From: Micavibrio sp.
GTDB taxonomy: Bacteria > Pseudomonadota > Alphaproteobacteria > Micavibrionales > Micavibrionaceae
Assembly (NCBI GenBank): GCA_012960155.1
Contig: DUBU01000009.1
Coordinates: forward strand, 1 to 32,686
DNA: 32,686 nucleotides
Direction: 5' to 3'
The position numbers and the translations under genes were made by a program. Under the pieces are notes generated by a model. The model was not told the origin of the DNA and searched no databases. It saw nothing but the letters and a program-made list of their open reading frames with translations. Below are positions 1 through 32,686 of this stretch, piece after piece. The first letter of the stretch is position 1; each line of letters begins with the position of its first letter.

Positions 1-431
1 GCGCTCTCGAGGCCAATCTCATCCATACAGGCTTTGAATTTCTGGCGGTCTTCCGCTTTTTCAATCGCTTCCTGGTTCGCGCCGATCAGCTCAATGCCCA
101 AGCGATCCAGCGTACCGTCATCTGCTAATGCCAAGGCAGTATTCAGCGCAGTCTGGCCGCCCATAGTCGGCAGCAACGCATCAGGCTTTTCTTTTTCAAG
201 GATTTTGGCAACGACCTCGGGGGTAATCGGCTCGATATATGTAGCATCGGCCATTTCAGGGTCTGTCATGATGGTGGCAGGGTTGGAGTTGATCAGGACA
301 ATTCTGTATCCTTCTTCCCGCAGCGCTTTACACGCTTGTGCGCCGGAATAATCAAATTCACACGCTTGCCCGATATCAATAGGGCCAGCACCGATAATAG
401 CAATGGTTTGGAGGTCTGTACGCTTTGGCAT
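1..431 (-). CDS. carB: Carbamoyl-phosphate synthase large subunit, 5' part
   Basis: This is the N-terminal 143 residues of CarB, which makes carbamoyl phosphate from bicarbonate, ATP and ammonia supplied by CarA, for pyrimidine and arginine synthesis. The ATG is at 431 and the reading frame stays open off the left edge. The start MPKRTDLQ, the block [35 protein letters not shown], and [10 protein letters not shown] near residue 90 are all classic for the first carboxyphosphate (ATP-grasp) half. One visible difference from the usual GAGPIVIGQ is GAGPIDIGQ near residue 16. The gene is separated from carA (3835-4998, same strand) by four other genes, one of them on the opposite strand, so it is probably transcribed from its own promoter between 432 and 704. 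Confidence 0.97.
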
Positions 432-566
432 TTTTCGGTCTCTTTCTAATGTAGTACCGAAAACAATTTGATAGAGCATAAGGCGCAGTTAAACAAGCTT
501 TTTTGACCACTATCTTGCAGTAATTCAGTTTTTTATATTTTTTCACCTTTATTTACCATAAAAAGA

Positions 567-594
567 TTGCATTGCAGGGTAAGAATATTATATA
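567..594 (+). promoter_or_regulatory. Possible sigma-70 promoter for the exported-protein gene
   Basis: In the AT-rich 273-nt gap between the divergent carB and the exported-protein gene, TTGCAT (567-572) is followed after 16 nt by TATATA (589-594). This would leave a leader of about 100 nt. The ATG at 705 is preceded by AAGGA at good spacing. The hexamers are imperfect and the region is AT-rich, so this is a weak call. Confidence 0.3.
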
Positions 595-704
595 ACACTG
601 CAACATAATTATAAGCATATGGAAAATATGTAATGACGGGGCACCTTAAAGAATAACGTCCGTATGGGCATTAAATAGTTACTTTAGACAATTAAGGATG
701 TGTC

Positions 705-2123
705 ATGAATAAAGTTCAAACCGGTTTAACAACTCTCTTGCTCGCTAGCGTTGTCACAGGCGCAGATGCTGCAACTATCACAACAACGACGACAACTTCA
801 GAAAACAACATGATTAGCCTGCTGGACGGGTATTTAGAGTACTCATCAGTATTTGAGTCAAATTACTCACGTGACTTTGGTATCTCGCAAACAACATATG
901 GCTGGATGGGTTCGCAAACATTCCTCGAGCCAAGCACAGTAACGCGCTCTGAAGTTGCTCGTTCACAAGGTCCTAACTTTGCGACAGAAGCATCTACAGT
1001 ATATGTCGCACAGACAAGCGAAGAGGGCACATTATCTTGCCGCGCTTCAGGTGCCTTGAAAGTAAGCCACGAATTTATTGACGCAGACCCAAGCGTAACA
1101 ACAGCAGCTGATGTCGTTGCTGCCTTTGCCAATGCTGACACAGCGGGCGTAGAAGGCCGCTTTAACGTGCCTCTGTTTGAATATAACCGTTTCGAAGATC
1201 AATCGTCTGATATCAACCTCTGGATGGGTTACGGCGTAGATATGGATCAAGTTGAAGCCTTCGTAGTGATGGGCGACCAACAAATTCAGGCGCAAATTAA
1301 TCCTGAAAACGGCTACAAACTCACATTTGCCAATGAAGCAGACCGCGAAGCGGTTGCCGCTTGGATCATGGAAGGCAATGCGCTGGACGTTTACGCACGC
1401 TCCAGCAACTCACAAGAGCCTAAATTCGGCCACTTTGTGTTCCAAGGTAACGAAGATGTTACAGGTGCAATGACAGATTGTATGGATACACTGAATGAAT
1501 ACGATCGCGCAGCAAGCCGCGAGATTAATGTTCAGCTGTCTGCTCTGGAAACAGAAGTGCCAGCCGAAACAATCGAACAAATCTTTGGTAACCAGTGTCT
1601 GGCACGCGAATTCGAAGGTGTAACAGCCGCTGACGGCGAAGTTCTGGAAGTTGACAGTGCTACAGGCGCAAAATTCCTGATGCCTCACGCATTCCGCTTT
1701 GTTGATGAAGAAACAGGCAACGTGATCACGGCCATGGGCGACCAATACGCCCTGATTCAGGACGCTGATGGTAATGTTGTCGAAGAGCGCATTTCCAAAA
1801 GCTGGCTGGATGACAGTGCAACATCATGTGCAGGCGATACAACAATCGATCGCACGCCTGCCAGCATGTCTACAGTTACGGCAGGCCTGTTTGGTCAAAC
1901 AACAAATATGTGGGACCGAATTGAATCCAATGTTCGCACAGCGACGACGTTGACAGGATTGTTTACAGGTCTGACAACAACGACAGGCATTACAACGACT
2001 ACGACGACGGTCACAACAACACCTGACACGTCACCTGTTCCTATTCCTGCTGGTATCGTTCTGTTAGGTAGCGTAGTTGCTGCCGGTGTAGGTTATGGCG
2101 CGCTGCGTCGCAAGCCCAGCTAA
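705..2123 (+). CDS. Exported Thr-rich protein with PEP-CTERM/VPLPA-like sorting tail
   Basis: I do not recognise the central domain. The 472-residue product starts with a signal peptide of about 22 residues (cut probably after GADA) followed by a Thr-rich run. The middle (about 30-400) is soluble, acidic and has few cysteines. Residues about 405-440 are again dominated by threonine. The last 28 residues read VPIPAG, a hydrophobic span, then ALRRKPS. That is the order motif, transmembrane helix, basic tail seen in PEP-CTERM and especially VPLPA-CTERM proteins, which exosortases process in Gram-negative bacteria. The inference is a surface or extracellular-matrix protein, possibly O-glycosylated on the Thr tracts. 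No exosortase gene is in the window. It lies alone on the plus strand between carB and the carbonic anhydrase gene. The start is set by AAGGA 8 nt upstream of the ATG. Confidence 0.85.
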   Translation: MNKVQTGLTTLLLASVVTGADAATITTTTTTSENNMISLLDGYLEYSSVFESNYSRDFGISQTTYGWMGSQTFLEPSTVTRSEVARSQGPNFATEASTVYVAQTSEEGTLSCRASGALKVSHEFIDADPSVTTAADVVAAFANADTAGVEGRFNVPLFEYNRFEDQSSDINLWMGYGVDMDQVEAFVVMGDQQIQAQINPENGYKLTFANEADREAVAAWIMEGNALDVYARSSNSQEPKFGHFVFQGNEDVTGAMTDCMDTLNEYDRAASREINVQLSALETEVPAETIEQIFGNQCLAREFEGVTAADGEVLEVDSATGAKFLMPHAFRFVDEETGNVITAMGDQYALIQDADGNVVEERISKSWLDDSATSCAGDTTIDRTPASMSTVTAGLFGQTTNMWDRIESNVRTATTLTGLFTGLTTTTGITTTTTTVTTTPDTSPVPIPAGIVLLGSVVAAGVGYGALRRKPS

Positions 2124-2156
2124 AAAAGAATTTAGAGTAAGACTATACTGCGTAAG

Positions 2157-2185
2157 CAGCCGCTTGTCATTCCGACTGGCGGCTG
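2157..2185. terminator. Hairpin between convergent genes, possible terminator
   Basis: CAGCCGC (2157-2163) and GCGGCTG (2179-2185) form a perfect 7-bp stem with a 15-nt loop. The plus-strand side is followed by the T-rich TCTTCTTT. It lies 34 nt after the exported-protein gene and covers the stop of the convergent carbonic anhydrase gene, so it may end plus-strand transcription. The loop is long, so confidence is moderate. Confidence 0.45.
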
Positions 2186-2805
2186 TCTTCTTTAGGGGTA
2201 GGGGTGCTGATCATAACGAAGTCTTCTTTGTCTTCGTCATATTGGAATAAATCACCTGTCTTGATATCGAACAGCCACGGCAGAACCTCGATCTTGCCTT
2301 CGGCCAGTGCTGCTTTAACAGACGGGTATTCTTTCAGGTTTTTTGTGCTTTCCAGAATGACTTCTTTTTCCGTACGTGCAAGCACTTCTTCGTGATCAGA
2401 ACAGCAAGCCTGCGCGCGGGCAAGGCCATGCTTGGCAACATTCACGAAACTTGTAATCTCGGGGTCTTCCAAGTTTTCGGCCAGCGCCTTCACTGCGCCG
2501 CACTGCGTATGGCCTAGCACGATAACTTTCTTGACGTTGTTGTAATTGATTGCGAACTGCAACGCCGCCGCCAGTGCTGTGCCTTGCTGGTACGGACGCA
2601 CAATCGCCCCCATGGCCTTATGCGCAAAGAAACTGCCGGGCTTGGCACGGAAAATCGTCCCGGGGTTACAGCGCGAATCAATACAACTCACGATGAAATA
2701 TCGCGGGTCTTGCCCGTCCTCAACCAGCGAAGACATAAGCTCGCTGCTGCTTTCGTAATGATAATGTTTAAAGGCGTTCAAGCCATCGATCAGGTCTTTT
2801 GTCAT
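2167..2805 (-). CDS. Beta-class carbonic anhydrase
   Basis: This 212-residue cytoplasmic enzyme is expected to interconvert CO2 and bicarbonate. The zinc ligands of the beta class are visible: Cys41 in CIDSR, His99 and Cys102 in GHTQCGAV. The Asp43-Arg45 dyad that controls the fourth ligand is also present. Length and C-terminal helices fit the family. The usual stretch with RNAGN after the first motif reads AHKAMGAIV here, so it belongs to a divergent subgroup. It is on the same strand as carA, 1 kb upstream, and bicarbonate is a CarAB substrate, so a functional link is attractive but is inference. No clear Shine-Dalgarno sequence precedes the ATG at 2805; the 49-nt gap to the upstream gene could hold a promoter or a readthrough region. 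Confidence 0.93.
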   Translation of the reverse strand: MTKDLIDGLNAFKHYHYESSSELMSSLVEDGQDPRYFIVSCIDSRCNPGTIFRAKPGSFFAHKAMGAIVRPYQQGTALAAALQFAINYNNVKKVIVLGHTQCGAVKALAENLEDPEITSFVNVAKHGLARAQACCSDHEEVLARTEKEVILESTKNLKEYPSVKAALAEGKIEVLPWLFDIKTGDLFQYDEDKEDFVMISTPTPKEDSRQSE

Positions 2806-2854
2806 GGCGTTATTTTAGGGTAAATTTATCGCCATGTTCAAGACCCTTAATGCG

Positions 2855-3271
2855 TTAGTACAGCCCTGTATCCCTGATTATTTTCGGAACCAGATAGTCT
2901 TCCATATGCGTCAGACGGTTTTTCTCCATCTCGTAACGGCTGAAATGCGCGCGTGCTTCCTGAATGTCGTAAGGCACACAGGATGCGATCTCTTCGGCAG
3001 TAAGCTCTTTTTGTGCGGCCTCAAAAACCAGCGATAATTTCTCGGCTTCCGCCCAGCCGCGCTGAACCTTTTTCCAGTTTTTGGCGCGCTTCGGACTGCC
3101 TGCGGTTTCGCCTAAACGTTTCGCTTGGTCTTTGGCATGCAAGTCAATCTGGGCGAACTCTACCTCGAAATAAGGCACAGCGCCCTTATCTTCCATCTTG
3201 CGGAGCAGGGCATCCCTGAATTCCACAACCAACGCAACATGTCGTTTCGGCAGTCCTGTATATGATGTCAT
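2855..3271 (-). CDS. Unknown small, highly charged protein (138 aa)
   Basis: I do not recognise this protein. It is 138 residues, rich in Lys, Arg, Glu and Ala, with no signal peptide or membrane segment, and appears largely helical (residues about 60-125). The ATG at 3271 has AAGGG about 10 nt upstream. It begins 12 nt after the end of the upstream minus-strand gene (3284-3763), so the two are probably co-transcribed, perhaps with carA behind them. It is supported as a gene by its tight packing and by coding-like composition, not by a known motif. Confidence 0.75.
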   Translation of the reverse strand: MTSYTGLPKRHVALVVEFRDALLRKMEDKGAVPYFEVEFAQIDLHAKDQAKRLGETAGSPKRAKNWKKVQRGWAEAEKLSLVFEAAQKELTAEEIASCVPYDIQEARAHFSRYEMEKNRLTHMEDYLVPKIIRDTGLY

Positions 3272-3283
3272 TATGCCGCGCCC

Positions 3284-3763
3284 TTAAACGTTACAGCCGA
3301 GCTTTTGAAGAAACTCTTTTGGCTGCGTGATATAGATTTCTTCTGCGTTCGCTGTGTAGACTTTTGTTTTAGCGCCCGCGCGGGTGAAGTCGCTTGATAT
3401 TGTAACCTCTTCGGCCATGACAATATCGTCTTTGTTCAGTTCGATCGTGCGGCTGTCGTAATTATAAACAATATCTTCGCCGCGCTTTTCTGCCTTTTTA
3501 ACGGCTTTCTTCTCTTTGCGATCTTCTTGGAAGTCACCGAAAGAGCCGGCAGCGCCTCCGCCGCTCGCTATGATCAAGCCCAGATACAGAATAATCCCCG
3601 TGGCCAGCAGGGCGTATTTGCCGACTGTGTACGCGGCACGCCCCGTTGCGCGGGCAAGCGAACCTGATGCATCCATCAGATTTTCACCAAAGCTTTTCTG
3701 CGGTGGTAATACCGCGTGTTTATGGATTTCGGTAAGTTTGATTTTATCGCTGTTTTTCGCCAT
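3284..3763 (-). CDS. Unknown single-pass membrane protein (159 aa)
   Basis: The protein has a basic N-terminal segment, one hydrophobic segment rich in Gly/Ala/Ile/Leu (about residues 48-75), then a strongly charged Lys/Glu stretch with KKAVKKAEKRGED and a C-terminal beta-like region. I do not recognise a family. The frame can be opened at a GTG at 3796, but nothing like a ribosome site precedes that codon, whereas the ATG at 3763 has GGGAG and AGGG just upstream, so I use 3763. It sits 71 nt after carA on the same strand and 12 nt before the next small gene. Confidence 0.78.
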   Translation of the reverse strand: MAKNSDKIKLTEIHKHAVLPPQKSFGENLMDASGSLARATGRAAYTVGKYALLATGIILYLGLIIASGGGAAGSFGDFQEDRKEKKAVKKAEKRGEDIVYNYDSRTIELNKDDIVMAEEVTISSDFTRAGAKTKVYTANAEEIYITQPKEFLQKLGCNV

Positions 3764-3834
3764 AGCCCTGTGTCTCCCTAATTCAGAATGGGACACTACT
3801 ACTTGCCTATGAAAACGTAGTCAAGTTTGTATGG

Positions 3835-4998
3835 CTACGCCGCGCGCATCAAATCCACGAACCGCTCGAACAGGTAATGGCTGTCATGCGGGCCCGGTGA
3901 TGCTTCGGGGTGGTACTGCACGGAAAAGACGGGTTTGCCGTCAACGGCGATGCCTTCGTTTGATCCGTCAAACAGGCTCACATGCGTCTGCTTTACGCCT
4001 GCGGGCAAGCTGTCCTCGATCACTTCAAAACCGTGGTTCTGGCTGGTGATCTCGACTTTGCCTGTTGTCAGGTCTTTAACGGGCTGGTTGCCGCCGCGGT
4101 GACCCAGATGCATCTTCTGTGTTTTTGCACCCAATGACAGCGCCAGCAATTGGTGACCCAGACAAATACCGAACATCGGCTTGCCTGTTTCCATCAATTT
4201 CTGGATGGTCGGCACGGCATACGCGCCAGTGGCGGCAGGGTCTCCGGGGCCGTTAGACAGGAATATACCGTCAGGATTGTGGCGCAGCACTTCTTCAGGG
4301 GACGCATTGGCAGGCACGACTGTCACTTTACAGCCCGCCGCCGCAAGGCAGCGCAGGATATTGCGCTTGGCACCGAAATCAATCGCCACAACGTGGAAAT
4401 CAGGCTTGTCTTGCTTGCCGTAACCTTCGCCGAGTTCCCATGTGGTCTCGGTCCAGTCATACATTTGCGTACAGGATACGTCCTTGGCCAGATCCAGACC
4501 GTTCAGGCCTGACCAGTCCTGTGCCTGCTTTTGTAGGGCTTCAAAATCGAATTTACCTTCGGGGTTGTGCGCAATAACGCCTTTCGGCGCGCCTTTGTCG
4601 CGGATGCGGCGGGTCAGGGCGCGTGTATCAACACCGCAAATCCCGGGCAAGTCATAACGCTTCAGCCATTCATCGAAATGCTTGCTGGCGCGCCAGTTTG
4701 ATTCTGTTGTGATGTCTTCGTGAACCACCAGACCGCGTGCGGCAGGGTTGATGGTTTCGATGTCCTCGTCATTTGCGCCTGTATTACCGATATGCGGGAA
4801 GGTGAAGGTGATGATCTGCCCCGCGTAGCTCGGGTCAGTCAGAATTTCCTGATAACCTGTCATGGATGTATTGAAACAGATTTCACCGACGGAGCTTTTC
4901 TCCGCGCCGATGCCTTTGCCCCAAATAACGGTGCCATCCTCTAAAACAATAACGGCTGTTGCATTTTCAGGCTGTTTTATAGTAGATAAGTCGGACAT
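3835..4998 (-). CDS. carA: Carbamoyl-phosphate synthase small (glutaminase) subunit
   Basis: CarA hydrolyses glutamine and channels ammonia to CarB. The 387 residues cover the CPSase small-chain N-terminal domain (about 12-150; note TSMTGYQEILTDPSYAGQ and the CGVDTRALTR block) and a class I glutamine amidotransferase domain (about 200-385). The triad is visible: Cys279 in GICLGHQ, His363 and Glu365 in QYHPEA. The oxyanion strand LSNGPGDP is at 248-255. Length is normal for the family. It starts with ATG at 4998 and is divergent from the GatB/YqeY gene at 5101, so the 102-nt gap should hold two promoters. CarB is 3.4 kb further on, not adjacent. Confidence 0.98.
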   Translation of the reverse strand: MSDLSTIKQPENATAVIVLEDGTVIWGKGIGAEKSSVGEICFNTSMTGYQEILTDPSYAGQIITFTFPHIGNTGANDEDIETINPAARGLVVHEDITTESNWRASKHFDEWLKRYDLPGICGVDTRALTRRIRDKGAPKGVIAHNPEGKFDFEALQKQAQDWSGLNGLDLAKDVSCTQMYDWTETTWELGEGYGKQDKPDFHVVAIDFGAKRNILRCLAAAGCKVTVVPANASPEEVLRHNPDGIFLSNGPGDPAATGAYAVPTIQKLMETGKPMFGICLGHQLLALSLGAKTQKMHLGHRGGNQPVKDLTTGKVEITSQNHGFEVIEDSLPAGVKQTHVSLFDGSNEGIAVDGKPVFSVQYHPEASPGPHDSHYLFERFVDLMRAA

Positions 4999-5100
4999 TT
5001 TGATGAGGGCCTTTCTAGCTTTCTAAATATTACTCGCTAGAAGCCATTGTAATAAGCTGTTTTGCCCAAAATGAAAAGCAAAAAGTAAGGAAAGTAACAA

Positions 5101-5562
5101 GTGGACAAAAGAACTGAGTTTAATAACGCACTGAAAGAAGCGTTGAAGAGTAAAGACACTGTGGCTATCGGCACAATTCGCCTGATGATCGCCGCGCTAA
5201 AAGATCGTGACATCGAAGCCCGCGGCAAAGGAAACGCTGACGGCATTACTGATTCCGAAATTTTGTCCATGCTGCAATCCATGATCAAACAGCGTCAGGA
5301 GTCACAAAAGACTTACGAAGATGCTGGCCGTCCTGAATTGGCCGAGCGCGAAGCTGTGGAGATCGAGGTCATCAAACGCTTCCTGCCACAACAGCTGGGC
5401 GAAGACGAAGTCCGCTCCAAAGTGGATGAGCTGATCATCGAACTGAACGTCACCGACATCAAAGAAATGGGTAAGGTGATGGCAGAGCTGAAATCACGCT
5501 ACGCAGGCCAAATGGATATGGGCCGCGCCAGTGGTCTGGTGAAAGAGCGTCTGGCAAGCTAA
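5101..5562 (+). CDS. GatB/YqeY domain protein
   Basis: This 153-residue protein matches the YqeY family, which is related to the C-terminal tRNA-binding domain of GatB. Features seen are the N-terminal helix with FNNALKEALKSKDTVAIGTIRLMIAALKDRDIEARGK (split motif), the IKQRQES helix, the REAVEIEVIKRFLPQQL block and the C-terminal GKVMAELKSRYAGQMDMGRAS. The translation starts at GTG with AGGAAAG upstream. In alphaproteobacteria this gene is commonly found between carA and dnaG-rpoD, as here. Its biochemical role is not established; the GatB similarity suggests contact with tRNA or an amidotransferase. Confidence 0.93.
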   Translation: MDKRTEFNNALKEALKSKDTVAIGTIRLMIAALKDRDIEARGKGNADGITDSEILSMLQSMIKQRQESQKTYEDAGRPELAEREAVEIEVIKRFLPQQLGEDEVRSKVDELIIELNVTDIKEMGKVMAELKSRYAGQMDMGRASGLVKERLAS

Positions 5563-5566
5563 GCGC

Positions 5567-6493
5567 TTACTTTAGTGCAAGGTTGATGTCTTCAGGCACA
5601 ACATAATCTTTAGGAATTAAAGGGAAGGGGTATAGCGCAAATGCCCCTTCTTCTATTTTTTGTACTAGAATATCTTGCGAGCTCTGCTGAAAACGTTCAA
5701 TTAAGCCGCTTTCGCGTGCGATGCCTATGGCAACGTGATGGTTGTACATATCCATCAGCATTTCAGGGGCAGGGTTCAAATTTACAAATTCGCGATTATT
5801 CGCGATTGCTTCAGATGCACCGTAGCCTCCGGTAAGCGCAAATTCGTAACTCATACGCGCATGTCGGAAAGCATCTTTTTGGTTAGTGCGTGCACAGTCG
5901 GCAAAGACTTCGCTCGCAGGGTCATCCATAAATTCGTACAAATATACGCCGCGTACAAGCGAATGTGCCATAACATCTGGGCGCAGAAAGGCTTTGATTG
6001 GGGCATACCAGGCAAATTTATGATCAAGGCCTGCCATATAGTCTTGTATATCCGTAGCTTGGTAAGGGGCCAGTAATCTTCCATATACTATTTCGCTCGT
6101 CTCTTCAGAGCCGAGTACGCTTGCATAGACAGCGCGTTGGGTACGTATATCGGCTTGGCCGGTTTGTGGTAAACCGTGGTCGTTTTGAAAGTGTAATGTC
6201 GCCTGACGCGTATCATATCCAGGTAGGCCATCAGCGCCGCACTTGCCTATAGGGTAATCAAGTGCTTCTAAAGCGACTTGATAGGGAATAACTTTATGTA
6301 TAGCGGCACCCGAGGCGATGTCTTCATTGGCGATATAATTAAAATAGCTATGTAAGTCGTTGGCTATTTGAAGGTCTTCGTACTCGTCAGGTCTGGCGGT
6401 AAGTCCTACTCCAAAGAACGCAATTCCGTACACGGCAACGATTGTTGTCAGTGGGGATGTTGAAATCAAAAGGTTTTTTAAAAAATGCTTCAC
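5567..6493 (-). CDS. Membrane-anchored protein: peptidoglycan-binding domain plus DUF6973-like domain
   Basis: The 308-residue product has an uncleaved anchor or signal at about residues 8-32, so the rest is periplasmic. Residues about 74-125 look like a PG_binding_1 domain, with the typical order DGLPGYDT, then HFQNDHGLPQTG and IRTQRAVY. Residues about 203-265 match the DUF6973 type: DAFRHA (207-212), a helix with YEFALTGGYGA, then MDMYNHHVAIGIA (247-259) with conserved-looking His, Asp and Asn. That domain is often found in secreted or toxin-like proteins and its activity is unknown to me. The start is GTG at 6493, with AAAAGG about 8 nt upstream. It converges with the GatB/YqeY gene, 4 nt apart. 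Envelope role is inferred. Confidence 0.8.
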   Translation of the reverse strand: MKHFLKNLLISTSPLTTIVAVYGIAFFGVGLTARPDEYEDLQIANDLHSYFNYIANEDIASGAAIHKVIPYQVALEALDYPIGKCGADGLPGYDTRQATLHFQNDHGLPQTGQADIRTQRAVYASVLGSEETSEIVYGRLLAPYQATDIQDYMAGLDHKFAWYAPIKAFLRPDVMAHSLVRGVYLYEFMDDPASEVFADCARTNQKDAFRHARMSYEFALTGGYGASEAIANNREFVNLNPAPEMLMDMYNHHVAIGIARESGLIERFQQSSQDILVQKIEEGAFALYPFPLIPKDYVVPEDINLALK

Positions 6494-6634
6494 AATGCCG
6501 CCTTTTACATAAGGATATATTTATACGTATTTTTTCCAAAAGTTGCAAAGTTTAGATCAGGCTAATGACCGCCTGCCTTAATTTAGCCTAATAAAATCTA
6601 TACGAACGCTTGAAAAATCTGCTAAACCTTACCC

Positions 6635-8494
6635 ATGTCGTCTATCTCGCCGCGTTTTATGAATGACCTACGCGACCGCCTGACCTTGTCCGATGTTGTC
6701 GGCAAGAAGGTGAAGCTTACGCGCGCGGGCAGGGAATTCAAAGGCTGCTGTCCGTTTCACAACGAAAAGACGCCGTCATTCTACGTCAATGATGAAAAAC
6801 AGTTCTATCACTGCTTTGGCTGTGGTGCGCATGGCGATGCGATCGGCTTTGTCATGCAGGCCAGCAATCTATCCTTTATTGACGCGATCGAAAGCCTTGC
6901 CGCCGAAGCAGGCATGCAAGTGCCGAAGCAAACACCGCAGGAAATCGAACGCGCCCAGAAACAAAAGGGGCTGCACGAATTACTGGAGGAAACGACTCGT
7001 TTCTTTATGGACGCCCTGCGCGATAGCAGAAACAGCGAAGCCATGGGCTATTTGCGTGACCGCGGCATTAACGATGAACAAATCGAGCGTTTCAAGATCG
7101 GTTACGCGCCTGCCAACGGCGAGTCACTGCGGGCGCATCTGAAAGCCAAGGGATTCACCGACCAGCAGATGATTGACGCGGATGTGTTCCGCAAGTCAAA
7201 GCGCGGCACTGACCCGTATGCGTTCTTCCGTGAGCGAGTCATGTTTCCAGTAACGGACAGGCGCGGCCGCGTTGTGGCGTTCGGCGGACGTATTTTGCCG
7301 GATCATTTGCGCGCCCCTGACCGCGGTGATTACAAGCCTGCCAAATATATGAACTCCTCTGACACGCCGCTCTTTCATAAAGGACGGATGCTCTATGGCG
7401 AGTCACGAGCGCGTCAGGCCGCCGCAGATGGCAAGCCTGTCATCGTGGTCGAAGGCTATCTGGATGTGATTGCCTGTGCTTCTGCAGGCTATGAAGGGGC
7501 TGTTGCGCCGCTGGGGACAGCGCTGACCGAGGAACAAATCCAGATTTTGTGGAAGATGATCCCGCAAACCGAGAAGATGCCCGTGCTCTGTTTTGACGGC
7601 GATGAAGCAGGCCGCCGCGCTGCCGCCCGCGCTTGCGAGCGATTACTACCGCATATCAAGCCTAACCAGAGCGCCTTGTTTGCCTTCCTGCCCGAAGGAC
7701 AAGACCCTGATAGCTTGATCCGTGCTCAAGGCAAGAAAGCATTCGAGCGCATTATCGACGGCGCAATGCCGCTTTTCGACTTTATCTGGAGCCACCATAC
7801 GGCAGGCAGAGCCTTTTCAACACCCGAGGCCAAAGCAGGCTTGTCACAAATTCTGGAAGAAGAGTCCGCACAAATCGCCGATGCGCAGGTGCAGCGCTAT
7901 TACCAGCAAGCCTTTCGCAACAAACTTTATGAAACGTTTCGATTCGGCGGCAACCGCAAGAACGCAGCCAATAAGCGGGGCGGCGCAACGAATGCGGCAC
8001 AAGGCTTTGTCCTGCGTAAGCCCTCGTTTTCACGGCATAATTTGATGGCGCAGATCATTCTGGCGGCGATTATCAACCATCCCGCGCTATTCGATGAGGC
8101 AGAAGACATTCTCGGCCATATCGAAATGCGCAATGAAAGGCTTGATTTTATGCGCCAAGCTGTATTAAACCTGCTATGCACGGAAGAGGAGGGTGTTGAC
8201 TCTGCTGCCGTGCGAGACCATTTGAAAGATCGAGGCTTTGAAACGGAGCTGCGGTCAGTACTGTCGGAATCGATTTATACCCATGCGGGATATTTCCGTC
8301 CGAATGTGGAACTGGAGACAGTACGGGCGAAATGGCAAGAAATGATGGCGGATATCAGCCGCATGGCCTGGAAAGAGGATTTTAAGAAAACAGGTCAGGA
8401 GTTGTCAGGCAACTTCACGACAGAGACTTGGGAAAAGCTCAAGGCTTTGTACGAAACGAACAGAATAGATAGTAATCAAGCCTTTGGTGGATGA
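6635..8494 (+). CDS. dnaG: DNA primase
   Basis: DnaG makes the RNA primers for lagging-strand DNA synthesis. The 619 residues show the CHC2 zinc-binding domain (Cys39, His42, Cys60, Cys63; CCPFHNEKTPSF and HCFGCGAHGDA), a catalytic core, a TOPRIM fold (EGYLDV with the catalytic Glu at about residue 273, and DGDEAGRRAA at about 319), and a C-terminal helicase-binding region that includes DFIWSHHT and a less conserved end. Length is usual. No clear Shine-Dalgarno sequence precedes the ATG at 6635, but the N-terminal sequence lines up with alphaproteobacterial primases. It is followed after 65 nt by rpoD, the classic macromolecular-synthesis arrangement. Confidence 0.98.
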   Translation: MSSISPRFMNDLRDRLTLSDVVGKKVKLTRAGREFKGCCPFHNEKTPSFYVNDEKQFYHCFGCGAHGDAIGFVMQASNLSFIDAIESLAAEAGMQVPKQTPQEIERAQKQKGLHELLEETTRFFMDALRDSRNSEAMGYLRDRGINDEQIERFKIGYAPANGESLRAHLKAKGFTDQQMIDADVFRKSKRGTDPYAFFRERVMFPVTDRRGRVVAFGGRILPDHLRAPDRGDYKPAKYMNSSDTPLFHKGRMLYGESRARQAAADGKPVIVVEGYLDVIACASAGYEGAVAPLGTALTEEQIQILWKMIPQTEKMPVLCFDGDEAGRRAAARACERLLPHIKPNQSALFAFLPEGQDPDSLIRAQGKKAFERIIDGAMPLFDFIWSHHTAGRAFSTPEAKAGLSQILEEESAQIADAQVQRYYQQAFRNKLYETFRFGGNRKNAANKRGGATNAAQGFVLRKPSFSRHNLMAQIILAAIINHPALFDEAEDILGHIEMRNERLDFMRQAVLNLLCTEEEGVDSAAVRDHLKDRGFETELRSVLSESIYTHAGYFRPNVELETVRAKWQEMMADISRMAWKEDFKKTGQELSGNFTTETWEKLKALYETNRIDSNQAFGG

Positions 8495-8559
8495 TAGGGT
8501 TTGAAATTTGGAAATTGATAAGGTTTAATAGCAAGTTAGTTTAGTGAGTCGCGCTTAAT

Positions 8560-10497
8560 ATGGCACCCAGAAGCAGTATCGGACAAGAGTCAGACGTGAG
8601 TAAAAAAGAAACAACAGAAGAAAAAGGCGAAGTCAAAGTCAAGGGTACTTTGGCACAGATCGTCAAGAAATTGGTCAAAACCGGCAAGGAAAAGGGCTTC
8701 GTCACCTATGACGAAATCAACAAAGCCATTCCTACCGAAGAATTCTCTTCAGAAGAAATCGAAGATGCGATGAGCACGATTACCGATGTCGGTATTCAGC
8801 TTGTCGAAAGCGAAGACGATCTCGATGAGGAAGAAGAGAAAGAAGAAGGCGATTACGAATCAGGTGGTAACATTTCATCTGATGACTCAGGTCGTACGGA
8901 TGATCCGGTACGTATGTACCTGCGCGAAATGGGTACGGTTGAACTGCTGTCCCGTGAAGGCGAGATCGCCATCGCCAAGCGTATCGAGGCTGGCAAGGAA
9001 ATGATGATCGGCGGTATTTGTGAATCACCGCTGGCGATTGAATCTCTGATTGCATGGTACGAAGCCCTGCAAAAGGGTGACATTCTTCTGCGCGAAGTTA
9101 TCGATCTGGACGCAACATACAGCGACGGCGATGACAGCGCTGAATCTTCTGATGATGAATCAGATGATGATGACGAAGAAAAAGCCGAAGGCGAAGAGGG
9201 CGAAGGCGACGACGGTGAAGAGGACGAAAACAATATGTCCTTGTCAGCTATGGAAGAAGAGCTGATGCCGCAGGTTTTCGAAAACTTCGCGAACATCCAG
9301 AAAACCTACAAAAAGATGCAGAAAGTCCAGCAGACTCGCTTGGACGCGCTGTCTAGCGGTAAAGAGCCGGCAGAGGCAACAAACAAGAAATATGTTGGCC
9401 TGAAAGAAGAAATGGTCGTCTTGATGAATGCGGTGCAGCTGAATAATGCCCGTATCGACCAGCTGATTGAACGTCTATATAAAATCAACCGCGAGCTAGT
9501 GAGCCTTGAAGGTAAACTGATGCGTATGGCTGTTGACTGCGGTGTTAAGCGCGAAGCGTTCATAGAAGAGTATTTCGGTTCAGAACTCGACCCGAAATGG
9601 CTTTCCCGCGTTAAGAAGATCGACAAAAAATGGGAAAAGTTTGCTGATACTAAAGCAGACGAAATCAAAGACATTCGCGACCAGATTGCTGTAATCGCTG
9701 ATGACTCTGCGCTGCCGCTCAAAGAATTCCGCCGTATCGTCGGTACGGTGCAGAAAGGCGAGCGTGAAGCCGCCCGTGCGAAAAAAGAAATGGTCGAGGC
9801 CAACTTGCGTCTTGTGATTTCTATTGCCAAAAAATATACAAACCGTGGTCTGCAATTCCTGGATCTGATTCAGGAAGGTAACATTGGTCTGATGAAGGCC
9901 GTTGATAAATTCGAATATCGCCGCGGCTACAAATTCTCGACTTATGCGACATGGTGGATCCGTCAGGCGATTACACGTTCTATTGCCGACCAGGCGCGTA
10001 CAATCCGTATTCCTGTGCACATGATCGAAACGATCAACAAACTGGTGCGCACAAGCCGCCAGATGATGCACGAAATCGGCCGCGAGCCAACACCAGAGGA
10101 ACTGTCAGAGCGTCTGCACATGCCTCTGGAAAAAGTCCGCAAAGTGCTAAAAATCGCAAAAGAGCCTGTATCTCTGGAAACACCGATCGGTGATGAGGAA
10201 GATTCATCTCTGGGCGATTTCATCGAAGATAAGAACGCTATCCTGCCGGTTGAAAGTGCGATCCACTCTAACCTGCGCGAAACAACAACACGCGTTCTGG
10301 CATCCCTGACACCGCGTGAAGAGCGTGTGTTGCGTATGCGTTTCGGTATCGGTATGAACACAGACCACACTCTGGAAGAGGTCGGTCAGCAGTTCAACGT
10401 GACCCGCGAACGTATCCGTCAGATCGAAGCCAAAGCCCTGCGCAAACTTAAGCACCCAAGCCGCAGCCGCAAACTGCGTAGCTTCCTGGATACTTAA
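8560..10497 (+). CDS. rpoD: Primary sigma factor (sigma-70)
   Basis: RpoD directs RNA polymerase to housekeeping promoters. The 645 residues contain region 1.1 (about 25-90), region 1.2 with [20 protein letters not shown] from about 113, a very acidic Asp/Glu/Ser insert (about 188-226) inside the non-conserved region, regions 2.1-2.4 from about 410 ([39 protein letters not shown]), region 3, and region 4 at the end ([33 protein letters not shown]). A start at GTG 8596 is possible, because AAGAG lies 6 nt before it, while nothing clear lies before the ATG at 8560; the choice changes 12 residues. It is probably transcribed together with dnaG. Confidence 0.97.
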
Positions 10498-10524
10498 ATC
10501 TAGCGTTTAGATTGAAATTTATGA

Positions 10525-10553
10525 CTAGCCCGGCGTTAACTCTGTCGGGTTAG
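10525..10553. terminator. Probable terminator after rpoD
   Basis: CTAGCCCG (10525-10532) pairs with CGGGTTAG (10546-10553), an 8-bp stem with one G-U pair and a 13-nt loop, followed by TGTCTTT. It lies 28 nt after the rpoD stop and overlaps the last codons of the convergent gene. A second weak 6-bp hairpin, AATCTA/TAGATT, lies just before it (about 10497-10513). Confidence 0.45.
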
Positions 10554-12564
10554 TGTCTTTCTGGACGATAGTTTGCTGACCTGCCGCTGCCGTCACAGCT
10601 GGTTGATCAGGGGCAGGGGCGGCATCGGGCTGTGCAGCTTTAACTTCACTCCATGCATCATCCAGACGCTCGATCTGAACGGCGCGGTCAAGCGCCGCTA
10701 GCGCGTCATCATTATGTGCGGCTTCTAACGTATCCCGCAGCGCCTGTAGCGCCGCTGGCCTGTTAAGAACGCCTTCAATGCCCATAACAACGTTCCCGAC
10801 GGTGAAGTTACCATCAAGGCCGCTATCGGCAAGCTCTGTCGCGCTTTGTTCTTCCAGGAAAGTGATATGCGCTTGCACTTCACCAATATCCATATTCATA
10901 AAAATATTCTCGTACTGCTCGTACAGGCCTGCCTGCGCGTCCGTGCCGTCCAGCGCACGCTCTGCTTCCATAACCTTGAGCGGGTCAGGCGGAAACTCGC
11001 GCTGGGCATCCAGAAGGTTCTGCTCGGCTTGCAGAATTTGTTCTTTCAAAGATGCTAGCTCGGCCATTTCAGGCGGCATGCCTTCGGGCATTTCATCAAC
11101 GGGCAGCATGACATCAAAGTATGTCGCAAACATGACTTGCGGCGGATTGGGCTCGGACTCAAGCATCCGCTCCATCGCTTCCGCCCCGACTATTGCGCCG
11201 CCCACACCGCCGACAAAACCACCTGCGGCCGTGCCCCATGGACCAAATGCTGAACCTAATGTCGCGCCGACTTTGATACCGACAGCCGCGCCTGCTAGTT
11301 CTGCGCCAAGAATATAGGATTCGTGTTCAGCCGCACCCGCCGCCGATGTAAACTCGGCCTGTAACAGTAGGGTCGTCGTCTCGGCATAGGGGTTGGCGCT
11401 CTCATGAAATACTTCACCGCCGACTAACGCCGCTTCGCCTAATGTTGCGCCGTCCTGATATTCTGATGCCCCTGCTGCCGTCGCTGCTACAGCGGCAATA
11501 CCTGCACCGACCAGCGGCCCTGTTTTGCGTGATAAGGCGCTCGCGCGATCTGCAATCTCGCCCAGAATGCCGCGCACTTGGCGCTGATCCAGATCAAGAT
11601 GGTTGTTTAGCTTGCTTTGAAACTCTTCCAGATCGCCCGTGCCATGCAGTAAGCGTTCGCGCAAATCCAGATCGCCGCGCACATCAATGCCGACTTCATC
11701 CAGCAGCGCCATTTTAATCGCTTGGTTAGGGTCGTGATCCATAACGTAATTGCGCACACCAGGCACGAACCCTTCATATTCCTGACCCATCTGCGCCAAA
11801 AGCGGCACATGGCCCGGGTCATCGCTCAGCGGCAGTAATGTCTCGATATCGCGCATCAGGCGGCCATGGTCGGCAAAGCCTTCGCCGCGGCTTAGCACAA
11901 CGTCATGCTTGGCTGTTTGCAGGATATCGCCCATATTTTCCGGCGTAATATCGGACGGGATTGAATCAGGGTCAACCGCCACGGCAAACTCACGTGTTTC
12001 ATACCCTGTGGCTGTTTCTACACTCCATGTTCCCGAAACAAAACTCATGCCGTTTCGCGGCGTCACTTCATGGATGACCAGATCGCCTTGCTGGCCGTTG
12101 ATCTCGAATTCACCCAGAACTGGGTTGCTTAATCGTCCGTTTGGCGTTTCGGATGTGGCAGGTGTGTCTGCTGCTACTGGTGTCTCGACTTCTATATCGG
12201 CTGTCGCTGTGGGTACTAAATCTGCCCGCGCCTGCCGCATGGCTTCGGACATATTGTCAAAAGCCTCACCATTACTGGCCACGATACGGTCGCTATACGT
12301 CTCCAGCAGGCCATTGAGCCTGTCTTCAGAAAATACGGCCTGTAATTCACGCTGTTTTAATCCTGTAAGGCTGGGCAGGTCATCGGCCTCGATCGGCGCG
12401 ACAAATTCTCTGACATTATCGCCGAAATTTGTACTGATTGTGCCTGATAAGAAAGGCTTATCGTCAATGAAATGGATTTCTTGCGTGACGATTTCCGCAT
12501 CAACACCGTTGAAGCTCATTTCGGCAAAAGCCGGATTGTTAATACTATACGAATAATCGCTCAC
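10525..12564 (-). CDS. Unknown 679-aa protein: two N-terminal copies of a new domain, glycine zipper, coiled coil
   Basis: I do not recognise the protein as a whole. Residues 1-118 and about 143-248 are two divergent copies of a domain that also forms most of the 151-residue protein encoded at 13756-14211; the best-kept piece is IHFIDDKPFLSGTI (30-43), with VIHEVTPRNGMSFVSGTW (163-180) as the second. They are joined by an Ala/Thr/Pro linker. Residues about 350-366 form a small hydrophobic segment, and about 418-462 form a Gly/Ala-rich zipper of the kind that inserts in membranes. From about 500 on it is helical, Glu/Ala/Gln-rich and probably coiled. It has no signal peptide. The start is GTG with AGGGG 5 nt upstream. 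It is the last gene of a three-gene minus unit. An effector-like or membrane-inserting role is only a guess. Confidence 0.85.
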   Translation of the reverse strand: MSDYSYSINNPAFAEMSFNGVDAEIVTQEIHFIDDKPFLSGTISTNFGDNVREFVAPIEADDLPSLTGLKQRELQAVFSEDRLNGLLETYSDRIVASNGEAFDNMSEAMRQARADLVPTATADIEVETPVAADTPATSETPNGRLSNPVLGEFEINGQQGDLVIHEVTPRNGMSFVSGTWSVETATGYETREFAVAVDPDSIPSDITPENMGDILQTAKHDVVLSRGEGFADHGRLMRDIETLLPLSDDPGHVPLLAQMGQEYEGFVPGVRNYVMDHDPNQAIKMALLDEVGIDVRGDLDLRERLLHGTGDLEEFQSKLNNHLDLDQRQVRGILGEIADRASALSRKTGPLVGAGIAAVAATAAGASEYQDGATLGEAALVGGEVFHESANPYAETTTLLLQAEFTSAAGAAEHESYILGAELAGAAVGIKVGATLGSAFGPWGTAAGGFVGGVGGAIVGAEAMERMLESEPNPPQVMFATYFDVMLPVDEMPEGMPPEMAELASLKEQILQAEQNLLDAQREFPPDPLKVMEAERALDGTDAQAGLYEQYENIFMNMDIGEVQAHITFLEEQSATELADSGLDGNFTVGNVVMGIEGVLNRPAALQALRDTLEAAHNDDALAALDRAVQIERLDDAWSEVKAAQPDAAPAPDQPAVTAAAGQQTIVQKDTNPTELTPG

Positions 12565-12635
12565 ATTGACCCCTGAATACTAAAATCCCTCGTCTATAGG
12601 CAGTCTAAAGACAAAGTGTTAAATAGCTTTTAAGG

Positions 12636-13733
12636 CTATAGTCTTTGCCCGATATGCTTAGTATTGACGGCTAACACAGTGCTGTAATCATTCTCACGGA
12701 ATTCAGACTTCATTTCAGGAGAGATAGTCGCGATACAGCTTGCAAACTCGTCCAGTTGATTGCCGCTCGGGCGGGGAATGTAGGCGCTGTAGGGCTTGTC
12801 CCAATAGTCAGTCGTCACAGTAAAAACAGAATTACCGCTGCGCAGGGCATTAAAGACGGGCAGGGTGTATTCAGGTTTCATCATGCCAATCACAAGCCTG
12901 CCATTTGGTGATTTGCCGATCTTGGCCTTGTCTCTGGCATCAAGCCCGTCAAAATTAATGCTCATGTGCTCGATCGTATCAAAGTTATTGGTGTTGCCTT
13001 TGCGAACCTTGGCACTGAATTCCACAGTGTTCTGGCCTGTGCTATTCTGCATATAGGATATAACAAGGCTTATCGTGTGCTTGTCATCAACCTGAACAGA
13101 GTAATTTGACGTGCAGTGGCTGCCGTTCATCATTTTCAGCTTCTGCCCCATACTGTCTACACGTGCCATCATAGGCACTGAAATATTCGGGGCGGCCATC
13201 GCATCCATCATCTCGGCCATGCTGTCCGCACACATTTCGGCAGTCATGCCATCGTTATGTACAATGTCTAGCAGTCCCATAAACATAGCGTCGCTTAAGG
13301 CTGTCTGATAAATGACATGATCGATCAAAACACCTTTATCAATGAAATCCACGGCATGAATACGCTTTTTTAAGGCGTTCGTAGCCTGAAATCGATCTTT
13401 CGTCCTTTTGATGCGTAGGTTATTAAACAGCGCCTGTTTGTAATCGTCACTAAGATCAGGGTACTGACAGACTTCTATGGCTTTCTTGGCGGACTTAATC
13501 GATGCTTTCGGCTCGATTGTGGGCACAACTAACTTTTCCAGCTCGTCAAGTTGGGCCTGCTGCTCCGCCGTTAAGCTGGCATAAGCGTCCTTGTATTGCT
13601 TGTCTTTGGCGGATATCGCCGGATCAATACTGATATTCAGTCGCGGATCTTGCGCTTGGGCAATTGTCGCGCTGTTCATGAAGAAAATTAAAAATAGGTA
13701 CGCAGTGTAAATCTTGTTACGTAAGATAGGCAC
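12636..13733 (-). CDS. Unknown exported protein (365 aa)
   Basis: The product begins with a signal peptide (basic start, hydrophobic residues about 9-25, likely cut after AQA at 27), so it should be periplasmic or secreted. The mature part has a helical N-terminal half with EEQ/Lys-rich stretches and a C-terminal half that looks beta-rich; six or so cysteines are spread through it, fitting disulfides. I see no known motif. The start is GTG at 13733 with GGGGAG about 7 nt before it. It lies 22 nt after the upstream shared-domain gene and 71 nt before the 679-residue gene, all on one strand, so a common transcript and related job are likely. Confidence 0.85.
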   Translation of the reverse strand: MPILRNKIYTAYLFLIFFMNSATIAQAQDPRLNISIDPAISAKDKQYKDAYASLTAEQQAQLDELEKLVVPTIEPKASIKSAKKAIEVCQYPDLSDDYKQALFNNLRIKRTKDRFQATNALKKRIHAVDFIDKGVLIDHVIYQTALSDAMFMGLLDIVHNDGMTAEMCADSMAEMMDAMAAPNISVPMMARVDSMGQKLKMMNGSHCTSNYSVQVDDKHTISLVISYMQNSTGQNTVEFSAKVRKGNTNNFDTIEHMSINFDGLDARDKAKIGKSPNGRLVIGMMKPEYTLPVFNALRSGNSVFTVTTDYWDKPYSAYIPRPSGNQLDEFASCIATISPEMKSEFRENDYSTVLAVNTKHIGQRL

Positions 13734-13755
13734 TGTACTCTCCCCGCATATAATT

Positions 13756-14211
13756 TTAGTGAGTTGGTAAAGGCTGTGAAGCTTGTTCGTTGGGTGTGTG
13801 TTTAACTGCTGGCCCTTTAGGTTCTGTTGGCTTTATTGCCTCCATAATGGCGCGATCCATGGCCGCGCGCACCTTACGGATGGCGCCAAAAATATCTTTG
13901 AATTTATCATGTGCACTGATGGTTAAATCATTCAAACGCGCATCAATGCGGATTTGCACAAATTCTTTATCAAACAGGCTTTGCTGTTCTTTTGGCGATA
14001 ATTTTTTGATCTCGAGAAACTCTGCCTGACGCAAAGGTGTGAAGTATGCGTGTGCGCCTGACACACCGGCAAATCTGATCGTGCCGGCCATATAAGGCTT
14101 GTCGTCAACCATGTGCACGCAAGTAGACGTAATCTCGCATTTGCGATCCCTGACAACCGCCTCTACCGCAATGGGTTTATTGAATTTTAAAGTATATTCC
14201 GTCACCGCCAA
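13756..14211 (-). CDS. Small protein made of the shared domain (151 aa)
   Basis: Residues about 15-120 align by eye with the N-terminal domain of the 679-residue protein two genes downstream: VHMVDDKPYMAGTI (32-45) against IHFIDDKPFLSGTI, an aromatic-Pro step (YFTPL against FVAPI), then a matching helical part ending in AIRKVRAA against AMRQARAD. The C-terminal 30 residues are Pro/Lys/Glu-rich and probably disordered. No signal peptide is seen. The first codon is TTG at 14211 with GGGA 5 nt upstream; GTG at 14205 is nearly as good. It is the promoter-proximal gene of the unit and faces the tRNA gene across a 121-nt gap. Function unknown. Confidence 0.82.
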   Translation of the reverse strand: MAVTEYTLKFNKPIAVEAVVRDRKCEITSTCVHMVDDKPYMAGTIRFAGVSGAHAYFTPLRQAEFLEIKKLSPKEQQSLFDKEFVQIRIDARLNDLTISAHDKFKDIFGAIRKVRAAMDRAIMEAIKPTEPKGPAVKHTPNEQASQPLPTH

Positions 14212-14275
14212 TATTTTCCCAATTTATTCTTTAAATCCATTCTACAGGGGTTTTCTTAAATAAATTCTAACGGGC

Positions 14276-14298
14276 CGCGGATTTTAGCTTTATCCGCG
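14276..14298. repeat. GC-rich hairpin between operon and tRNA gene
   Basis: CGCGGAT (14276-14282) and ATCCGCG (14292-14298) form a perfect 7-bp inverted repeat with a 9-nt loop, between the divergent shared-domain operon and the tRNA gene. There is no T-run on either side, so it may be an operator or a structured leader rather than a terminator. A TATAAA at 14312-14317 could be the -10 of the tRNA promoter. Confidence 0.35.
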
Positions 14299-14332
14299 CG
14301 GTGCTTTTAGCTATAAACCAAGAATATGGTGA

Positions 14333-14409
14333 GGGCCTGTAGCTCAGTTGGTTAGAGCGGTCCGCTCATAACGGATTGGTCGCTGGTTCAAGTCCGGCCA
14401 GGCCCACCA
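14333..14409 (+). tRNA. tRNA-Ile2 (anticodon CAT, to be modified to lysidine)
   Basis: The 77-nt sequence folds as a full cloverleaf: acceptor GGGCCTG with CAGGCCC, D-arm GCTC..GAGC, anticodon stem GTCCG/CGGAT around the loop CTCATAA (anticodon 14367-14369), T-arm GCTGG/CCGGC, discriminator A and encoded CCA. CAT could mean Met, but the loop and the following TTGGTCGCTGG with this D-arm match bacterial tRNA-Ile2 (ileX type), whose C34 is converted by TilS so that it reads AUA. It is neither initiator (no C-A mismatch at the acceptor tip and no GGG/CCC anticodon stem) nor a typical elongator tRNA-Met. Confidence 0.9.
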
Positions 14410-14412
14410 TAT

Positions 14413-14438
14413 AAACCGCTCATATTCAGAGCGTTTTT
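14413..14438 (+). terminator. Intrinsic terminator of the tRNA gene
   Basis: CGCTC (14417-14421) pairs with GAGCG (14429-14433), with a 7-nt loop and TTTTT directly after (14434-14438); upstream A residues extend the pairing. It starts a few bases after the tRNA CCA end. Confidence 0.75.
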
Positions 14439-14489
14439 CATTTAATTCTAATGTGTTATGATCATTTTTTTATAAACAATGGAATTACA

Positions 14490-15200
14490 ATGAATATCAA
14501 AGTCATCCTTCTAGGTCTTACTATATTTACTTTTGCGACGTTTGGTTTCGCTGAAAACGTGATCGCACAAGTAACGCAGAAACAGCTCATGGATTACCAA
14601 AAAGATGCGGATCTTGCGCGTTTGGAGCATATTCTCTACTGGACAGACTTGATTGAAGAATATCAGCAGAAAACAGGAAGTTTCCCGTTTCAGAACTCTC
14701 TGACGTCTAGTAAGCCGGGTTTTGTAAGAATTGTAACCAAAGCACAGCAAGAATATTTTGACCCTCAATCGGATAAATATATCTCCAAAATTGATAACAA
14801 TGCGCGCGGATCTTTTCAGCAATTCTCAATAGTGGATTTTGTGGCAGAGCTGGAAAAAGGTCTGGGACGAGAAATTGAAGAGAAATACGATATTCAGAAC
14901 GTGCCTTCGAAAACGACCATTGGCTATAACTACTTCGTAACAGAAGATGGCTATCTGGTGTGGGTGCCTTGTATCACGTGTGGCGTAACACCCGTTTCAA
15001 CGCTGCTGCTTGATGGATACACGCCCACAGTGAACATAGCGTCCGAGGGCATGGTCGGTAGTGTGACAAAAGCCTATACAAGAGACGATATGATAGCGCA
15101 TCCGATTTTTAAAGACTGGATGGCGCGCGGATATATCAAAGAGGGCTACGTTAGACACGTAGAACAGCAAAACGCTCGTGATTCTAAAGCGAGCCCCTAA
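14490..15200 (+). CDS. Unknown exported protein (236 aa)
   Basis: The protein starts with a signal peptide (MNIKVILLGLTIFTFATFGFA, cut near residue 21-27) and is then soluble, so it should be periplasmic or secreted. The frame is open from an ATG at 14451, but the ATG at 14490 has GGA 8 nt upstream and directly begins the signal peptide, so I chose it. Seen in the mature part are a helix with LEHILYWTDLIEEYQQKTGSFPF, KIDNNARGSF, and a CITCG pair that could be a disulfide or metal site. I do not recognise the family. It lies alone on the plus strand after the tRNA gene and converges with the 66-residue gene. Confidence 0.82.
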   Translation: MNIKVILLGLTIFTFATFGFAENVIAQVTQKQLMDYQKDADLARLEHILYWTDLIEEYQQKTGSFPFQNSLTSSKPGFVRIVTKAQQEYFDPQSDKYISKIDNNARGSFQQFSIVDFVAELEKGLGREIEEKYDIQNVPSKTTIGYNYFVTEDGYLVWVPCITCGVTPVSTLLLDGYTPTVNIASEGMVGSVTKAYTRDDMIAHPIFKDWMARGYIKEGYVRHVEQQNARDSKASP

Positions 15201-15208
15201 AATAAATT

Positions 15209-15409
15209 TTAAGGCGTGTAATCGATACAAGCTGCTGTCGGGGCATTCGCTGCGGGGGTCTCGCGCAGGCATAGCTGGCTTGTTTCTGTGTTGTAATATA
15301 CCGCGTTACTGTTAAACGCATCGATCGCACGATCTTCGTCCGAAGTTGGCAGGCCGATAACAATCCCTAAACTTATGCCAATAGCCATTCCCATGATGTA
15401 TTCACTCAT
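15209..15409 (-). CDS. Small membrane-anchored or exported protein (66 aa)
   Basis: A short product with a hydrophobic Gly/Ile-rich N-terminal segment (about residues 5-20) and a polar tail with two cysteines (47 and 61), ending in CIDYTP. The ribosome site AAGGAGA 6-7 nt before the ATG is among the best in the window, which argues for real translation. It starts only 10 nt after the 842-residue TPR/ATP-grasp gene, so both are on one transcript. No known family. A substrate or partner of the upstream enzyme-like protein is possible but purely inferred. Confidence 0.75.
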   Translation of the reverse strand: MSEYIMGMAIGISLGIVIGLPTSDEDRAIDAFNSNAVYYNTETSQLCLRETPAANAPTAACIDYTP

Positions 15410-15419
15410 AACAGTCTCC

Positions 15420-17948
15420 TTATATAATTTTTGCTACTAAAGGTAAGATATCAGCTGGATCCGAGAACCATTCTTCGGTTTCCAGTCTGACTTCGTTTCG
15501 TTCCAGCCCTAGACGTTGCTCAAGCATTTCCGGTGTGCGGTCCGCGATGGCGGCTGCATGGTCTGCCGTTTCAATAGGCTTGTGGAATAGATAGTCACGG
15601 TAGCGCTTTGCCGCTGTGTCTTTGCCCCAGCGCGCAGCTTCGACAGCTTTTTGCAGGGCACTGCTTGCCGCATTGCCGCCAATGATTTTTATGGCCGCCG
15701 CATGCGTGAAGGCTGTTGCAAGGTCAAGTGCGATACTGCGTTTGGCATCATCTCTTGATCGTGCAAATTTATTCATTTGCGCGGCAAAATCCGGGGCGGA
15801 TTGAGCGTACTGAGGCAATACAGATTCCAGATATGGACGCAATTGTCCTTCAACAACCCATTGGTCGTTGAAATCAACACGTGCCGAGACCGGGATTTCA
15901 TCGGCGCGGTCTTTATATTGATCAAGTTTCAAAGAACTAGGCGGGAATGAAACAACGCTATTGCGTGCGTCACTGGTGTCATCGACTGAATTCGCCGGTA
16001 GTTTCCAGTAGGGGCGATAGAATTGAATATCCTCAACCTGTTGACCGTCAGGCGATAGCACAGCTGTAAATGCTATGCGCATTGTACCATCGTAAAACTT
16101 GCCGTTATCGGCCATGACCGGCTTTGATCGAATACATTCCTGAACCACGATATTAGGGTCCACATGATCGGCCCAATATGACCCTTCAGGGGATGACCAT
16201 GATGTGGCCTGATGAAGTTCCGCAACGATATCTTGTCCACTGACCAGCTCGACGCCGCGTCCGATGCTGTCATCGCATGGTTTCATAATGAACTGTGCGT
16301 CCGTAACGGTCTGACCATCGTTTACAAGGCTTTGTAAGCGGTTCTGCAATTCGCGTTCCGTCATTTTAGAAGAGCGGGGTACTACAATAGTTTTAGGGTA
16401 CAGCGCTGCCCATTCATCAGGCGTGGTCACATGTAGATAATCTTTACGCTCGTTTACCGCGCGCCAGCCTAATGTAGCGGAAGTATAGACGGCCTGTTGG
16501 GCGCAAACGATGGCCTGCACCAGATAGGGCAGGCTGTCATGAACGCTGTAGGGGGTAACAACCTTAACCTCATGACCGTATTTTTCTGCCAGTCTCTCTT
16601 CCAACTTGCGGTGATACGGGAATACCAGATCTTCGCGCATGTTTTTGTTATATGCGCGTTTGAACCCGTCAAAACCTGACGAGTACATATCATTGGTTTC
16701 GATGATTTTAACTTTGCCGTCTTCTGTGAGCTTCAGATCAATGGAGGACTCGATCAGAATGGGGAGCCGCGGACGCTCATCACCAAATGCAGGTTTCAAA
16801 GGTGCATCAGGGTCTCTGGGATATAAATCGTTGATACCCAGCTTCGTATTAATTGTCCCTTTGTCCGCGCTGGTAAATTGAAGCTGTGGATTCGTCTGTT
16901 CTTCAGCGCGTCTGGTTTGTAGGCGCGCATATTTAAGACCATATTCCAGCACATCATCAACATTGCCAAGCTCACGGCTGCCATGCATGAAATTTTGGTA
17001 GAACACGCCAGTTTCCGGATCGGCTTTAATGGCCTGTCTGTAATGCTCCAGCGCACCTTCCTTATCACCGAGGCGTGATAGGCATATGCCTCGTAAATTT
17101 AAGAAATGCGCCCTTTCTGATTGCTTGCTGATAAGCGTCAGTGCTTGGGCAATGTGATCACGGCAGGCCTCGTATTGGCTCTGATCATACTCATGATGAA
17201 TAACCATACCCAGCAATTGCGGTTTGATTCTATCTGTTAGTTTATCGCCGTGCTCCTCCAGCAGATGCTTTGCATGGGTGCCTGCTATACCGCGCACGCC
17301 AATTTCATGTTCATAAAGGATTTCAACAAAGTCGCGCACATATTGTGGTGCGTTGATTGTGGCTTCACGAATATCGTAAACATTTACATCATGACGCAGC
17401 CCATAAATAATATTAGACCAAATCCTGTTTGTGATGTCCTCGTCTTGCGGATATTCGGCCAGCTCTGCAACGTCAAATTCCAGAACACCCTTAATATCAC
17501 CCTCTTGCAGCATGAGCCCCAACAGGCGCTCTTTATTTTTAATATCCTCAGGGTCGTATTCTAGTGCTTGTTCAATCGCGCTGCGTGCGGCCTCCAGCCT
17601 ATGCATAAAGCCATAGCAGTCATATAGCATTTCACATGATTCTTTTCCTAGCTCAGGATCCTCGCGTAAACGTTCATAGAGCGGGGCAGCTTCGGTGTAG
17701 ATCTCGGCACGGAAATATATATTCGCGAGAGAGAATACAGTATCGGGATTTTCATGACTGTGCTCGACGGCTAGTTTGCCGGCGGTAATCGCATCATCCA
17801 ATCTATCTTCACCGGCAGAGCGATAAGCCATATATGACCAAAGCTCGCTAAGCGTCATGGATTTCAAGAAGGCGCCTTGTATGGCGGTAAACTCTTCTTC
17901 TGACATATCCAGAATAGTTTGAGCGGTTTTGTTTTGGGTTGTATCCAT
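15420..17948 (-). CDS. TPR-repeat protein with C-terminal ATP-grasp-like domain
   Basis: The N-terminal half (about 30-350) consists of TPR-type helical pairs; good units include LANIYFRAEIYTEAAPLYER and LSRLGDKEGALEHYRQAIKADPE. The C-terminal half looks like a ligase of the ATP-grasp kind: IIETNDMYSSGFDGFKRA (about 415), FIMKPCDDSIGRGVELV (553-569, Lys556 and the Gly-rich loop), VVQECI (about 600) and FYDGTMRIAFTAV (about 620). The E-T-N element comes before the Lys loop, which suggests a circularly permuted form. No signal peptide. A start at 17987 is open, but only the ATG at 17948 has GGGACGG upstream. The product is expected in the cytoplasm; substrate unknown. The 66-residue gene follows by 10 nt. 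Confidence 0.85.
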   Translation of the reverse strand: MDTTQNKTAQTILDMSEEEFTAIQGAFLKSMTLSELWSYMAYRSAGEDRLDDAITAGKLAVEHSHENPDTVFSLANIYFRAEIYTEAAPLYERLREDPELGKESCEMLYDCYGFMHRLEAARSAIEQALEYDPEDIKNKERLLGLMLQEGDIKGVLEFDVAELAEYPQDEDITNRIWSNIIYGLRHDVNVYDIREATINAPQYVRDFVEILYEHEIGVRGIAGTHAKHLLEEHGDKLTDRIKPQLLGMVIHHEYDQSQYEACRDHIAQALTLISKQSERAHFLNLRGICLSRLGDKEGALEHYRQAIKADPETGVFYQNFMHGSRELGNVDDVLEYGLKYARLQTRRAEEQTNPQLQFTSADKGTINTKLGINDLYPRDPDAPLKPAFGDERPRLPILIESSIDLKLTEDGKVKIIETNDMYSSGFDGFKRAYNKNMREDLVFPYHRKLEERLAEKYGHEVKVVTPYSVHDSLPYLVQAIVCAQQAVYTSATLGWRAVNERKDYLHVTTPDEWAALYPKTIVVPRSSKMTERELQNRLQSLVNDGQTVTDAQFIMKPCDDSIGRGVELVSGQDIVAELHQATSWSSPEGSYWADHVDPNIVVQECIRSKPVMADNGKFYDGTMRIAFTAVLSPDGQQVEDIQFYRPYWKLPANSVDDTSDARNSVVSFPPSSLKLDQYKDRADEIPVSARVDFNDQWVVEGQLRPYLESVLPQYAQSAPDFAAQMNKFARSRDDAKRSIALDLATAFTHAAAIKIIGGNAASSALQKAVEAARWGKDTAAKRYRDYLFHKPIETADHAAAIADRTPEMLEQRLGLERNEVRLETEEWFSDPADILPLVAKII

Positions 17949-18041
17949 GGTTCCGTCCCTGAATTTTTGAATGCAGATAATTACCATAATAAATGAGCGG
18001 GGCGCAAGTTTTTATGAAAACAGAGGGTGGGCATAAAAAGT

Positions 18042-18069
18042 TTGACATTCCCCCAGAAATCCATATATT
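18042..18069 (+). promoter_or_regulatory. Sigma-70 promoter of rpsD
   Basis: A perfect -35 TTGACA (18042-18047) is followed after 16 nt by TATATT (18064-18069), about 120 nt before the rpsD start. It is the best promoter match I see in the window, as expected for a ribosomal-protein gene. Confidence 0.7.
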
Positions 18070-18188
18070 ACGCGCTATTCCCGAAAAGAGGGGCGCATAT
18101 GCTTTGTAAAAAGCGCGTTTCCGTTGATTGAGAAACATCAATACATGGTTGGATATCGGGACAAAAACGAAAAGAAGGAAAAAACACT

Positions 18189-18809
18189 ATGAGTGAGAAG
18201 AAGCGTCCTAGCGCTAAGTACAAAATTGACCGCCGCCTGGGTTGTAACCTGTGGGGCCGTCCAAAATCCCCTTATAACAAGCGTCAAACTGCACCTGGCC
18301 AGCACGGTCAGCGTCGTGGCAAAATGTCCGACTACGGTCTGCAGTTGATGGCCAAGCAAAAGCTGAAAGGCCACTACGCTAACATCGGTGAAAAACAGTT
18401 CCGTCGTTACTTCGCGGAAGCCAGCCGTCTGCGCGGCGATACAGGTCAAAACCTGATCGGCCTGCTGGAGCGTCGCCTGGATGCCGTTATCTACCGTTGT
18501 AAATTCGTACCAACAATCTTTGCTGCACGTCAGTTTGTAAGCCACAAGCATATTCTGGTTAACGGCAAATGCGTAAACATCCCGTCTTACCAAGTTAAGC
18601 CTGGTGATGTTATCGAGATTAAAGAAGCTTCACGTCAATTGGCTCTGGTTCAGCAAGCTGAAGAAGATCCATCACGTGATACTCCTGAGTACATCGAAGT
18701 TGATGCGAAAGCACGTAAAGCAACATTCCTGCGCACTCCAAAGCTGGAAGATGTTCCTTTCGCAACACAGATGGAACCACAGCTGATCGTGGAATACTAC
18801 TCACGTTAA
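18189..18809 (+). CDS. rpsD: 30S ribosomal protein S4
   Basis: S4 binds 16S rRNA early in small-subunit assembly. The 206 residues match: N-terminal S4 domain with [14 protein letters not shown] and [11 protein letters not shown], then [19 protein letters not shown], the S4 RNA-binding domain ([34 protein letters not shown] split in two parts, about 95-130; [11 protein letters not shown]), and the usual end LIVEYYSR. The ATG has AAGGAAAAAACACT upstream. It stands alone with its own promoter (18042) and terminator (18832), not in the alpha operon, which is common in alphaproteobacteria. Confidence 0.98.
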
Positions 18810-18831
18810 TCGCTGGTTTTATACAGAATTC

Positions 18832-18858
18832 AAAAGCGCCTTTCGGGGCGCTTTTTTT
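18832..18858 (+). terminator. Intrinsic terminator of rpsD
   Basis: AAAAGCGCC (18832-18840), a 6-nt loop, then GGCGC (18847-18851) and a run of seven T (18852-18858). The stem is extended by A-T pairs into the T tract. A textbook rho-independent terminator 23 nt after the stop. Confidence 0.92.
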
Positions 18859-19036
18859 ATGCCTTGAAAAAAGGTCTTGCAAATAGCATAAATCTGTATT
18901 ATCAAACTAATACACTAACACGATATAAAAACAAATTAGTGGCGAGTTGAACTAAACAGGGAACAGATATTTGTCGGTATCAGGCAACTGAACGGGAGCG
19001 CCGACAAACACTAAACACGTAATGAAGGATAGAGCC

Positions 19037-19312
19037 ATGGAAACCATCGATCTGATCAAGCAAGTAAGTGCTGCGGCCAGAAAAGAGTTCAGAGCGCGCG
19101 TGCAAGCGTCAGGTCTGGAGCTCGCACGCGATAACGGTGACTCTGTCCTTATTACGGGTTGGGGCAATGCCGGTAAGAATATCGGCGAAACGCTTGAGAA
19201 GTCAGGTCTGGAGTGGGAGCCTGTTGGGAACGGCGCTTACAGAGCTTGTGCCTTTCCGTTAGTGCAACGTTCTGTTTCAGAAGCTCTGCAGCAGAAGCCT
19301 CTTTCTATTTGA
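19037..19312 (+). CDS. Unknown small cytoplasmic protein (91 aa)
   Basis: The frame opens at ATG 19022, but AAGGA lies 7 nt before the ATG at 19037, so I take the latter. The protein is helical at both ends with a central GDSVLITGWGNAGKNIGE stretch rich in Gly, and carries no signal or membrane segment. I do not recognise it. It sits between rpsD and the cold-shock gene, with 178 nt of AT-rich DNA before it and 243 nt after it. Coding is supported by the ribosome site and by its codon composition. Confidence 0.65.
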   Translation: METIDLIKQVSAAARKEFRARVQASGLELARDNGDSVLITGWGNAGKNIGETLEKSGLEWEPVGNGAYRACAFPLVQRSVSEALQQKPLSI

Positions 19313-19555
19313 AATCAATAATTTATTCGAATTTCTTTGACTCGGGACTCTAGATCTGTCATTGTCCGCTCGAGTTTGACTATGCTCTCTATGAGACAGA
19401 GCTTACAGAAAAGCACCTTTCTATTGGGTGCGTGAAGATAAAACCCTCACTTTTTTCCGCAAAGTTCACATTTATAGTCATCGCCTATCAGGCTCGAAAC
19501 GCCCTTACACAGTGTGGGGTGAAAATTTGAACATGCATTTACAAAGGAAAAAGTC
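19313..19555 (+). promoter_or_regulatory. Long leader region of the cold-shock gene
   Basis: This 243-nt stretch without a convincing gene lies before the cold-shock gene. It contains GCACC (19413-19417) and GGTGC (19427-19431) as a small hairpin, and AAAGGAAAAA before the ATG. Long structured 5' leaders that act as RNA thermosensors are known for cold-shock genes, so this may be one; the start of transcription is not visible. On the minus strand a short frame ending in KCELCGKK overlaps it (19447-19671); I do not treat it as a gene. Confidence 0.4.
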
Positions 19556-19768
19556 ATGGCTACAGGTACAGTAAAATGGTTTAACGACCAAAAAGGTTTT
19601 GGATTTATCGCTCCTAGCGAAGGCGGCGACGATGTGTTTGTACATATCAGTGCTGTTAACAAATCAGGCATGCAGACTCTGCGTGAAAACCAAAAAGTAA
19701 GCTACGAGATCGAAAAAGATCCTAAGCGCGGCAAAACGAACGCTGTAAATCTTCAAGACGCTGCATAA
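19556..19768 (+). CDS. cspA: Cold-shock domain protein (CspA family)
   Basis: The 70-residue protein is a single cold-shock OB-fold that binds single-stranded RNA and DNA. The signature is clear: [20 protein letters not shown] with RNP1 KGFGFI, and VFVHISAV with RNP2 VFVHI. Length is normal. The ATG has AAAGGAAAAAGTC upstream. It is 92 nt before a DEAD-box helicase on the same strand, a combination that fits RNA remodelling in the cold. The paralogue name cspA is generic; which paralogue this is cannot be told. Confidence 0.95.
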
Positions 19769-19790
19769 TTATTGCACTGCTTATCGCTAA

Positions 19791-19817
19791 CGTTGTGGGC
19801 TCCTTGGGCGCACAACG
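19791..19817 (+). repeat. Hairpin between cold-shock gene and helicase gene
   Basis: CGTTGTG (19791-19797) and CACAACG (19811-19817) form a perfect 7-bp stem with a 13-nt loop. Outer bases (ATCGCTAA, ATAACGCT) can add pairs. There is no T-run, so it may be a partial terminator, an RNA-processing site or a stability element rather than a full stop, and some readthrough into the helicase gene is likely. Confidence 0.45.
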
Positions 19818-19859
19818 ATAACGCTTATGTAATAACGTATTCTACACGAAAGAAGAATC

Positions 19860-21563
19860 ATGAAAAATTTTCAAGGCTTCGGCCTAAATCCTGCGCTTAG
19901 CGCATCTCTGGAGCGTATGAACTATACGCAACCGACACCTATTCAGGCACAGGCGATCCCGTTAGCGCTGGAAGGCCGCGACATTATGGGGTCAGCACAA
20001 ACAGGTACGGGTAAGACAGCTGCTTTTGCTATTCCTGTCGTTGAAATGCTGATGACTACAGATGTCGATTGTGCGCTGATCCTGACACCAACACGCGAAC
20101 TGGGTAAGCAGGTCATGGATATCATGCACCAGCTCTTAGGTCCTAAATCAGGCGTTAAAACAGCGTTTCTGATCGGTGGTGAGCCGATGGGTAAACAGAT
20201 TAATGCATTGAGCCGTCGTCCACGTCTTGTTGTCGGTACGCCTGGGCGTATCAATGACCATCTGGAGCGCGGCAATCTGTATCTGGAAGAAACAACGCTG
20301 CTGGTACTGGACGAAACTGACCGTATGCTTGATATGGGCTTCAGTGTTCAGCTGGATCGTATTTTCAAATATCTGCCAAATGAGCGTCAGACATTGATGT
20401 TCTCGGCAACACTGCCTAAGAACATTTTGAAGCTTTCAGAACAATATATGAATAATCCTGAGCGTGTAGCCGTCGGATCTACAACTGACCCGTCAAAGAA
20501 CATCAAACAGGAAATCATTCGTCTGGACGAAAACTCCAAATACGACGAATTGGTGAACCAGTTGGATAAGCGTAGTGGCTCAGTAATTGTATTCGTGAAA
20601 ACACGCCACAACACTGAAAAGCTGGCCAAGCGTCTGAGCCAAGAAGGCTATGATGCCGAAGCTATCCATGGCGAATTGCGTCAAAGCCGTCGTGATCGCG
20701 TGATCCGTGATTTTAGAAGTCAAAAATACCGCATTCTTGTGGCAACTGATGTGGCTGCACGCGGTATCGATATTCCACATATCGAGCACGTAATTAACTA
20801 TGACCTGCCTCAGGTTGCCGAAGACTATATCCACCGTATTGGCCGTACAGCCCGTGCCGGTGCTGAAGGGGAGGCGCTATGCCTGATTTCTCCACAGGAT
20901 GGTCGCAAATGGCATGCGATTGAACAGCTGATTGACCCAAGCAAGAAGTCATCTGCAAGTGTCCGTCCGTTAGGTGGTAAAGGCCGTAAGTCAAACTCAC
21001 GTGGCGGTGCAGGCTTTAAAGGCCGCGGTGGCAGAGGCGGCGAAGGCTTTAAGGCGCGCGTAGCCAAGGGCGAAAACCCATACAGTAACAATCGCAAAAA
21101 AGGCCTTGTAAAAGCACGTCCGGCAAGAGACGAAGCCGCACAAGGTGAGGGTCGCAAGAGTGATCGTCGTAACAACGAAAAACGCCATAGCGAAGGTCGT
21201 TACAATGATAACCGTCAAAGCGATAACCGTAAGAACGAAAGAGGCGATAAGCGCAGAAGTGAAGGCTTTAAAGGGCGTCCATCCAGAGATGAGAACGCTC
21301 AGGCGCCAAGCCGCAAGCATAGCAGCGGTCCTAAGAAGCCATTCGCCAAAGGTGATAAGCCAAAGAACGACAGATACAAGTCCGAAGGCGGTAAGGGCGG
21401 CAATCCTAAAGGTGGTGAAGGCTTTAGAACCAGACCATCTAAAGGCGGTGCGCCAAAAGGTGGCGCCAAGAAGTTCGGCGCTAAAGGCGGAAAACCTGCT
21501 ATGGGTAAAGGTGCCGGCAAAAAGCAATTTGCAGGCAAAGGCCATAAGCGCTCAGCTGCATAA
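19860..21563 (+). CDS. DEAD-box RNA helicase (RhlE-like), DETD variant
   Basis: The 567-residue protein has all helicase motifs in order: Q motif (PTPIQ, 26-30), Walker A AQTGTGKT (46-53), PTREL, TPGR, box II DETD (151-154) instead of DEAD, SAT (182-184), the ARGIDIP and HRIGRTARAG motifs of the second RecA domain, and then a long basic tail (about 385-567) rich in Gly, Lys, Arg and Asn/Ser that should bind RNA. It lies downstream of the cold-shock gene. The ribosome site AGAAGAA is 3-4 nt before the ATG. Role inferred: RNA unwinding in ribosome assembly, cold adaptation or decay. Confidence 0.96.
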   Translation: MKNFQGFGLNPALSASLERMNYTQPTPIQAQAIPLALEGRDIMGSAQTGTGKTAAFAIPVVEMLMTTDVDCALILTPTRELGKQVMDIMHQLLGPKSGVKTAFLIGGEPMGKQINALSRRPRLVVGTPGRINDHLERGNLYLEETTLLVLDETDRMLDMGFSVQLDRIFKYLPNERQTLMFSATLPKNILKLSEQYMNNPERVAVGSTTDPSKNIKQEIIRLDENSKYDELVNQLDKRSGSVIVFVKTRHNTEKLAKRLSQEGYDAEAIHGELRQSRRDRVIRDFRSQKYRILVATDVAARGIDIPHIEHVINYDLPQVAEDYIHRIGRTARAGAEGEALCLISPQDGRKWHAIEQLIDPSKKSSASVRPLGGKGRKSNSRGGAGFKGRGGRGGEGFKARVAKGENPYSNNRKKGLVKARPARDEAAQGEGRKSDRRNNEKRHSEGRYNDNRQSDNRKNERGDKRRSEGFKGRPSRDENAQAPSRKHSSGPKKPFAKGDKPKNDRYKSEGGKGGNPKGGEGFRTRPSKGGAPKGGAKKFGAKGGKPAMGKGAGKKQFAGKGHKRSAA

Positions 21564-21584
21564 GCTTTAAATCTAAGTTATATC

Positions 21585-21626
21585 CCGTAAGCCTCCGATC
21601 TTTATTGACGTTTCGCAGGCTTACGG
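21585..21626 (+). repeat. Long inverted repeat after the helicase gene
   Basis: CCGTAAGCCT (21585-21594) and AGGCTTACGG (21617-21626) make a perfect 10-bp stem with a 22-nt loop, 22 nt after the helicase stop. There is no T tract. It may stop transcription with a factor, or be part of the promoter region of the lipoprotein gene (a TTGACG lies in its loop). Confidence 0.5.
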
Positions 21627-21666
21627 CGATGATAGTGGCTGAGTTTGCTTTTACGCGGAGGCCGCT

Positions 21667-22179
21667 ATAAATCCTTTCAAATCCAAAATCTTTATGATGG
21701 CACTGGCATTAACGATGACCGCTTGTGCGACGACAACACCACCGAAATCGAAGGCACAGCCCGAGCACGTTGATCATTCGTTACGTCTGGAAAGGCTGAT
21801 AGAGCTAACGGATTACAGTGAACGCGTTTATGCTTACCACGAATTTTGTGTAACAGACGGCACGCCGATAGATCCGCGCTTCGAAGATAACTTCAAAATT
21901 ACTGTAAACTTGCTGTTTGATGAGTTTATCAAGTCTTTACGCTGGGATCCTGCTTATGCGCAGTCACAGATTAAAGAACGTCGTAAGAATCTGCAGAATC
22001 AGCTGAAAGCGCATTACGCCTCATCGGCATGCAGTAGTCCCGAAGCTAACGAAGCGAAGGAATATTACCGTATTCTGAGTAATCAGAGCAGGGATAGCAT
22101 TGAGGATTATATTACAGGCGCGAAAGAAAAGCCTGCTAAGGCGTCTACGAGCGTTCCTTCTTACCAGTCAGAGCGCTGA
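21667..22179 (+). CDS. Small lipoprotein, probable ATA start
   Basis: The product has a lipobox ending at Cys20 (LTMTAC by the numbering from 21667), so it should be lipid-anchored. An ATG at 21694 would give a signal of only 11 residues with no positive charge and no ribosome site. In the same frame, ATA at 21667 has GGAGG exactly 5 nt upstream and gives a normal lipoprotein signal (NPFKSKIF then the hydrophobic part). No ATG, GTG or TTG lies between the upstream stop (21640) and 21694. The mature part is helical with Cys residues (e.g. EFCV, SACSS). The 3' end overlaps the convergent methyltransferase gene by 35 nt. Family not recognised. Confidence 0.72.
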   Translation: MNPFKSKIFMMALALTMTACATTTPPKSKAQPEHVDHSLRLERLIELTDYSERVYAYHEFCVTDGTPIDPRFEDNFKITVNLLFDEFIKSLRWDPAYAQSQIKERRKNLQNQLKAHYASSACSSPEANEAKEYYRILSNQSRDSIEDYITGAKEKPAKASTSVPSYQSER

Positions 22180-22879
22180 TGATACCGTGAAATGTGCGGA
22201 CTTCCTGTTCGGTCATTTCACTGCGAATGAACATATTTTTCAAATTGCGCACCATGGATGGCTTCATAGCTTCATCGCGGAAAAAGCGGTGGTTGTCCAG
22301 CTCGCTCATTAATCTTTCAAGAAAGTTATCGACCTCTCCATGGGCGGCAATATCCGTTTTGCCTGTGGGTAGGGCGCGCTCTGGCGCTTCATATTGCATC
22401 TGAGACCATTCATAAGCGAGCAATAACACACCTTGCGCAAGGTTCAGGGACGAAAACTCGGGGTTTAGCGGTATTGTGACAATCGCATGGGCGAGGGCAA
22501 CATCCTCGTTTTCCAGGCCTGTACGTTCTGCGCCGAACATCAGGCCGATCTTCTGGCCGTCTTGTGCGCGCTTGACCATATCCTGAGCGGCGCTTTTGGC
22601 GGTCAGGACAGGCTTGATCATATCGCGGGGGCGGGCGGTTGTCGCATAAACGTAATGGCAGTCTTTCAGCGCATCCTCTGTGTTCTCGAACACTTGGACA
22701 GGGGGCATGATATCAAACGCACCTGACGCATTCGCTGTGGCCACGGCACTCGGCCAGCCATCGCGCGGATTAACAAGGCGCATATCCGTTAAGCCGCAAT
22801 TCAGCATGGCGCGCGCGCAAGCACCGATATTCTCGCCCATCTGTGAATTGACTAATATGACAGCAGGTTTGTTATCCAT
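22145..22879 (-). CDS. trmJ: RNA 2'-O-methyltransferase, TrmJ/SpoU type
   Basis: SPOUT-family methyltransferase that by family should methylate C32/U32 of tRNAs. The three SpoU motifs are seen: VNSQMGENIGACARAM near the start, GLMFGAERTGLENED in the middle (FG-E--GL) and IPLNPEFSSLNLAQGVLLL after it. The C-terminal part is a helical extension. 244 residues fit TrmJ. The frame is open from a TTG at 22915, but the ATG at 22879 begins the conserved fold, so I use it; no good ribosome site precedes either. It converges with the lipoprotein gene and is divergent from the RNB gene at 22977. TrmJ rather than another SpoU member is a probable call. Confidence 0.85.
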   Translation of the reverse strand: MDNKPAVILVNSQMGENIGACARAMLNCGLTDMRLVNPRDGWPSAVATANASGAFDIMPPVQVFENTEDALKDCHYVYATTARPRDMIKPVLTAKSAAQDMVKRAQDGQKIGLMFGAERTGLENEDVALAHAIVTIPLNPEFSSLNLAQGVLLLAYEWSQMQYEAPERALPTGKTDIAAHGEVDNFLERLMSELDNHRFFRDEAMKPSMVRNLKNMFIRSEMTEQEVRTFHGIISALTGKKERS

Positions 22880-22976
22880 GTCGCGGTTATAAACGATATC
22901 CTTGGGAATTCCCAAGTTTTATATTGAAAAAACGTAGTTTCCATAGTATGGTATTGCCAATAATCGAACTGGGAAA

Positions 22977-24233
22977 ATGAGTATGGCTGGGAACAAAACC
23001 CTCAATGGTTTACGTATGAAGCTCTTGCAAGGCCGCAAGGTCGAGCGCGGCTACACAATGGATTCAGGTAACTGTAAGCGCCGCGATGATGGCTTTGCCG
23101 TCGAAAAGCATAAAGATGGCAGCTGGACAGTGAAGATCAGCATCGCTGATGTAGCGGCGTTTGTGCCTATAAACTGCTCTGTTAATAATACGGCCATGAA
23201 GCAAGCCTTGAACGGCAATGATAACTACTTGCCATTTAATCTGGTAACGAAAGCTATCAGTCTTGATAAAGGCAGACAAACGCCCGCCATCACCTATACG
23301 GTGCGACTCGATTCAAATTTCGAAATTACAGATTACAGTGTGGCGCGTACAGCGTTCGAGCCCATTCAGGCAATTACCTATAAGCAATATTCTAAAGGTG
23401 TGCATGAACACACAGATCTTTGGAAAGAGCTTGCGACAGGTATTGAAAGAAAGCGCTTTGATAAGCGTGTATCAACACTGCGTGAAGCCTTTGAAAGAGC
23501 AGGCGCGAGCACAAGCATCGATCTGGAAGGTAAATTTAATGGCCGTTCCGGCATCGTAGAGCAAATGCAGTATCTGGCGCGCCGCGTAACAGGCTCGTTA
23601 TTCCTGCACGCAGGTCATCCTGCCTTCTACGTTAAGCATACGCCAGCTGTTGATATTCGCGGCGGTGTGCACGAATTGCGAACGAATGTGTTCCGTAGCC
23701 TGAAGGCAGTCACAGAAGCGGCGTATAATCACGAAGATTACAACGTGGACGCGTCATCTCCGATCCGTCGTTACGATGATTTGATGATGCAGCGTAATTT
23801 GGCGGCGATCATTGAAGGTAAACCATTACCTTATGACGCAGCAGCACTGAAAGAGCTACGTGATTTCAGCCGCTATGCCAGTCGTGCTTCGGACAGAAAG
23901 CTATGCTTGGCTTTCAATCAGGAAGACTATTCTCCGGACGTACCTCGTATTGTGCGTAGAGGCGATACAGAAAAGCTGAAGCCTGCTGTAAGCAACCATA
24001 AGCGTCTTACAGATCTGTTTGCAAAACACTCTGCACAGGCCCCCGAGATCATTAGCGCGACTGTATATCATGGGGCGACGAAAATCGCACTGGATGTAGC
24101 CGCCGTCATCGATCCTAAAGATGAACAAATCTTGGGTATGGGCGTGGCAACAAGCCGCAAAGATGCTCAAAACCTTGCTGTGCGTGACGCTGTTGTAACA
24201 GCCTGCCAAAAATTTTGCGCTGCACCAGCATAA
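22977..24233 (+). CDS. Short RNB (RNase II-like) protein with dsRBD-like C-terminus
   Basis: Only about 26 residues precede the RNB domain, so the N-terminal cold-shock domains of RNase II/R are missing. The metal-site block reads TMD(29) .. R35 .. D37 D38; compared with RNase II (D201, D207, D209, D210) the D207 position is Arg. The downstream SSPIRRYDDL and the MQRNLAA helix fit the RNB C-terminal motif (SPIRRY). Residues about 360-418 (ISATVYHG, GMGVATSRKDAQNLAVRDAV) resemble a double-stranded-RNA-binding domain. No S1 domain is seen. Catalysis may be reduced or changed. The ATG at 22977 has GGGAAA just before it; ATG at 22983 is an alternative. Role in RNA turnover or RNA binding is inferred. 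Confidence 0.85.
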   Translation: MSMAGNKTLNGLRMKLLQGRKVERGYTMDSGNCKRRDDGFAVEKHKDGSWTVKISIADVAAFVPINCSVNNTAMKQALNGNDNYLPFNLVTKAISLDKGRQTPAITYTVRLDSNFEITDYSVARTAFEPIQAITYKQYSKGVHEHTDLWKELATGIERKRFDKRVSTLREAFERAGASTSIDLEGKFNGRSGIVEQMQYLARRVTGSLFLHAGHPAFYVKHTPAVDIRGGVHELRTNVFRSLKAVTEAAYNHEDYNVDASSPIRRYDDLMMQRNLAAIIEGKPLPYDAAALKELRDFSRYASRASDRKLCLAFNQEDYSPDVPRIVRRGDTEKLKPAVSNHKRLTDLFAKHSAQAPEIISATVYHGATKIALDVAAVIDPKDEQILGMGVATSRKDAQNLAVRDAVVTACQKFCAAPA

Positions 24234-24274
24234 TTCTGGCGTCATAACGCGATTTGTGATTCAATGAGCGCGTT

Positions 24275-25813
24275 ATGAACAAGAAATTGCAGACAGAATT
24301 AACTCACGAAGTCCTGCGCGCGCGGGAGCGTATCTATCACATCAACAAACCGACACCATTTGAAAAAGTGTCTGTTGACGGTATTGATGCCGAGATTTTC
24401 TTGAAGCGCGAAGATTTGTCCTCGATTAACGCCTATAAATGGCGCGGCGCGTATAACGCGATCTCGATGCTGACCGATAAAGAAAAGCAAAAGCCTATAA
24501 TCGCCGCTTCTGCGGGAAATCACGCCCAAGGGGTGGCCTTGGCGGTGCGGATGCAGGGTTTGAAGGCTAAAATCTATATGCCGCTTTCTGCCCCTAAAAT
24601 GAAGCAGGATGCCGTGCGTAAACATGGCGGCGATGCAGTCGAAATTATTCTAGAGGGTGATAGCTACAGCGATACGGGCGTGGCAGCACTCAAAGAAGCT
24701 AAAAAGCAGAAAGCTGCCTTCGTTCACCCGTTTGATAATATCTATACGATTGCGGGTCAGGCCACGATTGCCGATGAAATTGTGCTGTCAGGGCAGGGGC
24801 CTTTTGATTATGCCTTCGTCCAGATTGGTGGCGGCGGTATGGCCGCAGGCGTATCCAGCTGGCTGCGCATTCATTACCCGAATATCAAGATTATCGGTGT
24901 AGAGGGTGAAGGGCAGGCCGCCATGAAAGCCTCAATCGAAAAAGGTAAGCTGGTAACATTAGACGAGGTTGATACTTTCTGTGACGGTACCGCCGTAAAA
25001 ACGCCGGGTAAGATGACATTCCAGATCTGCCGCGAAACACTGGACGAGATTATAACCGTCTCTAATGACGAAGTCTGTGCTGCTATTGAAACGTCTTGGG
25101 CTGTAGGACGCTTTGTGCCTGAACCGTCAGGGGCGCTGGGGCTGGCGGGTATCATGAAATATGCGCGCGAGAATGAAAAAGCGATCAAAGGCAAAAAGAT
25201 AGTGACCCTGATTTCAGGCACAAATATGGATTTCTCCAAATTACGCATGATTTCGGCGAATTCCGCCATCGGTGCGCATCGCCGTAAATATCTGCGCTTT
25301 CCAATAGGGGAGCAAAAAGGCAGCTTGCTGGCGCTTCTGCAGGACCACTTCTCGGACGTAAACGTCACAGCCTTCCATTACGGCAAGGTGGCTGAAGATA
25401 AAGCATGGCCTGTCATCGCCTTTGAAGGAGACCCTGATAAGCTTAAAGATATGGCAAAGCGCCTGAAAAAGGCCAAAGTCGCCTATGAAGATATCACGGG
25501 CGCACAGGATATGAGCTACCGCGTCATTAATTATGACCCGTCCATCTGCCATAACCCGATGCTGCTATACGTGAATTTCCCTGAACGTAAGGGTGCGTTA
25601 CGCGGCCTTTTAAAGACGATATCTGGCAAAGCCAATATCTGTTACTTCAACTACGTCTATTCTGGGGAAGAAATCGGCCGTGCGCTGATGGCCTTTGAAT
25701 TCGCCGACAAAGCCGATCAGAAAGGCTTCATCAAGCTTGTTGAATCATCAGGCGTGACGTGCAAACTTGCCGACAAAGCTACGTTTGACCGTATGTTCTA
25801 CTTCGATAAATAA
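24275..25813 (+). CDS. ilvA: Threonine ammonia-lyase, biosynthetic
   Basis: IlvA deaminates threonine to 2-oxobutanoate, the first step to isoleucine. The fold-type II PLP site is clear: KREDLSSINAYKWRGAYN with the PLP lysine at 55, SAGNHAQGVALA at 79-90, GGGGMAAGVSSW, and the Ser/Thr-rich end SGTNMDF. Residues about 330-512 carry two ACT-like regulatory domains, so feedback control by isoleucine is expected. Length 512 fits the long form. The usual SFKLRGA reads AYKWRGA here. It starts 41 nt after the RNB gene, so cotranscription is possible. Confidence 0.95.
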   Translation: MNKKLQTELTHEVLRARERIYHINKPTPFEKVSVDGIDAEIFLKREDLSSINAYKWRGAYNAISMLTDKEKQKPIIAASAGNHAQGVALAVRMQGLKAKIYMPLSAPKMKQDAVRKHGGDAVEIILEGDSYSDTGVAALKEAKKQKAAFVHPFDNIYTIAGQATIADEIVLSGQGPFDYAFVQIGGGGMAAGVSSWLRIHYPNIKIIGVEGEGQAAMKASIEKGKLVTLDEVDTFCDGTAVKTPGKMTFQICRETLDEIITVSNDEVCAAIETSWAVGRFVPEPSGALGLAGIMKYARENEKAIKGKKIVTLISGTNMDFSKLRMISANSAIGAHRRKYLRFPIGEQKGSLLALLQDHFSDVNVTAFHYGKVAEDKAWPVIAFEGDPDKLKDMAKRLKKAKVAYEDITGAQDMSYRVINYDPSICHNPMLLYVNFPERKGALRGLLKTISGKANICYFNYVYSGEEIGRALMAFEFADKADQKGFIKLVESSGVTCKLADKATFDRMFYFDK

Positions 25814-25828
25814 TAGGATTGTTGCGGC

Positions 25829-26212
25829 TTAACGCAGATAGATTGGCTTGCTGCCGCGGTTAAATGAACCGCCAATGCTTGGCAGTTTTGATGTGCCACA
25901 GCCGCCTGCAGATGTGCCTGACAAATGAATAACGCGGCTACCTGACAGGCAGCCCGTAGCGGCATTTGTCAGCTTTGTGATGCCTGAAGCCATTGTTTTA
26001 CCTGTTGTCTCAACAACAGGCGTGTAATTGCTTGTAGCGCGCTGAATAGCTTGTGATGCGTTTTGCAGTGTCTGTGCACTGAAATCGGCTTTGGAAAGTT
26101 CACCGTTCTGGAACTGGATGGCTGAGTTAGCAATAACGAAAACGACCGGCAACGTCAGCAGCATGCTGTAAAAGCTGTCCAGTCTGTTTGCTAATTTAAA
26201 TGCGCTTCTCAT
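25829..26212 (-). CDS. Unknown small protein with N-terminal membrane segment (127 aa)
   Basis: One hydrophobic segment at about residues 16-30 follows a basic start, so the protein is either membrane-anchored or exported with an uncleaved signal. The rest is Ser/Thr/Gly-rich with two cysteines near CLSG and GCGT. I do not recognise it. The ATG at 26212 has GAAGGGGCGAAG upstream. It converges with ilvA, 15 nt apart, and faces the Tad cluster across an AT-rich gap. Confidence 0.65.
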   Translation of the reverse strand: MRSAFKLANRLDSFYSMLLTLPVVFVIANSAIQFQNGELSKADFSAQTLQNASQAIQRATSNYTPVVETTGKTMASGITKLTNAATGCLSGSRVIHLSGTSAGGCGTSKLPSIGGSFNRGSKPIYLR

Positions 26213-26667
26213 AAATCTTCGCCCCTTCTTATAATTTTAGTATGGCAGCAAAGATTTAAGTCCCACCTAATTTTACATACAATTTTATGTATTTAATTTT
26301 GGTTAAAATAGGCTGTGTTTTAAGGGCGGGGCAGGCGCGTAACGACCATCTGGTATGTGTTTGGCGTGTTTTGTGTGTTGATGTCTGTCTAGACTGGGAA
26401 TTGCCGCCAGCTGTTGATCTCAGGAAAATTGATCAAAAAACGCATTATTTATTAATATCTGACCCTAATATACTTCGATTAAGTGAGTGCTTTGTTTGCC
26501 CATTAACAACCAAAGCATTTGATATAATTTTGTTCTAGATTTTAGTATCATTTAAATGGCTATTTGTAGAAATGCACTTAAATTTAGTTGAAAAATCAAT
26601 GCCTTGTTAGTGTTCTGTGAGTTATACTTGTCTGAATGTAATAGTTTTGGGTTACGGTTTAATAATT
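26213..26667. other. AT-rich intergenic region before the Tad-like genes
   Basis: A 455-nt stretch with no gene I can support. A plus-strand frame of 83 codons (26287-26538) has no ribosome site and no protein-like composition, so I set it aside. A TATAAT at 26523-26528 could be a -10 box for the pilus-like genes, but the -35 is poor. It probably holds the promoters of both flanking, divergent units. Confidence 0.5.
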
Positions 26668-27216
26668 ATGATTACTGGTGGGTTCAAAAAATACGATGAC
26701 GATCAGTCAGGCGCGGCGGCGATTGAGTTCAGCCTGCTGGCGCTGCCCTTCGTCTTTACTTGCGTATGTATCATCGAGTTAGGGCTGTACTTTGGTACGG
26801 CTTTTTTAATGGAGTCTGCCGTTGTCGATGCATCGCGTTTGGTTAAAACAGGGCAAGTGCAACAATCGGCCTCGGGCGATCAGGAGGCCATGTTTGCCGA
26901 TGCGATGTGTGCTGTAGCAGGAATTATAATGAATTGCGACAATCTGCAATACGAAGTCCGCAAGCTCGATAGTTTCTCTGATGATATGGAGCCATCTTAT
27001 AATGAAGACGGCGATCTACAAGAGCCGCCATTTGAAGCTGAAAACATTACAGCTGGGTGTGTCGGCCTGATCCGTGTGGCTTATCGCTATAATTTTATCA
27101 CACCGTTATTCGGCAATTTGTTTGGAAGTGAAGGCACGTCTCGCTTGTTACTGGCGACCACTGTATTTCGTACAGAGCCATATGATTATGAGGAGGGCGA
27201 GAATTGCAGAGTGTAA
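26668..27216 (+). CDS. TadE-like pseudopilin
   Basis: The N-terminal pattern (basic/polar start, DQSGAAAIEFSLLALPFVFTC, then ELGLYFG and ESAVVDASRLVKTGQ) is that of TadE: a short leader, a hydrophobic helix starting with Glu, and a periplasmic part. TadE-type proteins are minor pseudopilins of Flp/Tad pili. The frame can open at GTG 26617, but the TadE leader fits ATG 26668, so I use that. The 3' end overlaps the next gene. No flp or tadA-D is in the window. Confidence 0.85.
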   Translation: MITGGFKKYDDDQSGAAAIEFSLLALPFVFTCVCIIELGLYFGTAFLMESAVVDASRLVKTGQVQQSASGDQEAMFADAMCAVAGIIMNCDNLQYEVRKLDSFSDDMEPSYNEDGDLQEPPFEAENITAGCVGLIRVAYRYNFITPLFGNLFGSEGTSRLLLATTVFRTEPYDYEEGENCRV

Positions 27217-27716
27217 AACGCTATTTTAAGGATGAAAAAGGGACTGCAGCCGCCGAATTTGTAATCATCTTTCCTGTCATGTTTTTTATGATTCTGGGAA
27301 TCTGGGATTTAGGAAACGGGCTTTGGATCGGACAAAAACTTATAAAGACCTCAAATATGGTGGCAGATTTGCTAGCCCGTGAGGCAGAAGTGACCGATGC
27401 GGAGCTCGCGCAGGCTTTTGAAGCAGGGCGTCTGGCGCTGCAACCATTTTCAGATACCACTCTGACTATCGAAGTTTACAGTTTCTCGTTTGATGAAGAT
27501 GGTAATGCTTCATTGGTATGGGATGAAGGTTACAACACTTCGCCGAATGAAAATTTTGCAGACGAAGTCGAGGATTTGGGGACTGATGGTTCGCTTATTG
27601 TCCGCGTGAACTATCAATATGATCCAGCATTCTCGGCTTTTCTTATTCCTGTCATCAATATGCAGGAGACAGTCTATGTGAAGGGGCGTCAAGTCGACGT
27701 CGTCAATAGAATTTAA
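27204..27716 (+). CDS. Second TadE/TadF-like pseudopilin
   Basis: 170 residues with the same layout: KDEKGTAAAEFVIIFPVMFFMILGI as a leader and hydrophobic helix, then a periplasmic domain. The start is TTG at 27204 with GGAGG 7 nt upstream inside the end of the preceding gene; the 13-nt overlap is typical of coupled translation. TadE and TadF look alike, so I do not choose. Part of the orphan Tad-type unit. Confidence 0.85.
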   Translation: MQSVKRYFKDEKGTAAAEFVIIFPVMFFMILGIWDLGNGLWIGQKLIKTSNMVADLLAREAEVTDAELAQAFEAGRLALQPFSDTTLTIEVYSFSFDEDGNASLVWDEGYNTSPNENFADEVEDLGTDGSLIVRVNYQYDPAFSAFLIPVINMQETVYVKGRQVDVVNRI

Positions 27717-27739
27717 ACTATACTCTTGGGAGAGAAATC

Positions 27740-29071
27740 ATGAGCGTACAATCAGGATTACGGTTATTTGCAAAGCATTACCGTCAATGTGTGGCAGGTG
27801 GTATTGCGGCATCTTTTGCAATACTTTTGCCGATTTTGATTGGCGGTACGGGACTGGCGCTTGACGTTGGTGAATCAACACACGTCAGACAGCGCCTTTG
27901 TAGCGCGCTTGATGCTTCCGTTCTGGCGGGCGCGAGCTCTTCCATGGATGACGACGAAATCGAAGACACGATTAATGAATTCTTTGACGGCAATTATCCT
28001 GAGGATGCGATCGGTGTTGCATCTGACTTGGATGTAGATGTTACCGATAACGAGGTTACAGCCTCTGTGACAGCAGACTACGAGACACGATTTATGCGCA
28101 TTCTAGGGCGTGAGACGATCACAATCGGCTGCTCTACGACCGTGCAGCGTAATGTAAAAGGTCTGGAAGTTGTTATGGTGCTTGATAATACGGGCTCTAT
28201 GGCGGGTAGCAATATTACGTCCCTGAAAACATCCGCGACCAATCTTGTAAATATTTTGTTCGATACAGTGAGTGACCCGGAAGATGTTCGTATCGGGCTG
28301 GTTCCATATAGCGCCTCAGTTAATGTGGGACCATACGGCATCGGTGAGGACATGGATGGGAATGCATATGGCACCGCCTTTGTAAATAACCCGGGTAATA
28401 AAGACTATGAGCAAAGAAATACCAGCGAGTGGAATGGCTGCGTGCTAGCTAACGATTATGATGACGATGTGACAGACAATGAAGGGCCTTGGGATATGTA
28501 TGCGCCTTACTATGGTGTTGAATCATGTAGTGGTCGTGGTCGCAGAAGGTCTTGTGACACATATTACTACTGGTCTGCTTGCCCTGAGCCCATTACGCCG
28601 ATCACAAGTAATCAGCAAACCCTTATAGACGCTATTGATGATATGGATGCGAGCGGTAATACGCTTGGTAACTATGGCATGGTATGGGGTTACCGCGTTA
28701 TTTCGCCTGATTATCCGTTTGAAGAAGCGGCGGATTATGATGATCCAGAATGGAATAAGGCCATTATTATGATGACTGATGGTGATAACCAGATGGGTAC
28801 TTATACAGCATATGGATATTACGACGATCATGGACTGAACAATGGTGATCTCAATGATCGTTTTGAGGATGTCTGTGAAAACGCAAAAGCGGATGGCATC
28901 ATTATCTATACAATCACCTTCACCAGCGGTATTAGCGAATCCACCAAGGATTATTACCGCGAATGTGCGACGGATCTGAACCATTACTACGACGCGCCGA
29001 CGCAGGCCGAGCTTGAAGATGTGTTCGAAGACATCGCCTATGCATTGGCGAAGCTCCATATCAAAAACTAG
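27740..29071 (+). CDS. tadG: TadG-like protein with von Willebrand A domain
   Basis: The N-terminus (residues about 17-65: GGIAASFAILLPILIGGTGLALDVG, HVRQRLCSALDASVLAGA) is the Tad_N helix. A vWA domain follows: MIDAS DNTGSMAGS at 149-157, IIMMTDGDNQM in the middle, and a C-terminal IIYTITF-to-AYALAKL part. In Tad systems TadG is a membrane-attached protein helping pilus assembly or adhesion. The insert between about residues 215 and 290 is rich in Asp, Asn and Tyr, with Cys pairs. The ATG has GGGAGAGAAATC upstream, 23 nt after the previous stop. Confidence 0.9.
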   Translation: MSVQSGLRLFAKHYRQCVAGGIAASFAILLPILIGGTGLALDVGESTHVRQRLCSALDASVLAGASSSMDDDEIEDTINEFFDGNYPEDAIGVASDLDVDVTDNEVTASVTADYETRFMRILGRETITIGCSTTVQRNVKGLEVVMVLDNTGSMAGSNITSLKTSATNLVNILFDTVSDPEDVRIGLVPYSASVNVGPYGIGEDMDGNAYGTAFVNNPGNKDYEQRNTSEWNGCVLANDYDDDVTDNEGPWDMYAPYYGVESCSGRGRRRSCDTYYYWSACPEPITPITSNQQTLIDAIDDMDASGNTLGNYGMVWGYRVISPDYPFEEAADYDDPEWNKAIIMMTDGDNQMGTYTAYGYYDDHGLNNGDLNDRFEDVCENAKADGIIIYTITFTSGISESTKDYYRECATDLNHYYDAPTQAELEDVFEDIAYALAKLHIKN

Positions 29072-29090
29072 ATATACCGCCGTCATTCAC

Positions 29091-29120
29091 CGTCATTACA
29101 CGGCCTGTCCGTGTAATCCA
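29091..29120 (+). repeat. REP-like palindromic unit A
   Basis: A 30-nt unit whose core ATTACACGG and CCGTGTAAT form a perfect 9-bp stem with a 5-nt loop, with CGTC before and CCA after. It matches unit B (29151-29180) in reverse orientation. A partial copy of CGTCATT lies 10 nt upstream. It sits between the convergent tadG and gltX genes, so it may also act in transcription stop. Confidence 0.75.
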
Positions 29121-29150
29121 TATGAAGTATATTTCTTTGTATGCATAAAA

Positions 29151-29180
29151 TAGATTACCCGCATATAGCGGGTAATGACG
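29151..29180 (-). repeat. REP-like palindromic unit B (inverted)
   Basis: On the minus strand it begins CGTCATTACCCGC and ends GCGGGTAATCTA, a 9-bp stem with a 5-nt loop. This is the same pattern as unit A, CGTCATTAC.CG then CG.GTAATC.A. The two 30-nt units are inverted and 30 nt apart, as in REP pairs. Confidence 0.75.
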
Positions 29181-29193
29181 AAGCCTAGGGTAA

Positions 29194-30546
29194 CTAAGCC
29201 GCCTTGCGAGATTTCGACAGGCGGTTTTTCACCTTTTCAGGGCCGATCAATGTCATCATCAGCGGCATTTCAGGGCCGTGTGACATGCCTGTAAGCGCCT
29301 GACGCAGCGGCATGAACAGCTCCTTACCCTTGCGGCCTGTGGCTTCTTTCAGCTTACCAGTCCACTCGGACCAGGTCTCTTCTGTCCATGGCTCGGCGGG
29401 CAGCATTTCAAGCGCTAGCGTGACATAAGCTTCATCTTCGATAATCGGCTCGACAGGACCTTTGGCAACTTGCCACCAATCTTTGATATCCTCCAGCTTG
29501 TGCAGGTTCGGACGCACCGCGTTCCAGAAACCTTCATCCAGATCTTCCATACCCATATTGGCAAGACGCACATTCACGTCTTCAAACGGGGTGTCCTGGA
29601 TGATTTTCTGGTTCAAACGCAGCAGCTCGTCCATATCGAACTTTGGCGCACCTTTAGAAAACTTGGTCAGATCGAATTCCTTGATCAGTGGCTCAAGGCT
29701 TGAAAACGGTACGATCGGATCAGCACTACCCAGACGTGCCAGCAAGCTGACAATCGCCATCGGCTCGAGTTTCTCGTTATCGCGGAAATCACGCGCGCTC
29801 ATTGATCCCAAACGCTTGGAAAGCTTGCCGCCTTCCTTATCGGAAATCATCGGCAGGTGGGCGAATACAGGGGGCTTGTGACCCATCGCTTCGAACATCT
29901 GGATATGTGCGGCTGTGTTGGATACATGATCTTCCCCGCGCATAACATGCGTGATGTCGTAATCCATATCATCAATCACAGAACATAAGTGATACAGCGG
30001 CACGCCGTTTTCACGGATCAGCACAGGGTCAGACAGGTCAGAGCCTTCGAACTTGACCGCGCCGCGCACCATATCATCCCATTCAATCGGGTCATGGTTC
30101 AGCTTGAAACGCCAGTGCGGTTTGCGACCTTCGGCTTCGTGTTTTGCGATTTGCGCATCGGTCAGCTCCAGCGCCGCACGATCATAAATCGGGGGCAGGC
30201 CACGGCTCAGCAATGCCTTGCGTTTCAGCGCCAGTTCATCAGGTGTTTCGTAACACGCATACAGGCGGCCATCGGCCTTCAGCTGTTCGATTACTTCTTC
30301 GTAACGGTCAAAACGGTCGCGCTGGCGGGCTTTTTCATCCCAATCAAGGCCGAGCCATACCATGGCGCTTTCGATATCTTCTTCGTATTCGGCCTTGGAA
30401 CGTTCGGTATCCGTATCATCGATACGCAGCAGGAAGTGACCGCCCTGACTACGCGCAAACAGCCATGTAACCACTGCCGTGCGGACGTTACCGGCATGAA
30501 GATATCCCGTAGGGGAAGGGGCAAATCTGACTTTCACTGTACTCAC
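29194..30546 (-). CDS. gltX: Glutamyl-tRNA synthetase
   Basis: Charges tRNA-Glu (and possibly tRNA-Gln) with glutamate. The class I signatures are HAGN in PSPTGYLHAGNVRTA (11-23) in place of HIGH, and KLSKR near residue 240 in place of KMSKS, which is usual for this enzyme. RIDDTDTERSKAEYEEDI and the VMRGEDHVSNTAAH block are also seen. 450 residues fit bacterial GltX. The start is GTG at 30546 with AAAGG 8 nt upstream. Alphaproteobacteria often carry two GltX types; which one this is cannot be decided here. Confidence 0.96.
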   Translation of the reverse strand: MSTVKVRFAPSPTGYLHAGNVRTAVVTWLFARSQGGHFLLRIDDTDTERSKAEYEEDIESAMVWLGLDWDEKARQRDRFDRYEEVIEQLKADGRLYACYETPDELALKRKALLSRGLPPIYDRAALELTDAQIAKHEAEGRKPHWRFKLNHDPIEWDDMVRGAVKFEGSDLSDPVLIRENGVPLYHLCSVIDDMDYDITHVMRGEDHVSNTAAHIQMFEAMGHKPPVFAHLPMISDKEGGKLSKRLGSMSARDFRDNEKLEPMAIVSLLARLGSADPIVPFSSLEPLIKEFDLTKFSKGAPKFDMDELLRLNQKIIQDTPFEDVNVRLANMGMEDLDEGFWNAVRPNLHKLEDIKDWWQVAKGPVEPIIEDEAYVTLALEMLPAEPWTEETWSEWTGKLKEATGRKGKELFMPLRQALTGMSHGPEMPLMMTLIGPEKVKNRLSKSRKAA

Positions 30547-30605
30547 TGATACGGCCTTTCGAATTAGGTTTAATCCCGCACTATATACGGATTATAAGGC
30601 GTATA

Positions 30606-31040
30606 TCAAGTGCGAGGTGCAGGTGCGGAAACGTCTTGCGCTGCCTTTTTCTCTGCGTCGTCTTGCAGTGTTTTTTCACCTTCTGATGTGTGTGCCAGCG
30701 TGAATGTGGCCATCATTGGCGCGCTACCGACTTCGATACGGCCTTTTTTCTCTTCCATTGTGGCAAACATTGTTGCTTTCACAAGGCCGAGGGCGTCGGC
30801 CAGATTATCAACATGACCAACGTCCTGCGTTGATGCGAATTCACGCAACAGGAAACGATCTCTGGATGTGCGGCGGGATACTGTGTAGCCAATCGCGTCT
30901 GGTGTTGCGACAAACTGTTCAATTCTTTTGCGGCCGTTCTCGGTGTATCTGACAACATCGCTGTAATAAGCTGTTTTTGCTGTGTAAGTGCTGGCTGCTG
31001 CATATTGGTGTGCAAGTCCTAATCCGCGTCCGTACATCAT
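30606..31040 (-). CDS. Unknown small protein (144 aa)
   Basis: I do not recognise this protein. It has no signal or membrane segment, a Tyr/Ala-rich N-terminus and an Ala/Lys/Asp-rich tail that is likely disordered. The two ATGs at 31040 and 31037 follow AAAAGGATACACA. It lies 59 nt upstream of gltX and 60 nt after nadE, on the same strand as both, so a shared transcript is possible. Confidence 0.7.
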   Translation of the reverse strand: MMYGRGLGLAHQYAAASTYTAKTAYYSDVVRYTENGRKRIEQFVATPDAIGYTVSRRTSRDRFLLREFASTQDVGHVDNLADALGLVKATMFATMEEKKGRIEVGSAPMMATFTLAHTSEGEKTLQDDAEKKAAQDVSAPAPRT

Positions 31041-31100
31041 TGTGTATCCTTTTGCTAAATAGACATAAAACTTCTATGCAGCTATGTAGCAAGCAGCGCG

Positions 31101-32686
31101 TTATTCTGCAATATTTTTCTTGAAATGGTTCGTAATGGGATAACGGCGGTCACGGCCAAACGCGCACGCCGTAATCTTCACCCCGGGCGGGGCTTGGCGG
31201 CGCTTATATTCTGCGATATCCAGCATCCGCCACGTGCGGATAATCGTATCCTTATCATGGCCGCGCTGCATAATGTCCTCAACGCTTAAATCCAGCTCAA
31301 TGAGGCAATGTAGAATATCATCCAGCTCCTCATACGGGGGCAGGCTGTCCTGATCTTTTTGGTTGTCCTTCAGCTCCGCTGTCGGTGCCTTGGTGATGAT
31401 ATTCTCTGGAATAACAACACCTTGCGGGCCAAAGCAGTGATCGGGTTTGTGGCTGTTACGATATGATGACAGCGCATAAACCTGCGTTTTATAAACGTCT
31501 TTCAGGGCGTTAAACCCGCCGCACATATCGCCATATAGCGTCGCGTACCCGACAGCCATCTCTGACTTGTTACCCGTCGACAGTACCATTTTGCCCGTAC
31601 CGTTGGAGATCGCCATCAAAATCAAGCCACGCGCACGGGGCTGGATATTCTCGAATGTCGTCGCAGGGGTCTTGTCATTCAAATGATGCCCTAAAACCTT
31701 ATGAAACGCCGCCACAGGCTCTTTGATTGAAATGTTCTCGTAATGCACGCCGAGCGCTTTGGCGCACTCTTCGGCATCTGTTAGGCTCTCTTGCGAGGTA
31801 TATTGTGATGGCATCATCACACAATGCACCGCATCCGCGCCGAGCGCGTCAACCGCAATCGCTGCCGACAAAGCACTATCAATGCCACCTGACATGCCGA
31901 TTATAACGCCTGAAAACCCGTTTTTGGTCACGTAATCGCGTAATCCTGTCACCAGCGCCTGATAGATCGCTTCGTTCCCCTCATGCGTGGGGGTAAGGGC
32001 GTTTGTAGCGCACAGGAAATGCCCGTTATTGGTTTTCTCCCAAACCGTATGCTGAATATCTTCGGCAAACTCATCGGCTTGCAGAATAACCGTGCCGCCC
32101 TCATTCATCACAAATGACGCACCGTCAAACACAAGCTCGTCCTGACCGCCGCACTGATTAACGTAGATCAGCGGCAAGCCTGTCTCGCCCGTACGCGCTT
32201 TGGCAAGCTCAAGGCGCTGGTTGTGCTTGGTTGTCTCGTAAGGGCTGGCGTTAACGCTGATCAGCAGCTCGGCACCTTGATCTTGTAAATGCGTGGAAAC
32301 TTTGGATGTCCACATATCCTCGCAAATCAAAACGCCGATCTTGTGACCGTGTAGAGTCATCGGGGCAGGCAGCTTGCCAGCGGTAAAAATGCGCTTTTCA
32401 TCGAATACGCCTGTATTCGGCAAATCGTATTTGTAACGGGTTTCGATTATCTTACCGCCTTGAACCAGATGCACGGCGTTATACAGTTTGCCATCTTCTT
32501 CCCAAGGGGTCGGGATTAATGCGGCAGCTTTGTAATCTTTACATCGGGCTGCCATATCTTTGACCGCTGATTTAACCGTCTCGATAAAGAACGGTTTTAA
32601 GACAAGGTCTTCGGGCGGGTAGCCGCAGACCGCCATCTCGGGAAAAACGATCAGAATCGTATCGCTGTGTTTTTCCCAGATTTCGG
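31101..32686 (-). CDS. nadE: NAD+ synthase, glutamine-dependent (5' end outside)
   Basis: Makes NAD+ from deamido-NAD+, ATP and glutamine. An N-terminal nitrilase-type glutaminase domain and a C-terminal NAD synthase domain are seen. The catalytic Glu of the glutaminase is in the frame just inside the window (VFPEMAVCGYPPEDL), the Lys region is KYDLPNTGVFDE and the Cys is in LICEDMWTS. The P-loop is MSGGIDSALS, followed by MPSQYTSQESL, STGNKSEMAVGYATLYGD and FNALKDVYKTQVY. The frame stays open to the right edge, so the true start lies outside; only part of the gene is here. Confidence 0.96.
   Translation of the reverse strand, partial: EIWEKHSDTILIVFPEMAVCGYPPEDLVLKPFFIETVKSAVKDMAARCKDYKAAALIPTPWEEDGKLYNAVHLVQGGKIIETRYKYDLPNTGVFDEKRIFTAGKLPAPMTLHGHKIGVLICEDMWTSKVSTHLQDQGAELLISVNASPYETTKHNQRLELAKARTGETGLPLIYVNQCGGQDELVFDGASFVMNEGGTVILQADEFAEDIQHTVWEKTNNGHFLCATNALTPTHEGNEAIYQALVTGLRDYVTKNGFSGVIIGMSGGIDSALSAAIAVDALGADAVHCVMMPSQYTSQESLTDAEECAKALGVHYENISIKEPVAAFHKVLGHHLNDKTPATTFENIQPRARGLILMAISNGTGKMVLSTGNKSEMAVGYATLYGDMCGGFNALKDVYKTQVYALSSYRNSHKPDHCFGPQGVVIPENIITKAPTAELKDNQKDQDSLPPYEELDDILHCLIELDLSVEDIMQRGHDKDTIIRTWRMLDIAEYKRRQAPPGVKITACAFGRDRRYPITNHFKKNIAE

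Follow-up and report, generated by a model that had tools for sequence, protein, structure and literature searches.

Gene content of the locus

The window, the whole stretch of 32,686 nucleotides that was analysed (Micavibrio sp., contig DUBU01000009.1), contains on its minus strand a gene for a protein of 842 amino acids (bp 15420-17948, with the ATG at 17948 and the stop codon at 15420). An alternative in-frame ATG at 17987 would extend the product to 855 amino acids. A second ORF on the minus strand (bp 15209-15409), beginning 10 nt past this stop codon, encodes an orphan protein of 66 amino acids with a hydrophobic N-terminus. Convergent with this gene pair is a 249-aa ORF (bp 14451-15200, plus strand), with a signal-peptide-like start as judged by eye and no Pfam family above the cut-off. 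A tRNA-Met(cat) gene (bp 14333-14409, plus strand) and rpsD flank the variable segment that holds the large and the 66-aa genes.

The 842-aa protein consists of a TPR region (residues ~47-350), a predicted permuted ATP-grasp domain (~396-690) and a predicted helical C-terminal part (~690-842). The TPR region (bp 16899-17810, minus strand; edges approximate) was delineated by Pfam TPR models and by the helices of a full-length structural model. The expectation of TPR repeats on the N-terminal side was borne out: tandem units scored above the Pfam cut-off, which identifies the product as a TPR protein (TPR_2, E = 3.3e-12, best stretch 281-312), and TPR_19 matched residues 47-96.

Predicted catalytic residues

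The original prediction had quoted three strings in the style of ATP-grasp ligases, all of which were found: FIMKPCDDSIGRGV (with K556), VVQECI (Q603 and E604) and FYDGTMRIAFTAV (R624). It had also placed an E-T-N piece ahead of the Lys loop, and ETN indeed occupies residues 417-419, with K556 later in the chain. The domain would open with a relocated metal-binding block (residues 398-440, bp 16629-16757, minus strand; D404, E417 and N419), recognised by a match to the end of the R2K_3 profile and by alignment to the C-terminus of RimK. It is followed by a segment that we assign tentatively as pre-ATP-grasp-like (residues ~459-545, bp 16314-16574, minus strand; K502), where helices alternate with strands in the domain model. 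The putative Lys loop (residues 545-565, bp 16254-16316, minus strand; K556, G563 and G565) was located by a match to ATPgrasp_ST and by the match of the family profile to TTLL7, and residues 599-651 (bp 15996-16154, minus strand) comprise the Q603-E604 hinge, the R624 strand and a YWKLP strand. The ATP-grasp signature residues are present in the 842-aa protein: lid-loop K556, hinge E604 and the metal ligands D404, E417 and N419.

Ten family proteins, including the 842-aa protein, were aligned; the other members were 19-29% identical to it. D404, E417, K502, K556 and Q603 were identical in all ten, R624 was kept in nine, E604 in eight and N419 in six. Some members may therefore be inactive, N419 being replaced in 4/10 and E604 in 2/10. 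A profile of the E-N block matched the 842-aa protein once, at residues 399-440. The sole other E-x-N string, ERN at 816, is at a position that was not conserved in the family alignment, as judged by eye.

Order of the sequence blocks

No ATP-grasp model of Pfam or NCBIfam scored above its cut-off with the 842-aa protein, and the single sequence matches were each weak. Their order along the protein was swapped: the end of the R2K_3 profile (132-157 of 169) matched residues 402-427, and an earlier part of ATPgrasp_ST (60-128 of 278) matched residues 550-614. R2K_3 reached E = 0.00028 when the ATP-grasp domain alone was searched. Only the E-N block was matched by the R2K models, which stayed below their cut-offs (R2K_3, 21.5 bits versus 26.3; R2K_2, 16.3 versus 26.2). 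ATPgrasp_ST matched five of the ten family members with E values of at most 0.1 (lowest 2.1e-6), and one relative scored above the Pfam TTL cut-off. The family profile matched three PDB sequences up to E 10, the first being the tubulin polyglutamylase TTLL7 (E = 0.0011); glutathione synthetase was not among the three. PHROGs gave weak matches only (best E = 0.0083), with phrog_7313 matching residues 404-428, again with the profile end.

The E-N block profile also matched the C-termini (residues 253-290 and 273-310, E ~1e-4; best E among 400 shuffled sequences, 0.39) of two proteins from the same order that score as RimK in Pfam (E = 3.4e-42 and 3.2e-45). Both RimK proteins were preselected for an E-N block match, since the family profile itself had recruited them. 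The Lys-loop profile gave no significant match to either, and two shuffles scored higher. Using hhalign, the E-N block fell behind the Lys loop in the RimK alignment (271-321 and 156-192, respectively). As in the 842-aa protein, it was placed before the Lys loop in GSP_synth (88-106 and 239-296) and in CP_ATPgrasp_1 (68-97 and 230-310). The latter alignments were weak (E 0.0018 to 0.043, probabilities 1 to 15%). Their input was the matches with a given locus, which numbered 10 of the 13 to GSP_synth and 10 of the 39 to CP_ATPgrasp_1.

Predicted structure

The full-length model (pLDDT 55.9, pTM 0.42) had low confidence at residues 145-222, within the TPR region, and a pLDDT below 50 at residues 716-842. 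It was rejected for fold assignment: among the 50 Foldseek matches listed, most were TPR proteins and none was titled as an ATP-grasp enzyme. A model of the domain (residues 388-725; pLDDT 79.6, pTM 0.81), built on five sequences, was used in its place.

The eight best Foldseek matches to the domain model were all either glutathione synthetase from yeast or human (E 7.1e-6 to 2.5e-4) or YjfC (2.3e-5), with low TM-scores (0.26 to 0.39 over the best 12 matches, and 0.34 for the match at E 7.1e-6). VIA aligned homoglutathione synthetase to model residues 1-307 (Z 12.4, rmsd 5.7, 248 aligned). Matches at ranks 1-8 were loose, with an rmsd of 5.0 to 6.0 and at most 12% identity. Among the 50 VIA matches listed, 21 began at model residue 9 or earlier, and 19 of these were of the glutathione or glutathionylspermidine synthetase types or YjfC. 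The other 29 began at model residue 50 or later and were all ligases of the canonical order. Chain F of the tubulin complexes matched by VIA is TTL. An exception was ArgX (rank 37), which has the canonical order and aligned from model residue 6. The fold comparison that had been suggested for a predicted structure thus matched ATP-grasp enzymes with both programs, and the 842-aa protein is predicted to have an ATP-grasp fold. Two matches with E < 0.001 came from a viral structure library, one to a Hokovirus protein of the tubulin-tyrosine ligase family and one to a Hyperionvirus protein that is uncharacterised; they add nothing on function.

Comparison with known enzymes

The permuted kind of ATP-grasp enzyme is represented by eukaryotic glutathione synthetase, GSP_synth and YjfC; the order is canonical in TTL, D-Ala ligase, RimK and LysX. 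The title of a 1999 paper by Polekhina mentions a gene permutation event. Iyer 2009 reportedly reviews the ATP-grasp amidoligases. The 842-aa protein shares the permuted order, and its best structural alignment, with eukaryotic-type glutathione synthetase. It differs from that enzyme by an identity of only ~12%, by its additional TPR and C-terminal parts and by variability in its family at position 560, near the Lys loop. The metal ligands of yeast glutathione synthetase, given as Asp130, Glu146, Glu386 and Glu442 in PMC2845819, could be placed in the 842-aa protein for Asp130 and Glu146 but not for Glu386 and Glu442.

The likeness to GSP_synth (PF03738) and CP_ATPgrasp_1 (PF04174) lies in the succession of E-N block and Lys loop. 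RimK (PF08443) has a similar E-N block and TTL-like enzymes a similar Lys-loop part, as seen with TTLL7; in both groups, however, the blocks are in the reverse order and the structural match starts from model residue 50 onward. The R2K clade (PF14243, PF18299) resembles the family in the E-N block, which in these profiles is C-terminal; a second conserved lysine in the RAGNYA part is a feature of that clade (PMC4431377). In the titles and abstract openings of the papers listed, no fusion of TPRs with a permuted ATP-grasp domain was found described. No paper joining Micavibrio with ATP-grasp was found in the collection searched.

Distribution and genomic setting of the family

The family occurs sporadically: its profile matched 14 of 142 genomes of the source order, two of these matches being plain RimK, and no match was found in a class-wide sample of 384 further genomes. 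With the single sequence as query, 8 of 58 genomes matched, but in three of these (G016, G019 and G028) the match covered the TPR part only. The alignments omit the fragmentary or divergent sequences of G071, G076 and G090. The TPR part was absent from 5/10 members, and in a tree of the ten domains the five TPR members were on one side of a weakly supported branch (61/84), which is compatible with one origin of the fusion as well as with several. Gene neighbours were mostly dissimilar among the relatives, which argues against a fixed operon; the 842-aa protein seems to act alone, outside any conserved operon. A TPR-less paralogue in the source genome and the G022 member are near flhF- and flhG-like genes (2/10, too few to interpret).

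The 66-aa gene

The small gene had been described as following after 10 nt with a strong ribosome site, and an AAGGAG does overlap the stop codon of the large gene. The codon usage of the ORF was ambiguous: 16 of 275 wrong-frame stop-free stretches from other genes of the window scored as high or higher, versus 22 of 262 true coding stretches that scored as low or lower. The check that had been proposed, whether the gene is kept beside homologues of its neighbour, came out negative. A search of the order's other 141 genomes, including those of the other family members, found no relative of the 66-aa protein, so that it is present in 1 of 142; this search used one short query, which strongly diverged copies could escape. 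Absence of the small gene beside homologues was the very finding that the original prediction had named as speaking against a modification system involving it. Since the gene was not found in related genomes, its product is probably not a dedicated substrate of the 842-aa protein. The 10-nt spacing alone, and nothing else, speaks for a species-specific substrate role.

Alternative explanations

The 842-aa protein could be a permuted ligase resembling glutathione synthetase, with amino acids or dipeptides as its substrates and with TPRs that serve only structure or assembly. The best structure matches, glutathione and glutathionylspermidine synthetases, agree with this, as does the absence of TPRs from half of the family; moreover, S424 lies at +7 from E417, as does Ser153 from Glu146 in yeast, an equivalence by spacing only (yeast numbering from PMC2845819). 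However, hmmscan listed neither the eukaryotic glutathione synthetase, GSP_synth nor CP_ATPgrasp_1 models for the protein at E 1 or better (HMMER filters drop weak matches). The source genome had no GSP_synth or CP_ATPgrasp_1 match, so curated cut-offs were not reached, and sporadic presence would suit a core thiol pathway poorly. We regard a small-molecule ligase as unlikely, though worth keeping in mind. That the fold was retained for structure or ATP sensing after loss of ligation appears improbable. The replacements of N419 and E604 in some members would fit such a scaffold, but the 842-aa protein itself has D404, E417, N419, K502, K556, Q603, E604 and R624, and the five predicted catalytic residues found in all members are invariant despite the low identity.

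An accessory conflict gene, anti-phage or phage-borne, lodged in a variable region next to a tRNA, would explain why the large gene is absent from the 3 other genomes of the genus and why the pair sits between tRNA-Met and rpsD, which are just ~0.2 kb apart in G004. R2K families have been proposed to act in phage-host conflicts (PMC4431377), and the 249-aa neighbour weakly matched KwaA (PADLOC, E = 0.005). PADLOC was blank, however, for the 842-aa protein and three relatives. A tblastn search with the protein found no match among 50,697 records of phages and 72,556 of plasmids, and there was no relative in two scans of viral contigs, which could miss distant relatives because they start from peptide patterns. 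Among the 15 window proteins run against Pfam there was no integrase, and repeats that might mark an integrated element at the tRNA region were chance-sized matches only (E 1.1 or worse). We consider such a role quite improbable. A RiPP-like pair, with the 66-aa gene as precursor and the 842-aa protein as macrocyclase or tagging ligase, would make sense of the spacing and the AAGGAG site. In graspetide loci, unrelated precursors are possible even between close relatives, and some loci encode TPR proteins (PMC8939145). Six other members have an ORF of 31-114 aa at most 64 nt downstream, none with a flagged ribosome site. Against this pairing stand the absence of relatives of the 66-aa protein in the genomes of the order and its hydrophobic start; moreover, neither of the motifs taken from the same paper (GG and Phhx(1,2)h) was found in it by eye. 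Furthermore, just one of the nine other aligned members has a ribosome-site-flagged ORF within 100 nt downstream, and this encodes a ferredoxin (Fer2, E = 2.1e-11). We hold this pairing to be highly improbable.

Proposed function

The reading of the 842-aa protein as a permuted ATP-grasp protein is supported by profiles, predicted structure and structure search. The part of the original prediction that combined TPRs with a permuted ATP-grasp domain therefore stands, and its tie to the 66-aa gene does not. The putative metal-ligand block lies ahead of the Lys loop within one domain, which corresponds to a circularly permuted topology. As computed, the predicted hairpin with D404, E417 and N419, which ends the catalytic domain in RimK-type enzymes, would open that of the 842-aa protein, after which the normal order would resume: the pre-ATP-grasp-like part with K502, the Lys loop with K556, the Q603-E604 hinge and the R624 strand.

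On balance we slightly favour a stand-alone ATP-grasp ligase of circularly permuted topology, with its TPR array as the guide. ATP-grasp ligases work through acyl phosphates. With ATP and Mg, the enzyme would thus convert a carboxylate into its acyl phosphate; attack on this intermediate by a nucleophile, for instance an amine, would form a peptide-like bond. The TPR region would pick the partner, to which an amino acid or peptide would be attached. TTL-like and RimK enzymes act on protein tails; if the TPRs do choose the partner, a protein or peptide tail is a more likely target than a free metabolite.

More tentatively, and with doubt prevailing, these proteins may form an undescribed permuted ATP-grasp family, so far from one alphaproteobacterial order, with a TPR array ahead of the metal block: a protein-tagging ligase doing a TTL-like job with the topology of glutathione synthetase. 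The tempting pairing with the small gene is corrected here as unsupported. Permuted ATP-grasp enzymes are few, and the known bacterial ones act mostly on small thiol or polyamine substrates. If the proposal is true, a permuted module that is joined to TPRs and leans in sequence to protein-tail ligases would represent a new route of protein tagging in bacteria, and the family would add one more lineage for studying how permutation is tolerated by the ATP-grasp fold.

Domains and conserved residues

The gene of the 842-aa protein lies on the minus strand (17948-15420). TPR units above the Pfam cut-off occupy approximately residues 47-350 (TPR_2, E = 3.3e-12). Two different ATP-grasp models match below the cut-off and in an unusual order: residues 402-427 match the end of the R2K_3 profile and residues 550-614 an earlier part of the ATPgrasp_ST profile (for the R2K clade of ATP-grasp, see PMC4431377).

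Residue conservation was assessed in 10 family proteins including the 842-aa protein, to whose domain the other members are 19-29% identical. All ten have D404, E417, K502, K556 and Q603, while R624 is present in 9, E604 in 8 and N419 in 6. The sole exception at R624 (L010) is apparently misaligned at that position. Since it contains the complete residue set, the 842-aa protein is probably enzymatically active; some of its relatives may be inactive.

Order of the ATP-grasp blocks

The original prediction of a permuted ATP-grasp module, in which the predicted metal-binding block (D404, E417-x-N419; E-N block) precedes the Lys loop (K556 region), is supported by four agreeing lines: profile match, hhalign, domain model and VIA start positions. 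The E-N block profile of the family matched the C-termini of two same-order proteins with an E-value of about 1e-4, against 0.39 for the best of 400 shuffles. Pfam assigns both proteins to RimK (E = 3.4e-42 and 3.2e-45). These came in via the family profile and were thus selected for the block match, not for the position of the block. In both, the Lys-loop profile aligned upstream of the E-N block, a match (E about 2) which was not significant and was outscored by two shuffles.

Using hhalign, with one comparison per E-value, the family was aligned to ten GSP_synth proteins, ten CP_ATPgrasp_1 proteins and RimK. The block order was the same as in the 842-aa protein for GSP_synth and CP_ATPgrasp_1, which we take to be permuted families, and reversed for RimK. 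E-values of the Lys loop and E-N block were 0.0018 and 0.0096 (GSP_synth), 0.024 and 0.043 (CP_ATPgrasp_1), and 0.18 and 1.4e-5 (RimK), compared with 0.16 to 0.97 for four unrelated window proteins; the probabilities for GSP_synth and CP_ATPgrasp_1 were low (≤15%).

The model of residues 388-725, built from five sequences, had a pLDDT of 79.6 and a pTM of 0.81. Foldseek placed eukaryotic glutathione synthetases and YjfC at the top, at low TM-scores (0.26 to 0.39 over the first 12 rows). VIA rows 1-8 were glutathione or homoglutathione synthetases or effectors resembling them; their Z-scores fall from 12.4 to 10.4 at an rmsd of 5.0 to 6.0, and their alignments span model residues 1-4 to 307 of 338. 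Among the 50 best VIA rows, 21 began at model residue 9 or earlier: 19 were YjfC or synthetases of the glutathione or glutathionylspermidine type, rank 9 was a putative gamma-glutamylcysteine synthetase, and rank 37 was ArgX, a canonical-order enzyme. The other 29 began at residue 50 or later and were titled D-Ala ligases, TTLLs, RimK and LysX/ArgX, all of canonical order (Lys loop, then E-N block), or tubulin complexes, whose chain F we take to be TTL, likewise canonical. It is highly probable that the 842-aa protein has the permuted fold.

Distribution of the family

In its own genome, the 842-aa query found itself and a TPR-less paralogue; long matches were present in three other genomes (G041, G021 and G052). 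The family profile A2 matched 14 of the 142 genomes of the order (8 of the 98 more complete ones). Alignment A3 comprises ten proteins from nine genomes, chosen after ORF reading, with G071, G076 and G090 omitted as fragmentary or divergent. Matches in G032 and G059 were rejected, both being RimK. In the class and phylum sets, which are partly overlapping samples, A3 matched the own genome alone (1/385 and 1/398, respectively). A peptide-pattern scan of genome contigs yielded four loci out of 33 pattern matches, in MAGs titled Alphaproteobacteria bacterium (three) and Rickettsiales bacterium (one). No relative was found in phage and plasmid records or, by pattern-based scans, in viral contigs.

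TPRs exceed the Pfam cut-off in three of the ten members (the 842-aa protein, L004 and L035, the latter being the same locus as L022); two have matches below it alone (L003, L005) and five have none. The family tree is compatible with a single or a multiple origin of the TPR fusion. One permuted member (L024:823-2331) gave a weak AcrF3 match below the Pfam cut-off (E = 0.0077), probably by chance.

The 66-aa ORF and gene neighbourhoods

The 66-aa ORF (15409-15209, minus strand) starts 10 nt past the stop of the 842-aa gene, with AAGGAG upstream, and its codon usage is intermediate between coding and non-coding. A modification system made up of this small protein and the ligase had been suggested as possible. 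No relative of the 66-aa protein was found in 57 other genomes, nor in a search of the order that covered 141 other genomes. Of the nine further members in the alignment, only L036 is followed within 100 nt, on the same strand, by an ORF with a flagged ribosome site, which encodes a ferredoxin (103 aa; Fer2, E = 2.1e-11). At L037, L038, L011, L024, L023 and L015 an ORF of 31-114 aa without a flagged ribosome site lies within 64 nt; the one scanned of these six, at L038 (62 aa), gave a weak match to Phd antitoxin (E = 0.015). The pairing is therefore not kept, and a RiPP-like pair (compare the graspetides, PMC8939145) is very improbable. Unrelated small partners may lie beside other family members.

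The neighbours of the relatives are mostly housekeeping genes without a common theme. Those identified by eye resemble gatB, tgt, ispG and iscS; those identified by Pfam are H+-pyrophosphatase, lepA and SRP54-GTPase/ParA-type (flhF/flhG-like) genes. The flhF/flhG-like genes adjoin TPR-less members of two different genera (L011:3940-5745 and L051:1928-3424).

Genomic context

The two ORFs are flanked by tRNA-Met (14333-14409) and rpsD (18189-18809). In G004, a 94% identical tRNA-Met lies about 0.2 kb from rpsD. Neither of the two ORFs, nor the 249-aa ORF (14451-15200), nor block 10525-14211 occurs near rpsD in six relatives, in which about 0.7, 0.8, 4.7, 5.7, 7.0 and 8.7 kb is present on that side, so that two comparisons cover barely any sequence. 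The pair of blocks around the tRNA without counterparts in the relatives checked fills 10498-18188, between rpoD (8560-10497) and rpsD, and looks like a variable pocket. Against this, the two blocks do not stand out in base composition (0.47 to 0.51), no integrase was found among 15 window proteins scanned with Pfam, and repeats in the tRNA region were chance-sized alone. By eye, same-genus G003 has an apparent decayed tRNA 3' end before rpsD.

The 249-aa protein looks exported by eye and is convergent with the 66-aa ORF, 8 bases apart; its only PADLOC match was weak (KwaA, E = 0.005). The 679-aa protein (10525-12564, minus strand) has an N-terminus of which the 151-aa protein (13756-14211, minus strand) is a diverged copy, the similar segments being 12118-12564 and 13759-14208, respectively (25% identity, E = 5e-11). 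By eye the 679-aa protein seems to hold this unit twice. Neither matched a family above the Pfam cut-off.

Possible function

No Pfam or NCBIfam model covering the family was found. Its sequence leans towards protein-tail ligases (TTLL7, E = 0.0011; one relative exceeds the Pfam cut-off for TTL), whereas the topology leans towards glutathione synthetase (compare that of T. brucei, PMC2845819). We consider a small-molecule ligase rather unlikely and slightly favour a ligase guided to a partner by its TPR part; by analogy with the superfamily, the enzyme would ligate onto a protein or peptide target, with the TPR units choosing the partner. The safest description of the 842-aa protein is a circularly permuted ATP-grasp enzyme with a fused TPR part.
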